NCBI RefSeq assembly: GCF_011682235.2
Contig: NZ_CP076718.1
Span: 3,019,868-3,083,867, forward strand
DNA length: 64,000 nt
From: Rhodocaloribacter litoris
GTDB taxonomy: Bacteria; Bacteroidota; Rhodothermia; Rhodothermales; ISCAR-4553
Direction of reading: 5' to 3'
Positions 1 to 64,000 of this stretch are shown one piece after another; positions within the stretch are counted from its first letter, which is position 1; every line of letters begins with the position of its first letter. The position numbers and the translations under genes are program-made. The notes beneath the pieces were generated by a model, which was given only the letters and a program-made list of their open reading frames with translations, did no database searches and was not told where the DNA came from.

Positions 1-559
1 CCGTGGTTTCCTGCAGCAGGGTATCCAGGGCGGTGCCGGCCAGGGCCCGCTGCCCGAGCTCGACGACGACGGCCTGCTGCCGGATGCGCGCTTTCAGCCG
101 GGCTTCGGCCTGTTCGCGCTCGCGGTGCAGCCTTTGCCGCTCCATGATCGCCCGGATGGTGTACGGGAGCCGCTGCAGGTGCTGCGGTGTCTTGAGCACG
201 TAGTCGGTCCCTCCGCGTTTCATCGCCTCGGCGGCTATGTCTTCGGAATCCGCCTCCGTCACGAGCACGACCGGCAGCTCGGGATCGCAGGACCGCACCG
301 CGTCCAGCACCTGCAACCCCGCGCGCTTCAGGAGGTTGAGGTCCGTGAGGACCAGGTCGTAGGCCTGCTCCTTCAGGCGCTGCTCGAGTTCCGCCACGGC
401 CGTCGCCTCGGTGACGCGGAACCCGCCGTGTTCGACTTCCAGAAGGTGGCGAATCCGCTCCCGGTCGCACTTCGAGTCGGCGACGTAGAGGACGTGCCGG
501 AGGCCGGCTGTCGGTACGGCGGAGGGGGAGGGAACGCTATGCGATTCGACGGAGGGCAT
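1..559 (-). CDS. Response regulator receiver domain protein with GAF-like start (3' truncated by window edge)
   Basis: This is the N-terminal 186 codons of a longer protein that runs off the left edge. After a short Ser/Pro-rich leader from the ATG at 557-559, the receiver core starts at HVLYVADS. The phosphoacceptor Asp lies in DLVLTDLNLL and the conserved Lys in DYVLKTPQHL. An Arg/Glu-rich coiled-coil linker (IMERQRLHREREQAEARLK) follows. The last visible residues (VVVELGQRALAGTALDTLL) look like the start of a GAF domain. Such receiver-coil-GAF proteins usually continue into a histidine kinase or other output domain, but that part is not in the window. The typical D-D acidic pair near the N-terminus appears only as AD, which is unusual. 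The receiver call is firm; the output is unknown. Confidence 0.8.
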   Translation of the reverse strand, partial: MPSVESHSVPSPSAVPTAGLRHVLYVADSKCDRERIRHLLEVEHGGFRVTEATAVAELEQRLKEQAYDLVLTDLNLLKRAGLQVLDAVRSCDPELPVVLVTEADSEDIAAEAMKRGGTDYVLKTPQHLQRLPYTIRAIMERQRLHREREQAEARLKARIRQQAVVVELGQRALAGTALDTLLQETT

Positions 560-822
560 ACTGCGCGTCAGGGACGGGCCGGAATATTCTGTGAAAGGTA
601 TCTCGAAACGAGAAACCCCGGACGGGGAAAACTTCCCCTTTTTCCGTGGGATTTTTTCCCATTCAGACGGGCGGCCTCCCGGGCTTTGCGGGGGCTGAAG
701 CCAACAAAGGCGTGGGGGTGCGTGCAGGGGGGTGCACCTTCGGAGACAGCTTGCTATCTTTCGGGAACAGGCTCCACGGATGCCTTTGCTATCGTCTGTT
801 CTCGAGTGTGTTTAAGCCACCG

Positions 823-1773
823 ATGTTCGATTTCCCCGGCGGTGCTCGCCCTGTTGCCGGTTTCGTGGTGCTGCTGAGCCTGCTGCCGCCTTTCTGCCTT
901 CCGTCGCTCATGTCCTTGATCTCGCCGGTTGCGTCGCCTGCCTTCGATGTACAGGGGCACCGGGGGGCGCGTGGGTTGATGCCGGAGAATACGATCCCGG
1001 CCTTTCTCAAGGCCCTCGAGCTGGGCGTGACGACGCTGGAGATGGATGTGGTCATCTCGGCGGATTCGCAGGTGGTCGTCTCGCACGAGCCCTGGTTTTC
1101 CGGCCTCATCTGCTCGCTGCCCTCGGGCGAGCCGGTGCCGCTGTCCGGGGAACGCTCCTACCGCATCTATGCGATGCCGTATGCGGAGGTCGCCCGCTTC
1201 GATTGCGGCAGCCGCGGCCACCCGAACTTTCCGGAGCAACGGCGGATGAAGGCGGCCAAGCCGTTGCTGCGGGAGGTGATCGCCGCGGCCGAAGCCTACA
1301 CGCAGGCACATGGTCTGCCGCCGGTACAGTACAACATCGAGACGAAGTCGACGCCGGAGGGCGACGGCCACTTCCATCCGCCGCCGGACGTCTTCACCCG
1401 TTTGCTGTACGAGGTGGTGAAGGAGGCCGGCATCGCGGACCGCACCATCCTGCAATCGTTCGACGTGCGGACGCTCCAGTATGCCCGGGCGGCGGGTTTG
1501 CCGCTGCGCCTGGCTCTGCTCGTGGAAGCCCGGGGTGATCCGGGGCTGGCGGCCAACCTGGCACGCCTCGGCTTCACACCGGACATTTACAGCCCCGACT
1601 TCCGCCTGGTCGACGAGGCCCTGGTCGAGGCCGTCCATGCCCGCGGCATGCAACTCATCCCGTGGACGGTCAACGACGTCGAGGCCATGCGCCGCCTCAA
1701 AGCCCTCGGCGTCGACGGCCTCATCACCGACTACCCGGACCGCGCCCGCTTCCTGCTCGAGGCAGACCGGTAG
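823..1773 (+). CDS. Secreted glycerophosphodiester phosphodiesterase
   Basis: A 316-aa GDPD-family enzyme that would hydrolyse glycerophosphodiesters to glycerol-3-phosphate and an alcohol. The start at 823 is chosen because a hydrophobic export segment (about residues 12-40) follows; an in-frame start at 646 would add an implausible leader. The TIM-barrel signature is clear: HRG at residue 46, PENT, E73 and D75 in TLEMDV, and H88 in VSHEPW. These match the family's catalytic and metal ligands. The C-terminus carries the typical WTVND and GVDGLITDYPD motifs. The export signal suggests periplasmic use of lipid-derived phosphodiesters. It is flanked by the regulator on the left (divergent) and a TonB receptor on the right, with no obvious operon partner. 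Confidence 0.9.
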   Translation: MFDFPGGARPVAGFVVLLSLLPPFCLPSLMSLISPVASPAFDVQGHRGARGLMPENTIPAFLKALELGVTTLEMDVVISADSQVVVSHEPWFSGLICSLPSGEPVPLSGERSYRIYAMPYAEVARFDCGSRGHPNFPEQRRMKAAKPLLREVIAAAEAYTQAHGLPPVQYNIETKSTPEGDGHFHPPPDVFTRLLYEVVKEAGIADRTILQSFDVRTLQYARAAGLPLRLALLVEARGDPGLAANLARLGFTPDIYSPDFRLVDEALVEAVHARGMQLIPWTVNDVEAMRRLKALGVDGLITDYPDRARFLLEADR

Positions 1774-1915
1774 CCGCCCGTGTTACTTTGCGCCGGGTGA
1801 AGGCGTCTGTTAAGCCGGACGGTTTTGCCGGGGCAAGGCGCCGTCCCCGTGCAACCTGGTACGCGGAGGTGCGTGTCAGGCAGGCAGGTTTCGAAGGCGG
1901 GTTATCGGGAGCACC

Positions 1916-4159
1916 ATGTACACGAGGATCGGGGGCTTGCTCTGTTTGTTGCTCTGCGGCGTGACGGCACGGGCGCAGGAGGCTTCCCTGAACGGTTTCG
2001 TCAAGGACGCCGCGACCGAGGAGACGTTGATCCTGGCCAACGTCGTGCTGGCGGGCACGCCGTACGGGGCGGCCACCAACAACGCCGGCTACTACACGCT
2101 GCCGAACCTGCCGCCCGGCACCTATACGGTCGTGGCGTCCTACATCGGCTACGAGACGTACCGGGCCGAGATCACGCTCGCGCCGGGCGAGGTGCGCCGG
2201 CTGGACATCGCGCTGCTGCCGGACGGGGTCCGTTTCTCGGAGATCGAGGTGACGGCCGAGCGCCTCGACGAGGAGGAGGTCCGGCGTGTCGGGGCGGCCC
2301 GGCTCAAAACCGACGTCATCAAGCAACTCCCGGCCGTGCTCGAGCCGGACGTCTTCCGCTCGCTCCAGCTCCTGCCCGGGGTCAAGGCGGCCTCGGACTA
2401 TTCGAGCGGCCTCTACATCCGCGGCGGCAGCCCGGACCAGACGCTCATCCTCCTCGACCGCACTACAGTCTACAACCCCACGCACTTCTTCGGCTTTTTT
2501 TCCACCTTCAACCCGGATGCCATCAAGGACGTGCGCCTCTACAAGGGCGGCTACCCGGCCGAGTACGGCGGCCGCCTCGGCTCGGTGGTGGACATCTACA
2601 ACAAGGACGGCAACCGCCGTGAGACGCGCGGCAGCGCCAGCCTGGGCCTGCTGGCCTCGCGGGCGCTCGTCGAAGGGCCCTACCGGCGGGGCTCGTGGAT
2701 GCTGGCCGTGCGCCGCTCCACGCTCGAACCCCTGCTGGCCGTCCTCCGCGAGCAGGAGGTCGAGGGGATTCCCGAGGCGTTCTACTTCATCGACGTCAAC
2801 GGCAAGCTCAACTTCGACGCCGGCCCGAACGACCGGCTCTCGCTGGCCTTCTACGCCGGGCAGGATGCGCTCCGCCTGCCCTTCCTCGATGACGCCCGGA
2901 TCCGCCTCCTCTATGGCAACCGCACCGCCAGCGCCAACTGGACGCACCTCTTCTCGCCGCGCCTCTTCTCCAACTTCACCTTCACCGCTTCCCGGTACTT
3001 CAGCGAGCCGACGTTCGACATCGCCGGCACGCCCATCGAGCGGGTGAACACGGTGCACGACGTCTCGGCCAAAGGGGACCTCGAGTACGTCCCGAACGAA
3101 CGCCATGCGCTGGAGGGAGGCTTCTGGACCGGGCTGCTCACCTTCCGCCTCCGGAACGCGTTCGACGGCGAGGTGACCCTCAACGAGCGCACGCGCACGC
3201 TCTACGGAGCCTTTTACCTGCAGGAGACCTACCGTCCCTCGCCCGCGTGGACGTTGCAGGGGGGGCTGCGGGCCAGCTACTTCGGCGAAGGGGCGTATCT
3301 CCGGCTGGAGCCGCGCTTCTCCATAGAGCACCGCCCGGTCGAGACCGTGCGCCTGCAGGCCGGCTACGGGCGCTACTACCAGTTCCTCACCCTCATCACG
3401 AGCCAGCTCTTCACCGGCTTCGACACCTGGCTGACGACGGGCGAGGGCGTGCCGCCCGCCTGGGGAGACCAGTTCGTCGCCGGGGTGAAGACGCGCCTCT
3501 CCGGCGGGGTCAACCTCGACGTCGAACTCTACTACCGCAACATGGAGGCCCTCTTCGAACTGGATCCGTTCCTGCCCGACCCCTCCGGCCTCGACTATGC
3601 CGACCTGTTTCAATTCGGCGACGGCTTTGCCTATGGCGCCGAGCTCTTTCTGGAGAAGCCGGAAGGACGCCTCAACGGATTCCTCGGCTACACCTACGGC
3701 GTCACGCGCCGGCGCTTCCCCAACCTGAACGGGGCCTCGTTCTTCCCGCCGAAGTACGACCGCACGCACGAGCTCAACGTGGTGCTGAACTTCGACCTGA
3801 CGCGCTCGTGGCGCCTGACGGGGGTCTTCAACTACGCCACGGGCCAGGCCTATACCGAGCCCGGGGCCTGGTATCAACTCAACTCCAACGTCTTCGGCTC
3901 GCAGGTGCGGAACGTGTTCGTGAGCGAGTTCAACCAGGCCCGCCTGCCGGCCTACCACCGGCTCGACGTCGGAGCCAGCAAGCGCGGGCGCTTCTTCGGC
4001 TTTGCGGACTACGAATTGCAACTCCAGCTCCTCAACGCCTACAACCGCCGGAACGTCTGGTTCTATTTTTTCGAGGTGGAGGACGACACCATCGAGCGGG
4101 AAGAGGTGCCCCAGATTCCGGTGCCGTTGCCCAACCTCTCGTTCACGTTGCGGTTTTGA
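1916..4159 (+). CDS. TonB-dependent outer membrane receptor with N-terminal carboxypeptidase-like domain
   Basis: A 747-aa receptor for an unidentified substrate. A signal peptide (cleavage likely after ARAQ) is followed by a CarboxypepD_reg-like/SusC-type N-terminal domain (SLNGFVKDAATEE to GYETYRAEI, about residues 22-90). A plug domain follows with the typical LPGVKAASDYSSGLYIRGG stretch, and then a long barrel ending in LSFTLRF, a C-terminal aromatic as in outer-membrane barrels. The next gene, 14 bp downstream, is a DUF4249 lipoprotein; the two families recur as a pair in Bacteroidota, suggesting a receptor plus surface partner. The substrate cannot be read from the sequence. No riboswitch was recognised in the 142-bp leader. 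Confidence 0.92.
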   Translation: MYTRIGGLLCLLLCGVTARAQEASLNGFVKDAATEETLILANVVLAGTPYGAATNNAGYYTLPNLPPGTYTVVASYIGYETYRAEITLAPGEVRRLDIALLPDGVRFSEIEVTAERLDEEEVRRVGAARLKTDVIKQLPAVLEPDVFRSLQLLPGVKAASDYSSGLYIRGGSPDQTLILLDRTTVYNPTHFFGFFSTFNPDAIKDVRLYKGGYPAEYGGRLGSVVDIYNKDGNRRETRGSASLGLLASRALVEGPYRRGSWMLAVRRSTLEPLLAVLREQEVEGIPEAFYFIDVNGKLNFDAGPNDRLSLAFYAGQDALRLPFLDDARIRLLYGNRTASANWTHLFSPRLFSNFTFTASRYFSEPTFDIAGTPIERVNTVHDVSAKGDLEYVPNERHALEGGFWTGLLTFRLRNAFDGEVTLNERTRTLYGAFYLQETYRPSPAWTLQGGLRASYFGEGAYLRLEPRFSIEHRPVETVRLQAGYGRYYQFLTLITSQLFTGFDTWLTTGEGVPPAWGDQFVAGVKTRLSGGVNLDVELYYRNMEALFELDPFLPDPSGLDYADLFQFGDGFAYGAELFLEKPEGRLNGFLGYTYGVTRRRFPNLNGASFFPPKYDRTHELNVVLNFDLTRSWRLTGVFNYATGQAYTEPGAWYQLNSNVFGSQVRNVFVSEFNQARLPAYHRLDVGASKRGRFFGFADYELQLQLLNAYNRRNVWFYFFEVEDDTIEREEVPQIPVPLPNLSFTLRF

Positions 4160-4173
4160 ACGATCGACTTGCC

Positions 4174-5100
4174 ATGACGCGGAAAGCAAGCACGATGCTG
4201 ATGGCCGGCCTGTTGCCGGTACTGCTCGGGGCGTGTGATACGATGGAGGCACCGGTGTACCGGCCCGAAGTGGTCGTCGAGTCATACCAGGTGGCGGGGC
4301 AGGCCCTGCAACCCGTGCTGGTGAGCCGGACGGCCCCCCTCAACACGCCGTACGACTTCGCCGCGCAGGCCGTGGCCGGGGCGACGGTGAACGTGCACCT
4401 GCTGGATGAGGCCGGAAACGTGGAACACACGTTCCCCTACCGCGACCTTCCGGGCGAGGCGGGCGTTTACGTGCCCGAGGAGACGCACTTCGTCCGGCCG
4501 CTGCGGCGGTACCGGCTGGAGGTCGTCGTCCCGGAGACGGGCGACCGGGTGACGGCCGAGACGCTGGTGCCGGGCGACTTCGAGGTGGCCGCCGCGGGCC
4601 GGGACACGGTGGTCTATCAGGGCACCGAGCGGTTCGAGGTGGCCGTGACGCCGAGTCGTTATCCGGGGCGGCAGAGCTACTACGTCCTCTCCGTCGAGGC
4701 CCTCGATCCCCGCGTCGAACAACTCACTCCGCTCTACCGGGACTTCGTCGATCCGGACAACCTGGACCCGGATGAGCTGGAAAAGGAACTCCGGGACGTT
4801 ACCGTCGTCGAGTCGCCGATCATTAACGAGAGCAGCTTCGACGTCAATCCGGACGGGACCGTGATGATACGCCTGCCCTGGCTGGCGGTGGCCTTCTACG
4901 GCCCGAACCGCATCCGGGCCAGCGCCCTCGACGACAACCTGTACGACTTTCTCCGCTCGCAGGGTGTGCAGCAGGGGGGCTCGACGCTCGCCCCGGGGGA
5001 GATCCCGAACGTGATCGAACACGTGGAGGGGGGGCGTGGCATCTTCGGCAGCTTTGCCCGCGTCACGTTCGACCTGTTCATTGCCCGCCCCGGCTCGTAG
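4174..5100 (+). CDS. DUF4249 family lipoprotein
   Basis: A 308-aa protein starting at ATG 4174. It has a lipoprotein signal ending in the lipobox LLGAC (Cys about residue 20), then a beta-rich body typical of DUF4249 proteins (YRPEVVVESY, VSRTAPLNTPYD, a VVPETGD stretch, and a C-terminal FDLFIARPG). The family has no proven function but consistently sits next to TonB-dependent receptors, as here. It therefore probably forms an outer-membrane accessory of the upstream receptor. Its last 23 nt overlap the 3' end of the convergent Nudix gene, so the two transcripts must overlap. Confidence 0.8.
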   Translation: MTRKASTMLMAGLLPVLLGACDTMEAPVYRPEVVVESYQVAGQALQPVLVSRTAPLNTPYDFAAQAVAGATVNVHLLDEAGNVEHTFPYRDLPGEAGVYVPEETHFVRPLRRYRLEVVVPETGDRVTAETLVPGDFEVAAAGRDTVVYQGTERFEVAVTPSRYPGRQSYYVLSVEALDPRVEQLTPLYRDFVDPDNLDPDELEKELRDVTVVESPIINESSFDVNPDGTVMIRLPWLAVAFYGPNRIRASALDDNLYDFLRSQGVQQGGSTLAPGEIPNVIEHVEGGRGIFGSFARVTFDLFIARPGS

Positions 5101-5770
5101 GGGCCCGGGCGGGATCCGGCAGGGGGGCGAACAGGGCCAGCAGTTCGGCGAGCATCATGGCCGTGGCGCCCCACACCTCGTAGCCGTTCACCGCGAAGAA
5201 AGGTACCTCCACGGCCTGCCCGTGCAGGAGCCGGGGGGCCCGCCGGCGTGTGGCGGGGTCGAGCAGGTGGGCCAGGGGCACGGCGAGCACGTCGGCCACC
5301 TCGGCGTCGTGCGGGCGCAGGGCGGGCCGGTGGCGGGTGATACCCACGAACGGATGGACGCAGAAACGGGAGGGGGGAATGTAGAGCGGGGTAAGGGGGC
5401 CGAGCACGTCGACGGCGTCCGGGGGCAGGCCCACCTCTTCGTGGGTTTCGCGGAGGGCGGTCTCACGCAGCGTCTCGCCGGGTTCGCGGCGCCCCCCGGG
5501 GAAGGAGACCTGGCCGGCGTGGTGGTTGAGGTGGCTACGGCGCACGGTCAGCAACACGGCCGGCGTGTCACGTCCGGTGCCGGGTACCTCGAGCGGGAAA
5601 AGGAGGACCAGCACGCCGGCCTCGCGGCAGCGTTTGCCCCGGACGTCGGCCAGCCGGGGATCCTGGCGATGGCGGGGAGCCATCGTGAGCTGCGCCGCCG
5701 TGCCGGGCAGCGGGCCGGCGAGGCGGGCACGCAATCGGGCGATATGTTCGTCGAAGGCGACAGACTGCAT
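5078..5770 (-). CDS. Nudix hydrolase, CoA pyrophosphatase type (NudL/YeaB-like)
   Basis: A 230-aa protein with both diagnostic motifs of the CoA diphosphatase subgroup. The UPF0035 signature (LLTVRRSHLNHHAGQVSFPG, about residues 73-92) runs directly into a canonical Nudix box (GGRREPGETLRETALRETHE followed by EVGL, about residues 92-115). The family hydrolyses CoA or oxidised CoA to 3',5'-ADP and phosphopantetheine, with divalent metal held by the box glutamates. The gene is convergent with the DUF4249 gene and overlaps it by 23 nt. The substrate assignment is by family motif only. Confidence 0.88.
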   Translation of the reverse strand: MQSVAFDEHIARLRARLAGPLPGTAAQLTMAPRHRQDPRLADVRGKRCREAGVLVLLFPLEVPGTGRDTPAVLLTVRRSHLNHHAGQVSFPGGRREPGETLRETALRETHEEVGLPPDAVDVLGPLTPLYIPPSRFCVHPFVGITRHRPALRPHDAEVADVLAVPLAHLLDPATRRRAPRLLHGQAVEVPFFAVNGYEVWGATAMMLAELLALFAPLPDPARAPTSRGGQ

Positions 5771-5807
5771 CCAGCCGCTTAAGCGCCCGATCGCGGCTCG
5801 GGTTCCG

Positions 5808-6578
5808 TCACCGCCCGGCGAGGTGAAAGTCGCTGTAGCGGGCTTCGAGCATGACGACGTCGGTGAAAAGGCGGCCGCGGCGAAAGTGCTGCCGGGTGCC
5901 TTCGAAGCGGCGCCATACGGGCAGGTCGAGTCCCTGAAAGCGTTCGTAGTGGTGCACGGCTTCCAGGGTGAGCCGCAGCGGCCGGTCGTTGCGTTGCTCG
6001 TAGTGCTGCAACAGCAGCCGGGTTCTGGCCAGCCGGTTCTCGGCCCGGGTGAACCAGAAGGTGACGCGGCGGACGGGATCTGCGGAACGGGCCGGCACCG
6101 CGTCGAAACGCCAGCAGGCGAGGCCGTCGATGGTGTCCGGGGTGGCTTCGCCGGTCACATCGAGCCGGTCGAGCAGCGAGGCCGGCAGGGTGAGCAGCCC
6201 GGTCAGATGGGCGATCTCCGGGTGGCCGGGCAGGTCCCAGGCGAGGCCGGTACTGTCGGCCGGCCACGCCGGTCTGCGCGGGCTCTCAGACTGCACGGAG
6301 AGGATCTCCCGCGTCCAGGTTTCCGTATCGGGTGTCCCGTGCACCACCGCTTCGACGGTCAGTTGCTGCATGCCCGCCGGGCTGCTGCTGCGACGTATGG
6401 CATGTTCCCGGAAGATGAGGCCGGGCATGTGCAGCGCCCGTTGCTGCTGCCCGGTCCGCCAAGATCGAAGCAATTCGACGGCCAGGGGCGGGGGCTGCGC
6501 CCGGAGGGAAAGAATCCGAGAGGAAACGGCGTTTAAGGCCAGCACCAGGACCAGGGTATGAAGGAGGGACCGAACCAT
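5808..6578 (-). CDS. Exported protein of unknown function (outer-membrane lipoprotein-sorting-like fold possible)
   Basis: A 256-aa protein if it starts at ATG 6578, giving MVRSLLHTLVLVLALNAVSS as an export signal; an in-frame start at 6605 adds nine residues. The mature part has alternating beta-type strands with many Arg and Trp residues (WTREILSVQSESPRRP, VTFWFTRAENRL, LTLEAVHHYERFQGLDLP, VWRRFEGTRQHF). Repeated short strands followed by statements such as DGLACWRFDAVP recall LolA/MucB-like 'incomplete barrel' periplasmic proteins, but I cannot prove this. It ends 37 bp upstream of the Nudix start on the same strand, so the two may be co-transcribed. Confidence 0.65.
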   Translation of the reverse strand: MVRSLLHTLVLVLALNAVSSRILSLRAQPPPLAVELLRSWRTGQQQRALHMPGLIFREHAIRRSSSPAGMQQLTVEAVVHGTPDTETWTREILSVQSESPRRPAWPADSTGLAWDLPGHPEIAHLTGLLTLPASLLDRLDVTGEATPDTIDGLACWRFDAVPARSADPVRRVTFWFTRAENRLARTRLLLQHYEQRNDRPLRLTLEAVHHYERFQGLDLPVWRRFEGTRQHFRRGRLFTDVVMLEARYSDFHLAGR

Positions 6579-6727
6579 TCGGGCATACGACAAGGGACCG
6601 AACAAAGCATTTTAGGCGGGAGCACGGCGGGGGTTGTTACGGAAATGTAGGCAATATGTACCGTTTTGCGAGGGGGGGCGGGTTTTTGCGCAGGCCGGGT
6701 ACGCCCTCGTCGTGCCCCGGAATTATA

Positions 6728-6743
6728 TTGATATACCGATCAA
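6728..6743. promoter_or_regulatory. Short inverted repeat in AT-rich leader upstream of the response regulator gene
   Basis: TTGAT-ATACCG-ATCAA sits in an AT-rich island (about 6719-6749) of an otherwise GC-rich region, 69 bp before the regulator start. It could be a promoter element or an operator for autoregulation. This is an inference from position and symmetry only. Confidence 0.25.
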
Positions 6744-6811
6744 GTCAAAGCCGGGCCGGCCTCCGGCCCGGGAGGGTTCAACCATCCCGGCGTGTAGGCG
6801 CCGGAAAAGAG

Positions 6812-7552
6812 ATGATGGGAATTATGGCGACACCGCAGATTCTGTTCGTAGAGGATGACGTCGAGTTGAGGGAACTGGTAGCCGGTCGTTTGCGCGAGAC
6901 GGGTTACGAGGTCGTCACGGCGGCCACGGGCCCGGCGGCGCTGGCCTGCGTGGAAGAGCAGGTACCGGATCTGGTCCTGCTGGACATCATGCTACCCGAG
7001 CTCGACGGGCTGGAGGTCTGCCGCCGTCTGCGGGCGGCGCACCCGCTGCTCTACATCATCATGCTGACGGCCCGGAGTGATGAACTGGACCGGGTGGTCG
7101 GGCTTGAGGTGGGGGCGGACGATTACGTGACGAAACCGTTCAGCCTCCAGGAGCTCGTGGCCCGGGTGCGTGCGGCCCTGCGCCGCATCCGCCTGACCGA
7201 GGAGCACACGGCCCCGATGGAGGTCCAGGACGAGGAAGCCCCCCTGACCTTCGACGAACTGCACATCGACCCGGTACGTCGTGAGGTGCGGGTCGATGGG
7301 GAGCCGGTACACCTGACCGTGCGGGAGTTTGACCTCCTATTGTTCCTGGCACGTCACCCCGATCGCCCCTTTACCCGGATGCAACTGCTCGACAAGGTCT
7401 GGGACATCCAGTACGAGGGGTACGACCGCACGGTCGACTCCCATGTGCAGCGGCTGCGGGCCAAGATCGAACGCGACCCGAGCAACCCGCGCTTCGTGCG
7501 TACGGTCTGGGGCGTCGGGTACAAGTTTCAGTCGGAGCAGGAAGAAGAATGA
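6812..7552 (+). CDS. OmpR/PhoB-family response regulator
   Basis: A 246-aa DNA-binding regulator. The receiver domain has the acidic pair in FVEDDVELR, phosphoacceptor D58 in LVLLDIMLPELDG and the conserved Lys in ADDYVTKPFSL. A winged-helix output domain follows (LTVREFDLLLFLARHPD, YDRTVDSHVQRLRAKIE, VRTVWGVGYKF). The start at 6812 is preceded by GGAAAAGAG; ATGs at 6815 and 6824 are alternatives. The stop codon overlaps the ATG of the downstream histidine kinase by 4 nt, so the pair is translationally coupled. The target genes are not evident. Confidence 0.93.
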   Translation: MMGIMATPQILFVEDDVELRELVAGRLRETGYEVVTAATGPAALACVEEQVPDLVLLDIMLPELDGLEVCRRLRAAHPLLYIIMLTARSDELDRVVGLEVGADDYVTKPFSLQELVARVRAALRRIRLTEEHTAPMEVQDEEAPLTFDELHIDPVRREVRVDGEPVHLTVREFDLLLFLARHPDRPFTRMQLLDKVWDIQYEGYDRTVDSHVQRLRAKIERDPSNPRFVRTVWGVGYKFQSEQEEE

Positions 7553-9123
7553 GCAGGCGGCGGCAACTACGGCGGCCCGGTCGCCCCCCGCCGCGCTTCG
7601 GGTTCGGGCGGTCGGTGTTCTGGAAGGTGGCCGGTGTGCTGGTGGGGGTGCAGGTGGCAACCGGCCTGATGGCGGTGGCGCTGAGTGCCTACTTTGCCTA
7701 CGACCGCAGTCTCGACCTGGCCGAGAACAGCCTGCGCTTGCGGCTCGACCATCTGGCCGAGGAGGTGGAGCGCCGGGCCTATCCGCTGGACGACGGCGTG
7801 CGCAATCTGCCGTTCGTGCTCCGGCAGGATCTCCACTACCGTTTCCCCGACCCCATCTTCCTGCTCGATCAGGAGGGCCGGCCGCTGCTGGCATTCCTTC
7901 CGGGGATCGACTCGCTGGCCCGCCTCGGCGGCACCGCGCCGCCGGCCGTGTCGCTGCCGGACGGCCTGGCCGACAGCCTGCAGGCCGGCAACGTGATGGT
8001 GCAGATGGAGGCGGACGAGTCCGGCGGCACGTGGGCGCTGACCCCGGTGTTCAACGCCGACGGGTATCTGGCGGGCGGGCTGCTCGTGTACCCGCTCACC
8101 CGCTCCATCGACCGCGAGCTCGCCGACACGCGGGCGGCCTTCGAACGGGCTCTGCGGGTCGTGTCGGCCCTGGCGGGGCTGATCGCTCTCATTCTGGGGG
8201 CCTTCTTCACCTGGCGGCTCGTGCGTCCCCTGCGCCACATGACCCGCCGCGTCGAACGGATCGGGGCGGGAGACTATGCGGCCCGGCTCGAGGTCCGGAG
8301 CGAGGATGAGTTTGGCCGGCTGGCGGCGGCCATCAACCACATGGCGGCCCAGGTGCAGGCCAGCATCGAACGCCTGCGGGCTACCGACCGGCTCCGGCGC
8401 GAGCTCATCGCCAACGTCGGGCATGACCTGCGCACGCCGCTGGCCGCCATGCTCGGCTACGTCGAGGAGGCGAAGCGTCACGTGGAGACCGGGCACCGGG
8501 ACGCCGCCCGGGAGACGCTCGAGACGGCCGAGCGCCAGGGCCGCTACCTTGCCCGGCTCGTGGCCGATCTGTTCGAACTGAGTCTGCTCGACAGCGCCGT
8601 GCCGCCGTTGCGACGCGAGCCCATTCCCCTGGGCGAGCTCATCCATGATGCCGCCCGCAGTCACCGCGTCGCCTTCGCCCGGGAAGGCATCGCCTTCGAG
8701 CTGGTCGTGCCCGAGGCGCTGCCCGTGCTCGAAGGCGACGGAGTGCGCCTGCTCCGCCTGCTGGACAACCTCCTCTCCAACGCCCGTCGGCATACCCCAC
8801 CCGGCGGCACGGTCTGGCTCCACGTCACCCTGGAGGACGGAGCCGTCTGTATCGAGGTGCGCGATACCGGTAGCGGCATGGCGCCCGAGGTGCTCGCCAA
8901 CATCTTCGAACGCTATTACCGTGGCACCGACGCCCGCACCCGTGGAGACGGCACCGGGCTGGGCCTGCCCATTGCACGGGCCATCGCGCGCGCCCATGGA
9001 GGCGACCTTTCCGCGACCAGCACGCCCGGCGTCGGCAGCGTCTTCACGCTTCGCCTCCCCCTGCAGAAAGCCCGGGAAAAGGAGCGCGGAGGGCTTCGCC
9101 GGCACGAACCGAACCCCATCTGA
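7549..9123 (+). CDS. HAMP-domain sensor histidine kinase
   Basis: A 524-aa membrane kinase, partner of the regulator with which it overlaps by 4 nt. It has TM1 at about residues 25-48, a periplasmic sensor of about 155 residues without a recognised family, and TM2 at about 204-222. A HAMP segment follows (RLVRPLRHMTRRVERIGAGD), then the H-box ELIANVGHDLRTPLAAMLGY with phospho-His H292. The N-box is LLDNLLSNARRHTPP, with G-boxes DTGSGM and GDGTGLGLPIA. All catalytic motifs are intact. The Arg/Pro-rich N-terminus before TM1 is cytoplasmic. The signal sensed is unknown. Confidence 0.93.
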   Translation: MSRRRQLRRPGRPPPRFGFGRSVFWKVAGVLVGVQVATGLMAVALSAYFAYDRSLDLAENSLRLRLDHLAEEVERRAYPLDDGVRNLPFVLRQDLHYRFPDPIFLLDQEGRPLLAFLPGIDSLARLGGTAPPAVSLPDGLADSLQAGNVMVQMEADESGGTWALTPVFNADGYLAGGLLVYPLTRSIDRELADTRAAFERALRVVSALAGLIALILGAFFTWRLVRPLRHMTRRVERIGAGDYAARLEVRSEDEFGRLAAAINHMAAQVQASIERLRATDRLRRELIANVGHDLRTPLAAMLGYVEEAKRHVETGHRDAARETLETAERQGRYLARLVADLFELSLLDSAVPPLRREPIPLGELIHDAARSHRVAFAREGIAFELVVPEALPVLEGDGVRLLRLLDNLLSNARRHTPPGGTVWLHVTLEDGAVCIEVRDTGSGMAPEVLANIFERYYRGTDARTRGDGTGLGLPIARAIARAHGGDLSATSTPGVGSVFTLRLPLQKAREKERGGLRRHEPNPI

Positions 9124-9165
9124 ACGCCCCGGCGCACGGGGCCGGCGGATCGGCCGGCGGCAAAG

Positions 9166-9195
9166 AAAAAACCCGGCCCGCCGGAGCGAGCCGGG
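9166..9195 (-). terminator. Rho-independent terminator of the Hsp20 gene
   Basis: Read on the minus strand, a CCCGGC...GCCGGG stem (9172-9177 with 9190-9195) is followed by six T residues (9166-9171). It lies 36 bp past the Hsp20 stop and also faces the end of the convergent kinase gene. Confidence 0.7.
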
Positions 9196-9231
9196 AAGAG
9201 ACGGCTTTCCGTTCCGAGGCCTCACCGGCCC

Positions 9232-9681
9232 TCACTTCACCTCGATGCGGCGCGGCTTGACTTCCTCGGCCTTGGGCACGCGGATCTCCAGCACGCCGTC
9301 CTTGTACGTGGCGCCGATTTTGCCTTCGTCTACGGCCTTCGGCAGGGTGAAGGAACGGTAGAAGTGGCCGAATTGCCGTTCGACACGCACGTAGTTCCGG
9401 TCTTTCTCCTGCGTTTCGAACTTGCGTTCTCCGCTCACGGTCAGCGTGCCGTCATGGAAGTTGATGTTCAGGTCTTCCTTCGACATGCCCGGCAGGTCCA
9501 TATGGATCAGGTAGGCATCGTCCGTCTCCACCAGGTCGACGCGGGGCGTCCAGAGGGCCGCTTCCCGGGCGTCGGTGTCTTCGGAGCGGGCCGGGCTCAG
9601 GAAGGAGTCGAACAGGCGATCGAACTCACGCTGCAACAGACGCAGGTCTCGTGCGGGTGAGAAACGGGTCAGGTTCGTCAT
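9232..9681 (-). CDS. Small heat shock protein, Hsp20/alpha-crystallin family
   Basis: A 149-aa ATP-independent holdase. The start at 9681 is fixed by a strong ribosome-binding site, AAGGAGGTG, 7 nt upstream. The N-terminus (LLQREFDRLFDSFL) is the usual oligomerisation arm. The alpha-crystallin domain runs from PRVDLVETDDAYLIHMDLPG through the FHDGTLTVSGERK strand to FYRSFTLPKAVDEGKI. The C-terminal GVLEIRVPKAEEVKPRRIEV contains the conserved I-x-V-type tail. The gene has its own terminator and stands alone. A heat-shock promoter was not recognised. Confidence 0.93.
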   Translation of the reverse strand: MTNLTRFSPARDLRLLQREFDRLFDSFLSPARSEDTDAREAALWTPRVDLVETDDAYLIHMDLPGMSKEDLNINFHDGTLTVSGERKFETQEKDRNYVRVERQFGHFYRSFTLPKAVDEGKIGATYKDGVLEIRVPKAEEVKPRRIEVK

Positions 9682-9918
9682 GGTGTGCCACCTCCTTGGT
9701 CGTTTGCAGTATTTCACATGTGTTCGAAGTGGTGTGCTTCGACCGTTTTCACCCGAAGAAGGCATCAAGCCGTATGCCGCCGTGCCGTTTCGGACACAAC
9801 GTCAAGGTTTTTCCGGGTTTCCTTAGAAATTCTGTCGAGGTCTCGGCAATAGTGGCAAGGCCTGCCGGGGCAAGCTGGCAGGCACGGGGGGCGGAAGGCA
9901 GCGGGGGCTGACGGTGCG

Positions 9919-11208
9919 TCAGGTGGTGCAGGGAGCCGGCCCGATGCGGGCGGCCGCTTCGCCGAAGCCGATCCGGTAGCCGTCGCCCTGGGCCCATCCG
10001 GTCAGGATGACACGGTCGCCGTCGGCCAGGAAGGTGCGTGTTTCGCCGCCGGGCAGGTGGATCGGGCGGGTTCCGCCCCGGGTCAGTTCCAGCAGGCTGC
10101 CGTAGCTGTCTTCCGCCGGGCCGCTGATGGTACCCGAGGCCAGCAGGTCGCCGGGGCGGAGGTTGCACCCGTTCACGGTGTGGTGAGCCAGTTGCTGGCA
10201 GACGTTCCAGTACAGGTAGCGGAAGTTGGTGCGGCAGACCGTGTAGGGAGACGCCATGGTTGCGGTCTGCAGGGCCACTTCGAGGTGGATGTCGTAGGCC
10301 CGGTCTTCGTCCGAGCGGAGGTAGGGCAGGGGGAGGGGATCCTGCGGCGGCCCGGCGCAGCGGAACGGCTCCAGGGCGGCGGCGGGTACCACCCAGGGCG
10401 AGATCGTCGTGGCGAAGTTTTTGCCGAGGAACGGTCCCAGCGGTACGTATTCCCACTTCTGCAGGTCGCGGGCGCTCCAGTCGTTGACGAGGACGAAGCC
10501 AAAGAGATGGTCGGCGGCCTGCCGGATGGGGATGGGTTCGCCGAGCCGGTTGCCGGGTCCGACGAAGAACCCGACTTCGAGTTCGAAGTCGAGTTGCCGG
10601 GTGGGGCCGAAGCGGGGCGGGCCGTCGTCGGGCTTGCTTTGCCCGCAAGGGCGGCGCACCTCCACCCCGCTGACGACGATGGAACTGGCCCGCCCGTGGT
10701 AGGCGACCGGCAGGTGGTGCCAGTTCGGCATCAGGGCGTTCTCCCTGCCACGAAACAGCGTGCCGACGTTGGTGGCGTGCTCCCGGGAGGCGTAGAAGTC
10801 CGTGTAGTCTCCGATCTCGGCGGGCAGGAGAAGTTCGACCTCGCGGAGCGGAAAGAGGGCCTGCTCGCACAGGGCGGCATCGTCGCGGAGGGTGGCGGTG
10901 CCGGCCTGGAGGAGGTGGCTGATGCGGCGGCGGGCGGCCTCCCACACGGCCGGCCCCAGGGCCATAAACGCGTTCAGCGAACCGCTCGAGAACGGCCGCT
11001 GCGCACGGATCGCCGGATGGTCGAAGAGCCCTTTTTCTTCGAGGACCGACAGGTCGAGCACGTAGTCGCCGATGGCCACACCGGCACGGGGCACCGCCCG
11101 GGGGCGGGGTTTGAAGATGCCGTAAGGCAGGTTCTGAATGGGAAAAGGCGCGTCCGGCGCAACGTCGATGAAGGAGCGCAGCGCGGGATCGGTGGTGGCG
11201 TCGAACAT
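9919..11208 (-). CDS. fahA: Fumarylacetoacetase
   Basis: A 429-aa enzyme of the last step of tyrosine/phenylalanine degradation, cleaving 4-fumarylacetoacetate to fumarate and acetoacetate. The N-terminal SH3-like FAH domain ([21 protein letters not shown]) precedes the catalytic domain. Family motifs are visible: [52 protein letters not shown], and C-terminal [15 protein letters not shown]. The Asp and Glu residues of FYASREH and LDFELE are the expected metal ligands. ATG 11208 gives the start typical for the family; a GTG at 11223 would add five residues. No other homogentisate-pathway gene is adjacent. Confidence 0.95.
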
Positions 11209-11353
11209 GCCGGGGGAGGGCACGAGGTGGCAGCGTCAGGGCGTTGCAGCGACAGCAACCGGGCCGGGCGAAAAGGGCCGGCTACCGGTGTGAATCCGGT
11301 TCAGATCGAAGAACCAAAGCGCTTTTCGAATTGTAAGAACTCTTGATTAACAC

Positions 11354-11384
11354 CTTGTATGAACTCACCATTAATATTACTTTG
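11354..11384 (+). promoter_or_regulatory. Bacteroidota-type promoter candidate for the TPR lipoprotein
   Basis: CTTG at 11354-11357 and TTACTTTG at 11377-11384 are separated by 19 bp. They resemble the Bacteroidota -33 TTTG / -7 TAnnTTTG consensus, with one mismatch in each box. The surrounding 60 bp are conspicuously AT-rich. The predicted leader before the ATG at 11476 would be about 85 nt. Confidence 0.4.
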
Positions 11385-11475
11385 TCGAACCCCACCGTGG
11401 CCGGCCGCGTCATGCGGCCGAAGCGCTACCACACCAGAACACCTCTTCGTCCCACATACAGGAAGGCATACCATC

Positions 11476-12681
11476 ATGAAACGGTTTTCTGTCTTTTTGG
11501 CCCTTCTGATCGGCGGGTGGCTGCTCATGGGCGCCAACGGGTGCTCGAGCGATCCCAACGTGGAAGGGGCCAAGCTCGACCTCCGCAACAAGGACTATGA
11601 CCGGGCCCTGGAGAACCTGGCGATCGCGCTGGAGAAGAACCCGCAGAACGCCGAGGCGCTCTACCTAAAGGGTCAGGTGTTGCAGGAGCAGGCTTTTGCG
11701 ACGCCGGACGCCGAACAGCACGCGCAGCTGATGGCCGACGCCGTCGCCGCCTATAACCAGGCGCTCGCGATCGATCCGAAGCTGGAGAGCGACATCCGGC
11801 GCAACCTCACGATCGCCTACGTGAACGAGTTCCAGAAGGGCGTGCAGGCTTTCAACCGGGGCCGCGAGGACTCGTCGGCCTTCGACGATGCGGTCCTGTA
11901 CTTCAAGACGGTCTCGCTCATTGCGCCGGACTCGACCGGTCCCTACGTGAACCAGGCCTTCGCCCTGATGAACGCCGGGCGCGATGCCGAGGCGATCGCG
12001 CCGTTCGAGATGGCCATCGAGAAAGGCGAAGACGAGCCGGATACCTACTCGTTCCTGGCAAGCCTCTACCTGTCGAACGATCGTGCCGAAGACGCGGTGA
12101 GGTTGCTCGAGAAGGCCACGCAGGAGCATCCGAACAATGTGGACCTGCAGGCCCAGTTGCTCAATGCCTATACGCTCGCCGGGCAGCTCGACCGGGCCCT
12201 GGAAAAATACCGCGAGGCCGTCGTGGCCGATCCCACTAACAAGGTGTATCATTACAACCTCGGCTCGCTTCTGCTCGAACGGGAGCAGTATGACGAGGCC
12301 ATCGAGCACCTGAAGAAGGCCGTCGAACTGGATCCCGCCTATGCCAATGCGCAGTACAACCTGGGCGCCGCCTATGTGAACAAGGCCGTCGACGTCAACG
12401 AGCGAATCAGCGAACTCGACGACGAGATCCGGGCGAACCCGAACATGCCGGAGGCCGAGCGGCAGGCCAAAGAGGCCGAGATCGAGCGGCTCACCGAAGA
12501 GCGCCGAGAACTCTTCAGCATGGCCGTCGCACCGCTCGAACAGGCCAAGCAGCTGTTCGAAGAGGCCGGTGAGAACCCCATGGAGATCTGCCGCGTGCTG
12601 TTCCAGTCCTACGTCCAGACGAATCAGACGGACAAGGCCGAAGGGGTGCAGGAGTGTGCCGGCTACGGCGACCTCAACTGA
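11476..12681 (+). CDS. Tetratricopeptide repeat lipoprotein
   Basis: A 401-aa protein. ATG 11476 follows a purine-rich leader and opens a lipoprotein signal (MKRFSVFLALLIGGWLLMGANGC) with the lipidated Cys at 23. The body is a run of TPR helices: DYDRALENLAIALEKNPQNAEALYLKG; QLDRALEKYREAVVADP; EQYDEAIEHLKKAVELDPAYANAQYNLG. A charged coiled-coil insert follows (MPEAERQAKEAEIERLTEERREL) before a final repeat. It is probably anchored in the periplasmic leaflet of a membrane as a scaffold; its partners are unknown. It is monocistronic, with a strong terminator 26 bp past the stop. Confidence 0.88.
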   Translation: MKRFSVFLALLIGGWLLMGANGCSSDPNVEGAKLDLRNKDYDRALENLAIALEKNPQNAEALYLKGQVLQEQAFATPDAEQHAQLMADAVAAYNQALAIDPKLESDIRRNLTIAYVNEFQKGVQAFNRGREDSSAFDDAVLYFKTVSLIAPDSTGPYVNQAFALMNAGRDAEAIAPFEMAIEKGEDEPDTYSFLASLYLSNDRAEDAVRLLEKATQEHPNNVDLQAQLLNAYTLAGQLDRALEKYREAVVADPTNKVYHYNLGSLLLEREQYDEAIEHLKKAVELDPAYANAQYNLGAAYVNKAVDVNERISELDDEIRANPNMPEAERQAKEAEIERLTEERRELFSMAVAPLEQAKQLFEEAGENPMEICRVLFQSYVQTNQTDKAEGVQECAGYGDLN

Positions 12682-12706
12682 GCCGCCTTGCAAGACCATC
12701 CGGAGG

Positions 12707-12745
12707 AACCCGGGCTTCGCCGGCGAGGCCCGGGTTCTTTTTTTT
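12707..12745 (+). terminator. Strong rho-independent terminator
   Basis: AACCCGGGC...GCCCGGGTT stem followed by C and eight T residues, directly after the TPR lipoprotein gene. It separates it from the metallopeptidase gene. Confidence 0.9.
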
Positions 12746-12952
12746 GCCTGTCCGGCGGGATCCCGGAAAACCGGGGCGGCAGGGGTTGTCTTTCATGTAA
12801 CGAACCTGTATCGTAGCCATAGCCACGCTGCGGCGGTCGCCGGTACGCCAAGGGCCGTGTGCGGCTCGCCGGGTCGTTGCGGGCACGTGATGCGGATACG
12901 TCACGTTCGAGCTTAACCTGATTTCTCCATCAACGAGGCCGAGGAGGACACG

Positions 12953-13540
12953 ATGGGCTTTAACAATGCAGGGCTCGGGCCTGCCGATCTGGCAATCGTC
13001 CGGCAGCTTCAGCCCGTGATCATCGACACGCTGCGAAAGGCGGCCCGGACGATCGAGCAGGGAGGCGGCAGGGCCGAAAGCAGAAAGTGGTTCGGAGACG
13101 ACAGCCCGGCCTGGATGAACGAACTGCGCCGCCGCCTCAATATGCTCGCCAGCATGATCAATACGAAACCGATCGACGTTTCTTTCTCAAACCTCAACCG
13201 GCGCTGTTCCGGGGAATTTGCGGCGGCACCTCCCCCCACCGGTGGCTGGCGCGACTTCGTAGGCGGGCAGAACCCGATGACGACCGCACAGAACCGCAAT
13301 TTCAGGATCTGGCTCAACCTGGACTGGAACACCGCGCCCCTCTACCGGCCGTTCAAGCGACCCGCCGACAGCAAGTTTCAAACGCTGGTGCACGAGTGCA
13401 CCCATCTCTTTCTGGACACCGACGACGATGCCTACGGGGTGCCGCAGTGTGAGGTGACCGCGGCAACCAATCCGGCCGTCGCCAAGAAGACGGCCGACTG
13501 CTGGGGCTACTTCGTGGAAGAGTTTCGCACCGGGGGGTGA
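12953..13540 (+). CDS. Aspzincin-like (M35, lysine-specific endopeptidase-like) metallopeptidase domain protein
   Basis: A 195-aa protein with an excellent ribosome-binding site (GAGGAGG, 6 nt before the ATG). The key motif is HECTHLFLDTDDDAYG (residues 147-162). It provides the HExxH zinc ligands H147 and H151 with E148 as base, plus a [GD]T-x-D-x-x-YG segment supplying the third Asp ligand, the hallmark of aspzincins. The C-terminal WGYFVEEF resembles the end of such domains. There is no signal peptide and no propeptide, which is odd for a family known mostly from secreted fungal and bacterial enzymes. The last nine codons form the start of a 164-bp tandem duplication. The substrate is unknown. 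Confidence 0.75.
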   Translation: MGFNNAGLGPADLAIVRQLQPVIIDTLRKAARTIEQGGGRAESRKWFGDDSPAWMNELRRRLNMLASMINTKPIDVSFSNLNRRCSGEFAAAPPPTGGWRDFVGGQNPMTTAQNRNFRIWLNLDWNTAPLYRPFKRPADSKFQTLVHECTHLFLDTDDDAYGVPQCEVTAATNPAVAKKTADCWGYFVEEFRTGG

Positions 13541-13840
13541 CCGGAGCCGTCCGGAACGCGAGGGGCCGGCCCGGATGGGAGAACAGGTCCGCGGGTTCGT
13601 TCGTTGGACGTTGCGGCCTTGCGTCTCCGGTTGAAAGCCGGTGTGCAGCGGCCGGCCTCGGACCGTTCCTGAACCTTGTGGAAGAGTTTCGCACCGGGGG
13701 GTGACCGGAGCCGTCCAGAACGCGAGGGGCCGGCCCGGATGGGAGAACAGGTCCGCAGGTTCGTTCGTTGGACGTTGCGGCCTTGCGTCTCCGGTTGAAA
13801 GCGGTGCGCAGCGGCCGGCCTTGGACCGTTCCTGAACCCT
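13514..13840. repeat. Tandem duplication, two copies of a 163-164 bp unit
   Basis: Copy 1 is 13514-13677 and copy 2 is 13678-13840. By eye they differ at about six positions (substitutions plus two one-base indels), so they are about 96% identical. Copy 1 contains the last nine codons and stop of the metallopeptidase gene. Copy 2 repeats this C-terminus without the rest of the gene and ends five bases before the ATG of the downstream PLP enzyme. The unit fills the whole 305-bp gap between the genes. Confidence 0.95.
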
Positions 13841-13845
13841 TTTCC

Positions 13846-15012
13846 ATGCAAGCATCCAGACCTCGATACGGATTCGGCACCCAAGCCGTCCATGCCGGCC
13901 AGACGCCGGACCCGGCCACCGGCGCCATCATGCCGCCCATCTACCAGACCTCGACCTACGTGCAGCGGGCGCCGGGGGATCACCAGGGCTACGAATATGC
14001 CCGGGTCAGCAATCCGACGCGCACCGCGCTCGAGGGCAACCTGGCCGCCCTCGAAGGCGCCCGCCACGGCATCGCCTTCGCTTCGGGGGTGGCCGCGACC
14101 GACGCTGTCGTGCGTTGCCTTCGGCCCGGAGACCACCTCGTCGCGTCCGAAGACCTCTACGGGGGCACCTACCGCCTCTTCCGGCAGGTGTTCGAGCCCT
14201 TCGGCATCCACGCCACCTTCGTCGACATGACGGACCTGGACGCCGTCGAACAGGCCCTGACGCCGGCGACGAAGCTGCTCTGGATCGAGACGCCGACGAA
14301 CCCGCTGCTGCGCATCCTCGACATCCGCGCCCTGAGCGAACTGGCCCACGCGCACGGCATCGATGTGGCCGTCGACAACACGTTCGCCACCCCCTACCTG
14401 CAGCAGCCCCTCTCTCTCGGGGCCGACCTGGTCGTGCATTCCACGACCAAATACCTCGGCGGCCATTCGGACCTCATCGGCGGCGCCGTCTGTACCAGCC
14501 GGGACGACTGGGCCGAACGCCTGCGTTTTCTGGTCAAGACGGTCGGCGCGGTGCCGGGGCCGATGGATTGCTTTCTCACGCTGCGCGGGACGAAGACCCT
14601 CCACCTGCGTATGGAGCGCCATGCGGAGAATGCACGGCGGGTGGCCGAATTTCTCGCCGGGCATCCCAAGGTAGGGCGGGTGTATTATCCCGGGCTGCCC
14701 GGCGACCCGGGCCATGCGCTCGCGCGGCGCCAGATGCGTGCCTTCGGGGGGATGGTTTCCTTTGTCCTCAAAGACGAATCCCTGGAGAAGGCCGTACGGG
14801 TGCTCTCGGGTACGCACGTCTTTGCCCTGGCCGAGAGCCTCGGGGGGGTCGAGAGCCTGATCAACCACCCGGCGACGATGACGCATGCCTCCATCCCTCG
14901 CGAGGACCGGCTCCGGGCCGGTCTCAGCGATGCCCTGATCCGGTTGTCGGTCGGCATCGAGGAGGTGGACGACCTTCTGGCCGACCTCGATCAGGCCCTG
15001 GCGGCGGTGTGA
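13846..15012 (+). CDS. Cys/Met-metabolism PLP-dependent enzyme (cystathionine gamma-synthase/lyase family)
   Basis: A 388-aa enzyme of transsulfuration, cleaving or forming cystathionine or related sulfur amino acids. Family motifs are clear: PIYQTSTY near residue 31, YEYARVSNPTRTALE (phosphate-binding Tyr/Arg of the neighbour subunit), FASGVAATDAV, ETPTNPLL, the AVDNTFATPYLQQP Asp pairing with the PLP ring, and HSTTKYLGGHSD with Schiff-base lysine K202. The C-terminal SLGGVESLINHPATMTHAS and LIRLSVGIEEVDDLL are typical. Motifs alone do not separate gamma-synthase, gamma-lyase and methionine gamma-lyase. The leader is copy 2 of the upstream duplication, and no convincing ribosome-binding site precedes the ATG at 13846. 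Confidence 0.9.
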   Translation: MQASRPRYGFGTQAVHAGQTPDPATGAIMPPIYQTSTYVQRAPGDHQGYEYARVSNPTRTALEGNLAALEGARHGIAFASGVAATDAVVRCLRPGDHLVASEDLYGGTYRLFRQVFEPFGIHATFVDMTDLDAVEQALTPATKLLWIETPTNPLLRILDIRALSELAHAHGIDVAVDNTFATPYLQQPLSLGADLVVHSTTKYLGGHSDLIGGAVCTSRDDWAERLRFLVKTVGAVPGPMDCFLTLRGTKTLHLRMERHAENARRVAEFLAGHPKVGRVYYPGLPGDPGHALARRQMRAFGGMVSFVLKDESLEKAVRVLSGTHVFALAESLGGVESLINHPATMTHASIPREDRLRAGLSDALIRLSVGIEEVDDLLADLDQALAAV

Positions 15013-15019
15013 GGCCGCG

Positions 15020-15988
15020 CTACTTGAGCAGCGCCATCGTGCGGGTCCGGGTGCGGCCGCCGGCTTCGAGCCGGTAGAGGTACAGCCCGGCAGGCCACCC
15101 GTCCGCCACGAAGTCGACCGTATGGGTTCCCGCCGCGCGGAAACCGTCGACCAGTGTGGCGATCTCATGCCCGAGCAGGTCGTAGACCCGCAGGCGTACG
15201 GGGCCGCCGGCCGGCAACGCGAACGTGATGGTCGTGGCCCGGTGGAACGGGTTCGGGAAGTTCTGCTCCAGGCGGAAATCGGCCGGGACGGTTTCCGCTT
15301 CCGTCGCCGTGGCCGTTGAAAAGGTGATCGTCAGGGTCGGGGGGGTCGTGCTTTCGCGGCTGTCGAAGCGCCGGGCCGAGCCGTTGTTGAGCTCGTCGCC
15401 GATCAGGATCCAGCCGAAGTTTTCGTCGGGTCGTTCGAGCCAGTCCTGCACGTCGCCGGCCATGCGCTCGGAGGTCCAGGTATAGGTGCCCGGATTGTCG
15501 ACGGAGGTGGTGGCGCTGGGGGTGTCGTCGAAGTCGCCGCCCGGATTGGTCCACCGGTCGGTGTTGAAGAAGCGGTAGAGCCAGGTCGCATCCCCCGCGG
15601 CGGCGAACGTGCCGGTTCCGCCCGGGCTGCCGGCGTTGGAAGAGCCCTCGCCCCAGTCGGCTTCGACACGGTGCAGCGAGACGGCGCTGGGTCCGGCACC
15701 GGGCGGTTCGTTCGAGAGCTGGAGCACCAGCGTGACGCTCTGGATCCGGGCTTCGGCCGGCAGGTTGCCCGCGACGTCGAAAGCCAGGAGCGCCCGGCGC
15801 CGGTCTCCCCGGTTCGTGCGCCCCACGTAGAAATGCGGGCCACTACCGTTGCTGATGTCGCCCGAGGTGGATTCGTACAGGGTGTTGTCTTTGACCGGCG
15901 TCAACTCGATCTGGTTCTGGCCGAAGGCGAAAGGCGACAGGGCGGCCAGCAGGGCGGCCAGGCACAGGAAAGCGTATCGGTGTTTCAT
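15020..15988 (-). CDS. Secreted DNRLRE-domain protein with type IX secretion (Por) sorting domain
   Basis: A 322-aa protein starting at ATG 15988 with a signal peptide (MKHRYAFLCLAALLAALSPF, then AFGQNQ). The central part resembles DNRLRE-type beta-sandwich modules: LTPVKDNTLYES, an RRALLAFDV strand, SVTLVLQLSNEP, HRVEADWGEGSSN and MAGDVQDWLERPDENFGW. It ends in a canonical type A T9SS sorting domain: FRLEQNFPNPFHRATTITFA, VRLRVYDLLGHEIATLVDG, and GLYLYRLEAG then MALLK. It should be exported by Sec and then carried to the cell surface by the type IX system. Its ligand is unknown. It is convergent with the PLP enzyme, 7 bp apart. Confidence 0.85.
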   Translation of the reverse strand: MKHRYAFLCLAALLAALSPFAFGQNQIELTPVKDNTLYESTSGDISNGSGPHFYVGRTNRGDRRRALLAFDVAGNLPAEARIQSVTLVLQLSNEPPGAGPSAVSLHRVEADWGEGSSNAGSPGGTGTFAAAGDATWLYRFFNTDRWTNPGGDFDDTPSATTSVDNPGTYTWTSERMAGDVQDWLERPDENFGWILIGDELNNGSARRFDSRESTTPPTLTITFSTATATEAETVPADFRLEQNFPNPFHRATTITFALPAGGPVRLRVYDLLGHEIATLVDGFRAAGTHTVDFVADGWPAGLYLYRLEAGGRTRTRTMALLK

Positions 15989-17099
15989 GAGCGCAATCAA
16001 CGAGATGGAGACGAGAGGACGCGCAGGGCCGGCCGGGTGACGGATCCCCGTACCTCCTCGACCCGAAAGCGATATCGACGCCGAAGGTAGGCGGCTCCGG
16101 TGCCGAAAGCAAGCCGCCGGAGCGCACGGCTGCGGCGGCGGTGGCCGGGCAGGTCGTGGGAACGGGCCGGAACCGTATTAAGGTGCATGCCTGCGTGCGG
16201 TGCCGGTTGGCATTCCTACAGTACCTGACCGGTGCCGGATGACCACGGGGCAGGAGATCCGGCGAGGCCGGGATGGATCAGATGCGGTATTCGAGGCCGA
16301 AGAACCAGTCGGTCGAACGGATGGTGTTGCGCCCGAAGGGGGTGCGGAAGACCTGCGCGCTGAGGCCGAGGCGGGGCAGCGGGTAGAGCGTGAGGCCGGC
16401 GCCGGTCTTTACGTACCGGGTGCGGGTGGGGATCGGGTTGGCCGGGTTGAACCCCGTCTCCGGCGGCTGGTTCGACCAGGTGCCGTGCACCAGCGCCTGC
16501 AGCAGCGCCCATCGTCCGAGGGTCAGCCCCGCTTCGGCGGAGAAGAGCCACTCGTCGGCATAGTCGGGGCGGTCATCTTCGAGGCATGAGGCCGGTGGCG
16601 GGCCGGGGGCGCACACCCGGGCCCGCGAGAGCCCGTAGAAATCCGAGCGGAGCCGGTAACCGAGCCCGGCCTGCAGGTAGGCGGGGAGGGGATACAGGCT
16701 CAGGCCATAACCGAAGACGGCCTGCAAATCGACCTGACCCGGGCCGAGCGACGGGGTGAAGTTGCGCGTGTAGCCCAGGGGCAACGTCGTCGTCACCGTA
16801 AGGGCGGCGGCAGCCCGCTTCAGGGGTACGCCGAAGAGCGAGGCCAGCCCCACCCGGAGCCCGAGCATCATCGATCCGAAGCCTTCCGTGGTGTAGGCGA
16901 AGCGGGTGTCGTGTACGGTGACGCGTTTGAAGGGTATCAGCATCACCAGCGTCAACCGGTCGGTCAGTCCATACACGCCATACACGTAGAGGCTCCGGTC
17001 GAAGAACGCCTCGCCGTCCACGCCCGGCGCGTAGGGCTTCTCGGTGCCGTCGAAGTCCCACTGCATGGCCGCGGTGACGTGCGCCCGGGTCAGCTTGAC

Positions 17100-17260
17100 T
17101 TGAGCCTCCCCCGCTTGAAAGCGGGAGATTCCTGCTTCATCGACCGATGCCATGCAACTGAATAGCTGCGCTGGTCTTACTCAGATCTCCACAGGCTGCC
17201 ACGGTCGCTCCGACCGCCAGAATGTTCTTCGCCGCGTTTACGTCGCGGTCGTGTTCGGTA
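17100..17260 (-). ncRNA. Predicted omega-RNA (reRNA) of the tnpB element; 5' limit approximate
   Basis: In IS605-type elements the guide scaffold overlaps the 3' end of tnpB and runs to the right end, with the guide taken from flanking DNA. Here that predicts a scaffold ending at 17100, including the 17106-17127 hairpin, and a guide beginning GTCAAGCTGACCC in the interrupted gene. The 5' boundary cannot be read. This is inferred from family knowledge plus the hairpin. Confidence 0.45.
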
Positions 17261-18315
17261 CTGCATTCCTCGCAGGTCCAGCGGCGCACACTGAGAGGCA
17301 TCTTCTCGCGGATATGACCGCACGCGCTACACCGCTTCGAAGAGGGGAACCATCGATCCACCTTGATGAGCGTACGCCCGTACCACTCGCACTTGTATTC
17401 GAGTTGGCGGACGATCTCGCCCCAACTCGCCCCCGAGATGGAGCGGGCGAGATGGCGGTTCTTCAGCATATTCTTCACCGCAAGGCTCTCGACAGCGATC
17501 ACGTCGTGGTTCTTGACAAGATCGGTCGTGAGCTTGTGGATGAAGTCGCTACGCCGGTCAGCAATGCGGGCGTGGAGCTTCGCCACTTTTCGGCGCTGCT
17601 TCTCCCAGTTGTTGCTTCCTTTCTGCTTCCGGCTGAGAGCTTTCTGCGCCCGACGCAGACGGCGATACGCTCTGCGGAGGTGCCTGGGGTTGCCGCTGCG
17701 GAAACCGTCAGAGGTCACAACCACGTCATTGAGCCCGAGATCGACGCCGACGCTCTTGCCTGTCTTTCCGCCCGGATCGGCGGGCGGCAGCGGCTCTACC
17801 TTGCACCGGCAGTGCAGGCAGACGTGGTAGCGCCCCGAGGGGTCGAGCGTCACCGTCACCTTGACGACCTCGCCCTCCGGCTTCCGGCTCCACCGGATCT
17901 TGAGCGGTGCCTTCTGCTTCGCCAGCGTGAGTGTCATTGCTTCGGGATCAAAGCGGAAGGCGCTGCTGGCGTACGTTGCACTCTGCTTTCCACGCTTGCG
18001 CTTGAAGGAGGGGTAGCCGCTCCGACCCTCGAAGAAGTTCGTGAAGGCACGTTCGAGGTTGCGAAGCGATTGCTGAAGTACGACGCTGGATACCTCCCCG
18101 AGCCACCGCGTCTCCTCCCGTTTCTTGATCTGCGTGAGTTCGACGGCGAGGCTGTTGTAGGTGAGGCTTTTGCCCTCGCCGTGGTAAGCGTTGGTTCTAC
18201 GCTCCAGCCCCCAGTTGTACACCCAGCGGGCACAGCCGAACGTGCGAGCAAGGTTCTGCCTCTGCTCGGCGTTCGGGTAGGCGCGGTAGCGATATGTTCG
18301 CATCACCTCGGGCAT
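17137..18315 (-). CDS. tnpB: TnpB RNA-guided nuclease of IS200/IS605-type element
   Basis: A 392-aa protein if it starts at ATG 18315; GTG 18327 and ATG 18303 are alternatives. It has an N-terminal OrfB_IS605 helical region (YRYRAYPNAEQRQNLARTFG) and then a RuvC fold with all acidic residues: D192 in VGVDLGLND, E276 in VIAVESLAVKN and D358 in HDRDVNAAKN. The four zinc-ribbon cysteines (CSAC...CEEC, residues 329-351) are present. TnpB proteins are omega-RNA-guided DNA nucleases that cut the empty donor site next to a TAM and so favour retention of the element. This copy has no frameshift or missing catalytic residue and looks functional. The C-terminal tail ends 37 bp before the right end of the element. 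Confidence 0.93.
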   Translation of the reverse strand: MPEVMRTYRYRAYPNAEQRQNLARTFGCARWVYNWGLERRTNAYHGEGKSLTYNSLAVELTQIKKREETRWLGEVSSVVLQQSLRNLERAFTNFFEGRSGYPSFKRKRGKQSATYASSAFRFDPEAMTLTLAKQKAPLKIRWSRKPEGEVVKVTVTLDPSGRYHVCLHCRCKVEPLPPADPGGKTGKSVGVDLGLNDVVVTSDGFRSGNPRHLRRAYRRLRRAQKALSRKQKGSNNWEKQRRKVAKLHARIADRRSDFIHKLTTDLVKNHDVIAVESLAVKNMLKNRHLARSISGASWGEIVRQLEYKCEWYGRTLIKVDRWFPSSKRCSACGHIREKMPLSVRRWTCEECSTEHDRDVNAAKNILAVGATVAACGDLSKTSAAIQLHGIGR

Positions 18316-18362
18316 AGTTACACGCACCCCTATTATGTGCGTAAGGTTCCCGCTCAGTCGTG

Positions 18363-18402
18363 CCGCCGTCTAGATTGGCCGTGTTACACGGCCAGACGGC
18401 GG
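18363..18402. other. Long imperfect palindrome in the left-end region of the tnpB element
   Basis: CCGCCGTCT (18363-18371) pairs with AGACGGCGG (18394-18402). Between them a perfect inner palindrome, GGCCGTGT-T-ACACGGCC (18377-18393), leaves a 5-nt bulge on one side. The identical inner 17-mer recurs at 56748-56764. A second palindrome, TGGACGCGT-G-ACGCGTCCA, lies at 18437-18455. These could be transposase recognition structures or transcription-blocking hairpins. Confidence 0.6.
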
Positions 18403-18716
18403 AGAACTCCCTCACGGGAAGCGGAGGGGCTTGGTATGGACGCGTGACGCGTCCAATCATCCCCGGCTTGAAAGCGCGGGGTTTTGTCCACCCCTCCACA
18501 CCTCCCCAATCTCTATAAAGGCCGCCCGCCGGCTGCGTCCACGCCTGCGCCGCGGCCGGCACGGGAGCCAGCAACACGCCGGCGAGGAGGAGGGGCCACG
18601 GCGAACGGGGCATGGCGGGCTGCGGATGGGGATTCCCTGGGGGGCTTCGTGACAAGAAACACCGCTGGATGTTCGTATCCCGATCCGCTCGTGGAGTTAC
18701 GGGGGCGGCGAAAAGA

Positions 18717-18748
18717 GAAACGCCCCGCACGCCGGTACGGAGCGTTTC
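18717..18748 (-). terminator. Probable terminator of the E1 gene
   Basis: GAAACGC...GCGTTTC stem (with an added CCG/CGG) about 20 bp past the E1 stop on the minus strand, followed by the T-rich TCTCTTTTCG. It also separates E1 from the split barrel gene. Confidence 0.5.
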
Positions 18749-18768
18749 GAGGCCGGAGGTCCGTTGTC

Positions 18769-20925
18769 TCAGAAAGCGAGCACGTCGCGGGCGGCCGACA
18801 GGATGTCCTCGTCGCCGGGCAAGACGGCTTTTTCCAGGGGATCGGCGAACGGGATCGGGGTGAAGGCGCCCGCCACCCGGCGCACCGGGGCGTCGAGGGC
18901 CGTAAAGGCGAGGTCGGCGATCTGGGCGCAGATCTCGGCGCCGAAGCCGGCGAATTCGTGATCCTCGTAGACGACGAGCACCCGATTGGTCTTGCGGACC
19001 GAGTGCAGGAGGGTTTCGCTGTCGAGCGGGAGGATCGTACGCAGGTCGATGATCTCAACGGATACGCCTTCCTTCTCCAGTTGCCGGGCCACGTTGACCG
19101 ACTTGTGCACCATCATGCCGTAGGTGACGATTGTCAGGTCGGTGCCTTCGCGGACGATCCGGGCCTTGCCGAAGGGCAGGAGGTAGTCGGCGTCGGGTTC
19201 GGGTGTGCGGGCGGCGGCGGCGCGGTAGAGCGCCTTGTGTTCGAGGAACAGGACGGGATCCTGCAGGCGGATGGCCGTTTTGAGCAGGCCCTTGGCATCG
19301 GCGGCCGTCGAGGGCAGGGCGATCTTGAAGCCGGGTATGTGGCCGAAGATGGCCTCGATGTTCTGGGAGTGGCAGAGGCCGCCGTGGATGTAGCCGCCCA
19401 CCGGCACCCGGATGACCATCGGGCATCCCCAGGCACCGTTGGAGCGGTAGCGGAAGGTGGCTACCTGGTTGCGGAGCATCTGCATGCCCGGCCAGATGTA
19501 GTCGCCGAACTGGATCTCGACGACGGGTTTGTAGCCGAAGGCGCTGAAGCCGATGGCGGTGCCGATGATGGAGGCTTCGGCCAGCGGTGAGTTGAAGCAG
19601 CGATGCTTCCCGAAGCGGTCCGTCAGGCCTCGTGTGGCGGTGAAGACGCCGCCCTTGCCGCCGGCGACGTCCTCCCCGTAGACGATGACGCGCTCGTCGC
19701 GCGCCATCTCTTCGTGCAGGGCATGGTTGATGGCGTCGACCATCACGACCGGCGGTCCCGACGGCTCGGTCTGCTCATACGCCAGGTCGAGGGACCCCTC
19801 GAAGTAGACGTGTTTCGTGGCGGTGGCCGGGTCCGGGTCGGGCTGCTTGTCGGCCCAGGCGGCGGCCGCGTCGATGGCCCGGCCGACCTCCTTGCGGATG
19901 CGTGTGATGGCGTCGGCGTCGAGCAGCCCGGCCTCGCGCAGCTGAACCTCCAGGCGCACGATGGGGTCCACCTTCCGATCGGCTTCGAGCTCTTCGGTGG
20001 AGCGGTACTTTTTGTGGTCGTCGGAGGAGGAGTGGGGCAGCAGGCGCACTACGTCGGTGACGAGGCAGACCGGCCCGCCGCCGCTGCGGATGTGCTCGAG
20101 CGCCGTCCGGGCCACGGCATAGGTCTGGAAGAAGTCTGTGCCGTCGACGCGAGCGCGTTTGAGCCCTTCATAGCCGCGGGCGAGCTTGTAGGCGGTGCCA
20201 CCGGCCGTCTGTTCGGAGACGGGGACGGAGATGGCGTATTTGTTGTCCTGCACGACGAAGAGCACCGGCGCCCCGGCACGGGCCGACCAGTTGAGGGCTT
20301 CGTGAAAGTCGCCCTGGGAGGTGGCGCCGTCTCCGCACGAACAGTAGACGTAGGCGTCGTTGTCGGGTTGGCGGAGCAGGCTCAGGCCCACGCCGACGGC
20401 CGGCAGGAACTGGGCTCCGACGGACGAGGAGATGGGCAGGATGTGCCGCTCACGGTTGCTGTAGTGCTCGGACATCTGCCGCCCGCCGCTGTTGGGGTCG
20501 TCGGCCTTGGCCAGGTGGGCCAGCAGCACCTCCTCGGGCGTGCCGCCCAGGCTCAGGTACATCGTCAGGTCCCGGTAGTAGAAGCTGAACCAGTCGTAGC
20601 CCGGGCGGGAGAGCAGCCCGATGGCGGCCTGGGCGGCCTCGTGCCCGGCACAGCCGATGTGAAAGAACCCTTTGCCCTGCTTGAGCAGGCGCAGCATCTT
20701 CTCGTCGAGCAGGCGCGAGGTGAGCATCCGGCGGTAGACCGTCAACAGGGTCTCGGCCTCGAAGTCGTGCGGGGTCACCGGCTCGATCTCGAAGTCGCCT
20801 TCGTAGGTGGAGGCCGGCGCGGCCGTACCGATGCCGTTGGGCTCGAGGGCCGCTTCGGCGACCTTGCCCGCCGGAAGCGCTTCCTGTCCGTTCCCCTTCT
20901 TTGTCGTGCGTTTCCCTTTTGCCAT
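18769..20925 (-). CDS. Fused 2-oxoacid dehydrogenase E1 component (alpha and beta)
   Basis: A 718-aa thiamine-diphosphate enzyme decarboxylating a 2-oxoacid (branched-chain or pyruvate-like) and passing the acyl group to an E2 lipoyl protein. Residues about 50-375 are E1-alpha: SRLLDEKMLRLLKQGKGFFH, then the ThDP motif GDG (198-200) through VQDNKYAIS, and the HSSSDDHKKYRS phosphorylation-loop region. Residues about 400-718 are E1-beta: NHALHEEMARDERVIVYGED, FNSPLAEASIIGTAIG, EIQFGDYIWPGMQM, HSQNIEAIFGHIPG, EHKALYR, and VYEDHEFAGFGAEI. Fusion into one chain is common in Bacteroidota. An N-terminal Lys/Gly tail (KGKRTTKKGNGQ) is an unusual addition. E2 and E3 genes are not in the window. Confidence 0.93.
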   Translation of the reverse strand: MAKGKRTTKKGNGQEALPAGKVAEAALEPNGIGTAAPASTYEGDFEIEPVTPHDFEAETLLTVYRRMLTSRLLDEKMLRLLKQGKGFFHIGCAGHEAAQAAIGLLSRPGYDWFSFYYRDLTMYLSLGGTPEEVLLAHLAKADDPNSGGRQMSEHYSNRERHILPISSSVGAQFLPAVGVGLSLLRQPDNDAYVYCSCGDGATSQGDFHEALNWSARAGAPVLFVVQDNKYAISVPVSEQTAGGTAYKLARGYEGLKRARVDGTDFFQTYAVARTALEHIRSGGGPVCLVTDVVRLLPHSSSDDHKKYRSTEELEADRKVDPIVRLEVQLREAGLLDADAITRIRKEVGRAIDAAAAWADKQPDPDPATATKHVYFEGSLDLAYEQTEPSGPPVVMVDAINHALHEEMARDERVIVYGEDVAGGKGGVFTATRGLTDRFGKHRCFNSPLAEASIIGTAIGFSAFGYKPVVEIQFGDYIWPGMQMLRNQVATFRYRSNGAWGCPMVIRVPVGGYIHGGLCHSQNIEAIFGHIPGFKIALPSTAADAKGLLKTAIRLQDPVLFLEHKALYRAAAARTPEPDADYLLPFGKARIVREGTDLTIVTYGMMVHKSVNVARQLEKEGVSVEIIDLRTILPLDSETLLHSVRKTNRVLVVYEDHEFAGFGAEICAQIADLAFTALDAPVRRVAGAFTPIPFADPLEKAVLPGDEDILSAARDVLAF

Positions 20926-21145
20926 ACGTATCTACAGCGTTTGACCAACCCGGAGGCGGTTCCCGTGAACGATCTACGACGCCCCGGCGAAATCCGCAAG
21001 GGGCGGGGGGCGTTGAGATGCGGAGCCGCACCGCCTCTTTCATATGCCGTCTTTCACCGGTGCGTTCCGGACGACAACGGCGCCCCGCATGAAAACGGAG
21101 GAAATAAGCGACACCGGCCCGTATCCCGAAACGACGGCCTCGCGC

Positions 21146-22624
21146 TCAGCTTGCGGCGGAACGGACAGGTTCGGCGGTGGCGGCGTAGGGAAGGTCGAAC
21201 CAGAAGCGGGTGCCGCGGCCGAGCGTGCTCTCGACGTGGATGGTCTCGCCGTGTGCGTGCAGGATCTGTTTGACGATGCTCAGGCCCAGCCCGGTGCCGC
21301 CGCTCTTGCGCGAGCGGTCCGGATCCACCCGGTAGAACCGTTCGAAGATGTGCTCGAGGTGCTCCTCGCCGATGCCGCGCCCGGTGTCGATCACCTCAAC
21401 GCGGACCTTGTCGAGGCGACGGCGGAGACGGCAGCGTACCACCCCCTCGTCCGAATACGCGATGGCGTTGTCGATCAGATTGGTGAGCACCTGCCGGATG
21501 CGGCTCCGATCCGCATAGACCATCACCGGCGGGTTTTCGATCTCGAGGCGCAGCCCTTTCTCCTCGGCTTTCGGTTGCAGGATCTCGGCGACCTCTTCGA
21601 GCAGGTCCTGCAGGTCGAAGGTGCCCGGCTTGATCAGGTCCTCCCGGTATTCGAGGCGGGCGATCTCGATCAGGTCGTTGAACAGGTTGTTCAGGCGCTG
21701 GAGGTTGGCCAGGCCCTTCTCGGCGTAGAACTGCCGCTGCTCGGGCGTCAGGTTCGGCGAGGCCAGCGCCTCCAGGTACCCGCCGACGGCGAAGATCGGG
21801 TTGCGCACCTCGTGCGAGACGTTGCCGATGAACTCGTTCTGCAGGCGGGTCAGGCGTTGCAGTTCCTCGATCTTTTCGCGGAAGCTGTCGGACATGCGGT
21901 TCAGGCTCTTGGCCAGGTCCTGAAACTCGGCCGCGCGAGAGTCCACCTGGATCTTTTCGTCGAACTTGCCTTCGCTGATGCTGCGGGCGCTGTTGCGGAT
22001 GGCGATGAGCGGGCGGGTCACCTGGCGGGCGGCGATCCAGCTCCCGATGATGGAAAGCAGCAGGGCCAGCCCCATGGCGACGAAGAGGATGACCTGCATC
22101 CGCTCGATCAGGGCGAAGAGCAAGGGCTCCGGCTGTCCGACGCGCACGACCAGCGACGAGTTCGGGCGCCGGACGGCCACGTAATGAATGCGGCGGCCGT
22201 CGGGACCGGGGCGCACGCCATAGCGTGGCTGCCCGTCGTCGAAGACGGCCAGCTCGGGGCGGGAGCGGAGGGCCTCGTCGCGCAGCGGTTGTGCTTCGAA
22301 GACGTCGAGCAGGAGGGAGTCCCCTTCGAAGAGGGTCAGGTGCAGGTCCGAGAGCCGGGCCAGCTCCCGCGTGACGCGGATGCGTTCCGCCCGGGAGTCG
22401 GCTTGCTCGATCAGGCCGGCGAGGCGGGTGGCCTGCCGGGTGAGCGTCTGCCGCATCGTCACGTCGATCTCGCCCCGCATGACGAACGTCATGTAGAGCG
22501 CCACCGCCACCATGGCAATGCCGATGAACAGCACAAAGGTCAGGATCATCCAGGTCTGCGTGGCGGCACGGGCCGGGAAGATCCGGGACCAGAGGGGTTT
22601 CAACAGGCGAGCGAACCAGTGCAT
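21146..22624 (-). CDS. PhoR-like HAMP sensor histidine kinase
   Basis: A 492-aa kinase if it starts at ATG 22624. It has TM1 at about residues 26-48, a periplasmic sensor of about 120 residues (one degenerate CHASE/PAS-like domain), and TM2 at about 177-198. HAMP follows (RQVTRPLIAIRNSARSISEG), then the H-box FIGNVSHEVRNPIFAVGGYL with H271, N-box QVLTNLIDNAIAYSD, DTGRGIGEEHLEHIFERFYR, and the G2 box GGTGLGLSIVKQILHAHG. It lies 132 bp downstream of a PhoB-like regulator on the same strand and is its likely partner. A GC-rich hairpin between them may reduce kinase expression relative to the regulator. Confidence 0.93.
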   Translation of the reverse strand: MHWFARLLKPLWSRIFPARAATQTWMILTFVLFIGIAMVAVALYMTFVMRGEIDVTMRQTLTRQATRLAGLIEQADSRAERIRVTRELARLSDLHLTLFEGDSLLLDVFEAQPLRDEALRSRPELAVFDDGQPRYGVRPGPDGRRIHYVAVRRPNSSLVVRVGQPEPLLFALIERMQVILFVAMGLALLLSIIGSWIAARQVTRPLIAIRNSARSISEGKFDEKIQVDSRAAEFQDLAKSLNRMSDSFREKIEELQRLTRLQNEFIGNVSHEVRNPIFAVGGYLEALASPNLTPEQRQFYAEKGLANLQRLNNLFNDLIEIARLEYREDLIKPGTFDLQDLLEEVAEILQPKAEEKGLRLEIENPPVMVYADRSRIRQVLTNLIDNAIAYSDEGVVRCRLRRRLDKVRVEVIDTGRGIGEEHLEHIFERFYRVDPDRSRKSGGTGLGLSIVKQILHAHGETIHVESTLGRGTRFWFDLPYAATAEPVRSAAS

Positions 22625-22688
22625 GGCGGTTGCAGGGGGTGTGCGACGCCCCCACGCCGTTCGGTGCGCCTGCAAAACGGAGACGGAC

Positions 22689-22709
22689 ACCCCGGCGGGA
22701 GGGCCGGGG
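22689..22709. promoter_or_regulatory. Hairpin between response regulator and kinase genes
   Basis: CACCCCGGC and GCCGGGGTG form a compact stem in the 132-bp gap of the two-component operon, without a T-run. It may act as an attenuating or mRNA-stabilising structure. Inference only. Confidence 0.3.
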
Positions 22710-22756
22710 TGCCGTCTCCGGGGAAAGCGCACCGGGTCGGGAAGGGCGAGCGCCCG

Positions 22757-23467
22757 CTATTCCTGCGCCGAATCCTCCTCGACGAAGCGGTAGCCGACGC
22801 CGCGCACGGTCTGGATGTGCCGGGCAAAATCGCCCAGCTTTTCCCGGAGGTTCTTGATGTGGGCGTCCACGGTGCGCTCGGTGACCATCATGGCATCCTT
22901 CCAGATGGTCTCGAGCAACTGCTGGCGCGTGAACGCCTTGCGCGGATGCCGGACGAGGTAGCGCAGCAACTCGAACTCGGTCAACGTCAGGCCCAGGTCC
23001 TTGCCTTCGAGCGAGGCCCGGTACTCGTCTTCATAGATCGTCAGGTTCTGGACCTGAAGCGTGCGGCTCTCCTCGATGCCGGCCCGCCGAAGCACCGCCT
23101 TGACGTGTGCCACGATCACCTGCGGGGAGACCGGCTTCGTCAGGTAGGCGTCTCCACCCGCCATCAGCCCCCGGACCTGGTCCTCCTCTTCCGTCTTGGC
23201 ACTGAGGAAGATGATCGGAATGGTCTCCGTCTCGACGCGGGAGCGCAGGCGACGGCACACCTCGTACCCGTCGAGGCCCGGCAACATGATGTCGAGCACG
23301 ATCAGGTCGATGTCGGGGTTGGCCTTGCTCAGCGCTTCTTCGCCGTCATGTGCCTTGTGAACCGTGAAGCCCTCCTGCTTCAAAAAGTGGCTGACGATCT
23401 CGGCAACGTCTTCCTCATCGTCGACGACGAGGATGTTGATGTCGGCAGGGTCGTAGGTGCTGGCCAT
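22757..23467 (-). CDS. PhoB/OmpR-family response regulator
   Basis: A 236-aa regulator starting at ATG 23467. The receiver domain has INILVVDDEEDVAEIV, phosphoacceptor D59 in LIVLDIMLPGLDGYEVC, IFLSAKTEEEDQ and the Lys in GDAYLTKPVSPQ. Its winged-helix domain shows LTLTEFELLRYLVRHPRKAF, RQQLLETIWKD, ERTVDAHIKNLREKLGD and VRGVGYRFVEED. The wording resembles PhoB-type regulators. It heads a minus-strand operon with the kinase downstream. An AT-rich stretch around 23570-23600 is the likely promoter region. Confidence 0.93.
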   Translation of the reverse strand: MASTYDPADINILVVDDEEDVAEIVSHFLKQEGFTVHKAHDGEEALSKANPDIDLIVLDIMLPGLDGYEVCRRLRSRVETETIPIIFLSAKTEEEDQVRGLMAGGDAYLTKPVSPQVIVAHVKAVLRRAGIEESRTLQVQNLTIYEDEYRASLEGKDLGLTLTEFELLRYLVRHPRKAFTRQQLLETIWKDAMMVTERTVDAHIKNLREKLGDFARHIQTVRGVGYRFVEEDSAQE

Positions 23468-23620
23468 CAGAACGTGGTTTTGGTTCAGGAAGGGAAGGTG
23501 CCGCATCGCAGGCCACACCGGGGAGGCACGGCCCCCGGGGCACGAACCCGGTCTGCAGCGGGGGAATATACAATCGAATATAAGGTTTGTGAAGTAATGT
23601 GCCGGGACAAAGGCCCGGCC

Positions 23621-24787
23621 TCAGACACTTTCTTCGGGGAAAAGCGGTGGGGACGAGGGGGCGTCGTGGTACCGGCGCGGCACACGCGGGGCGATGCCGC
23701 AGCAGATCTCGTACGTGATGGTGCCGGCCCGGCGGGCCACCTCGGCCGTGGAGGGACCGCCTTCGCCGAAGAGGACGACGGTGTCTCCGATCCCGGCGGA
23801 GACGGTCCCGGGCGGGCCGAGGTCCACCATCATCATGTCCATACAGATAACGCCGACAACGGGAAAACGTTGCCCGTGCAGGCCCACCTCGCCCCGGTTC
23901 GAGAGGGCGCGCGGGTAGCCGTCCGCATAGCCCGCCCCGAGGGTGGCGATACGGGTGCGGCGGGGGGCCCGCCACGTGCGGTCGTAGGACACCGATGTGC
24001 CGGCCGGGACGGTCTTCAGATGGGTGATCCGTGAGCGGAGCGTCATGACCGGGCGCAGCGCCGGCGCCTCATCGTCCGGCGGCTCGTAGATCCCGTAGAG
24101 GGCCACCCCCATACGCACGAGCGCGGCCCCCTCCAGCGGGAAATGGGTCGGTGGGGAGAGGAGCGTGCCGCTGCTGGCGGCGTGGAACGCCGGCACCTCG
24201 CCCCCGAGTTCGGCTACCACGGCGGCAAACCGCTCGGCCTGTTCGACGACGAAGGCGTCCCGAATCGTGGCGAAGTGGGTATAAAGCCCGGCGACGGTCA
24301 CGCCCGGGGCGCGCTCGAGGCGCCGTACGACGGCCGTAGCCCCGGTCGGCGACACGCCGGTTCGTCCCATGCCGGTATCCACCTCGACGTGGACGCGGAG
24401 GGGGCCCACCGTGCGGGCCGTTCGGATTACGGCTTCGGCCGTGGCGGGGGAATCTACCGTCACGTCCAGGTTGTGACGGACGCAGGCAGGCAGGTATTCG
24501 GGCAGGGGAGCTCCGAAGACGAGGATCGGTTCCGTCAGGCCCGCCCGGCGCAGGTGCACTCCTTCCGGTACGGTGGCCACGGCAAAGTGGCGGACGCCTT
24601 CTTCCCGGAGCACCCGCGCCACGGGCACGGCCCCGTGCCCGTAGGCATCGGCCTTCACGACGCCCATCACCGCCGCGGTGCCGGCCCGGCGCTGAAGCAG
24701 GCGCACGTTGTGGCGCAGGTGCGCCAGGTTGATCTCGGCCACTGTCGGGGCGAGCGCGTGGTCGATGTCGAGGTCCTCGGTGATCAA
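23621..24787 (-). CDS. alr: Alanine racemase
   Basis: A 388-aa PLP enzyme interconverting L- and D-alanine for peptidoglycan. The barrel N-terminus AEINLAHLRHNVRLL leads to the Schiff-base lysine K45 in GVVKADAYGHGA. HVEVDTGMGRTGV and GLYTHFATIRD follow, then the second-domain tyrosine region GAGYADGYPRALSNRG, and VGVICMDMMMVDLG. The only start that keeps the first strand is TTG at 24787. It lies 1 nt after the stop of the upstream porin gene (TGAGTTG), which suggests translational coupling. The C-terminal tail after PRRYHDA is short and proline-rich. Confidence 0.93.
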   Translation of the reverse strand: MITEDLDIDHALAPTVAEINLAHLRHNVRLLQRRAGTAAVMGVVKADAYGHGAVPVARVLREEGVRHFAVATVPEGVHLRRAGLTEPILVFGAPLPEYLPACVRHNLDVTVDSPATAEAVIRTARTVGPLRVHVEVDTGMGRTGVSPTGATAVVRRLERAPGVTVAGLYTHFATIRDAFVVEQAERFAAVVAELGGEVPAFHAASSGTLLSPPTHFPLEGAALVRMGVALYGIYEPPDDEAPALRPVMTLRSRITHLKTVPAGTSVSYDRTWRAPRRTRIATLGAGYADGYPRALSNRGEVGLHGQRFPVVGVICMDMMMVDLGPPGTVSAGIGDTVVLFGEGGPSTAEVARRAGTITYEICCGIAPRVPRRYHDAPSSPPLFPEESV

Positions 24788-24788
24788 C

Positions 24789-25946
24789 TCAGAAGACGAT
24801 CTGGGCCTGGAGGATGACGAGATGTTCGGTGGGGGCGAGGTCGGACGCCGGCAGCAGGGCGGTGTAGGCGAGGGTCAGGCGCTCCCGGTGGTACGGGCCA
24901 CCCCGGAGGGCACTCAGGCTCAGGCTTGCTCCGCCTGTCAGGTAGGTGTCCTGGTCGAGGTCGTTGTTGAGGTCAGGGTCGAACACTTCGGCGCGGGCGA
25001 AGAGTTCGGCGGCCGGATGGAGGCGGACGGCGCCGAGCAGCGAGGCCCCGAAGGTGTGTTGCCGGTCGTCGAAGCGCGAGCGGGCCTGGTAGAGGATGCC
25101 CAGCACGTCGGCCTTGAGCCGGAAGGCACGGCTTCCGGGCGTGGCCCCCCAGTAGGCGTGCGCGCCGTAGGTGACGTAGTTGCGGCCGCGCTCCTCGTCC
25201 AGAAAGCGGGTGTTCGGGTTGCGGCTGCCGTTGAGCCCGGCGAAGCCGCCCAGTTCCAGGCCGTCCGGCCCGCCGGGGCGCAGGGCGCCGGCCACCGTCA
25301 GGGCCAGCCCCTCGGTGTCGAGGCCGCGTGTGGCGTCGTTCTCGCTGGGACCCTGGCGGAAGTTGCCCCGCAGGCGGTCCCAGTCGCCGTCGCCGTTGTG
25401 GAGCAGGAGGAGCAGTTCGGCCCGTGGGGTGGCGTACTGGAGCTCGAGGCCGAAGTCGCGCCCGTCGCCGCCGATGGTCTGCCGTGCCCAGCGCTCGGCA
25501 ATGGCCGCCCGGTCGACGGCGTCGATACGCGTCGAGGGGGTCAGGATCAGGCTGCGCGGCTGGGCCCCGGCAAAGCGGCCGAGCCGCAGGCGCACCCGGT
25601 CGCTGAGGCGGTAACTGGCGAAGAAATCGAGCACGCTGAGGGTGCCGCCGGCACCGTCGAGCTGCATGAAGGCGCCGGCCCGTCCGAGCCCGGCCAGGAC
25701 GCGAAAGCGGGCCCGGCGGATGCCGAAGCCGGTCCGGTCGAGCCGCCGCTCACCGCTGTCTTTGGCCGGATCGCGGAGACCATAGCTCACCCGCGTCTGC
25801 AGGAAGCCGTCGAGCGTGAGGTGAACGTCCTGGCCCGAGGTGCGGGCCGGGGGCGAGGCGTCCTGCGCCCGGCCCGTGGCCGGAAAGAGCAGGCCACAGA
25901 AGAACAACAGAGGCAGGAGCGAAAGGCGGCGTCTTGGCAGGACCAT
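24789..25946 (-). CDS. Outer-membrane porin-like protein (OprO/OprP-type)
   Basis: A 385-aa barrel starting at ATG 25946 (MVLPRRRLSLLPLLFFCGLL signal, cleavage after GRAQ). A start at 25973 is possible. The mature part opens with LTLDGFLQTRVSYGLRD and RTGFGIRRARFRVLAGLGR, as in phosphate-selective porin-like proteins. It continues with repeated beta strands (LSDRVRLRLGRFAGAQPRS, DFGLELQYATPRAELLLLLH, AFRLKADVLGILYQARSRFD) and ends VILQAQIVF with a terminal Phe. It precedes alr with coupled spacing, although the two functions are not obviously linked. Phosphate specificity is not established. Confidence 0.8.
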   Translation of the reverse strand: MVLPRRRLSLLPLLFFCGLLFPATGRAQDASPPARTSGQDVHLTLDGFLQTRVSYGLRDPAKDSGERRLDRTGFGIRRARFRVLAGLGRAGAFMQLDGAGGTLSVLDFFASYRLSDRVRLRLGRFAGAQPRSLILTPSTRIDAVDRAAIAERWARQTIGGDGRDFGLELQYATPRAELLLLLHNGDGDWDRLRGNFRQGPSENDATRGLDTEGLALTVAGALRPGGPDGLELGGFAGLNGSRNPNTRFLDEERGRNYVTYGAHAYWGATPGSRAFRLKADVLGILYQARSRFDDRQHTFGASLLGAVRLHPAAELFARAEVFDPDLNNDLDQDTYLTGGASLSLSALRGGPYHRERLTLAYTALLPASDLAPTEHLVILQAQIVF

Positions 25947-26245
25947 GAGTGCCCTCTGCGTTGAGTGAAACATGGCAGGCCCGAAGGCATGGTCTCTGAA
26001 AGTCCCAAGCGGGAGGCGTTGTTTCGCAAACATGTCGAGAAACCGGCCGGGGAACCGCTTCCGGTAGCCCGGGTAGGGAAGGGGGCGTTTGGGTGCGTTG
26101 CACGTTTGGATCGTTCTGGCTGATGGCTCGTGGCTGGTAGCCGGTAACGCTTTCGGATTTAGCATTTCCGAACAAACGTTCATCGCACACCCCCACACCT
26201 TTCCACCCATACTCCTCTCACAACCGGTCATCCAGCTTGAGCACG

Positions 26246-28519
26246 ATGCGCGCACGTTTACTCCTCTGGTTTCTCCTGGCGGTGGTGCTGGCAGGACCCC
26301 GGGCGGTGCAGGCCCGGCAGGTCGAACCGCCCCGGCTGACGCTCGAAGACATCCATGCCTCCGGCAAGTTCTCCGGCGAATCCTTTCGAGGCGGGCGCTG
26401 GGCCGACGCCGGCCCCGTCATCACCTTCATCGAGAACGACCGGGAGCACAGTGCCACCCACCTGGTCAGCTATAACCTGGAGACCGGCCGCCAGGCCCGC
26501 CTCATCGACGGCACGAAGCTCACGGCCGCCGACGTCGGGCGGCGCATCCGCATCGAAGACTACCAGTACAGCGCCGATGGCAAAAAGGTGCTGCTCTATA
26601 CCGATTCGGAACGCGTCTGGCGACAAAATACGAAAGGCTACTATTACGTCTTCGACCTCGAAACGGAAACCCTCACCCCCGTCTCGGACCGGGCGAAAGG
26701 CTTCCAGATGTTTGCCAAGTTCGATCCGGCCGGCGAGCGCGTCGCCTTCGTACGCGACCGCAACCTGTTCGTCGTCGACCTGGACACGATGGAAGAGACG
26801 CAGCTCACCTTCGACGGCAGCGAAGGCGCCATCATCAACGGCACGTTCGACTGGGTCTACGAGGAAGAGTTCGGCCTGCGCGACGGCTGGTCCTGGAGCC
26901 CCGACGGCCGCTACATCGCCTTCTTCAAGCTCGACGAGTCGAACACGCGCGACTTCTTCATGGCCGACCTGCGCGAGCTGTATCCGAAGGCCATCCACTT
27001 CCGCTATCCCAAAGCCGGCGAGGCCAACAGCGAGATCCAGGTCGGCGTCATCGACATGGCTTCGCGGCGGATCGACTACTTCGACACGGACACCTGGAAC
27101 GAGGGCGGCGACCGGTACGAGTACATCGCCCGCATGGGCTGGACGCCGCCCCTCGACGGCGAGCACAAGGTCTGGATGTTCCGCCTCAACCGGGACCAGA
27201 ACCACCTCGACCTGCTCTATGCCGACCCGGACGACCACACCGTGACGACGGTGCTCGAAGAGCAGGAACCGACCTGGATCGACGTGGAGACGAACAAGCT
27301 CACCTTCCTCGCCGACGGCCAGCACTTCGTCTGGCGCAGCGAGGTCGACGGCTACGACCACCTCTATCTCTACCGGCTCGACGGCACCCCGGTGACGCCC
27401 ATCACCTCCGGGCCGTGGGACGTGACCGACTTCCACGGCATCGACGAGGCCACCGGCACGGCCTTCTTCACGGCGACGATCGACAGCCCGCTCGAACGCC
27501 ACCTCTACCGGGTCCATGTCGCCGCCAGCAGCAACGGCACCCCGACCGAGCCCGAGCGCATCACCCGACGACCCGGCTGGCACGGCATCAACATGTCGTC
27601 CGACCTGGCCTATTACATCGACACGTATTCGAACGCCACCACGCCGCCGGTGACGACGCTCCACCGCGCCGACGGCACGCGGGTCAAGATGCTCGAAGGC
27701 AACGAGGCGCTGATCGAGACGCTCTCGGCCTACGACCTCCCCGCGCCGGAGTTCATGACGGTGCCGGGCGCCGACGGCACGCCGCTCAACGCCTACCTCA
27801 TCAAGCCCCGCGACTTCGACCCGAACCGGACGTACCCGCTGCTGATGTACGTCTACGGCGGGCCGGGCTCGCAGACGGTGACGAACGCCTGGGGCGGCTC
27901 GCGCTACCTCTGGCACGCCTACCTGGCTGAGGAACTCGGCGTGCTCGTGGCCAGCGTGGACAATCGGGGCACGGGCGCACGCGGCAAAGCCTTCAAGAGC
28001 ATCACGTACAAACGGCTCGGGCAGATCGAAGCCGCCGACCAGCAGGCCGCCGCGCAGCACTTCGCCGCCCTGCCCTACGTGGACGCCGCCCGCCTCGGCA
28101 TCTGGGGCTGGAGCTACGGCGGCTACATGACGCTCATGGCGATGCTCACGGGCGACGGCCCGCAAACCTTCAAGCTCGGCATCTCGGTCGCCCCCGTGAC
28201 CGACTGGCGGCTCTACGATACCATCTACACCGAACGCTACATGACGACGCCGCAGCGAAACCCCGACGGCTACGAACAGGGCGCGCCGCTGCACTACGCC
28301 GACCGCCTGGCCGACACGCAGAAGCTGCTCATCGTCCACGGCGACCTCGACGACAACGTCCACTTCCAGAATGCCGTCCAGATGGCCGACCGCCTGCAGG
28401 CCGCCGGAAAACAGTTCCGCTTCATGGTCTATCCGGGCCGTAACCACGGCATCTTCGGCGGGAAAACGCGCCTGCATCTGTTCCGCATGGCCACGGACTT
28501 CATCCGGGAGAACCTCTGA
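26246..28519 (+). CDS. Secreted S9 family dipeptidyl peptidase (DPP IV-like)
   Basis: A 757-aa serine peptidase releasing N-terminal dipeptides, probably X-Pro, in the periplasm. ATG 26246 opens an export signal (MRARLLLWFLLAVVLAGPRA). The beta-propeller N-terminal domain includes the DPPIV substrate-amine motif DWVYEEEFGLRDGWSWSPDG. The catalytic domain starts about residue 505 (YPLLMYVYGGPGSQ). The triad is S623 in GWSYGGYM, D702 in HGDLDDNVHF and H734 in GRNHGIFGG, all intact. It is preceded by a 299-bp gap after the divergent porin gene and followed by its own terminator. Such peptidases feed peptide catabolism in Bacteroidota. Confidence 0.94.
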   Translation: MRARLLLWFLLAVVLAGPRAVQARQVEPPRLTLEDIHASGKFSGESFRGGRWADAGPVITFIENDREHSATHLVSYNLETGRQARLIDGTKLTAADVGRRIRIEDYQYSADGKKVLLYTDSERVWRQNTKGYYYVFDLETETLTPVSDRAKGFQMFAKFDPAGERVAFVRDRNLFVVDLDTMEETQLTFDGSEGAIINGTFDWVYEEEFGLRDGWSWSPDGRYIAFFKLDESNTRDFFMADLRELYPKAIHFRYPKAGEANSEIQVGVIDMASRRIDYFDTDTWNEGGDRYEYIARMGWTPPLDGEHKVWMFRLNRDQNHLDLLYADPDDHTVTTVLEEQEPTWIDVETNKLTFLADGQHFVWRSEVDGYDHLYLYRLDGTPVTPITSGPWDVTDFHGIDEATGTAFFTATIDSPLERHLYRVHVAASSNGTPTEPERITRRPGWHGINMSSDLAYYIDTYSNATTPPVTTLHRADGTRVKMLEGNEALIETLSAYDLPAPEFMTVPGADGTPLNAYLIKPRDFDPNRTYPLLMYVYGGPGSQTVTNAWGGSRYLWHAYLAEELGVLVASVDNRGTGARGKAFKSITYKRLGQIEAADQQAAAQHFAALPYVDAARLGIWGWSYGGYMTLMAMLTGDGPQTFKLGISVAPVTDWRLYDTIYTERYMTTPQRNPDGYEQGAPLHYADRLADTQKLLIVHGDLDDNVHFQNAVQMADRLQAAGKQFRFMVYPGRNHGIFGGKTRLHLFRMATDFIRENL

Positions 28520-28557
28520 CGCCACCCTTGCGGCAGGCCGTACGGCCGGTGCCTTTC

Positions 28558-28592
28558 AACCCCGGTGTGCCCCGGCGCACCGGGGTTCTTTT
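28558..28592 (+). terminator. Rho-independent terminator of the S9 peptidase gene
   Basis: AACCCCGGTG...CACCGGGGTT stem followed by CTTTT, 38 bp past the stop codon. Confidence 0.85.
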
Positions 28593-28691
28593 GTGGGCGG
28601 AGCCGCTCCGAAAGAGCATACGGCGAGCGAGGTATAGCGGAGGTCATGGTTCATGAGGGCATGGCGTCCCTTCGCCCGTCGAACCAACCGC

Positions 28692-28778
28692 GTAGCCGCG
28701 GATCTGGACGTGTTGCGCGTCCCGGCAGCCCGGGCGCGCCGACGGGCAGAGGGGCGCACCCGTGAAGGGTGCGGCTAC
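28692..28778. repeat. Candidate 87-bp palindromic/MITE-like repeat with 8-bp terminal inverted repeats
   Basis: The 465-bp gap 28520-28984 has no credible gene. Inside it a GC-rich element is bounded by GTAGCCGC (28692-28699) and its inverse GCGGCTAC (28771-28778). An internal GCACCC-GTGA-GGGTGC hairpin abuts the right end. Elements of this form are often dispersed in bacterial genomes, but no second copy is present in the window. Confidence 0.45.
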
Positions 28779-28920
28779 ATCACGCCTTGCAACGACGCCT
28801 TAAAGGGCTATGAACCCTGCTATAAGCAGCCATCCGTCCGGAAGCAGGGCCGCCGGGTCAGCCTGTGGCTCGACGCGACACGGGCCCAGGTGAACCGTGC
28901 CCGATGTGCCCGGAAGAAGA

Positions 28921-28963
28921 AAAGCGTGGCGTTGGCCTGCCAACCGGCTCGACGCCACGCTTT
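28921..28963. terminator. Bidirectional terminator downstream of the AhpD-like gene
   Basis: AAAGCGTGGCGT and ACGCCACGCTTT form a 12-bp perfect stem. On the minus strand it is followed by TTCTTCTTCC, 21 bp past the AhpD-like stop; on the plus strand by CTCTCTC. Confidence 0.8.
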
Positions 28964-28984
28964 CTCTCTCGGGCCACGATGGGC

Positions 28985-29494
28985 TTACTTGAACTGCGGG
29001 TCTACCTCCGTGTGGGCGATGTGGTTGACGTAGTTGCTGATGGTCTTGATGCCGATCAGGGCCACGATCTCGTAGACCTGCCCGCGGGAGATCCCCCGCG
29101 AGGCCAGCGCTTCGAGGTCCTCGTCGCTGAGCCAGCCCCGTTTGTCGAGGGTGAGGCGGGTGGCGTGGACGAGGCTGCGCAGGCGTTCGTCGCGGGGCAG
29201 GTCGCCGCCCAGGATGGCATCGATCTCGTCTTCGGGAAGCCCCACCATCTTCCCGACGGTGCGGTGTGCCTTCGTGCAGTAATGGCAGTCGTTGTAGGCC
29301 GAGACGGCCAGGATGACGGCCTGCGTTTCCTGGGGCGTCAGCGAGATCCCGTCCGCGGCCTCGTTGGCCTGCAGGTATACCTCGGCGACGGCGGGGCTGT
29401 GCGCCGCCATCTCCCGGTAGAGGTTCGGGACAAACCCGTATTTCTGCTGGACCGTGTCGAGGATGTGCTGGGCTTGCTGCGTCGTGGTTTCCAT
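28985..29494 (-). CDS. Carboxymuconolactone decarboxylase/AhpD-like peroxidase-related protein
   Basis: A 169-aa all-helical AhpD-fold protein. ATG 29494 is chosen for the AGGAAGG ribosome-binding site just upstream. The redox motif NDCHYCTKAHRTVG places C70, C73 and H77 as in the CxxCxxxH active site of AhpD-type alkylhydroperoxidases. It is the last gene of a probable tetR-nemA-like operon, 65 bp after the flavin reductase, and is closed by a terminator. The context suggests a role in detoxifying peroxides or electrophiles, possibly as a thiol peroxidase; the reductant is unknown. Confidence 0.88.
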   Translation of the reverse strand: METTTQQAQHILDTVQQKYGFVPNLYREMAAHSPAVAEVYLQANEAADGISLTPQETQAVILAVSAYNDCHYCTKAHRTVGKMVGLPEDEIDAILGGDLPRDERLRSLVHATRLTLDKRGWLSDEDLEALASRGISRGQVYEIVALIGIKTISNYVNHIAHTEVDPQFK

Positions 29495-29559
29495 GGTTCC
29501 TTCCTGGTTTGGTGTTGGGGGGTGGGTTCGCAGTTCTTCCATACCGTGCTGTGATTCGA

Positions 29560-30654
29560 TCAGCAGCAGGCGGCCGTCTCTTCAAGTGCCGGGTAGTCGG
29601 TGTAGCCCTGTTCGTCGCCGCCATAGAAGGTGGCGGGGTCGGGCTCGTTGAGCGGGGCGCCCTCGGCGATACGGCGGGGGAGGTCCGGGTTGGCGATGAA
29701 GAGCCGGCCGAAGGCGATCAGGTCGGCATGGCCGTCGCGGAGGACCTGCTCGGCGGTTTCCGGGGTATAGCCGCCGGCGGCGATCAGGGGGCCGTCGAAG
29801 TGGGGACGCAGGAGCTCGGGCGCGTGCAGGCGGCGTCCCTCGCGGAACGCCAGCACCACGTCTTCGGGCTCGCGGATGACGTGCAGGTAGGCCAGCCCGT
29901 AGGCATTCAGGCGCCGGGCCACATACGTGAACGTGGCGGCGGGGTCGTCGTCGTGCATGTCGTTGAACCGGCCGCCGGGGGAGAGGCGCACGCCGACCCG
30001 GCCGGTGCCCCATACGTCGCTGACGGCCTCCACCACCTCCAGCAGCAGCCGCGCCCGGTTCTCGACGGAGCCGCCATAGCGGTCCGTGCGCCGGTTCGTC
30101 CCGGACTGCAAGAACTGATCGAGCAGGTAGCCGTTGGCGCCGTGGATCTCCACGCCGTCGAAGCCGGCGGCTTTCGCCAGCTCGGCCCCGCGCCGGAACC
30201 GGGCCACGATGCCGGGAAGCTCGTCGGTCGCCAGGGCGCGCGGCGTCACGAACGGCTTCGGTCCTTCGTACGTGAAGGCCTTCCCGGCGGGGCGGATGGC
30301 CGAGGGAGCCACGGGCAGCTTGCCGCCGTGGAACGACGGGTGGGAGATGCGGCCGACATGCCAGAGCTGGAGAAAGATACGGCCGCCGGCTTCGTGGACG
30401 GCGCCGGTCACCCGGCGCCAGCCCTCCACCTGGGCCTCGCTGTGGATGCCGGGCGTCTCGGGATAGCCCTGCCCCAGCGGGTCCACCTGCGAGGCCTCGG
30501 TGATGATGAGTCCTGCCGTGGCGCGCTGGCGATAGTACAGTGCGTTGAGCGGGCCCGGTACGGTGCCTCTGGCCCGGTTTCGGGTCATCGGGGCCATCAC
30601 GATACGGTTGGGCAGGGTGAGTGGGCCGAGCGGATAGGGTTCGAGCAGTTTCAT
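29560..30654 (-). CDS. Old Yellow Enzyme-family alkene/N-ethylmaleimide reductase
   Basis: A 364-aa FMN-dependent NAD(P)H:flavin oxidoreductase. The barrel start is LLEPYPLGPLTLPNRIVMAP. Active-site motifs are visible: LQLWHVGRISHPS, DGVEIHGANGYLLDQFLQSG (with an HGAN His-Asn pair), NRRTDRYGGSVENRARLL, and the C-terminal phosphate-binding LIAAGGYTPETAEQ with DLIAFGRLFIANPDLP. The family reduces activated C=C bonds such as maleimides and enals and some nitro compounds. It is preceded by a TetR gene and a symmetrical operator and followed by an AhpD-like gene, as in a NemR-NemA electrophile response. The C-terminus ends in an odd vicinal pair CC. Confidence 0.92.
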   Translation of the reverse strand: MKLLEPYPLGPLTLPNRIVMAPMTRNRARGTVPGPLNALYYRQRATAGLIITEASQVDPLGQGYPETPGIHSEAQVEGWRRVTGAVHEAGGRIFLQLWHVGRISHPSFHGGKLPVAPSAIRPAGKAFTYEGPKPFVTPRALATDELPGIVARFRRGAELAKAAGFDGVEIHGANGYLLDQFLQSGTNRRTDRYGGSVENRARLLLEVVEAVSDVWGTGRVGVRLSPGGRFNDMHDDDPAATFTYVARRLNAYGLAYLHVIREPEDVVLAFREGRRLHAPELLRPHFDGPLIAAGGYTPETAEQVLRDGHADLIAFGRLFIANPDLPRRIAEGAPLNEPDPATFYGGDEQGYTDYPALEETAACC

Positions 30655-30695
30655 GCGGGTTCTCCGGTGAAGTGGCTGGAAAATGTTATAGTTGA

Positions 30696-30719
30696 TCGAT
30701 CATCTATATCGATGATCGA
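30696..30719. promoter_or_regulatory. Palindromic operator upstream of the alkene reductase operon
   Basis: TCGATCATC-TATATC-GATGATCGA is a perfect 9-bp inverted repeat with a 6-bp spacer, 42 bp upstream of the reductase ATG. It sits in an AT-rich promoter-like segment (TATAAC on the minus strand). A related half-site, TGATCGTCTAG, lies at 31371-31381, just upstream of the tetR start. The likely ligand is the adjacent TetR protein. Confidence 0.75.
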
Positions 30720-30745
30720 AGAGAAAAAAGGTTACAGGGGATGGT

Positions 30746-31354
30746 TCAGGGGAAGGCGGGCACCGGTGCTCCGATGAGCCGGAAGGCATCCGGAGCCAGC
30801 AGCCGGATCCACTCCGGGTCGTTGTGGGTGTGGGCCAACATCTGCATACCTTGCAAGAAGGCAAAGAGGGCCCGGGCACGCACAGGCCCATCGTCGAGGG
30901 AGACCTGGCCGGCTGCCTGTGCATCGGTAAGCAATTGCTCGTAGAAGGTGTAGTGCCTTTCGAAGATTTCGAGGAGCTTCTCCCGGATCGCCGGGTCGAG
31001 CGCCATGAGTTCACCGCTCAGGTTGCCGAACGGGCAGCCGCCCGCCCGGCCGCAGGATTGCCGGGTGGTCACATGGTGCTCGTACGTCTTCTGCAGGACG
31101 AAGCGGAGCCGCTCGAGGGCGTCCGGGATCTGACGGGCCGGGGCCAGCACCTGCCCTTCATGTGCCTGCCAGTGCGCTTCCAGTGTCTCGACGGTCAGGT
31201 CGGCCTTCGAAGGGAAGAAGTAGTAGAAACTGCCCGGACGTACGCCGGCACGCTGGCATAACTCCTGCACGCCCACGTCGGCGTAGCCGCGCTCCCACAT
31301 GAGCTCGCGGGCGGCCTCGATCAGCTTTTCCCGGGCGTCGCTGGTACGTCCCAT
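30746..31354 (-). CDS. TetR/AcrR-family transcriptional repressor (NemR/AcuR-like)
   Basis: A 202-aa regulator. Its HTH is at about residues 10-55 (LIEAARELMWERGYADVGVQ, then ELCQRAGVRPGSFYYFFPSK). The ligand-binding domain has a conserved CGRAGGCPFGNLSGEL stretch. Cysteines C101 and C107 there sit where redox-sensing TetR proteins such as NemR carry a reactive Cys, which is an inference. The gene is 91 bp upstream of the alkene reductase, with the operator between them, and a partial operator lies before its own start. Autorepression and control of the reductase/AhpD-like pair are therefore likely. Confidence 0.9.
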   Translation of the reverse strand: MGRTSDAREKLIEAARELMWERGYADVGVQELCQRAGVRPGSFYYFFPSKADLTVETLEAHWQAHEGQVLAPARQIPDALERLRFVLQKTYEHHVTTRQSCGRAGGCPFGNLSGELMALDPAIREKLLEIFERHYTFYEQLLTDAQAAGQVSLDDGPVRARALFAFLQGMQMLAHTHNDPEWIRLLAPDAFRLIGAPVPAFP

Positions 31355-31448
31355 GTGGCAGTTTCTTGAGTGATCGTCTAGTCCTCCAACGGGCGGGGCG
31401 GGGACGGGTTCCGGGGCGGGGTGACAGCCGGTGTAGCGGGCTTCGTTT

Positions 31449-33134
31449 TCAATAGATCCGGAAGCCCGGCGAGACGAAGTTGGGCGGCAGGTAGCTGGCG
31501 AAGAAGGGGCCGTAGGCGATGAGGATGAGGAGGATCGCCACGATCACCCAGAAACCGATCCGGTCCAGCCGGGCGGTCCAGCCGTCTCGGGCCGGCTCGA
31601 TGAGGGTTTCGGACCACGGGATGTCTGTGGGGGCCTCGCCGGCCCGGCCTTTCCAGATCGTCATCGCGACCACCACGAAAAAGAGGGCGATACCCGCGAA
31701 CATGAGCGTGCCGCCTATGCCGGTGAGGATGCCGCCGACCAGCCAGTCGGGATCGTTGTAGGCCGACTGTGCCAGGAAGGTTCGGCGGGGCATGCCTTCC
31801 AGACCGGCCGAGCTCATTCCCCGGGCGAAGATGAGCACCCCGATCGTGTAGATCCAGTTCGAAGCCAGCGCCGTTTTGCGTCCCCAGAGCCGCTTTCCCG
31901 TCAGATAGGGGACCATCCAGTAGGCCACGCCCATGAAGGTCAGGGCCACGGCGCTGCCGACGGTCATGTGGAAATGCCCCGGCACCCAGGTGGTGTTGTG
32001 GATGACCTGGTTCATGGTGAAGGAGGCATTGATCAGGCCGGTGATGCCGCCGAAGACGAACGTGATCATGGCCAGGAGCTGCGCCGAGAGCGAGGGATCG
32101 CCCCAGGGGAGCTTCGGGATCCAGCCGAGCAGGCCGCGCCCGCCGTGCGCCCGGCCGCCCATCTCCAGCGAGGCCATCACGCTGAAGGCCGTGATCAGGC
32201 TCGGGAAGAAGACGCCGAAGGTCAGGATGGCGTGGACGAACTTGAACCCCTCATGGATGCCGGGATCGGTGTACTGGTGATGGAAGCCCGTCGGGATCGA
32301 GAGCAGCAGGAAGAGGATGAACACCAGGCGCGTGAGCGAGTCGCTGATGATCTTACCGCCCGCCTGGCGCGGCACGAGGGCATACCACGATACGTAGGCC
32401 GGCAACAGCCAGGCATAGACGATGGCATGGCCCGTGAACCAGAAGAGGGTGCGCGTCAGCAGCGGGTCGGTCCGTTCCACCCACCCCAACGACCAGGGGA
32501 TCAGGAAGAACAGAAACTCGACGGCAATCGGGAGCGAGGCCAGGAACCACATCACGTAGGAGACGATCGAGATGTGGGCCAGCAGCGGCATGCGCACATC
32601 CGGATGCTCCCGCTTCCAGCCCCGCCAGGCCAGCAGCATGTTCAGCAGGGCCAGCCACGTGCTGATCACGACCAGGACGAGGCCCACGTAGTAGGTCCAG
32701 TGCGCCTGCAACGGCGCATACGAGGTGTAGAGCACGCTGGCCTGGTTCGTGACGACGGCATAGATCACGAGCAGGTTACCCAGGATCAGCGTGCCGAAGC
32801 CGGCCCAGAGCAGCCGGTCGTCCAGGCGGCGCGAGAGCGCCCGTGCCACCATGAGCGGCAGGAAGGCGTTGGCGAAGGAGAACGTGAAGATGATGGCGTT
32901 GGCCACACCGTGGGCCGTCAGGCCCTGGTAGTAGCTGCGCAGCGCCGGGAAGTAGGCCAGGATGTCGATGCCCGCATAGGAGAGGGCCTGCGCCAGCCCG
33001 TGAAAGATGCCGGCCGTCAGGGCCGCGTAGCCCACGTAGAGCGTCCAGCGAAGCGCCCGGCGCTGGGTTTCCGGAAACACCGGCGGCGCCGGGTCGGCCA
33101 CGATCGGCGTCGAGGCAGCAACGTGTTCTGCCAT
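31449..33134 (-). CDS. ba3-type cytochrome c oxidase subunit I
   Basis: A 561-aa, about 13-TM heme-copper oxidase subunit of the B family, reducing O2 to water and pumping protons. All metal ligands are visible: low-spin heme His H75 in LTAHGVANA and H389 in WVPGHFHMT, high-spin heme H387, and CuB H236 with the cross-linked Y240 in FTGHAIVYAWLLPAY, plus H285 and H286 in GFHHQYTD. The HAIVY order (rather than the HPEVY of aa3 enzymes) and lack of a subunit III gene fit the ba3 class. It is the last gene of a four-gene minus-strand operon, 3 bp after subunit II. Confidence 0.94.
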   Translation of the reverse strand: MAEHVAASTPIVADPAPPVFPETQRRALRWTLYVGYAALTAGIFHGLAQALSYAGIDILAYFPALRSYYQGLTAHGVANAIIFTFSFANAFLPLMVARALSRRLDDRLLWAGFGTLILGNLLVIYAVVTNQASVLYTSYAPLQAHWTYYVGLVLVVISTWLALLNMLLAWRGWKREHPDVRMPLLAHISIVSYVMWFLASLPIAVEFLFFLIPWSLGWVERTDPLLTRTLFWFTGHAIVYAWLLPAYVSWYALVPRQAGGKIISDSLTRLVFILFLLLSIPTGFHHQYTDPGIHEGFKFVHAILTFGVFFPSLITAFSVMASLEMGGRAHGGRGLLGWIPKLPWGDPSLSAQLLAMITFVFGGITGLINASFTMNQVIHNTTWVPGHFHMTVGSAVALTFMGVAYWMVPYLTGKRLWGRKTALASNWIYTIGVLIFARGMSSAGLEGMPRRTFLAQSAYNDPDWLVGGILTGIGGTLMFAGIALFFVVVAMTIWKGRAGEAPTDIPWSETLIEPARDGWTARLDRIGFWVIVAILLILIAYGPFFASYLPPNFVSPGFRIY

Positions 33135-33137
33135 GGC

Positions 33138-33605
33138 TTATTCGACGATGATTTTTCCGTACATGTTGTGATGCCCCGCCCCGCAGTACTCGTGGCAGAT
33201 GATCAGGTATTCGCCCGGCTCCCGGAAGCGGTACGTCTGGCGCGAGACCTGGCCAGGGATGAGCATCACGTTCACGCGTGTCCCCTCGATGTGAAAGCCG
33301 TGGATCACGTCGAAGGTCGTTCCGATGAAGTGCAACTCGGCGCCGGCCGGCACCCGGATCTCCTCCGGATGGAAACGCCAGGCCTGTCCGATGATCACCA
33401 CGTCGTACCGGTCGGGGCCGGTCTGGTGCACGCCGGGGTTGTCGAACGGCGGTGTGGAGAAAACCTGGAGCGGATCGATTTCACCGGATCGTCCGGGCAG
33501 GTGAATGCCCATGGCCACGGTGGCGTACACCAGGGCGGCCATGCAGAGGACCAGCAGCACGCCCCCGAGCGTCAGAAAGGCGCGTTCGTAGGTGTGAACG
33601 TTCAT
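33138..33605 (-). CDS. ba3-type cytochrome c oxidase subunit II (CuA)
   Basis: A 155-aa protein with one N-terminal TM helix (about residues 9-32) and a cupredoxin domain outside the membrane. The binuclear CuA site is complete: H102 in DVIHGFHI, then C137, E139, C141, H145 and M148 in ICHEYCGAGHHNM. The single TM helix and short length match ba3 subunit II rather than the two-TM form of aa3 oxidases. The stop is 3 bp before the subunit I start, so the two are co-translated. Confidence 0.94.
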   Translation of the reverse strand: MNVHTYERAFLTLGGVLLVLCMAALVYATVAMGIHLPGRSGEIDPLQVFSTPPFDNPGVHQTGPDRYDVVIIGQAWRFHPEEIRVPAGAELHFIGTTFDVIHGFHIEGTRVNVMLIPGQVSRQTYRFREPGEYLIICHEYCGAGHHNMYGKIIVE

Positions 33606-33609
33606 CGCC

Positions 33610-33759
33610 TCAGCGGTTTAACAGCATGTAGTATAAAAGAGCCCAAAATCCGAAAATCATCGCCAGGAAGACGAGCGTCAGAAAGAGTGTGCCCCGCACG
33701 TCCGGTTCCCGGGAGGGAGTGGGCTCGCGTGCCGTGGTGTTTTCTTCGGCCATGGTCAT
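33610..33759 (-). CDS. Small single-TM protein of the ba3 oxidase (subunit IIa-like)
   Basis: A 49-aa protein (starts at ATG 33759 or 33753). It has a charged N-terminus and one TM helix, GTLFLTLVFLAMIFGFWALL, ending YYMLLNR. It lies 4 bp before subunit II. Size, topology and position match the accessory single-helix subunit found in ba3 oxidases. Short sequence makes homology hard to prove by eye. Confidence 0.7.
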   Translation of the reverse strand: MTMAEENTTAREPTPSREPDVRGTLFLTLVFLAMIFGFWALLYYMLLNR

Positions 33760-33766
33760 GCTGCAA

Positions 33767-34015
33767 TCAGGGTGTAACTTCGGGTGCTGTTCCCTCACCC
33801 AGCCATTGCCGTACGCGTCGCGATACCCACCGCAGCCAGACAATGAGCGCGACGAGGACCGGCAGCGAGATCAGCAGGCGGGTGGTGTTCACGTGCAGCG
33901 AGAGCAGCTGGTGGAGCGTCTCCCACAGATAGGCCACCAGCGGAATGCCCGGCACCACCACCAGACCCATCCGTACCACCAGCCCCCCGATCGACGTGTG
34001 CGCTGAAAGGGTCAT
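33767..34015 (-). CDS. Small two-TM membrane protein heading the ba3 oxidase operon
   Basis: An 82-aa hydrophobic protein starting at ATG 34015 (a TTG at 34021 is possible). There are two TM segments, SIGGLVVRMGLVVVPGIPLV and LLISLPVLVALIVWLRWV, joined by a loop with LHVNTTR. The basic C-terminus (RRVRQWLGE) should face the cytoplasm. It ends 7 bp before the IIa-like gene and is the first gene of the operon. I do not recognise the family; an assembly or accessory subunit role is likely from context. Confidence 0.65.
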   Translation of the reverse strand: MTLSAHTSIGGLVVRMGLVVVPGIPLVAYLWETLHQLLSLHVNTTRLLISLPVLVALIVWLRWVSRRVRQWLGEGTAPEVTP

Positions 34016-34287
34016 ACGCAAGACGTTTTGGTTTGTCCGGAATAAAAGGGCTTCATGTCTTAAAATGCAAGGGGCACGCTGATTAAAAATAGCTTATGCC
34101 GCCCGGATTCTCTCCGTCCCGGCGACGTCTTCCGGGAAGAGGAGGGGTGGGGTGCCGGCCGTCACTCCGGGCACGACAGGGGGGCGTGGGGCCGGACAGG
34201 GAGCGCGTAACGCAGCTCCCGGTTGTCTCTCCCGGGACGGGCCGGACGGCTGCTTCTACTTCTGTTCCTCAACACTCAAAAAGACAC

Positions 34288-35670
34288 ATGGAAACGTTCG
34301 ATCACATCATCCTGGGTACCGGGCAGGCCACCGGTACGTTGCTGGGCCGTCTCATCCCGACGGGCGAGCGCATTGTCGTCATAGAGGGGGCGCACGTCGG
34401 GGGGAGCTGCGTCAACTATGGCTGCACGCCCACGAAGACGCTCGTGGCGAGTGCACGGGCGGCGCACGTGGCCCGGCGCGGCCCGTTCTATGGCGTCGAG
34501 ACCGGCCCGGTCCGCATCGACTATGCCCGTGTGCGGGCTCGCATGAACGAGGTCCGGCACGGCTCGCGCGACGGCCTCACCCGCTGGATGGAGGAGACGC
34601 CCAACGTGACGCTGATTCGGGGCTGGGGCCGGTTCGAGGAGCCGCGCACGCTCCGCGTGGGCGAGCGGCGGCTGCGCGGCGGGCAGATCTACATCAACGT
34701 GGGGATGCGTCCCGCCGTGCCCCCCATCGACGGGCTTGACGCCGTCCCCTGGCTCGACAGCGCGCGCCTGCTCGACCTGGAGACGCGGCCCGACCACCTC
34801 GTCATCGTCGGCGGCGGCTACATCGGGATGGAGTTCGCCCAGATCTATCGGCGCTTCGGGGCAGAGGTCACCGTCGTGCAGCGCGCGCCGCAGGTGATGC
34901 CGCGCGAGGACGCGGACGTCGCCGCCGAGATCCGGCGCATCCTCGAAGGCGAGGGCGTTCGCATCCTGTGCGACGCCACGGCCGAGCGAGTGGACGGTCA
35001 GCAGGGGGCGATCCGGGTGACGGTCCGGCATGGCGAGGGCACCGAGACGCTCGTGGGGACGCACCTGCTCGTGGCCGCCGGGCGCTGCCCCAACAGCGAC
35101 CGGCTGAACCTGGAGGCTGCCGGCATCGAGACGGACGACCGGGGGTTCATCCGGGTGGACGACGTCTGCCGCACGAACGTCGAGGGCGTCTTTGCGCTGG
35201 GCGACGTGAACGGCCACGGGGCCTTCACCCACACCGCGGTCAACGACGCCGAGATCGTGCTCGACCATCTCTTCGGCGGGACGCGGCGGCTCTCGCAGCG
35301 CATCCCCATCTACGCGCTGTTCACCGACCCGCCGCTGGGGCGCGTGGGGATGAGCGAGCGGGAGGCCCTCGCCTCGGGTAAGCGCGTCCTCAAGGCCACC
35401 CGCCCCATGAGCCGCATCAGCCGCGCCAAAGAGATGGGCGAGACGCAGGGCTTCGCCAAGCTGCTCGTCGACGCCGACACGGACCGGATCCTGGGCGCCG
35501 CCATCCTGGGACCGAACGGCGACGAGATCGTCAACATGTTCGCCGCCATCATGCACAGCGACATCCCGTGCCGGCGCTACCGCGAGGTCGTCCTGGTCCA
35601 TCCCACCGTGTCGGAACTGATGCCGTGGATCCTCGACGACCTCGAGGAAGTGGAGCCCGCGGAGGCCTGA
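34288..35670 (+). CDS. MerA-like FAD-dependent pyridine nucleotide-disulfide oxidoreductase
   Basis: A 460-aa flavoprotein. The FAD-binding motif is degenerate: GTGQATGTLLGRL at residue 10 replaces the usual GxGxxG. The redox disulfide is C41-C46 in GGSCVNYGCTPTKT. The NAD(P) domain carries VIVGGGYIGMEFAQIYRRFG, and the second FAD motif is GVFALGDVNGHGAFTHTA. The dimer-interface His-Glu pair is in VLVHPTVSELMPW. There is no N-terminal HMA metal-binding domain and no C-terminal Cys pair, so true mercuric reduction is doubtful. ATG 34288 follows a 272-bp gap shared with the divergent oxidase operon, raising a possible respiratory link. Confidence 0.85.
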   Translation: METFDHIILGTGQATGTLLGRLIPTGERIVVIEGAHVGGSCVNYGCTPTKTLVASARAAHVARRGPFYGVETGPVRIDYARVRARMNEVRHGSRDGLTRWMEETPNVTLIRGWGRFEEPRTLRVGERRLRGGQIYINVGMRPAVPPIDGLDAVPWLDSARLLDLETRPDHLVIVGGGYIGMEFAQIYRRFGAEVTVVQRAPQVMPREDADVAAEIRRILEGEGVRILCDATAERVDGQQGAIRVTVRHGEGTETLVGTHLLVAAGRCPNSDRLNLEAAGIETDDRGFIRVDDVCRTNVEGVFALGDVNGHGAFTHTAVNDAEIVLDHLFGGTRRLSQRIPIYALFTDPPLGRVGMSEREALASGKRVLKATRPMSRISRAKEMGETQGFAKLLVDADTDRILGAAILGPNGDEIVNMFAAIMHSDIPCRRYREVVLVHPTVSELMPWILDDLEEVEPAEA

Positions 35671-35766
35671 CCGGGAGGCCACGGCTTTTTTGCAGAAGGA
35701 AAGCGCCGCATGGTGTACCTTGGGGCCGGTTTGTCCCACCGACACCCTTCCATGCTCGCTGCTGTC

Positions 35767-37068
35767 ATGACCCCGGACCTTCTCCTCAAGGGCGGCCTGC
35801 TCCTCGACCCCGAGACGGGCGCCACCCGCCGCGCCGACGTGCTCATCCGCGACGGCCGCATCGCGCGCATCGCGCCGGACCTCGACGCCGCCGGCGTGCC
35901 GGTCTACGACGCCTCGGGCAAGATGCTCTCGCCGGGGTGGATGGACATGCACGTGCACCTCCGCGAGCCGGGCTTCGAGCACAAGGAGACCATCGAGACG
36001 GGGTGCCGGGCGGCGGCCTTCGGCGGCTTCACGGCCGTGGCCTGCATGCCCAACACGAACCCGCCCATCGACACGCCGGAGGTCGTCGCCTTCATCCGCG
36101 AGCGGGCCGAGGCCACGCCGGTGGACGTCTACCCCATCGCGTGCGTCTCGGTGGGGCGCAACGGGGCGGCGCTCACCGGGGCGGTGCTGGCCGGCCTCGA
36201 CGCGCTGGCCGGGGCCGGCGCCGTGGCCTTCAGCGACGACGGCTCGCCGGTGCAGTCGAGCGCCCTCATGCGGCAGGCCCTCGAAGCCGCCGCCCGCCTC
36301 GACCGGCCCATCATCAACCACATGGAGGACATGACGGCCGGCCCGAAGGGGCACATGAACGAGGGCGCGGTCTCACGGCGGCTGGGCATCCGGCCCGTGC
36401 CCGCACTCTCCGAGGAGATGATGATCGCCCGCGACCTGTTGCTGTGCGAGCTGACCGGCGGGCCGCTCCACGTGGCGCACCTCTCCACGGCGAAGGGTGC
36501 GGCGCTCGTCCGCCTGGCGAAGGCCCGCGGCCTCCCCGTGACGGCGGAGGTCTGCACGCACCACGTCACGCTCACCGACGAGGCCGTGGCGGCGAGCGGG
36601 TGCGACCCGAACACGAAGATGCACCCCCCGCTGCGCACGGCGGCTGACGTGGCGGCGCTGAAGGAGGCCCTCCGCGACGGCACCCTCGACGCCCTCTGCA
36701 CCGACCACGCACCGCACGCGCCGGAGGAGAAGGCCGCGCCGTTCGAGGAGGCCCCCTTCGGCATCCTGGGGCTGGAGACGGCCTGGGGCCTGACGGGCCG
36801 CGAGCTGATCGCGCCGGGGGTGCTCTCGGTGGCCGAGGCCGTGTACAAGCTCACCGTGGCGCCCCGCCGCATCCTGCGCCTGCCCGTGCCGCGCCTGGCC
36901 GAGGGCGAAGCCGCCAACCTGACCGTCTTCGACGCCACCACACGCTGGACCTTCGAGGAACGCCACATCCGCTCGAAGAGCCGGAACACGCCGTTCGTCG
37001 GATGGGAGATGATCGGGCGCGCCTGGGCGATCTACAACAAGGGGCAACTCGTGACAAACGAAGGTTGA
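35767..37068 (+). CDS. pyrC: Dihydroorotase (class I)
   Basis: A 433-aa cyclic amidohydrolase closing carbamoyl-aspartate to dihydroorotate in pyrimidine synthesis. Metal ligands H62 and H64 lie in DMHVHLREPG, followed by KETIETGCRAAAFGGFTAV and CMPNTNPPID typical of the type I enzymes. HVAHLSTAKG and EVCTHHVTLTD supply further His ligands, and CTDHAPH the catalytic Asp. The C-terminal RNTPFVGWE motif is standard. ATG 35767 is chosen by homology; ATG 35752 is in frame. No ribosome-binding site decides between them. Allantoinase/hydantoinase relatives are a less likely alternative. Confidence 0.92.
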   Translation: MTPDLLLKGGLLLDPETGATRRADVLIRDGRIARIAPDLDAAGVPVYDASGKMLSPGWMDMHVHLREPGFEHKETIETGCRAAAFGGFTAVACMPNTNPPIDTPEVVAFIRERAEATPVDVYPIACVSVGRNGAALTGAVLAGLDALAGAGAVAFSDDGSPVQSSALMRQALEAAARLDRPIINHMEDMTAGPKGHMNEGAVSRRLGIRPVPALSEEMMIARDLLLCELTGGPLHVAHLSTAKGAALVRLAKARGLPVTAEVCTHHVTLTDEAVAASGCDPNTKMHPPLRTAADVAALKEALRDGTLDALCTDHAPHAPEEKAAPFEEAPFGILGLETAWGLTGRELIAPGVLSVAEAVYKLTVAPRRILRLPVPRLAEGEAANLTVFDATTRWTFEERHIRSKSRNTPFVGWEMIGRAWAIYNKGQLVTNEG

Positions 37069-37113
37069 AGCGGGAACGCCGGGAAAACCTTCCTTCAACG
37101 AGCGGGACAGGCC

Positions 37114-37371
37114 ATGTCGTGGTGGGAGTTGCTTGTCGATTTTTTCCTCGTCTGGCCCGGGGACGACCTGGATTCGCACGACAAGAGGCGGGTGGCGCTC
37201 GGATGTGTGCTGGTGCTCGTGCTGCTGGCCCTGATCGTCGGGGGAGTGGTATATGTGCCCGCCCGGGCGGAGGGCGGGCGATGCCTGCACGACGCCTTTC
37301 ACCGGGTCGGGGTGTTCAGGAGCCGTTCATACAGGGCGACGAGGCGCCCGGCCATCCGGTCCCACAGGTAG
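37114..37371 (+). CDS. Possible small membrane protein
   Basis: An 85-codon frame starting MSWWELLVDFFLVWPGDD, with one strong TM helix (VALGCVLVLVLLALIVGGVV) and a basic tail. It begins 45 bp after the dihydroorotase stop. Its last 73 nt run antisense into the 3' end of the convergent glycosyltransferase gene, so the C-terminus may not be meaningful. The acidic first part plus TM looks protein-like, but this may be a chance frame. Confidence 0.4.
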   Translation: MSWWELLVDFFLVWPGDDLDSHDKRRVALGCVLVLVLLALIVGGVVYVPARAEGGRCLHDAFHRVGVFRSRSYRATRRPAIRSHR

Positions 37372-38435
37372 TGCCGGGCCGCTTCGGCGGCGGCCGCCGA
37401 GAGGCGGGCATACGTTTCCGGCTCGTCGAACCAGGTGCGGAGGATCCGCACGGCGGCGGCCGCGTCGCGCGGATCGACGACCGCCCCGCAGCCATGGGCC
37501 TCGATGAACGCCCGCCACCGGGGGAAATCGGAGCACAGGATGGGCAGGCCGTAATAGAGGTATTCGTAGAACTTCGTCGGGAGCGTTTCGACGTAGTTCG
37601 GCTCCGGTTGCAGGAGTGCCAGGCCGGCGTGGGCTTCGTGATAATACGGTTCCATCTCGTTCCACGGCAGATAGCTTTCCCATCCGGCAAGGCGTATGAT
37701 CCCGGCCAGTCGTTCCGAACGGATGCGTGCTTCGGCGGCGGCGCGGTCCCTCGAGACGCGGCAGACGCCCGCGAGCGTGAGGCGCCAGGACGTGCCTTCG
37801 TCTCGGGTGATTTTCGCTATGTCGAGCAGGACGTCGAGGCCCCGCGCCCGGCCCTGCGTGCCCGCGTAAAGCAACTCGAAGGACTTTTTCGGGGGCGGCT
37901 TCGGAAGCGGCGGCCGTGTTGCGGGCGGGCGGAAGTAGTTGAGGATGAGGGTGTGCGGGACCTGTGCGTCTGCCACGACCGGCAGCAGGCTGTCGGAAGC
38001 AAGCACCACGTGATCGACCCAGTGAAAACACCAGCGTTCGAGTGCCCGGAGGGTCCGTCCCTCGAGCCCGCCGCGCCCGCCATAGTCTTCGTGCATGTCG
38101 TAGACGATGCGGGCACCGGTGGCTTGCTTGAGGGCACGGGCGATGGGGATCAGTTCCGGGTCATGGAAATGATAGAGATCGGCCTGGAGGGCCCGGGCTG
38201 CGCGAAAGGCACGGCCGAGCACGCCCAGCCGCCGGTTCCGGCCGCGGGCCACGGGTAACGCCGTCACCGGCATGCCCTCGACCACCTCCGGCCGCGTGTG
38301 CGGGGCCACCACGCGCACGTCGAAGCCCGCCTCTTTCAGGGTGCGGGCCTCCCGGTCGAAGATGCGAGGATCCCGAAGCGGGTGTACCGTCGTCAGGTGG
38401 ACGACGCGTGGAGGAGTATGCCCGGGGAGATGCAT
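37299..38435 (-). CDS. Glycosyltransferase, GT4-like (GT-B fold)
   Basis: A 378-aa transferase starting at ATG 38435. The N-terminal Rossmann domain is HLTTVHPLRDPRIFDREART with ADLYHFHDPELIP and IVYDMHEDYGGRGG. The C-terminal donor-binding domain shows LLYAGTQGRARGLDVLLDIA and the E-x7-E region LPTKFYEYLYYGLPILCSDF. The donor and acceptor are unknown. It lies at the left edge of the surface-glycan cluster and is divergent from the sulfotransferase 46 bp away. There is no signal or TM segment, so it is probably a cytoplasmic or peripheral enzyme building a lipid-linked glycan. Confidence 0.9.
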   Translation of the reverse strand: MHLPGHTPPRVVHLTTVHPLRDPRIFDREARTLKEAGFDVRVVAPHTRPEVVEGMPVTALPVARGRNRRLGVLGRAFRAARALQADLYHFHDPELIPIARALKQATGARIVYDMHEDYGGRGGLEGRTLRALERWCFHWVDHVVLASDSLLPVVADAQVPHTLILNYFRPPATRPPLPKPPPKKSFELLYAGTQGRARGLDVLLDIAKITRDEGTSWRLTLAGVCRVSRDRAAAEARIRSERLAGIIRLAGWESYLPWNEMEPYYHEAHAGLALLQPEPNYVETLPTKFYEYLYYGLPILCSDFPRWRAFIEAHGCGAVVDPRDAAAAVRILRTWFDEPETYARLSAAAAEAARHYLWDRMAGRLVALYERLLNTPTR

Positions 38436-38481
38436 CACAGCCTTATTTTTGACCTGGATACGTCAAAGCCTGACCGAGGTC

Positions 38482-39384
38482 ATGACCTTACCCAACTTTG
38501 TCATCGCCGGTGCAGCCAAGTGCGGCACCACGTCGCTCTATCACTACCTGAAGCAGCACCCGGATATCTACATGAGCCCGGTCAAAGAGCCGCATTTTTT
38601 TACGTTTGAAGAGGGTGTTCCTGATTTTCATGGTCCCGGGGACGAGTGGCTTGCCCGCACGGCGGTGACGGATCCGAATGCCTACCGGGCGTTATTCGAG
38701 GCGGCCTCGCACGAGCAGGCGCGCGGTGAGGCGTCGCCGCTCTATCTCTACGACGAGCATACGGCGGCGCATATCCAGCGTTATGTGCCTGAAATGAAGA
38801 TCATCGTGCTCCTGCGCAACCCGGTCGACCGCGCCTATTCGCATTTCTGGTTCATGGTAGCCGGGCGACGTGAACCCCTGCACGACTTTGCCGCCGCGCT
38901 TGCGGAGGAGGAAAACCGGCGGCAGGCCGGCTGGGAATGGTTCTGGCGATATACCGATCTGGGTTTCTACCATAAACAGCTCCGGCGCTATTACGAGGTT
39001 TTCCCGGCCCATCAGATCCGGGTCTATCGGTATGAGGAACTGGCCTCACGCCCACGCGCCCTGTTGCGCTCCGTTTTTGAGTTTCTGGAGGTGGATCCGG
39101 CGTTCGTGCCGGCGTCGTTGCCCCGGTACAACGTCTCCGGACTTCCACGGCATGTGCTGTTGCATCGCCTGGTGACGGGCGACCATATGCTCCGGCGCAC
39201 CTTCCGCCGGTTATTGCCGCTGAACCTGAAACGCCAGTTTCTCATCCGGTTCAAGAGCTACAATCTTCGCAAGCCGCCGATGGATCCGGATTTACGGGTC
39301 CGGCTGGTGCGTCTGTATCGCGAAGATATTTTACGGCTGCAAGATCTTCTGCGGCAGGACTTCTCCGACTGGCTGCGTGTTTGA
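38482..39384 (+). CDS. PAPS-dependent sulfotransferase (heparan sulfate/glycan type)
   Basis: A 300-aa enzyme starting at ATG 38482. The 5'-phosphosulfate loop is FVIAGAAKCGTTSLYHYLKQ (residues 6-25) and the 3'-phosphate motif is LLRNPVDRAYSHFWFM. The KEPHFF segment near residue 35 is typical of heparan-type sulfotransferases. It would move sulfate from PAPS to a sugar hydroxyl or amine. It is the only plus-strand gene within the otherwise minus-strand glycan cluster and ends 6 bp before the convergent aminotransferase. Local GC looks slightly lower than its neighbours, a possible sign of separate origin. Confidence 0.9.
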   Translation: MTLPNFVIAGAAKCGTTSLYHYLKQHPDIYMSPVKEPHFFTFEEGVPDFHGPGDEWLARTAVTDPNAYRALFEAASHEQARGEASPLYLYDEHTAAHIQRYVPEMKIIVLLRNPVDRAYSHFWFMVAGRREPLHDFAAALAEEENRRQAGWEWFWRYTDLGFYHKQLRRYYEVFPAHQIRVYRYEELASRPRALLRSVFEFLEVDPAFVPASLPRYNVSGLPRHVLLHRLVTGDHMLRRTFRRLLPLNLKRQFLIRFKSYNLRKPPMDPDLRVRLVRLYREDILRLQDLLRQDFSDWLRV

Positions 39385-39390
39385 AAAGGC

Positions 39391-40557
39391 TCAACGGTCC
39401 GTTTCAAAGAAGGCGTGGACGGCGTTCACGACCCGTTCGGCGTCGTGCTCCGTCATGGCCGGGTGCAGGGGCAGGCTGAGGGCCTGCGTGTAGTAGCGGG
39501 CCGTTTCCGGGCAGTGTGCTATCGAACAGCCCAGGCGCCGGTAATAGGGGTGCATGGGCACGGGGATGTAGTGCACCTGGACGCCGAAGCCGGCGGTGCG
39601 GAGGTGGGCGAAGAGGGCGTCCCGGTGTCGCGGCGGGGGCGCGGTCACGCGTACCACGTAGAGGTGCCAGGCGTGCGTGCCCTCCGGTGGTTCGGCGGGC
39701 AGGTGCAGCGGCAGCCCGGCGAGGGCCTGCGTGTAGTAGCGGGCCAGGTGCCGCCGGTGCGCGTTGTAGGCGGGCAGGTGGTGCAGCTGGCTCAGGCCGA
39801 GGGCGGCGTGCAGCTCACTCAGCTTGTAGTTGAAGCCCAGGACCTGTTGCTCGTAGTACCAGGGGCCCGGAGCCGGATACTCGAGCGCGGCCGGGTCGCG
39901 GGTCATGCCGTGGGTCCGGAACAGCCGGAGCCGCGCCGCGTGCCGCGCATCGTCGGTTGTCACCATGCCTCCCTCGGCAGCCGTCATGTTTTTGACCGGG
40001 TTGAAGCTGAAGGCCGTCAGGTCGGCCAGTGCCGAGCCGACGGGGCGCCCCCGGTAGGCGGCACCCGGTGCGTGGGCGGCGTCGGCCAGCAGGAGGCAAC
40101 CAGCCTCGTCGGCGACGGCCCGGAGCCGGTCATAGTCGCTCGGATGCCCGGCGAAGTCGACGGTGAGGAGGGCACGGGTGCGGGGGGTAACCGCTGCCCG
40201 GGCCGCTTCCGGGTCGAGGCAGAGCGTCTGCGGGTCGATGTCGGCGAAGACGGGGATGCCACCCAGGTAGCGCACGGCATTGGCGGTGCCGGCGAACGTC
40301 AGGGCCGGCACGATCACCTCGTCCCCCGGCCCGATGCCAGCGGCAAAGCAGAGGCCGTGCAGGGCCGCCGTCCCGCTCGAGAACCCGACAGCGTGCCGGG
40401 CTCCCACGGCTGTCGCGAACGCTGCTTCGAACGAAGCCAGCCGGTTTCCCTGCGAGAGGATCGGATCGCGCAGTGCCGCCGTCACGGCCGCGATATCCTC
40501 CTCCGTCACCAGCGGGCGGCTGTAGGGCAGAAAAGGCGGGGCAGGATCGTGGTGCAT
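39391..40557 (-). CDS. DegT/DnrJ/EryC1/StrS sugar aminotransferase
   Basis: A 388-aa PLP enzyme converting a nucleotide-linked keto-sugar to an amino sugar. SRPLVTEEDIAAVTAAL and LSQGNRLASFEAAFA are the usual N-terminus. The cofactor region includes GFSSGTAALHGL, DEVIVPALTFAGTANAVRYL, LLLADAAHAPGA and the Schiff-base lysine in SFNPVKNMTAAEGGMVTT. It is the last gene of a six-gene minus-strand run. The upstream epimerase/dehydratase in the same run could supply its keto-sugar. Confidence 0.92.
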   Translation of the reverse strand: MHHDPAPPFLPYSRPLVTEEDIAAVTAALRDPILSQGNRLASFEAAFATAVGARHAVGFSSGTAALHGLCFAAGIGPGDEVIVPALTFAGTANAVRYLGGIPVFADIDPQTLCLDPEAARAAVTPRTRALLTVDFAGHPSDYDRLRAVADEAGCLLLADAAHAPGAAYRGRPVGSALADLTAFSFNPVKNMTAAEGGMVTTDDARHAARLRLFRTHGMTRDPAALEYPAPGPWYYEQQVLGFNYKLSELHAALGLSQLHHLPAYNAHRRHLARYYTQALAGLPLHLPAEPPEGTHAWHLYVVRVTAPPPRHRDALFAHLRTAGFGVQVHYIPVPMHPYYRRLGCSIAHCPETARYYTQALSLPLHPAMTEHDAERVVNAVHAFFETDR

Positions 40558-40578
40558 GGGTCGTTCGTGCCGGATGCG

Positions 40579-41385
40579 TCAGCCGTGGGAAGCATGTCGT
40601 CGCAAAACCGCCCGGCCTGCCCGGCGTGCGGCCATCGCGAGCCGGTTCCAGAGGCGCTCGGCCCGCACGACCACCATCGACTCGGCGTCGCCGGGCGGCA
40701 GGGTGACGGCGAACCGCTCGCCGAGCGCCCGGCGCGGCACCCGCAGGCAGTTCACGATGCGGTTGTACAGGTTCTGCCCGTGCACCACCTGGAGCCACAT
40801 CGGGGCGGTGGTAACTTCCCACACCGGCCCGACCTCGGCCAGGCGACGGTGCGGGCGGCACCAGACCGTCCGCATGTTCTCGACCGGTTCCATCATCGTG
40901 ATGAACGGGTTCGACGTGCGCCGTGCCGCGTACAGCTTGTCCCGGCCGAACACATATCCACACGTGAAGTTGAGGAACGCACCCGTGTGGGGACGAAAAC
41001 GCTGATGTACGTTTTCGACGAAGTCCCTCGCCAGGGCATCGTCGCTGTCGAGGCGGGTGGTGAGGACGTAGGTGGCCTCTGAAGGGATCCGTTCCCGGAC
41101 GAAGGCACACATCCTTTCCGGCGACAGCGCTTCCACGAAAAGCGGAACGAAGGAGTCCCACCGGGCATACGCCTTTACCTTTTCCCGAAAAGAGGCCGGC
41201 AGGCGGGTGTCAAAGAAGACGAGCCAGGTGAAGCGCCGTTCCGTCTGGGAACGCACCGAGGACAGGCAGAACCGCTCGAAGAGGTCGAACCGGTGCCGGA
41301 GCCAGGTCGGGTCGTCGACCAAGTGGTCGGCCACGCCCATGCGGACGTTGAAGGCCGTCAGGATGAAGTGAGTGAAGGGATGCAT
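40579..41385 (-). CDS. Putative rhamnosyl transferase-like glycosyltransferase
   Basis: A 268-aa GT-A-type protein. The N-terminus FTHFILTAFNVRMGVADH and the segment RFTWLVFFDTRLPASFREKV match Rhamno_transf-type (PF11316) proteins. The metal-binding motif is a DSDD in YVLTTRLDSDDALARDFVEN. It begins 3 bp after the epimerase stop and ends 21 bp before the aminotransferase start, so it is inside the operon. The donor sugar is not certain; rhamnose is only suggested by the family name. Confidence 0.8.
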   Translation of the reverse strand: MHPFTHFILTAFNVRMGVADHLVDDPTWLRHRFDLFERFCLSSVRSQTERRFTWLVFFDTRLPASFREKVKAYARWDSFVPLFVEALSPERMCAFVRERIPSEATYVLTTRLDSDDALARDFVENVHQRFRPHTGAFLNFTCGYVFGRDKLYAARRTSNPFITMMEPVENMRTVWCRPHRRLAEVGPVWEVTTAPMWLQVVHGQNLYNRIVNCLRVPRRALGERFAVTLPPGDAESMVVVRAERLWNRLAMAARRAGRAVLRRHASHG

Positions 41386-41388
41386 CGG

Positions 41389-42438
41389 TCAGGCTTCTCG
41401 TCCACGCGGGAGGCGGGTCTGGACGGATCGCGCCGGGTGGGCGGCGATGATCCGGCGGAGGACGGCTTCCAGGTCGCGTTCGATGGTGAAGCCGGTCCAG
41501 GCTTCGAGCTTGGTGGTGTCCGGGATGCGCAGGTGCACGTCTTCGAAGTGGGTGCCGTAGGCCGATTCGTAGGGGACGAAGGTGATCGGGGAGGAGCTCC
41601 CGGTCAGGCGGACGATCATCTCGGCGAGTTCGCGGATGGTCACGGGGGCGCACCCGCCGACGTTGAACACTTCACCGGCCGTGTCGTCGCGCTCCATGAG
41701 CAGCAGCATGGCGGCGACGGCGTCCTCGACGTCGGTGAAGCACCGGCGCTGGCTCCCGTCGCCGTGGACGGTGAGCGGCTCGCCCGAGAGGGCCTGCGCG
41801 ACGAAGCGCGGCACCACCGGGCCGTGGCGGCCCACCTGGCGCGGTCCGATCACGTTGAAGAGCCGGACGATGACCGTGTGCAGCCCTTCCTCCCGGTGTT
41901 TTGCCAGCGTCAGGAACTCCTCGACGGCCTTGATGCCGGCATACGACCAGCGATGCACCTCGGTGGCGCCATAGACGCGGTCGGCGTCTTCGCGGAGGGG
42001 GGCCTCCGGCAGCACGTCGAGTGCCTTGCCGTAGACCTCGGAGGTGGACGTGAGCAGGAGCCGGGGGCGGTAGTGCGTGACCAGGTCGAGGATGGTGTCG
42101 ATGGCACGCAGGTTGTTCAGGATCGTCTGGCTCGGCGTCCACGTGGCGAGCCGGACGCCGACGTACGAGGCCAGGTGGTAGAGGTCGTCGCAGGCGGCCA
42201 CGAGCGGCGCCATGAGCTGCCGGTCCGTCACGTCGGCCTCGACGAAGCGGAAGCGCGGGTGAGCCATCGCACCGGCGAGGTTGTGCAGGGTGCCCGTGGC
42301 CAGGTTGTCCACCGCCGTCACATGGTGACCCCGCGCCAGCAGCGCATCGACCAGGTGCGAGCCGATGAAGCCGGCGCCACCGGTCACCAGGCAGCGGCGT
42401 GGCGTCTCGGCGTGGTTTGTCGGCATGGAATGCGCCAT
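41389..42438 (-). CDS. NAD-dependent nucleotide-sugar epimerase/dehydratase (extended SDR)
   Basis: A 349-aa enzyme if it starts at ATG 42438 (42426 also possible). It has the Rossmann motif CLVTGGAGFIGSHLVDALLA, VDNLATGTLHNL, and DLYHLASYVGVRLA. The active site is TSTSEVYGKALDV with the SYAGIKAVEEFL Tyr-x3-Lys pair. The C-terminal LTVHGDGSQRRCFTDVEDAV is typical of UDP-glucuronate decarboxylase and UDP-glucose epimerase relatives. The exact reaction is not decided by motifs. It lies mid-operon between a PIG-L deacetylase and a glycosyltransferase. Confidence 0.88.
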   Translation of the reverse strand: MAHSMPTNHAETPRRCLVTGGAGFIGSHLVDALLARGHHVTAVDNLATGTLHNLAGAMAHPRFRFVEADVTDRQLMAPLVAACDDLYHLASYVGVRLATWTPSQTILNNLRAIDTILDLVTHYRPRLLLTSTSEVYGKALDVLPEAPLREDADRVYGATEVHRWSYAGIKAVEEFLTLAKHREEGLHTVIVRLFNVIGPRQVGRHGPVVPRFVAQALSGEPLTVHGDGSQRRCFTDVEDAVAAMLLLMERDDTAGEVFNVGGCAPVTIRELAEMIVRLTGSSSPITFVPYESAYGTHFEDVHLRIPDTTKLEAWTGFTIERDLEAVLRRIIAAHPARSVQTRLPRGREA

Positions 42439-42493
42439 GAGGGAGGTACCGGGCAAGCAGGGTTTTTCGGGGTTTGGGGTGCGCGGCGCGGGC

Positions 42494-43198
42494 TCAATAT
42501 ATCGCACGGACGAGCATAAACGCTTCTGCTGCCGCCCGCCCACAGACGCTGCCCCATCGCCGGGCTATAGCCCGTAGTGCCTCCGGAGAGCGCGGGTGAG
42601 GATACGGCCGCGCCTCGCTCTCGTAGCAGGCCATCGCGGCCAGCTTGCGCTCGAGTGTGGCCGTGATGTCGACGAAGACGGTGGGCCGGAAGGCGGGGGC
42701 GAACTGCCCGAAGGCGTACTCGGTGGAGGACGGGATCTCGTAGGCGAGCACACGCTGCACCGGCGTGCCGACCATCGGGCGGGTGGCCGTCAGCGTGGCG
42801 CGGTAGACGCGGGCGTGGTCGATGTTGAGGTCGCCGCCATGCTGGGTGAAGACCACCTCGGGCCGGACCGCGTCGATGAGTCCTTCGATGCACTTGACGA
42901 GATCGAGGAGGGGGACGGTGTCGAAGCGGTTGTCGGGCAGGTCGAAGAACTGCGGCTCAGGCACGCCGAGCGCGCGGGCGGCGGCGCGGCTGTGCGCACG
43001 GAGTGCGGCGACGGCGGCCGGGTCGGCGTCTTCGCGGCGGCTGTGGCGCGAGGTGATCCCTTCGCCGAGGATGGCGACGTGGACCGTATGCCCTTCGTCG
43101 GCCAGCCGGGCCAGCGTGCCGCCGCAGCCGAGCACTTCATCATCGGGGTGGGCGGCAATCACGAGAACGCGGCTCACTTCGTTTGCGTCGTTGGTCAC
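42494..43198 (-). CDS. PIG-L/LmbE-family N-deacetylase
   Basis: A 234-aa zinc-dependent deacetylase. The defining motif AAHPDDEVLGCGG is at residues 15-27, and the second His pair lies in GDLNIDHARVYRA. Family members remove N-acetyl groups from GlcNAc in GPI, mycothiol, bacillithiol or glycan precursors. Here the neighbours (glycosyltransferases, aminotransferase, sulfotransferase) suggest de-N-acetylation of a surface glycan sugar, which would expose an amine. The gene is 59 bp from the methyltransferase and 55 bp from the epimerase. Confidence 0.9.
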   Translation of the reverse strand: MTNDANEVSRVLVIAAHPDDEVLGCGGTLARLADEGHTVHVAILGEGITSRHSRREDADPAAVAALRAHSRAAARALGVPEPQFFDLPDNRFDTVPLLDLVKCIEGLIDAVRPEVVFTQHGGDLNIDHARVYRATLTATRPMVGTPVQRVLAYEIPSSTEYAFGQFAPAFRPTVFVDITATLERKLAAMACYESEARPYPHPRSPEALRAIARRWGSVCGRAAAEAFMLVRAIY

Positions 43199-43257
43199 AG
43201 GTTCTCATCCTTGGAGGCGTGGCGCTCGTCCGATGACGGAGTCCCACGTACGACCCC

Positions 43258-44073
43258 TCACACGTCGCCCGAGACGATGCGGACGTGCTTGACGTTGACG
43301 AACGGCTCGCCGCGCGCATACCCGGGTGCCAGCTCGTCGCGGACGGCGGCAATCATGGCCTCTGGCGCGTGCGTCCGGGCCGTCATGCGGAAGAGCGTCG
43401 TGGTGGTGTAGTAGGCGAGGAAGGCATCGAGCGTCGGGTAGGTGATGCGGTTCTCATGCGTCTCGGCCGTGAAGGCGAGACCCCGGCGTTCGAGCTCGGG
43501 CTCGACGGCGCGCTCAAGGAAGCCGAGCGCGTGCCGGTCGATCTCCGAGATCTCGCCGAAGAGGCGGCGGTGGAGCGCGTAAAACGGCCCGTTGTTGCCC
43601 GTGCCCGGCCCGCTCAGGACGAAGCGCCCGCCGGTGCGCAGCACGCGCAGCATCTCGTCGAGTGCCTTCGGCCAGGCGTCTACGTAGTAGAGCGCGTAGT
43701 TGCACATCACCCGGTCGAAGCGGCCGTCGGGATAGGGCAGGGCCTCGGCCGAAGCCCGGCGTACGGCGAGGCGACGGTGGCGGGGTGCCTCTTCGAGGTA
43801 GGGATCGACGCCGTGGGCATCGAGGTCGTAGTGTTCGAGGAAGTCGGCCAGGTGGTGGCCGGGGCCGCAGCCGACGTCGAGCACGGCCAGGCCGTCGGTC
43901 AGGGCCATGCAGTCGCGGAGGCAGGCCGTGAAGTCGAACGTACCCATCGCCGTGTTCGAGGTCAGGCGGTGGGATACGTCGGCCGTGCCCTGCGGTTCGT
44001 CTTCATACAGGATGCGTGCCGCGTTCCCCATGGCAGAGGGCGGAGGACGGGGGGCAGATTGATCTTCGGGCAT
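43258..44073 (-). CDS. Class I SAM-dependent methyltransferase
   Basis: A 271-aa protein starting at ATG 44073 (ATG 44031 is an alternative). The SAM-binding motif I is LAVLDVGCGPGHHLADFL, motif II is RRLAVRRASAEALPYPDG, and RFDRVMCNYALYYVDAWPKA with LRVLRTGGRFVLSGPG follow. It resembles methyltransferases associated with glycan or lipid biosynthesis, but the acceptor is unknown. Its operon position suggests methylation of the glycan or of an intermediate. Confidence 0.85.
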   Translation of the reverse strand: MPEDQSAPRPPPSAMGNAARILYEDEPQGTADVSHRLTSNTAMGTFDFTACLRDCMALTDGLAVLDVGCGPGHHLADFLEHYDLDAHGVDPYLEEAPRHRRLAVRRASAEALPYPDGRFDRVMCNYALYYVDAWPKALDEMLRVLRTGGRFVLSGPGTGNNGPFYALHRRLFGEISEIDRHALGFLERAVEPELERRGLAFTAETHENRITYPTLDAFLAYYTTTTLFRMTARTHAPEAMIAAVRDELAPGYARGEPFVNVKHVRIVSGDV

Positions 44074-44124
44074 CGGGCGCAGCTAGCTTCTACCGTTCAT
44101 CGTGGCGGGGCGATCGCATCGCCG

Positions 44125-44241
44125 ATCTCCCCATCGTCATTCCCGCAAAGGCGTGCGGCGTGCAGACGCCGCCATCCAGCCCGAAGGTCTCCTGCCTGCG
44201 CAGGGGCAGAGTCTGGATCCCCGATCGGGGTCGGGGAGGAC
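44125..44241. repeat. Candidate dispersed intergenic repeat
   Basis: The 231-bp gap between the methyltransferase and glycosyltransferase genes holds a segment with the style of interspersed repeats: TCCCCATCGTCATTCCCGC at one end and GATCCCCGATCGGGGTCGGG at the other, with CAGAGTCTGGATCCCC in between. Similar wording recurs in many bacterial genomes (from memory). No second copy is in the window. Confidence 0.4.
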
Positions 44242-44304
44242 CTCCGCGGTTCAAGGCGGAGCTACCCGGGCGCGGCGTTTCTCGGAAAACGTGCTCTCTG
44301 GGTT

Positions 44305-45462
44305 TCATGGGGCGGCAGGATCAGGTTCGGCAGCCGGCGTACGTGCCACCCGGACGACATGTTCGGCCACCATGCGGGCGGTTGCCTCCACCGATGCATG
44401 TTCGGCCACCCACTGCCGGTTGACGGGGGCGATGCGGGCCTTCAGCGCGGGCAGGCGATCCACGACCCCGGTGAGCACGTGGGCCAGCGAGGCTTCAGGG
44501 GCGACGAAGACGGCGGTCTCGGGGGTGAGGAAGGAGCGATTGCTGGCGATGTCGCTCACCACGGGGATCACGCCCGCATACATGCCCTCGAGGATGCCGA
44601 CGGAGATGCCGTCGCGGGGCGGTACCGAGACGAGCACGTCGGCGGCGGCCCAGATAGCGTTCATCTCCTCACGGCTGAGGAAGCGGTCGAGCACGCGGGC
44701 GCGGGGGTGCGCGGCGAGGGCATCGAGGTGAGCCTGCACGGCCGGCGTGCGCTCGTGGCCGAGTGTGAGGACGACGACGTGCGCCCCGGGCCGGGCCGCG
44801 AGGAGGTGGCCGAAGGCCGTGAGGATGCGCTCGGGGTCGTACCAGTCCCGCAGGCCGCGGGCGCTCACCACCACCGGCACACCGGGGGGCAGGCCCCACC
44901 GGGCGCGGGCCTCGGCCGGGTCGGGGAAGACGTAGTCGGCCAGGTGGAGGCCCCAGAAGGCCGGGATCACCCGCTCCGGCGGCACCGGATAATGCGTGCG
45001 GACAAAGTCGGCCAGCCCCGCCCCATCGGTGAAGATGAGCTGCGCCCGGCCGAGCACCCACCGAACGAGCGGGCGGAAGATCCACTGCTTCCAGCCCTCG
45101 AACGGGTAACCGGCCACGTCGTACGTCCACGTGTTGAGCAGCAGGGGGCGGAAGCCGGTGCGGGCGCCCATCCAGCCGTAGCTGGTGGCATAGGAGGGCA
45201 TGAACACGTCTACGCCCAGGGCCGCTAGCAGCCGCCGCAACGGCCGTACCGGCCCGCAGAAGTCGATCCACGACATCGTCTTCGCCGAAGCGTGAAAGGG
45301 CGGGCGAAGATACCGCACCGCGACGCCATCCAGCGGGGCCGGCGGCGGGTGGAACGTCAGCAGGGTCACCCGCAGCCCCTGCCGGGCCAGCGCCGGCAAC
45401 CACTTCTGCACGTGGTAATTGTCGCCGCTGCCGAAATAGGCAAGGTGAACCGGCGTCGTCAT
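44305..45462 (-). CDS. Glycosyltransferase, GT-B fold (GT4-like)
   Basis: A 385-aa transferase if it starts at ATG 45462 (MTTPVHLAYFGSGDNYHVQK); an upstream frame to 45540 is possible. The C-terminal donor domain shows VPVVVSARGLRDWYDPERIL, VVVLTLGHERTPAV, RVLDRFLSREEMNAIWAAAD and the E-x7-E-type SVPPRDGISVGILEGMYAGV. It is the first gene of the glycan operon. Divergent manC lies 147 bp away, so the intervening region probably holds both promoters. The donor and acceptor are unknown. Confidence 0.88.
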   Translation of the reverse strand: MTTPVHLAYFGSGDNYHVQKWLPALARQGLRVTLLTFHPPPAPLDGVAVRYLRPPFHASAKTMSWIDFCGPVRPLRRLLAALGVDVFMPSYATSYGWMGARTGFRPLLLNTWTYDVAGYPFEGWKQWIFRPLVRWVLGRAQLIFTDGAGLADFVRTHYPVPPERVIPAFWGLHLADYVFPDPAEARARWGLPPGVPVVVSARGLRDWYDPERILTAFGHLLAARPGAHVVVLTLGHERTPAVQAHLDALAAHPRARVLDRFLSREEMNAIWAAADVLVSVPPRDGISVGILEGMYAGVIPVVSDIASNRSFLTPETAVFVAPEASLAHVLTGVVDRLPALKARIAPVNRQWVAEHASVEATARMVAEHVVRVARTPAAEPDPAAP

Positions 45463-45609
45463 CGCCTGCATGCTCCGGAAGGACGTGTAAAACTTCGGTT
45501 CAAAATACATATCCACCCGGTTTTTATCTTGCGTGCGCATCGCCCGGCTTCGATTTTGGGCCGGGGCTTTCGCGCTTGAAGTCTGTTCCCTGGTACAACA
45601 TTACAGCCT

Positions 45610-46689
45610 ATGTCCACCTATGCGATCATCATGGCCGGCGGCATCGGCAGCCGGTTCTGGCCCAAGAGCCGCCTCGATCATCCCAAGCAGTTTCTCAGGG
45701 TGTTCGGCGACAGCACGCTGATCCAGAACACCGTGGCCCGGCTGCAGGGGCTGATCCCGCCGGAGCGATGCTACGTCGTCACCCACGAGCGGTACGTCGA
45801 GCGCACGAAGGCCCAGCTTCCGGCCGTGCCGGCGGAAAACATCCTGGCCGAGCCGATCAGCCGGAACACCGCACCGTGCATCGCCTATGCGGCCGTGCGG
45901 CTGCTGGCCCGGGACCCGGACGCCACGATGGTGGTGCTTCCGGCCGATCACGTCATCACCGACGTGCGGAAATTTCACACCGTGCTGCGGACGGCCATCG
46001 AGACGGCGCAGGAGCCGGGCGCCCTCGTCACCATCGGCATCACGCCGACCTACCCGGCCACCGGCTATGGCTACATCCAGTTCGAGGGCAGCCTCGACCA
46101 GCTCGACGAACAACCCCGGGCGCTGCGCGTTCGTACCTTTGCCGAGAAGCCGGACACCGAGACGGCCGAGCGCTTCATCGACTCGGGCGATTTCCTCTGG
46201 AACAGCGGCATCTTTGTCTGGCGTGCCGACGCCATCCGCGATCAGATGGCCACCCACCTGCCGAAGGTGTTTCAGGCCTTTGAGCCCGTGGCCGAAGCCG
46301 TCGGGACGGAGCGGGAGCGGGAGGTCGTCGCGGCGGCCTTTCAGAACAGCCCCCGCATCTCCATCGACTACGGGGTGATGGAACGCGCCGGCAAGGTGTA
46401 CGTCGTGCCCGCCTCTTTCGGCTGGAGCGATGTGGGCGACTGGCGGGCCGTCTATGAACTGAGTGAGAAAGACGAGCACGGCAACGCCCTGCAGGGTAAC
46501 GTCATCGTGCACGACGCGAGCCGGTGCCTCGTCCAGAGCGACGACCGCCTCGTCGTCCTCATCGGCCTTCACGACACCGTCGTCATCGACACCGAAGATG
46601 CCGTTCTCGTCTGTCACCGGGAGAGTGCCCAGCAGGTCAAGAACGTCGTCGATTACCTCTACGCCCACCAGCTCACGCGGTACATCTGA
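45610..46689 (+). CDS. manC: Mannose-1-phosphate guanylyltransferase
   Basis: A 359-aa enzyme making GDP-mannose from mannose-1-phosphate and GTP. The nucleotidyl motif AIIMAGGIGSRFWPKSR is at residues 5-21, with the HPKQFL pyrophosphorylase signature. ISRNTAPCIAYAA, MVVLPADHVI, the GYIQFEG sugar site, FAEKPDTETA, WNSGIFVW and FGWSDVGDW are all present. It is the short single-domain form, without the C-terminal isomerase domain of bifunctional AlgA/ManC. Lying next to the glycosyltransferase operon, it can supply GDP-mannose (and derived fucose or rhamnose) for the glycan. Confidence 0.94.
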   Translation: MSTYAIIMAGGIGSRFWPKSRLDHPKQFLRVFGDSTLIQNTVARLQGLIPPERCYVVTHERYVERTKAQLPAVPAENILAEPISRNTAPCIAYAAVRLLARDPDATMVVLPADHVITDVRKFHTVLRTAIETAQEPGALVTIGITPTYPATGYGYIQFEGSLDQLDEQPRALRVRTFAEKPDTETAERFIDSGDFLWNSGIFVWRADAIRDQMATHLPKVFQAFEPVAEAVGTEREREVVAAAFQNSPRISIDYGVMERAGKVYVVPASFGWSDVGDWRAVYELSEKDEHGNALQGNVIVHDASRCLVQSDDRLVVLIGLHDTVVIDTEDAVLVCHRESAQQVKNVVDYLYAHQLTRYI

Positions 46690-46818
46690 GCCCGGACCGG
46701 CCGCGGGCGTTGCCTTTTCCCGTCCGTGCCCGGATATTGCCCGGGGCAGGGCCTGCCCCCGGTTTCCGTGTGTACCCGGTGTTCCGTCTCCGATGCGTTC
46801 ATTCGATCCCTTCGTCTC

Positions 46819-47931
46819 ATGAACCCGCCGCGTCGCTTTTGCCTCTTTCTGATCACCAGCTGCCTGCTCGTCATGCCCGACCAGATCGTCCATGCCCAGT
46901 CCGGCTGGAAACAGCACGACATGGATCGCCCGCGCCCGCCGGTGGTGACGCCGGCTCCGGCGGCGGCCCCCGTCCCGCCTCCCTCGGACGCCATCGTCCT
47001 TTTCGACGGCACCGACCTCTCGGCCTGGGAGGCCCACGTCGGCGGTCCGGGTGTCTGGACGCTGGCGGGCGACTACATGGAGGTCAATCGCCGCAGCGGG
47101 CGGCCCGCCCCCTGGAAGGTCGGCGACGGCTACTTCGAGGTCGTGCCCGGCTCCGGCGACATCCGCACCCGGCAGGCCTTCGGCGACATCCAGCTGCACC
47201 TGGAATGGGCCGCGCCCGAGGTCGTCGAAGGCGACGGGCAGGGACGCGGCAACAGCGGCGTCTTCCTGATGGGGCTCTACGAGGTGCAGATCCTCGACTC
47301 GTACGAGAACCCGACGTACGCCGACGGGCAGGCCGCCGCCGTGTACGGGCAATACCCGCCGCTGGCCAACGCCATGCGCCCGCCGGGCCAGTGGCAGGCG
47401 TACGACATCGTGTTCCGCCGCCCCCGTTTCGGCGAGGCCGGGCAGCTCCTCGAACCGGCCCGGATCACGGTCTTCCACAACGGCGTCCTGGTGCAGGACG
47501 CGGTGCCCCTCTTCGGGGTGACGATGTGGCTCCAGCACCTGCCCTACCGCCCCCACGCCGACCGCCTGCCCCTCGTGCTGCAGGACCACGGCAACCCGGT
47601 GCGCTTTCGCAACATCTGGGTGCGCGAGCTGCCGGAGACGACGCCCGGCGCCCCCGCCGTCGCCTATCCCGCGGGCATCACGCTGCCGGCCGACGTGCTC
47701 GACCGCTACGTGGGGCGTTACGGCTCCTGGGAAGTGCGCCGCGACGGCGAGGTGCTGCGCATGCATTTCTTCGGTCCGCTCTGGCTCGAGCTCGTCCCCC
47801 TCTCGACGACGCGCTTCACGCTCAAGCACACCGCCGGCCTGCTCGACTTCGACCTCGACGCCGGCGGTGTGCCCCGCCGCGTGACGTTCACCCTGGGCGG
47901 TGTGCCCATGCCGGCCGAGCGCACCGAATGA
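46819..47931 (+). CDS. Secreted DUF1080 (3-keto-disaccharide hydrolase-like) protein
   Basis: A 370-aa protein starting at ATG 46819 with a signal peptide (cleavage near VHAQ). A Pro/Ala linker (PAPAAAPVPPP) leads to the DUF1080 jelly roll: IVLFDGTDLSAWE, GYFEVVPGSGDIRTRQAFGD, LHLEWAAP, GQGRGNSGVFLMGLYEVQIL and the metal/substrate region LDSYENPTYADGQAAAVYGQ. The segment ending NIWVRELPE closes the domain. An extra C-terminal domain of about 90 residues (DVLDRYVGRYGSWEVRRDGE) resembles DUF3471-type beta modules. The family hydrolyses 3-keto-glycosides; the isomerase and Gfo/Idh/MocA genes downstream fit that pathway. Confidence 0.88.
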   Translation: MNPPRRFCLFLITSCLLVMPDQIVHAQSGWKQHDMDRPRPPVVTPAPAAAPVPPPSDAIVLFDGTDLSAWEAHVGGPGVWTLAGDYMEVNRRSGRPAPWKVGDGYFEVVPGSGDIRTRQAFGDIQLHLEWAAPEVVEGDGQGRGNSGVFLMGLYEVQILDSYENPTYADGQAAAVYGQYPPLANAMRPPGQWQAYDIVFRRPRFGEAGQLLEPARITVFHNGVLVQDAVPLFGVTMWLQHLPYRPHADRLPLVLQDHGNPVRFRNIWVRELPETTPGAPAVAYPAGITLPADVLDRYVGRYGSWEVRRDGEVLRMHFFGPLWLELVPLSTTRFTLKHTAGLLDFDLDAGGVPRRVTFTLGGVPMPAERTE

Positions 47932-47961
47932 GGCATACCACCCGTCGGGAACGGATCGCGC

Positions 47962-48623
47962 TCAGAGCCGCCCTTCGGCCAGCCCGATGAAGAAGGCGTA
48001 CTCGGTAGCGATCTCGCGATAGCGCTGGAAACGCCCGGAGGCGCCCCCGTGCCCCGCGGCCATGTTGGTCTTGAGCAGCAGCAGGTTGTCGTCCGTCTTC
48101 AGGTCGCGCAGCCGGGCTACCCACTTCGCCGGCTCCCAGTACTGCACCTGCGAGTCGTGCAACCCGGCCGTGACGAGCATCGCCGGGTAGGCACGGGCCT
48201 GCACGTTGCCGGTTGTCGGGTAGAGGGTTTCGGGGAGAAGTTGACCCGTTTCGAGGTTCTTGACGTAGACGGTGTAGAGGCGGCGTCCCAGCGTGTCGGC
48301 TGCAAAGGCGAGCAGACGGCCGTCGTCGCTCACGGCCGTGCCGCCGAGCTGGTAGAAGGTGTGGTCTTTGGCCAGTTCGTTCACGTCGAGCAGGATCTCT
48401 TCCGGCGCGTCGAGGGTACCGCGTCGGCGCGCCAGGATGGGATAGTCCTTGCCCGGCTCGTAGCGGGTGTAGTAGAAAAGGTCCGTTCGACCGGGTGGCG
48501 GGGGGCGTCGGGTGGGGTGAGGCGCTCCGTTGCCGCATGGGGTTGCGGTATGGGAGTCTGTGCCAGCACGGGCAGGGCCAGCATCAGCCCGAGCACGCCA
48601 AACGACACCGTTTTCGGTTGCAT
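47962..48623 (-). pseudogene. Oligopeptidase B (S9A, PtrB-like) remnant with two internal deletions
   Basis: ATG 48623 starts an export signal ([20 protein letters not shown]) and then reads [14 protein letters not shown]. At about 48480 the frame breaks, and a second frame gives [18 protein letters not shown] through [20 protein letters not shown] and [10 protein letters not shown]. The next residues ([20 protein letters not shown] then [29 protein letters not shown]) belong to the far C-terminus. So roughly 80 residues near the N-terminus and several hundred in the middle are missing. The catalytic Ser motif is gone, while the Asp (GLHD) and His (GHGG) regions remain. Only about 220 codons of a family that is normally about 690-720 aa survive. 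Confidence 0.88.
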
Positions 48624-48783
48624 GGCTTTTTCTGTAATGTACAGGGGTACAGGATGCCCGTCGCCGCCCGGCAGGGCCCCTGAGGGTTTGACTTGAAACG
48701 CCCTCCGGAGGGGCGATACCCCGGCGCCGGTAACGGCTAGGAGGCGAAGCGCGCGGGAGGCACTACGCGATGCGGAAGCAAAC

Positions 48784-49701
48784 TCATTCGTACGTTTCCG
48801 CCAGCGCTTCGCGCACGCGCACGAGGAGCGCCTTCGTGGCCCGGATGCCGTCTTCCTCGCTCAGGCCGTCGCCTTCGTACTCGATGCCCACGTAGCCCCG
48901 GTACCCGGCGTCGAGGACGATGCGCATCATGCGGAAGTAGTCCGTGTGGATCTCATTGCCCTCCTTGTCGAAGTCGTGGGACTTGGCGCTGACGGCTTTG
49001 GCATAGGGCATCAGCTCGGCCACGCCCTGGTAGCGGTCGTACCAGTTGTCATCCGCGATGCGGAAGTTGCCGAAGTCGGGCAGGGTGCCGCAGCGGGGAT
49101 GGTCGACCAGCTTCATGACGCCGGCGAGCCAGGCGCCGTTGCTGGAGAGGCCGCCGTGGTTCTCGACGATGACGTTGAGGCCGTACGTGTCGCCGAGTTC
49201 GGCCAGGCGGCGGAGCCCGTCGGCGGCCAGGCGCATCTGCTCGTCGTAGGAGCCGGCACTCTGGGCGTTGACGCGGATGGAATGACAGCCCAGAAACTGT
49301 GCGGCCTCCAGCCATTTGCGGTGGTTTTCGACGGCCTGCAGGCGTTTTGCCTCGTCCGGGTCGCCCAGGTGGCCTTCGCCGTCGCACATGATGAGCAGGC
49401 TACGGACGCCTTCGCCCTCGCACCGCTTCTTGAGCTCGGCGAAGTAGGCCCGGTCGGTGGCGTGCTCCCGGTAGAACGTGTTGACGTATTCGACGGCGTC
49501 GAGGCCGAACGTCTGGCGCGTGACCTTCGGGAAGTCGAGCGGGTCGAGTTCCTTCGCGAAGAGGGCGCGGTGGAGCGACCACTGGGCCAGGGAGATCTCG
49601 TAGAGGTTCTTGCGGGGCCGGGTGAAGGCGCTCCGCGGCCAGACGGCCAGGCCGCCCGCAGCCAGGGCGGCGTGCTTGAGGAAATCGCGACGGTGCATCA
49701 T
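48784..49701 (-). CDS. TIM-barrel sugar isomerase/epimerase, Tat-exported
   Basis: A 305-aa AP-endonuclease-2-type TIM barrel. The N-terminus [20 protein letters not shown] is a twin-arginine signal, so a folded, metal-loaded enzyme is exported. Barrel motifs include [75 protein letters not shown] and [13 protein letters not shown]; Glu, Asp, His and Glu there are probable metal ligands. The reaction is not decided by motifs; keto-sugar isomerases and 3-keto-glycoside-processing enzymes are candidates. The Gfo/Idh/MocA gene lies 69 bp upstream on the same strand, a likely operon. Confidence 0.87.
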
Positions 49702-49770
49702 GGTGATGTGGGGGTTGGTTCGGGGGGTGAACGTGGTGGGTTCCCCTGCGTTCGGGGTGGGGGATAGGGG

Positions 49771-51012
49771 TCAGGGTTGCCATGCGCCGCGGGCCACGGC
49801 GGGGACGAACGTGTCGAGGCCTTCGGGTTTCCAGGGGAGGGTGCGTTCCTGCTCGGCACTCATGTAGGCCGTCATCAGCAGTTCCACCACCTCGAGGCCC
49901 GCGCGGAAGTCGAGTTCGGGTTGCCGGCCTTCGAGGAAGCAGCGCACGAAGTGGCGGTTTTCATCTTCGTAGCCGTACTCCGAGGCCTCGTTGCCGACGA
50001 CGGGCATGAGCCCCTGCTCGGCGTTTTGCTTCTCGACCAGGTCTTCACCGGCTTCGCCGTGGACGTTGCGGCTGAAGAAGACGCGCACGCCGCTGTCGAG
50101 CGAGCTGTGGGACATCGAATACTCGGGACCGAGGAGTTCAGCGCTGAGCCGGAGGCCCGCGCCGACGTAGCTCCAGGAGGTTGTCGTCTCGGCCACCAGC
50201 GTGTGGCCTTCTTCGTCTTCATAGAAGATGGTGGCGCGGGCGAAGTCCTCCGACGGGCGGTTGCGGTAGTCGATGTCGGCCCCCATGTGCTGGCGGAGCC
50301 AGTCCGCGTATTCGGGCCGGGACCATTTGAGGCTGGCAATCTGGGCGGAGACTTTGACGGGGCGGATGCTGTGGCGGGGGGCACCCGGCTTGGTGAGCAG
50401 GAAGCGGGCCACCTCGACGCTGTGGCACATCATGTCGTTGAGCACGCCGCCGCCCTGGAGGGGGCCCTGCCAGAACCAGGGACCGTGCGGGCCGCTGTGT
50501 TCCTCGGCGGCGCGGGCCAGGTAGGGACGCCCAGTCAGGGCCGCCCCGCGCGTCCAGACGATCTCGCGCCCCCGGGCCAGCCCCGGCGAGAAAAGCTGGT
50601 CTTCGAGGTAGCCGTGGAGCACGCCCGCTTCTTCGACCAGGGCCAGCACCCGCTTTGCCTCGGCCACGTTGCGGGCCAGCGGCTTCTCGCAGGCGATGCC
50701 GACGAGCTCGCCGCGCCCGGACTTCAGCGTGTGGACGATCTCCTCCATGTTCTCGATCCGCCGGTGGTTGGGGCCACAGATCCAGATCGCATCGATGTCC
50801 GGATCGGCAACCATGTCGGCAACCGAGGCATAGGCTTTCGCCTCGCCGACGTGGAGCAGGCGGGCCAGCGCCGCCGCCTCCTCGGCATGGGCCCGGGTCG
50901 GGCTCCAGATGCCCAGGATGTCGGCGTCACGGACGGCCTGCCACGAGCGAATGTGAAACCGGGTGATGAAACCGCTGCCGATGAATCCGATGCCGAGTCG
51001 TTTTCCTGCCAT
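49771..51012 (-). CDS. Gfo/Idh/MocA family NAD(P)-dependent oxidoreductase
   Basis: A 413-aa oxidoreductase starting at ATG 51012 (a GTG at 51015 is adjacent). The Rossmann motif is LGIGFIGSGFITRFHIRSW, with the EKP catalytic signature in IACEKPLARNVAEAKRVL. The C-terminal alpha/beta domain includes GPWFWQGPLQGGGVLNDMMC and HSVEVARFLL, where the His/Asp residues sit at the usual substrate site. There is no export signal, so it acts in the cytoplasm, unlike the Tat-exported isomerase downstream. Together with the DUF1080 protein it fits oxidation/reduction of the C3 of sugars. The substrate is unknown. Confidence 0.9.
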   Translation of the reverse strand: MAGKRLGIGFIGSGFITRFHIRSWQAVRDADILGIWSPTRAHAEEAAALARLLHVGEAKAYASVADMVADPDIDAIWICGPNHRRIENMEEIVHTLKSGRGELVGIACEKPLARNVAEAKRVLALVEEAGVLHGYLEDQLFSPGLARGREIVWTRGAALTGRPYLARAAEEHSGPHGPWFWQGPLQGGGVLNDMMCHSVEVARFLLTKPGAPRHSIRPVKVSAQIASLKWSRPEYADWLRQHMGADIDYRNRPSEDFARATIFYEDEEGHTLVAETTTSWSYVGAGLRLSAELLGPEYSMSHSSLDSGVRVFFSRNVHGEAGEDLVEKQNAEQGLMPVVGNEASEYGYEDENRHFVRCFLEGRQPELDFRAGLEVVELLMTAYMSAEQERTLPWKPEGLDTFVPAVARGAWQP

Positions 51013-51236
51013 CACGTCGTGTTTTTGGGTTGTACGTGCCGGGGCCTGAGGGGGGGAAACCTCCCGGCCGGTAGCCGGGTAGCCGGTCGCAGGGTGCCCG
51101 GGACCAGATCGTGCGAACCGGCTCTGAAGTATACGTCAACGGGAGGAAAGGGGAAACCGGCGTTTTTCAAAGGGCGTCCCAGGTGATCCGGTCCGCTCTG
51201 GTGCATCCGGTTTTTTGCAAACGGAAGGTATTCGCT

Positions 51237-52172
51237 ATGTCGCAGTGCTGGCACACCGGCTTCGTGCTTCTGCTGGCGGTGACGGCCTGCGGGCAGCAGC
51301 CCCGGCCGGAGGAGCTGGAGATGAACTGGGAGCCGGTGGAGGACCTCAACGCCGATCTGCCGCCGGGGGTGCGGGTCTATGCGGGGCGAAACGACCGGTT
51401 GCCGTTGCGGGCCTGGTACGTCCGGATCGACGAGGCGGACCCGGCCATCACGACGCGGGTGGTGGTCTCGGACGAGCCGGACCGGCGCGAGACCGTCGAG
51501 AGCTTTGCGCGCGATCTGGGGGCCTGTGTGGTGGTCAACGGCGGGTATTTCGTCATGAGCCAGAATCCGGCACGGCACGCCGGCCTGCTGCTCATCGACA
51601 GCATCCTGATCGAGCCGGCGACGCGTTCGGTGGTGCGGGACACGGTGCGCTACGAGGCGGCCCGGGCTGCGCTGGGCCTCGTCGGGGACAGTGTGGCCTT
51701 TGCCTGGGTGACGACCCGCCGGGATACGGTCTATGCCTGGGCCGAACCGCCGGCCCACCGGCCCGGTCATCCGGCGCCGCCGCTGCGGTATGAGGCGGCA
51801 CGGCCCTGGCCGGTGCGCGACGCCCTCAGTGCCGGCCCGGCGCTCGTCGTCGGCGGGCAGGTGCGTGTGACGACGAACGAGGAGGTGTTTTTCGGCTCGG
51901 CGATTCCGGACGTGCACCCCCGTACGGCGGTAGGACGCACGGCCGACGGTGCCCTGCTCGTGCTGGTCGTCGACGGGCGGCAGCTCGAGAGCCGGGGGGT
52001 CAACCTGGAAGAGCTAGCGTGGCTGATGCGCGGCATCGGCGCCGTCGATGCGATCAACCTGGACGGGGGCGGGTCGGTTTCACTCGTCGTGGGCGGGCGG
52101 CTCGTCAACCGGCCCGTCGGGGGCACCGCCCTGCGCGAGGTCATGTCCGCCCTGGCGACGTTCTGCGAATGA
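51237..52172 (+). CDS. Phosphodiester glycosidase (NAGPA/DUF2233) domain lipoprotein
   Basis: A 311-aa protein. ATG 51237 follows GGAAGG and opens a lipoprotein signal (MSQCWHTGFVLLLAVTAC, Cys at 18). The NAGPA core shows CVVVNGGYFVMSQNPARHAG, LSAGPALVVGGQV, HPRTAVGRTADGALLVLVVD and the conserved VDAINLDGGGSVSLVV. Human NAGPA uncovers mannose-6-phosphate by removing GlcNAc from a phosphodiester; bacterial members are thought to act on phosphodiester-linked sugars of the envelope. The substrate here is unknown. It ends 1 bp before the convergent TPR gene. Confidence 0.87.
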   Translation: MSQCWHTGFVLLLAVTACGQQPRPEELEMNWEPVEDLNADLPPGVRVYAGRNDRLPLRAWYVRIDEADPAITTRVVVSDEPDRRETVESFARDLGACVVVNGGYFVMSQNPARHAGLLLIDSILIEPATRSVVRDTVRYEAARAALGLVGDSVAFAWVTTRRDTVYAWAEPPAHRPGHPAPPLRYEAARPWPVRDALSAGPALVVGGQVRVTTNEEVFFGSAIPDVHPRTAVGRTADGALLVLVVDGRQLESRGVNLEELAWLMRGIGAVDAINLDGGGSVSLVVGGRLVNRPVGGTALREVMSALATFCE

Positions 52173-52173
52173 G

Positions 52174-52890
52174 TTATTGCATCCACGGGGCCAGCAGCGG
52201 GTGGGTCGCCAGCGGGTGCAGGACGGCGTCCTCGCGGATGTGCTTCGGATCGAGCAGGTCCCTGCGGAACCCCTGGGCCAGCACGGTGGCGGCGTCGCCG
52301 GGCCGGTGCTGCAGGGCAAAGACCCGGGCCAGCTGGTAGTAGGCGGCCGGCTTGTGGGGGGCCTGCACGAGAGCGATGCGGGCAAAGGCCTCTGCGTGGT
52401 CGAGGCGTTCGAGCTCGACGGCGTTCCATGACAGGCGCAGGTGGAGGTCGGCGTCGTCGAAGACGTGACGGGCGGCGGCATCGAGGGCCTGCTCGGCGCG
52501 TGCGAGGTTGCCGCTGCGGCGGGCGGCCTCACACAGGAGGGTGTAGGCCTCGCCGTCGTCGGGGTCGAGCCGGACGGCGTGCTCGGCGTCCCGGAGGGCA
52601 TCGGCCGGGCGGTCGAGTGCCAGCAGCACCCGTGCCCGCAGCTTGCGAGCGGGCTGGTCGTCGGGGAGGGCCTCCAGCACGCGGTCCAGGCGCGTTTTGG
52701 CTTCGAGCAGGCTGGCACCGCTCTTCCAGGCCGCCTCGGCACGGTGATACTGCGCGTCGAGCTGCGGCGTGCGCACCATGCCGTGCGCCGGCGGGACGGG
52801 GGGGCGGCGTACCGGTTGCGTCGCGGCAGCCGGTACCAGCGTGAGGGCCAGCAGCCCTCCAACCATCAGCTTGATTGTCCACTGCTTCAT
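52174..52890 (-). CDS. Exported TPR protein
   Basis: A 238-aa protein starting at ATG 52890, with a signal peptide (MKQWTIKLMVGGLLALTLVP, cleavage after AAAT). The mature part has TPR-like helix pairs: DAQYHRAEAAWKSGASLLEA, DDQPARKLRARVLLALDRPA, DALRDAEHAVRLDPDDGEAY, LARAEQALDAAARHVFDDAD and KPAAYYQLARVFALQHRPGD. It is a generic periplasmic scaffold with no enzymatic motif. It is divergent from birA and convergent with the phosphodiester glycosidase gene. Confidence 0.8.
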   Translation of the reverse strand: MKQWTIKLMVGGLLALTLVPAAATQPVRRPPVPPAHGMVRTPQLDAQYHRAEAAWKSGASLLEAKTRLDRVLEALPDDQPARKLRARVLLALDRPADALRDAEHAVRLDPDDGEAYTLLCEAARRSGNLARAEQALDAAARHVFDDADLHLRLSWNAVELERLDHAEAFARIALVQAPHKPAAYYQLARVFALQHRPGDAATVLAQGFRRDLLDPKHIREDAVLHPLATHPLLAPWMQ

Positions 52891-53037
52891 GGCACGCTTG
52901 CTTTCCCTTGCGGCTGTCTTATCTTGGCAGCCTTCGCACCGGCTCCGTGTCAAGAATCATTCCACCCGAACACCTGGCACGAGCCGGGGGCTGCCGTCGC
53001 CGGTGCGTCCTTTTTTCCACACAACCGCGCCCTGCCG

Positions 53038-53853
53038 ATGAAACACCCGGGCTCTGACCTGGCGCTGGTGGAGGCCGTCGTGCCGTTGCTGCGTACCTGC
53101 TGTTTCGGGCGCGCGCTGCGCGGGTACGAGACGGTCGGCTCGACGAACACGGTGGCTGCCGCCTGGGCGGCCGAGGGGGCGCCGGAGGGGGCCGTGGTGG
53201 TGGCCGAATACCAGACGGCCGGGCGCGGCCGGCGCGGGCGGGCCTGGGAAGCCTCCGCCGGGCGGAACCTGACCTTCTCGGTGGTACTCCGGCCCACGCT
53301 GGCCCCCGAGCGCCTGGGGCTGATCACGCTGGCGGCGAGTGTGGCCGTGGCCGAGGCCGTCTCTGCCTTCACCGCACCCCTCGAAGCCACCATCAAATGG
53401 CCCAACGACGTGCTGCTGGAGGGGAAAAAGTGCTGTGGGATGTTGCTCGAGTCGTCGCTGTACGCGCATCACGGCGGTGCGGCGGCCGTGATCCTGGGCA
53501 TCGGGCTGAACGTCAATCAGGATACTTTCCCCCCGTCGCTGGCGGAGCGGGCCACGTCGCTGCTGCTGGCTGCGGGACGTCTCGTGCCGCGCCCGCCGTT
53601 GCTCGCCTGCCTGCTCGAACGGCTCGAGGCCCGCTACGAGACCCTGACCACGGACGGCGGCGCGGCGGTGCGGAAGGCCTACGAGGCCCGTCTGGCCGGC
53701 CTCCACCGCCCCGTCACCTTCTACCTGGACGACGGCACGCGACTCCGCGGCATCCTGGCCGGTCTCACGGATACCGGTGCGGTGTGTATCGAGACGGCCG
53801 GGGGCCCGCGGGTGTTTCATGCCGGAGAGGTCTCCACCGCACCCCCGGCCTGA
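53038..53853 (+). CDS. birA: Biotin--[acetyl-CoA-carboxylase] ligase, monofunctional
   Basis: A 271-aa ligase that activates biotin with ATP and attaches it to the carboxyl carrier protein. ETVGSTNTVAAAWA opens the domain, and the biotinyl-AMP loop is YQTAGRGRRGRAWEA (GRGRRGR). The central motif is TIKWPNDVLLEGKKCCGML, and GIGLNVNQDTFP follows. The C-terminal SH3-like domain ends VCIETAGGPRVFHAGEV. It lacks the N-terminal HTH domain of the E. coli repressor form. It is 10 bp upstream of coaX, a common pairing. Confidence 0.94.
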   Translation: MKHPGSDLALVEAVVPLLRTCCFGRALRGYETVGSTNTVAAAWAAEGAPEGAVVVAEYQTAGRGRRGRAWEASAGRNLTFSVVLRPTLAPERLGLITLAASVAVAEAVSAFTAPLEATIKWPNDVLLEGKKCCGMLLESSLYAHHGGAAAVILGIGLNVNQDTFPPSLAERATSLLLAAGRLVPRPPLLACLLERLEARYETLTTDGGAAVRKAYEARLAGLHRPVTFYLDDGTRLRGILAGLTDTGAVCIETAGGPRVFHAGEVSTAPPA

Positions 53854-53863
53854 GCAGCGCGCC

Positions 53864-54640
53864 ATGTGGCTGGCACTCGACATCGGCAACAGTTCGGTCA
53901 AGGGCGGCCTGTTCGAAGGCTCCGGCCTGGTGCACACCTTCCGGCTCGATCTGACCCGGCGCGATCCGCCGGAAGCCTGGGACGCGGCGCTGCGGGCGGC
54001 CCTGGCGGGGCAGCGGGTCGAGCGGGCCGGCGTCGCCTCGGTCGTTCCACCCGTGGTGGAGGGCGTGCGGGCGGTGCTTTCCCGGCTCACGGGCGCGGCG
54101 CCCGTGGTGGTGCACCCGGGGCTCCGGCTGCCGCTCCGGCTGGCCTACGAGACGCCCCACACCCTGGGCGCCGACCGCCTCGCCGCGGCCGTGGCGGCCT
54201 GGACGCGGTACGGTCATGCGCCGGAGACCCCCCGGGACGTCGTGGCCCTGGATGCCGGCACCGCCGTGACCTACGACGTGGTCGACCGCACCGGCACGTT
54301 CCTCGGCGGCCCGATCGGTGCGGGGCCGGTCCTCGTCCGGCAGGGGCTGGCGACCGGCACGGCCCAGCTTCCCGAAGTGCCCCTCGAACGCCCGGTCGAG
54401 GTCATCGGCCGCTCGACGCGCGAAGCGCTGCAATCCGGCATCCTGTATGGCTTCATCGACAGCGTCGCCGGGATGCTGGCCCGCCTGGCCGCCCGGCTCG
54501 GCCGCCGGCCGTACGTGGTCGCCACGGGCGGCTGGGCGCCGTTCCTGGCTGATCACCTCGACGCCATCGACCACGTGGAGCCCCACCTCGTGCTGCAGGG
54601 GATCTACGACCTGATGGTGCTCAACGGCGGTTCGGCGTGA
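53864..54640 (+). CDS. coaX: Type III pantothenate kinase
   Basis: A 258-aa kinase phosphorylating pantothenate in CoA synthesis. The ASKHA P-loop-like motif is MWLALDIGNSSVKGGLF. LGADRLAAAVAAWTRYG is the conserved pantothenate/phosphate region, and VALDAGTAVTYDVVD holds the catalytic Asp. GGPIGAGPVLVRQGLATGTA and VVATGGWAPFLADHL complete the fold. It is insensitive to CoA feedback and usually monovalent-cation dependent (family knowledge). It forms an operon with birA. Confidence 0.94.
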   Translation: MWLALDIGNSSVKGGLFEGSGLVHTFRLDLTRRDPPEAWDAALRAALAGQRVERAGVASVVPPVVEGVRAVLSRLTGAAPVVVHPGLRLPLRLAYETPHTLGADRLAAAVAAWTRYGHAPETPRDVVALDAGTAVTYDVVDRTGTFLGGPIGAGPVLVRQGLATGTAQLPEVPLERPVEVIGRSTREALQSGILYGFIDSVAGMLARLAARLGRRPYVVATGGWAPFLADHLDAIDHVEPHLVLQGIYDLMVLNGGSA

Positions 54641-54665
54641 TCACGGGTGCGTACCGGCGGCCGTG

Positions 54666-55307
54666 CTATGGCGCTGCGGCCGGGGCGGCCTGCTGCAGCA
54701 GCATCTCGATCCGGGCCAGCACCATCTCGATGGCGACCTCGTTCTGCCCGCCCCGGGGGATGATCACGTCCGCTTCCCGCTTCGAGGGTTCGACGAACTC
54801 GAGGTGCATCGGGCGGACGGTTTGCTCGTACTGCGCCAGCACCGACTCGATGGTCCGCCCGCGCTCGTGCAGGTCCCGCCGGATGCGCCGCATGAGCCGG
54901 ACGTCGTCGTCTGCGTCGACGAAGAGCTTGATGTCCATGCGCTCGCGCAAGAGGGGTTCGGCCAGCACGAGGATCCCTTCGACGATGATCACGGGCCGGG
55001 GCCAGACGGTCTGCGTCGTGGCCTCCCGGGTATGCGTGGTGAAGTTGTAGACCGGCTTCTCGATGGGCTGCCCGGCCAGCAGGGCATCCAGGTGGGCCCG
55101 CATGAGGCGGGTTTCCAGGGCGTCCGGATGGTCGAAGTTGAAGCGGGTCCGGGCTTCGAAAGGGAGGTGACTCAGGTCGACGTAGTAGGCGTCGTGGTCC
55201 AGGACGGCAATGCGTTCCGGCCCGAAGGCGTCCAGGATGCGGCGCAGGACGGTGGTTTTGCCGGAGCCGGATCCCCCGGCAATGCCGATGACGACCGGGC
55301 GCAGCAT
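54666..55307 (-). CDS. udk: Uridine kinase
   Basis: A 213-aa P-loop kinase phosphorylating uridine and cytidine in pyrimidine salvage. The Walker A is GIAGGSGSGKTTVLRRIL at residue 8. VLDHDAYYVDLSHLPFEART, FNFDHPDALETRLM, PVYNFTTHTREATT and IIVEGILVLAEPLLRERMDI are typical. VDADDDVRLMRRIRRDLHER supplies the lid. The stop is 25 bp from the convergent coaX end, and the upstream yaaA is 4 bp away in the same operon. Confidence 0.94.
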   Translation of the reverse strand: MLRPVVIGIAGGSGSGKTTVLRRILDAFGPERIAVLDHDAYYVDLSHLPFEARTRFNFDHPDALETRLMRAHLDALLAGQPIEKPVYNFTTHTREATTQTVWPRPVIIVEGILVLAEPLLRERMDIKLFVDADDDVRLMRRIRRDLHERGRTIESVLAQYEQTVRPMHLEFVEPSKREADVIIPRGGQNEVAIEMVLARIEMLLQQAAPAAAP

Positions 55308-55311
55308 GGGC

Positions 55312-56136
55312 CTATCCGTTCTCCGCTTTCACCATCACGAGCGTGCGCGTGCGGGTGGCCTCGTCGTACGTGGAGGCGGCTTCGTCGAGGCGGTAGCCGT
55401 CGGGGTGTTCCCAGTTCCGCAGGGGTTCGTAGTCTTCGAGGGTTTCCCGGACGATGAAGTTGACCAGCCGCCCCCGCAGCGGTTTGACACCGTGCGAGAC
55501 GGGCTTGCGTTCGCCGTCGCGTTCGATGAAGAACTTGACGACGACCATTTCCGCATAGGTGTGGGTGTCGTCCCAGGCTTCCTGGTGGGCGCCGGGCAGC
55601 AGGTTCCACACGTAGGCGCCTTCGAGCCGCCGGTTGAGCAGTTTGCTCACGTGGGGACGCCAGTACTGCGACACCTTGCCGATCTCGGGCAGGACGGCAT
55701 CCATGCGGAGGCGGTAGTTGGGGATGAGGTCGTCCGGGCGCAACAGGCCGAAGAGGCCGGAGAAGATGATACCCTGTTCGAGGAGGCGACGCTGTGCGCC
55801 GGTGGGCAGCCCGGCGAAGTCCATGGCCTTGAACATCACGCCGGGGCTGTAGCGGTCGAGCGCCGACATGAGGGGGGCTTCATAGAGGGCGAGGTTGGTG
55901 CGGATGGTTTCTTCGAGCGTCTCGCCCTTGACGCCGAAGATTTTCTCCAGGGTGGCCGTATCGCTTTCCCGGATGGTTTTTTGCAGCGCGTCGATGAGGG
56001 CGCGGCGTTCCGGGTTCAGCTCATTGAAGTAGTTGAAGGTGTTCGAGGAGCGGTAGTCGAACATGTCCGGCGCGAAGGGGTTGCCTCCGTCGCGCTTGCC
56101 TTCGGCCGGGGGCAGGAGGATGGCGAAGTTGGGCAT
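55312..56136 (-). CDS. yaaA: YaaA-family peroxide stress protein (UPF0246)
   Basis: A 274-aa protein. The family N-terminus is AILLPPAEGKRDGGNPFAPD. FKAMDFAGLPTGAQRRLLEQ and GIIFSGLFGLLRPDDLIPNY are conserved, as are WDDTHTYAEMVVVKFFIERD, KPLRGRLVNFIVRE and WEHPDGYRLDEA. In E. coli YaaA limits intracellular free iron and oxidative DNA damage during peroxide stress; DNA binding has been reported for it. The operon with udk appears incidental. Confidence 0.92.
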   Translation of the reverse strand: MPNFAILLPPAEGKRDGGNPFAPDMFDYRSSNTFNYFNELNPERRALIDALQKTIRESDTATLEKIFGVKGETLEETIRTNLALYEAPLMSALDRYSPGVMFKAMDFAGLPTGAQRRLLEQGIIFSGLFGLLRPDDLIPNYRLRMDAVLPEIGKVSQYWRPHVSKLLNRRLEGAYVWNLLPGAHQEAWDDTHTYAEMVVVKFFIERDGERKPVSHGVKPLRGRLVNFIVRETLEDYEPLRNWEHPDGYRLDEAASTYDEATRTRTLVMVKAENG

Positions 56137-56199
56137 GGGCGTCAGCGAGGTGTGCAGCGGGGCGGCCCGGTTTCCGGGCGGATGCGCACCCGGACCGGT

Positions 56200-56547
56200 T
56201 TATTCGGCGGTCGAGGAACGTGGCCGTGCCGGGCGCTGCTGGCGCATTTCGCCGAGGAGTTCGTCGATGTCTTCGCGGATCTGGCGGGCCCGGGCCCGTG
56301 CGTCGGCCACGAGGGCATCGCCTTCGCGCCGGGCTTCTCCGGCGGTCTCCGGGTGCAGGAGTTGATCCATCACCTCACCCACCTGGCCGGCCAGGTTCTC
56401 CAGCTGGTAGGCCAGGCGACGCCGCAGTTTGCGCCCCTCCTCCGGCGCCAGCAGCATGCCCAGGGCAAAGCCTGCCGCCCCCCCGAGCAACACCCCCCAG
56501 GCACCTGCCCGCAAAACCCGGCTCCATCCTGTCTCTTTCATCGGCAT
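56200..56547 (-). CDS. YtxH domain-containing membrane protein
   Basis: A 115-aa protein (ATG 56547 or, two codons later, 56541). One TM helix (VLLGGAAGFALGMLLAPEEG) carries the YtxH signature LLAPEEGRKLR. A long amphipathic helix with Arg/Glu/Ala follows (RARARQIREDIDELLGEMRQ). YtxH proteins are general membrane-associated stress proteins of unknown biochemical role. It is 63 bp upstream of yaaA on the same strand. Confidence 0.8.
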   Translation of the reverse strand: MPMKETGWSRVLRAGAWGVLLGGAAGFALGMLLAPEEGRKLRRRLAYQLENLAGQVGEVMDQLLHPETAGEARREGDALVADARARARQIREDIDELLGEMRQQRPARPRSSTAE

Positions 56548-56747
56548 TCGTCGTGGCGCGTTGGCGCCGTCTTCCCTTGGTCGATCGCGAACGGTTCGGG
56601 CCTTTAACCGGACGTGTGGAGCCCCTGTTTCATCGGTCGTGCCTAAATCCGCACGCGCCGCCGTTTCTGCAGGCCGCCGGCAGGGTCAAAGCAAAAAAGC
56701 CACCGCCGGAAGGCCGATCGTAGCTTTTCGCACGCGGGGCTCGAAGA

Positions 56748-56764
56748 GGCCGTGTTACACGGCC
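56748..56764. terminator. Perfect hairpin downstream of the mini ribosomal protein gene
   Basis: GGCCGTGT-T-ACACGGCC, a perfect 8-bp stem with a 1-nt centre, starts 10 bp past the stop of the COX24-like gene on the minus strand. There is no T-run, so termination is only inferred. The same 17-mer lies in the tnpB element at 18377-18393. Confidence 0.4.
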
Positions 56765-56773
56765 GGGAGACGC

Positions 56774-56869
56774 CTAGCGATTCTTTTTCTTGTGACGGTT
56801 CTTGCGAAGCCGTTTTTTGCGCTTGTGCGTTGCGATCTTATGACGTTTGCGTTTACGGCCACAGGGCAT
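56774..56869 (-). CDS. COX24/AURKAIP1-like mini ribosomal protein
   Basis: A 31-aa extremely basic peptide starting MPCGRKRKRHKIATHKRKKR and ending LRKNRHKKKNR. This wording is the small AURKAIP1/COX24-domain protein found in Bacteroidota genomes, thought to be a ribosomal (small-subunit, bTHX-like) component. It is too short for standard gene callers. It would bind rRNA at the ribosome. It stands alone on the minus strand with a hairpin after the stop. The plus-strand frame over this region is a shadow. Confidence 0.8.
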   Translation of the reverse strand: MPCGRKRKRHKIATHKRKKRLRKNRHKKKNR

Positions 56870-57139
56870 AACGAACTCCTCCAGTCGTCTGACTTCAGGA
56901 AAGTGCGAGCCTACGAAGATACCAAGCGTAGAGGCTGTCGTGCAACGTCTGGCACGGGTGGGGGTTTCTTGCTTTTCTTGAAGATCCGGTTGAGGCATGC
57001 CGGTTTGAAGCCCTCCGCCTGAACTCCGGCCGGGGACGGGGCGTTTTGCTGCCTGTGCCGGGATCGCTTTTCGATCCGGGACCGTCTTATCTTTCCGGTG
57101 CCCGGGATCGACGTACCAGATGAACCGTCGTAGTCGCTC

Positions 57140-57949
57140 ATGCCTTGTTCGCCCTATTTGCTTCATGAGGAGAAGGGATTTCGTTTTCTTGACGAGGGCC
57201 CGGTCACGAAGGCGCCGCCCGTCGTCCTGTTGCACGGCATGCTGGGCGACCTGAGCAACTGGTCCGGCACGGTGGCGGCCCTGTCGGCCCGGCAATACCG
57301 GGTGCTGGCGCCGGTGCTGCCCGTTTACGAGCTGCCGCTGCCGCAGGCCAACGTGCGAGGGCTGGTGGCCTATCTCCACGACTTTCTCACGACGATCTGT
57401 GACGGTCCGGTGGTGCTGGCCGGCAACTCGCTGGGCGGGCACGTGGCGTTGCTCTACGTCCTCGAACACCCCGGCCGGGTCGTCGCGCTCGTGCTCTCCG
57501 GCGCCTCGGGTATCTACGAGGTTGAGATCGGCTCGTCCACGATGCGGCGCAGAGACCGGTCGTTCATTCGGGAACGGGCCGCACGCACCTTCTACAGCCC
57601 CGAGCACGTCACCGACGAGCTGGTGGAAGAGGTCTACGAGGTGGTCAATGATCGGGGGCGTGTCCTGCGGCTGATCCGCATGGCGCGCTCCGTTCAGGCC
57701 GAGACCGTCACGGATCGCCTGGGCGAGATCCAGGCGCCCACCCTGCTCGTCTGGGGGCGCAACGATACCATCACCCCACCGGAGGTGGCCGAAACCTTTG
57801 CCCACCTGCTGCCGGATGCCGAACTGCACTTCATCAACCGGTGCGGGCACGCCCCCATGATCGAACACCCGGCCGCCTTCAACGCGATCCTGCTCGACTT
57901 CATGCGCCGGAAGCTGGGGGTTCCCCTCCGGGTGGCCGTCTCCTCCTGA
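57140..57949 (+). CDS. Alpha/beta-fold hydrolase
   Basis: A 269-aa hydrolase. The oxyanion motif is VVLLHGMLGDLSNWSGTVAA, the nucleophile is Ser in LAGNSLGGHVALLYV, the acid is the Asp in LLVWGRNDTITPPEVAETFA, and the His is in NRCGHAPMIEHPAAFN. There is no signal peptide, so it is cytoplasmic. It resembles MhpC/epoxide-hydrolase-like or proline-iminopeptidase-like enzymes, but the substrate cannot be assigned. The start at 57140 opens MPCSPYLLHEEKGFRFLDEG, a typical beta-strand entry. Confidence 0.9.
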   Translation: MPCSPYLLHEEKGFRFLDEGPVTKAPPVVLLHGMLGDLSNWSGTVAALSARQYRVLAPVLPVYELPLPQANVRGLVAYLHDFLTTICDGPVVLAGNSLGGHVALLYVLEHPGRVVALVLSGASGIYEVEIGSSTMRRRDRSFIRERAARTFYSPEHVTDELVEEVYEVVNDRGRVLRLIRMARSVQAETVTDRLGEIQAPTLLVWGRNDTITPPEVAETFAHLLPDAELHFINRCGHAPMIEHPAAFNAILLDFMRRKLGVPLRVAVSS

Positions 57950-58115
57950 GGGGACCGTGCGGCCGGTGGGGCAAATCTTGATCCCCGCACGTTGGAACCC
58001 GCGGGCGGCCAAACCGAATGCCTTCTGCCGCGTTAGCATTTCGTCCGGCTTGAGTCGAATATCTTTCCCGCAGGTGCACGCCGAAATGCTTGCTTCGATG
58101 CTGCACACCGGCGCG

Positions 58116-58592
58116 ATGCCGCTTCGCCGGTTGGCGAGGCGTTTGGTCCCGGTTGCGTTGCTGTTGCTGGTGGTCGGAGGAGCGGGTTGTTCGCCCTCCC
58201 TCTCCCCGCTTTACCGGGATTATGAGGTGGCCGGGGCGGGAGCGGCTACCGACCTGCGGGGGCGTATCGAGGTGGCCCTGCGCCAGGCCGGCTGGCACCT
58301 GGTGGAGGCCGATGCCCCCAACGTGGTCGCGACCGAGGCACGGACGATCACGAACTGGGGCCTCTACAAGGTGCAGGCGTCCCTGGAAGTGGCCCCGCTG
58401 GGAGAACGCCATGTCCGCGTCTTCATCCATCCCTACCGGAAATTTTTCACCGGCGGGCGGAGCAAGATCCCCTACCTGCGGGGGAGCCTCCGGCGGGCCA
58501 TCCTGCCGGCCCTGACGCGGGCTTTTGAGGCGCAGGGGCTCCGGATGATCGGCTCGGCCGTCGAACGCGACGAGGAAGTGGGCGGTCGCTAG
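58116..58592 (+). CDS. Exported lipoprotein of unknown function
   Basis: A 158-aa protein if it starts at ATG 58116 (MPLRRLARRLVPVALLLLVV) with the lipobox VGGAGC. ATGs at 58086 and 58098 are in frame. The mature part has an LRGRIEVALRQAGWHLVEAD helix and a beta region (VVATEARTITNWGLYKVQAS, LEVAPLGERHVRVFIHPYRK, KIPYLRGSLRRAILPALTRA). No catalytic motif is apparent. Its fold hints at a small envelope protein with an alpha-beta sandwich. It lies between the hydrolase and tmRNA genes. Confidence 0.7.
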   Translation: MPLRRLARRLVPVALLLLVVGGAGCSPSLSPLYRDYEVAGAGAATDLRGRIEVALRQAGWHLVEADAPNVVATEARTITNWGLYKVQASLEVAPLGERHVRVFIHPYRKFFTGGRSKIPYLRGSLRRAILPALTRAFEAQGLRMIGSAVERDEEVGGR

Positions 58593-58694
58593 GCGATGGA
58601 CCGTCGCCGGCCCCGGGCCGGGAAACCCGGTGGCCGGCCGGGCGGTATAAGTCCTGTCACGCCGCCGCAGGCGTGTACCGTTCTTTGCCAGACT

Positions 58695-59065
58695 GGGGAT
58701 GACATGGATTCGACGGGCGGAGACGTGGAGCAGACTGCGTGCCGAGCTGCCTGGTATGCTCGTAAATCTCGCCAGGAAACGGTAAATGCGAACGATTACG
58801 CATACGCGATGGCGGCCTAATCAGGCCTGACCATCTGTCTCCGGCATGGCTCGTCCACCGGCCTGCCTGGAGGCATCGACCTCAGGTGGACTGGTCGTGA
58901 GGGCGCCGGCTGAGCCCGAGCGACGAGAACCAACCAGCCTCGGCCTGCATCTGGCCTCGCCGGCCGGCAGACGATGCAGGCGACACCGCAATAGGCCGGC
59001 TACGCACGTAGACGTCTGTGTCTGCGACCGTCCGGACCCGGGTTCGATTCCCGGCATCTCCACCA
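58695..59065 (+). ncRNA. ssrA: tmRNA (ssrA)
   Basis: A 371-nt tmRNA that rescues stalled ribosomes. The 5' end GGGGAUGACAUGG pairs with the 3' end CAUCUCC followed by ACCA, forming the tRNA-like acceptor. The T-arm is GGUUCGAUUCCC near the 3' end. The reading frame for the tag starts at GCG 58788 and reads ANDYAYAMAA then TAA at 58818-58820; the tag ends in the expected degradation-signal AA. It is preceded by no obvious promoter in the 102-bp gap after the lipoprotein gene. The tag resembles the ADDYSYAMAA I recall for Salinibacter. The 3' end is a frequent integration site for islands. Confidence 0.97.
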
Positions 59066-59069
59066 TGTG

Positions 59070-59117
59070 ACAGCCGCAAGTGCCTGTAGAAAAGGTGCTT
59101 GCGGCTGTTTTTGTTTT
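59070..59117 (+). terminator. Rho-independent terminator of tmRNA
   Basis: ACAGCCGCAAG...CTTGCGGCTGT, an 11-bp perfect stem, followed by TTTTTGTTTT, starting 5 bp after the mature 3' end. Confidence 0.93.
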
Positions 59118-59246
59118 GCGGGGGGTAGTGCCGGGTTTTCCTCACGGCCGTGTGTTGTGCCGTTTGTCCGAAGCATCAGGGAGCCTTATCTCCCCTCAGG
59201 TCAGGATTGGTGGATCGCCGGCTGTTTCAGGCTGTCGGGTCCTGGT

Positions 59247-59999
59247 TCAGTGCCACCATCGAAGCCCGAAAACCAGTCCAACGGTTCGGGTATCCTCTCC
59301 TTCGGCCCGGGCCAGATCGCCCGTGCGGCCGAAGAGGCGGCTCCAGCTCACCCCCAGGTACGGGGCGAATTCCCGCGCGAGCTCGTACCGGAGCCGGAGG
59401 CTCAGTCCTACGCTGTTGAGGCCTTTTCCTACCCCCCAGGTTTCCACCTCCTGCACCGCAGCCACGGCATCCAGACGGGGTTGAAGGATCAAGCGCTGGG
59501 TGACGAACAGATCGTAGCTGCCGGTCAGGCCGGCGGATACGTCCCCGTCCTGGCTGATAAACAGGGCAGGTTCCAGCTCGAACCAGTAGGGCGCCAGCCC
59601 TTCGAGGCCTACCACCAGGTGTCCCCGCCGCCGGGTTTGTTCGCTGCTATAGGCCACGTCGAAGCGGGCGCCGGCCTGCAGCTCCCAGTAGGGGGCGATG
59701 AGGCGGCTGTAGAGGGCCTGAAACTCCATCTCGCCCCCGCGCTGCGAGGTCGAAAGGTCGCCGTCACTCTTGATCCAGAACCGGTCATATTCCTTCCCGA
59801 TGGAGGCAAACATGTCCCAGGCCAGGGGGCTGCCTTCCAGGCCCGGCGCCGCTTCGAAGACATCGAAAAGGACGAAGCCATAGATGTTCTCATTTTCGAA
59901 CCGGGGCCGGGGCAGGTTCTGAGCCTCCACGGGCCGGAAGGGCCCTGCGGCGAGGAGCAACACCCCGGTCAGGGCCAGCAGGCGTATCGTGTTCAACAT
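59247..59999 (-). CDS. copB: Copper resistance protein B (CopB/PcoB-like outer membrane protein)
   Basis: A 250-aa outer-membrane protein starting at ATG 59999 (signal MLNTIRLLALTGVLLLAAGP, cleavage near VEAQ). A GTG at 60044 overlaps the upstream oxidase stop and would add 15 residues. Barrel strands match the CopB family: NIYGFVLFDVFEAAPGLEGS, KEYDRFWIKSDGDLSTSQRG, AYSSEQTRRRGHLVVGLEGL, LRLRYELAREFAPYLGVSWS and VGLVFGLRWWH. The usual Met/His-rich N-terminal repeat of CopB is absent. It is the last gene of the copper operon, next to ssrA. Confidence 0.88.
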   Translation of the reverse strand: MLNTIRLLALTGVLLLAAGPFRPVEAQNLPRPRFENENIYGFVLFDVFEAAPGLEGSPLAWDMFASIGKEYDRFWIKSDGDLSTSQRGGEMEFQALYSRLIAPYWELQAGARFDVAYSSEQTRRRGHLVVGLEGLAPYWFELEPALFISQDGDVSAGLTGSYDLFVTQRLILQPRLDAVAAVQEVETWGVGKGLNSVGLSLRLRYELAREFAPYLGVSWSRLFGRTGDLARAEGEDTRTVGLVFGLRWWH

Positions 60000-60040
60000 A
60001 GCAGACAGGAGACGATGCGTGACGAAACGTGCGGGTGCGC

Positions 60041-61936
60041 TCACTGGCTAACCTCCGCCGTCGCGGGTTCAGTGACTTCCACAACGCGAAACATGCCCAT
60101 ATCCATGTGATAGAGGATGTGGCAGTGAAACACCCAGGGGCCGGTCTCATCGGGGACTACGAGTACCGAGAGCCGTTCGGCGGGCTTGACAATCAGGGTA
60201 TGCTTGCGGGGCAGGTGCGGGAAGTGGCCGTTCTCCAGCATCATCCACATGCCGTGCAGGTGCATGGGATGCTCCATCATGGTGTCGTTGACGAAGGTGA
60301 TCCGCACCCGCTCGCCTTTTTCGATACGGATGGGCTCAGGGGCCTCCGAGTAGGCTTTGCCGTCGATCGACCACATGTAACGCTCCATGTTACCGGTCAG
60401 GTGGAGCTCGATCTCACGGGTCGGGGGAGGCATGTCGATCGTCGGCTCCATGCTCTTCAGGTCGGTATAGACCAGCACCCGGCGCCCGTCGTTGCCCAGG
60501 CCGATGCCGGGTTCGTGGAGGCGGCTACGGGTCATCATGGGTACGGCGGCATTGCCCGGCCCGTGGGTGTCTTCTCCGTGGGGCACGGCCGGAGGGAGGG
60601 TGCCCGGAGGGGCCAGCCCCGCCATGGCCCCCATCTGCATCCCGTGCCCTTCGTGGTCCATGCCTGGCATGTTGCCGTGGTCCATGCCTGGCATGTTGCC
60701 GTGGTCCATGCCTGGCATGTTGCCGTGGTCCATGCCTGGCATGTTGCCGTGGTCCATGCCTGGCATGTTGCCGTGGTCCATGCCCTGCATGTTGCCGTGG
60801 TCCATGCCCATATCGGCCATGGAGCGGGCAGGGCGGCGGCGCTGTTCGGGGACCGGAGCCTGCAGGCCTTCGCGGGGGGCGAGTGTGCCGCGGGCATAGC
60901 CGCTGCGATCCATCGACTCGGCGAAGATGGTATACGCCCGGTCTTCCCGGGGCTCGACGATCACGTCGTAGGTCTCCGCGATGCCGATGCGGAACTCGTC
61001 CACCGTCACCGGCTGGACGTTCTGCCCGTCGGCCTGTACGATGGTCAGGGGCAGGCCCGGGATCCGTACATCGAAGAACGACCCGGCCCCGGCATTGATG
61101 AAGCGCAGGCGGACCCGCTCGCCCGGGCGGAACAGGGCGGTCCAGTTGTCCTCCGGCGCCAGCCCATTCATCAGATAGGTGTAGGTCGCCCCGGTGACGT
61201 CGGCCAGGTCGGTGGCGTCCATCCGCATGCGGCCCCATCTGAGGCGATCGCGCAGGCTCAGGTCTTCTCCCCGGAGCAACCCGAGGAGGGTCTGTCGCTG
61301 GAAGTTGTAGTATCCGGGCATTTTGCGGAGCTTGCGCAGCACCCGGTGCGGATCCTCGAAGGTCCAGTCACTGAGTACGACCACGTGTTCGCGGTCGTAG
61401 GCCACCGGGTCGTCACCGGCAGGATCGACGATGATGGGGCCATACACGCCCGTTTGTTCTTGCAGGCCGCTGTGGCTGTGGTACCAGTAGGTTCCGGATT
61501 GCCGGAGGGCGAAGCGATAGGTGAACGTCTCGCCGGGCCGGATGCCGGGGAAGCTGACGCCGGGCACGCCATCCATATTGAAAGGAACCAGCAGGCCGTG
61601 CCAGTGGATCGAGGTATCCTCCTTCAGCCGGTTGGTGACCTTGAGGACCACCTCTTCCCCTTCGCGAAAGCGTAGCAGGGGGCCGGGCACGGTTCCATTG
61701 ATGGTGGTAGCCCGAGCATGGCGCCCACCGAAACGGAGCCCGGTCTCGGCGATGGTCAGCTCATAGACCGTAGGGGGGCGTGAACCCGCGACGGGCGGGG
61801 TCAGGCCTCCAGTCAACGGGCGGGCATAGGCCGGGAGCAGGTGCTTGATTCCGGCCAGCAGCCCGAACGCTGCGGCCTGGTGTAAAAAAGTGCGCCGGGA
61901 AAGGGGCGCGGTCTCCAGCGTCAACTTTTTTTTCAT
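60041..61936 (-). CDS. copA: Multicopper oxidase CopA-like with Met/His repeat domain
   Basis: A 631-aa periplasmic oxidase with a twin-arginine signal ([18 protein letters not shown], residues 12-29). Three cupredoxin domains carry all copper-site motifs: [29 protein letters not shown] and [14 protein letters not shown]. About residues 377-428 hold six repeats of MDHGNM(P/Q)G followed by [11 protein letters not shown], a likely Cu(I)-binding segment. The family oxidises Cu(I) to Cu(II) and confers periplasmic copper tolerance. It is followed by copB, whose GTG start candidate overlaps its stop. The TTAAGG repeats upstream may be its regulatory site. Confidence 0.94.
60652..60808. repeat. 24-bp tandem repeat encoding MDHGNMPG in copA
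   Basis: About six tandem copies of a 24-bp unit (plus strand, CATGCCTGGCATGTTGCCG and so on), nearly identical at the DNA level; the last copy differs (CCCTGCATG). They are in frame with the oxidase gene and give a Met/His-rich loop. The very high DNA identity implies recent expansion or conversion. Confidence 0.95.
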
Positions 61937-62029
61937 CGCGGTGTGGGCCGTGGAGTCTCTGAGCAGGCTAACGGCAGGCGGGGCCGGACCAGCCGGCCCC
62001 GACAGACGGCTCCAATAAAGGGTACGGTG

Positions 62030-62069
62030 CCTTAAGCCATCCTGAAAGAAACCTTAAGGATATTTAAGG
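62030..62069. promoter_or_regulatory. TTAAGG repeats upstream of copA
   Basis: On the minus strand CCTTAA boxes occur at two positions exactly 10 bp apart (62069 and 62059), with a related GCTTAAGG 22 bp further. Helical-phase direct repeats of this type are typical binding sites of OmpR-family regulators. The site is 94 bp or more upstream of copA in a 200-bp gap. No regulator gene is adjacent. Confidence 0.4.
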
Positions 62070-62136
62070 TGGGGTGGGGCGCCCCGGGGGCCCCGGTTGT
62101 CGGCCGGTGCCCCCGGTCTACTATAGAGAGGAGGGT

Positions 62137-62406
62137 TCAGCTTGGCTCTGATTTCGCCCAGCGTCGATACAGGGCATTGTAGATGAGTGAAAAGACCAGC
62201 CCGATATAGACGCCCCAGAGGAAACTCTCGAAAAGCCCCAGGATGAAGCTTCCGAAGGTGAGCCAGGTAAAGGCCGGCAGAACGGTTTCCAGGAACGTGT
62301 GCATATGCACACTATCTGGGGTGATCAGGCCGTACAGGACGCAGAGGAGGTAGCTGAGGCTGGTAAAGAGGGCCAGCGCCCAGGTAACGAGTCGGGTGTT
62401 CAACAT
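62137..62406 (-). CDS. Small membrane protein (DUF5676-like)
   Basis: An 89-aa protein with two TM segments: WALALFTSLSYLLCVLYGLI and the later VYIGLVFSLIYNALYRRW, with a possible third (FGSFILGLFESFLWG) between. The layout TWLTFGSFILGLFESFLWGV, then IYNALYRRW, resembles DUF5676 proteins, which are often next to heavy-metal genes. There is a His/Met-containing loop, DSVHMHTFLE, between the helices. It lies upstream of the copper oxidase on the same strand, so a copper-linked role is plausible but unproven. Confidence 0.7.
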   Translation of the reverse strand: MLNTRLVTWALALFTSLSYLLCVLYGLITPDSVHMHTFLETVLPAFTWLTFGSFILGLFESFLWGVYIGLVFSLIYNALYRRWAKSEPS

Positions 62407-62505
62407 GGCATCCTCACGGGTTTGGTTCAGGAGACAACGAAAGTATGCGATGCAACGGGGGAGGGCAGCGTGCGGCCGGAGGCACCCGAGCCGGGCGCCC
62501 GAGCG

Positions 62506-62625
62506 CTACCCTTCCCGGTGCCTGCCGTGCCCGCCATGGCCGTGACCGTGCCCGAACAGGTGGAGGGCGATAAAGGCCAGCAACAGCAGGACGAAAAACC
62601 AGTTTTCAGCGAGCCAGTCCATCAT
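62506..62625 (-). CDS. Very small His-rich membrane protein
   Basis: A 39-aa protein with one TM helix (NWFFVLLLLAFIALHLF) and a His/Gly-rich tail, GHGHGHGGHGRHREG. The tail has six His among 15 residues and could bind copper or zinc on one side of the membrane. It lies 99 bp upstream of the DUF5676-like gene in the copper module. Such mini-proteins occur beside heavy-metal genes, but I know no established function. The start codon ATG ATG at 62625 is chosen by coding sense. Confidence 0.6.
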   Translation of the reverse strand: MMDWLAENWFFVLLLLAFIALHLFGHGHGHGGHGRHREG

Positions 62626-62671
62626 GTGTTTCGACCAGGATGATGGGTTCAGGGGGGTAGCAAAGGGGCTG

Positions 62672-63598
62672 TCAGTGGGCGGCGACGGAGGGGGGGGAGG
62701 GGGTTGTCCCCGGCCGGGGAGGAGGGCCATGGGGGGCCTGTAGTAACCGGGCCAAGACCTGCCGGTGTTGCCGCACCACACGCCACCCGGCAGCCACACA
62801 TTCGCGCCTGGCCTCGAAGTCGAAGGTGTCGATGGTGTGGCGGAAAGGAGGGCGCAACACGAGGTCGGCCAGGCCCAGGCGCGCGTCAGCATGACGCAGG
62901 TGGCAGATCTCCATGGCCCGCAGCAGGGCCTGGTATCCGTTGTGGACCTCGGCCGGGGTCAGGGCCTGGCCGGGATCCACCGCGATGACCACGGGGTTGC
63001 CGAAGCCCCTCGCCACATCCACGGGGGCGATGTCGGCATAGGCTCCGTCGGCCAGCAGCCGGTTCCCGCGTCGCAACGGGGGGAGCACGCCGGCGAGGGC
63101 GCTGCTGGCGTAGAGGGCCTCCTCGGCCCGCCCGGAGTATATCACATACCGCTGGCCCGAACGCAGGTCGGTGGTCGATACGGCCACGGGCAGGCGGGTC
63201 TCTTCCAGGAGCCGCCCCTGCGTCAGCTCATGCAACAGATGGCGACCGGCCGAAAGGGCATACCGGCCGGGGCCCCAGTCCCGCACCATGTCATACACCA
63301 CCTGGGCCCGGGCGAACCACGCCCGTAGCTTGCGCCCGGTGGCCGCCGTATCAGCCGCGGGGAGCGGTTTGGGGAAGGTGCTGGTGTCCATGCTCAGAAG
63401 GGCCTGGTACCAGTCGGGGCGCAGGGCATAGGTAACCCCGACGACCGCCCCCATCGAAACGCCCACGAGGGCCGCGGGGCGATACCCCAGGGCCTCGAGG
63501 GCCCGCAAGACCCCGATGTGGGCGAACCCGCGGGCTCCCCCCCCGGCCAGGACCAGGGTGAAGGGGCGCAGGCGTTCTGAAGTTGAGGAGGAGGACAT
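62672..63598 (-). CDS. Patatin-like phospholipase
   Basis: A 308-aa lipid acyl hydrolase. The oxyanion loop is VLAGGGARGFAHIGVLRALE near residue 15, the nucleophile Ser is in LVGVSMGAVVGVTYAL and the dyad Asp is in RLLADGAYADIAPVDVARG. PPLRRG and the early HIGVL are typical of RssA/YchK-type proteins. There is no signal peptide, so it is cytoplasmic or membrane-associated. It is 46 bp upstream of the His-rich mini-protein, so it may be co-transcribed with the copper module. Confidence 0.9.
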   Translation of the reverse strand: MSSSSTSERLRPFTLVLAGGGARGFAHIGVLRALEALGYRPAALVGVSMGAVVGVTYALRPDWYQALLSMDTSTFPKPLPAADTAATGRKLRAWFARAQVVYDMVRDWGPGRYALSAGRHLLHELTQGRLLEETRLPVAVSTTDLRSGQRYVIYSGRAEEALYASSALAGVLPPLRRGNRLLADGAYADIAPVDVARGFGNPVVIAVDPGQALTPAEVHNGYQALLRAMEICHLRHADARLGLADLVLRPPFRHTIDTFDFEARRECVAAGWRVVRQHRQVLARLLQAPHGPPPRPGTTPSPPSVAAH

Positions 63599-63639
63599 CG
63601 CCGGGAACCGGTTTGTGCGTGCAGCGCGTGGTCGCTGGG

Positions 63640-64000
63640 TCAGGTGTACGGGCAGTGAATCCCCAGGGAGGCGTAAAGGGCATGGGGTACGGGCAGCAGG
63701 ATCAACAGCAACAGGACGAAGGCCGCAGCTCCCAGCACCATGCGCCCGTGGGGCACGCGGGTGAGGTCGTTGCGGGCCGGGGCATCTTCGGTGCCAGCCA
63801 GGAAAAAGATCAACAGGGCCCAGAACAGCAGGCCACTCCAGACAAACAGGCCCAACAGGACGAGGGCGACGAGCGAGACGACGCCAACCGTCCGGGCCGT
63901 CCGGTGCCCGAGCAGGGCATGGACCATATGGCCGCCGTCGAGCTGGCCCACCGGGATCAGGTTGAGCGCCGTGACGAGCAGGCCCAGCCAGCCCGCAAAA
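63640..64000 (-). CDS. Site-2 protease (M50) family membrane protein, C-terminal part (5' beyond window)
   Basis: The visible 119 residues are the C-terminal half of an M50-type intramembrane metalloprotease. ALNLIPVGQLDGGHMVHALL carries the Asp zinc ligand of the LDGGH motif. Two more TM helices follow (VVSLVALVLLGLFVWSGLLF, MVLGAAAFVLLLLILLP), and the tail ends GIHCPYT. The HExxH part must lie upstream of the right edge. The gene is 41 bp upstream of the patatin gene on the same strand. Confidence 0.85.
   Translation of the reverse strand, partial: FAGWLGLLVTALNLIPVGQLDGGHMVHALLGHRTARTVGVVSLVALVLLGLFVWSGLLFWALLIFFLAGTEDAPARNDLTRVPHGRMVLGAAAFVLLLLILLPVPHALYASLGIHCPYT

What the first reader, a model, noticed from the sequence alone, without database searches (positions are those of the whole stretch)
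13514..13840. 164-bp tandem duplication that fills the gap between two genes
The duplicated unit starts inside the last nine codons of the aspzincin gene and ends five bases before the next ATG, so copy 2 has become the leader of the PLP enzyme gene. The copies differ at about six positions, enough to suggest it is not an assembly artefact. It may have replaced the original promoter of the PLP gene.
Basis: seen in the sequence. Interest (0 to 1): 0.55.

Follow-up and report, generated by a model that had tools for sequence, protein, structure and literature searches.

The report
Small duplication beside an acquired gene
A 164-base stretch at the end of a protease gene was copied once, head to tail, in a gap where that gene had probably arrived from elsewhere; it looks like an ordinary copying accident and shows no sign of being a new promoter.

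Summary
The repeat is real: copy 1 is 13514-13677, copy 2 is 13678-13838, differing by four transitions and one deleted base over 162 aligned positions. It occurs once in the genome; no second copy turned up in 59 relatives.

The promoter idea fails. A tandem duplication leaves the last 164 bases before the PLP gene unchanged, so it cannot have replaced a promoter there. The unit has no TA dinucleotide, no sigma-70-like site, no Rfam match and an ordinary fold.

What changed upstream of PLP is a gene insertion. In 28 of 29 relative loci examined (the best of 59 relatives) the PLP gene follows the TPR gene within 262 bp. Here an aspzincin M35 gene lies between them (1,164 bp). It has no homologue in the relatives searched; its best match is in Lysobacteraceae (73%), so lateral acquisition is likely.

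Likeliest reading: a neutral local duplication, later than the insertion, with PLP probably read through from upstream. The origin of the unit's 137 non-coding bases is unresolved. Ordinary, low interest.

The parts
11359..12681 (+). TPR-repeat protein gene, upstream neighbour (start as the longest ORF gives it)
   Evidence: Pfam TPR models; TPR homologue upstream of PLP on the same strand in 28 of 29 relative loci
12702..12745 (+). Terminator-like hairpin with T-run after the TPR gene
   Evidence: local alignment with the G001 TPR-PLP spacer scores 58, shuffle maximum 23 of 200; a GC-rich hairpin was found in 27 of 27 relative spacers examined, without a shuffle control
12786..12814 (+). Weak promoter-like site (TTGTCT-17-TATCGT) upstream of the aspzincin gene; candidate only
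   Evidence: 8 of 12 consensus matches, reached by 78 of 200 shuffles, so not significant
12953..13540 (+). Aspzincin (M35) metallo-endopeptidase gene, probably laterally acquired
   Evidence: PF14521 48 bits, cut-off 30; found in 0 of 59, 0 of 113 and 0 of 393 relatives, overlapping sets; 73% identity to Lysobacteraceae L040/L041
13514..13677 (+). Copy 1 of the 164-bp unit: last 8 codons and stop of the aspzincin gene plus 137 non-coding bases
13678..13838 (+). Copy 2 of the unit, including a displaced copy of the aspzincin gene end
13846..15012 (+). Cys/Met-metabolism PLP-dependent enzyme gene (cystathionine gamma-synthase-like)
   Evidence: PF01053 E=2.7e-156; NF005871 551 bits, cut-off 513

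Best explanation
An aspzincin M35 gene was acquired and lodged between a TPR gene and a PLP-enzyme gene that are neighbours in nearly all relatives examined. Later 164 bases spanning the end of that gene and its downstream spacer were duplicated once, head to tail, most likely by replication slippage or another illegitimate recombination with little or no homology. The copies then drifted apart. The duplication itself has no evident function, and the PLP gene is probably transcribed by read-through from upstream of the aspzincin gene. Shown: the duplication, its single occurrence, the altered gene order, and no aspzincin homologue in the relatives searched. Inferred: lateral acquisition, the order of events, the slippage mechanism, neutrality and read-through.
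For: Two copies at 13514-13838 with 5 differences in 162 aligned positions. One place in the own genome. The aspzincin tail in copy 1 (WGYFVEEFR) is conserved in the Lysobacteraceae homologue and as WGYFVEDLR in the Phycisphaeraceae one, so copy 1 is the native arrangement and copy 2 carries a displaced tail. TPR and PLP genes lie on one strand 3-262 bp apart in 28 of 29 relative loci, against 1,164 bp here. No aspzincin homologue in 59, 113 or 393 relatives (overlapping sets). No sigma-70-like site at the tool's threshold in 12600-14000, and no terminator-like site between the aspzincin stop and the PLP start. No TA dinucleotide in 13514-13845. Single copies fold like shuffles (z -0.70 and -0.61).
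Against: No sister strain with one copy was available, so the order of events is inferred. Lack of TA over 305 bases is only moderately unusual here (1.7% of stretches in the window; 2.5% in the 400-kb sample), and other promoter types would be missed. No significant promoter was found upstream of the aspzincin gene either, so read-through is not demonstrated. Both copies folded together are somewhat more stable than shuffles (z -1.75, 3 of 100), which pairing between copies may explain. Shared bases at the joint, judged by eye, are 2-3 at best and blurred by later changes.
Confidence: 0.8

Rival explanations
1. The unit carries the promoter or a regulatory leader of the PLP gene, and its duplication strengthened or re-timed expression.
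For: Copy 2 directly abuts the PLP gene. No other sigma-70-like promoter was found nearby at the tool's threshold, so no alternative start is proven.
Against: Best relaxed sigma-70 match between 13514 and 13845 is 6 of 12, reached or exceeded by 200 of 200 shuffles. No TA dinucleotide. No Rfam match inside the repeat even at E<=5. Ordinary fold of each copy. The duplication did not alter the 164 bases next to PLP.
Confidence: 0.1
2. The 137 non-coding bases of the unit are the old TPR-PLP spacer (hairpin plus PLP leader), kept beside PLP and then duplicated. This is compatible with a neutral duplication but changes where the insertion point lies.
For: Local alignments with relatives' spacers fall in the expected order in single cases: L037 hairpin at unit bases 29-65 and L013 leader at 108-135, scores 28 and 29, with 0 and 1 of 200 shuffles as high. 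The summed score over 27 spacers is 469 against a control mean of 430, sd 21.
Against: 4 of 99 own-genome intergenic controls reach the summed score and 5 of 99 the maximum (2 and 3 of 41 among GC-rich ones); the reverse complement of the unit reaches 456 in sum: borderline at best. The nearest relative, G001, shows nothing (score 15, 111 of 200 shuffles as high). The hairpin shared with G001 is still in place at 12702-12741.
Confidence: 0.2
3. The two copies are an assembly artefact.
For: No second assembly of this species was available for comparison (the collections may leave out the window's own and very near records).
Against: The copies differ at five positions including an indel, and the genome is a single contig at 99.9% completeness.
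Confidence: 0.03

Closest known systems
Local tandem duplication by illegitimate recombination in bacteria (e.g. the promoter-capture duplications described in PMC11111574)
   Same: A head-to-tail copy without long homology, next to a probably acquired gene. PMC11111574 (passages seen, abstract and introduction included) describes spontaneous tandem duplications that activate horizontally transferred genes.
   Different: There the duplication brings a promoter in front of the acquired gene. Here the unit lies behind the acquired gene and holds only a gene tail and non-coding DNA with no recognisable promoter.
Dispersed intergenic repeats (REP/BIME- or MITE-like; recalled)
   Same: A repeated, largely intergenic unit.
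   Different: One place in the own genome, and no inverted repeat with both arms inside the unit was listed.

Membership tests
Local tandem duplication | Adjacent, same-orientation copies of one unit | tested here: met
Local tandem duplication | Unit includes local single-copy sequence (end of the neighbouring gene) | tested here: met
   Copy 1 holds the conserved aspzincin C-terminus; copy 2 repeats it out of context
Local tandem duplication | Short homology at the parental junctions | tested here: inconclusive
   At best AC or CTT shared, read by eye from the contexts; blurred by changes at 13511/13675 and 13513/13677
Local tandem duplication | One-copy state in a close relative | not testable with these tools
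   No relative searched holds the aspzincin gene
Dispersed repeat family | Further copies elsewhere in the genome | tested here: not met
   One place at E<=0.001; four further own-genome matches at E<=1 are 19-27 bases long
Promoter or riboswitch leader of the PLP gene | Recognisable promoter or known RNA family in the unit | tested here: not met
   other promoter types and undescribed RNAs are not covered
Integron gene cassette with attC | Integrase gene in the genome and paired attC core sites | not tested
   Considered because GTTGGAC in the unit fits the recalled core GTTRRRY; a 7-base match is weak and no integrase search was run

The most novel reading that the evidence does not exclude
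The duplicated spacer acts as an insulator or post-transcriptional leader that lets the conserved PLP gene keep working after a foreign gene separated it from its old neighbour, so the duplication was selected as a repair of expression.
Probability: 0.04. Interest if true: 0.4.

Novelty: new member of a known kind. Interest (0 to 1): 0.12.

Why it matters
It is a small, clear example of an acquired gene separating a conserved gene pair, followed by reshaping of the site through duplication. The repeat alone teaches little that is new. It also shows a general point: a tandem duplication does not change the sequence directly upstream of the next gene.

Tried and rejected
Promoter in the unit: rejected as far as sigma-70-type sites go. 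Known RNA family: six sub-threshold matches in 12650-14000, none inside the repeat, all far below gathering scores. Structured RNA: each copy on each strand has z between -0.23 and -0.70. Dispersed repeat: rejected. The strongest match in relatives, 37 bp at 84% in G023 (E 5.3e-4 for one genome; the same query bases match G013 and G033 at 81%), lies inside a long ORF in L002 that reads like NADH-quinone oxidoreductase subunit L (recalled from the sequence, no family search run) and is taken as chance. Unit derived from the old TPR-PLP spacer: not accepted and not excluded; suggestive single alignments but 4 of 99 intergenic controls score as high in sum. A first control with 293 random 137-mers of the window looked stronger (1 of 293 for the sum, 7 for the maximum), but those are mostly coding, so intergenic controls were used instead. 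Sources of the insert: no DNA match in plasmids, one Streptomyces plasmid protein at 26%, none in phages, one partial match in a viral contig (42% over 41 residues), not followed. Literature: searched; one search returned nothing; only PMC11111574 was opened, and only passages of it were seen. No search was made for this particular repeat in print.

Full report
Observation. The repeat is present as described: TRF finds 13514-13838 with period 164 and 2.0 copies at 96% matches, and the direct-repeat search gives the same register. Copy 1 (13514-13677) starts with the last 8 codons and the stop of the aspzincin gene. Copy 2 (13678-13838) ends 7 bases before the PLP start codon at 13846. The copies differ by four transitions and one deleted base in 162 aligned positions, with two further mismatches at the left edge if the unit is begun at 13509. 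The differences include an indel, and the genome is a single contig of 4.5 Mb at 99.9% completeness, so an assembly error is unlikely.

Local or dispersed? The 325-base array has one place in the own genome at E<=0.001. In a wider search at E<=1 over 60 genomes (own included), 50 had some match, but apart from the locus itself the listed ones are short, about 16-50 bases, and the list was cut. Only one relative passed E<=0.001: 37 bp in G023, inside a long open frame that reads like NuoL (a recalled label). The repeat is therefore local. In a 400-kb sample (20 stretches of the own genome) plus this window, TRF found four arrays with period 50-500: three in the sample and this one.

Surroundings. 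The gene before the repeat is an aspzincin M35 endopeptidase (PF14521); its sequence keeps HECTH and TDDDAYG (motif names recalled). It is the only PF14521 match in the genome. A homologue was found in none of 59 relatives, none of 113 other genomes of the order and none of 393 others drawn from the phylum; these sets overlap. A scan of the genome-contig collection with peptide patterns, which finds close relatives only, gave 4 loci: two Lysobacteraceae at 73% identity over the whole protein, one Phycisphaeraceae at 44%, and one partial match in Marinomonas. DNA similarity to the Lysobacteraceae locus covers 12942-13542 at 69%, and the gene tail in copy 2 matches the same tail again (13678-13706); for the non-coding part of the unit only chance-level matches appear. 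This patchy distribution points to lateral acquisition, but 69% DNA identity names neither a donor nor a recent transfer. GC at third positions of the gene (0.796) is within the range of its neighbours (0.765-0.896), so composition gives no support for a recent arrival.

Gene order. The PLP gene is cystathionine gamma-synthase-like. All 60 genomes searched have a match at E<=0.001, though in some the best match may be a paralogue. Loci were held for the 29 best relatives. In 28 of these the TPR homologue lies directly upstream on the same strand, 3-262 bp from stop to start. The 3-bp case (L026) is probably a misplaced start. In L019 no TPR hit fell within the locus. Here the gap is 1,164 bp and holds the aspzincin gene. 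A GC-rich hairpin was found in 27 of 27 spacers examined (L026 left out as too short, L019 not available; no shuffle control), 12-168 bases (median 70) from the PLP start. In the window the hairpin stays next to TPR, where it aligns with that of the nearest relative G001 (score 58, shuffle maximum 23), so the aspzincin gene lies between that hairpin and PLP.

Why the promoter idea fails. When a stretch is duplicated head to tail, the sequence immediately upstream of the next gene, for one unit length, is what it was before. The duplication only pushed sequence further than 164 bases away by another 164. The unit was therefore already the PLP leader before it was duplicated, and the event that displaced the old upstream region was the insertion. 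The unit also lacks signs of a sigma-70 promoter: there is no TA dinucleotide in 13514-13845, a state shared by 1.7% of 305-base stretches of the window and 2.5% in the 400-kb sample; the promoter scan finds nothing; and the best relaxed match is 6 of 12, reached or exceeded by all 200 shuffles. A site of 8 of 12 at 12786, upstream of the aspzincin gene, is the best candidate between TPR and aspzincin, but 78 of 200 shuffles do as well. No terminator-like site lies between the aspzincin stop and the PLP start, so read-through into PLP is plausible; this is inference. Other promoter types are not covered by these scans.

Structure and RNA. No Rfam family reaches its threshold, and no sub-threshold match at E<=5 lies inside the repeat. 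Each copy folds no better than shuffles (z -0.70 and -0.61 on the plus strand, -0.24 and -0.23 on the minus). The two copies together give z -1.75, with 3 of 100 shuffles as stable, which pairing between copies may explain.

Origin of the unit's non-coding part. It could be the old TPR-PLP spacer or have come with the aspzincin gene. Against the nearest relative's spacer there is no similarity. Some other spacers align better (L013 score 29, L037 score 28). Against 99 own-genome intergenic controls, 4 reach the unit's summed score and 5 its maximum; among 41 GC-rich controls, 2 and 3 do. This is borderline and stays open.

Mechanism. The joint (GAACC-TT-GTGG, 13671-13681) shares at best AC or CTT with the parental ends, read by eye, which is consistent with slippage or another illegitimate recombination. 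Spontaneous tandem duplications without long homology beside acquired genes are described in E. coli, where they can activate the acquired gene by promoter capture (PMC11111574; passages seen). That layout is not the one seen here.

Verdict. This is most likely an ordinary local duplication beside an acquired gene.

Noticed in passing
12702-12745 and the TPR-PLP spacers of L011-L039: A GC-rich hairpin between the TPR and PLP genes was found in 27 of 27 relative spacers examined, in 4 of them only 12-22 bases before the PLP start, leaving little room for a separate promoter; it may be a leaky terminator or attenuator.
   Followed up: partly
60652-60808: Tandem array of a 24-bp unit, 6.5 copies at 98%, inside a multicopper-oxidase-like ORF on the minus strand (60041-61936), encoding a repeated His/Met-containing MDHGNMPG motif, possibly metal-binding (family name recalled).
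   Followed up: no
17137-18327: TnpB/IS605 OrfB-like ORF on the minus strand about 3 kb from the repeat (name recalled from the sequence, no family search run).
   Followed up: no
L041:4678-6201: In Thermomonas the aspzincin homologue is followed on the same strand by a gene for an alpha/beta-hydrolase-like protein (PGAP1 25.3 bits, cut-off 24.3); the pair might be a functional unit there.
   Followed up: no
L054:13844-14924: Own-genome array of a 168-bp unit, 6.4 copies at 80%.
   Followed up: no
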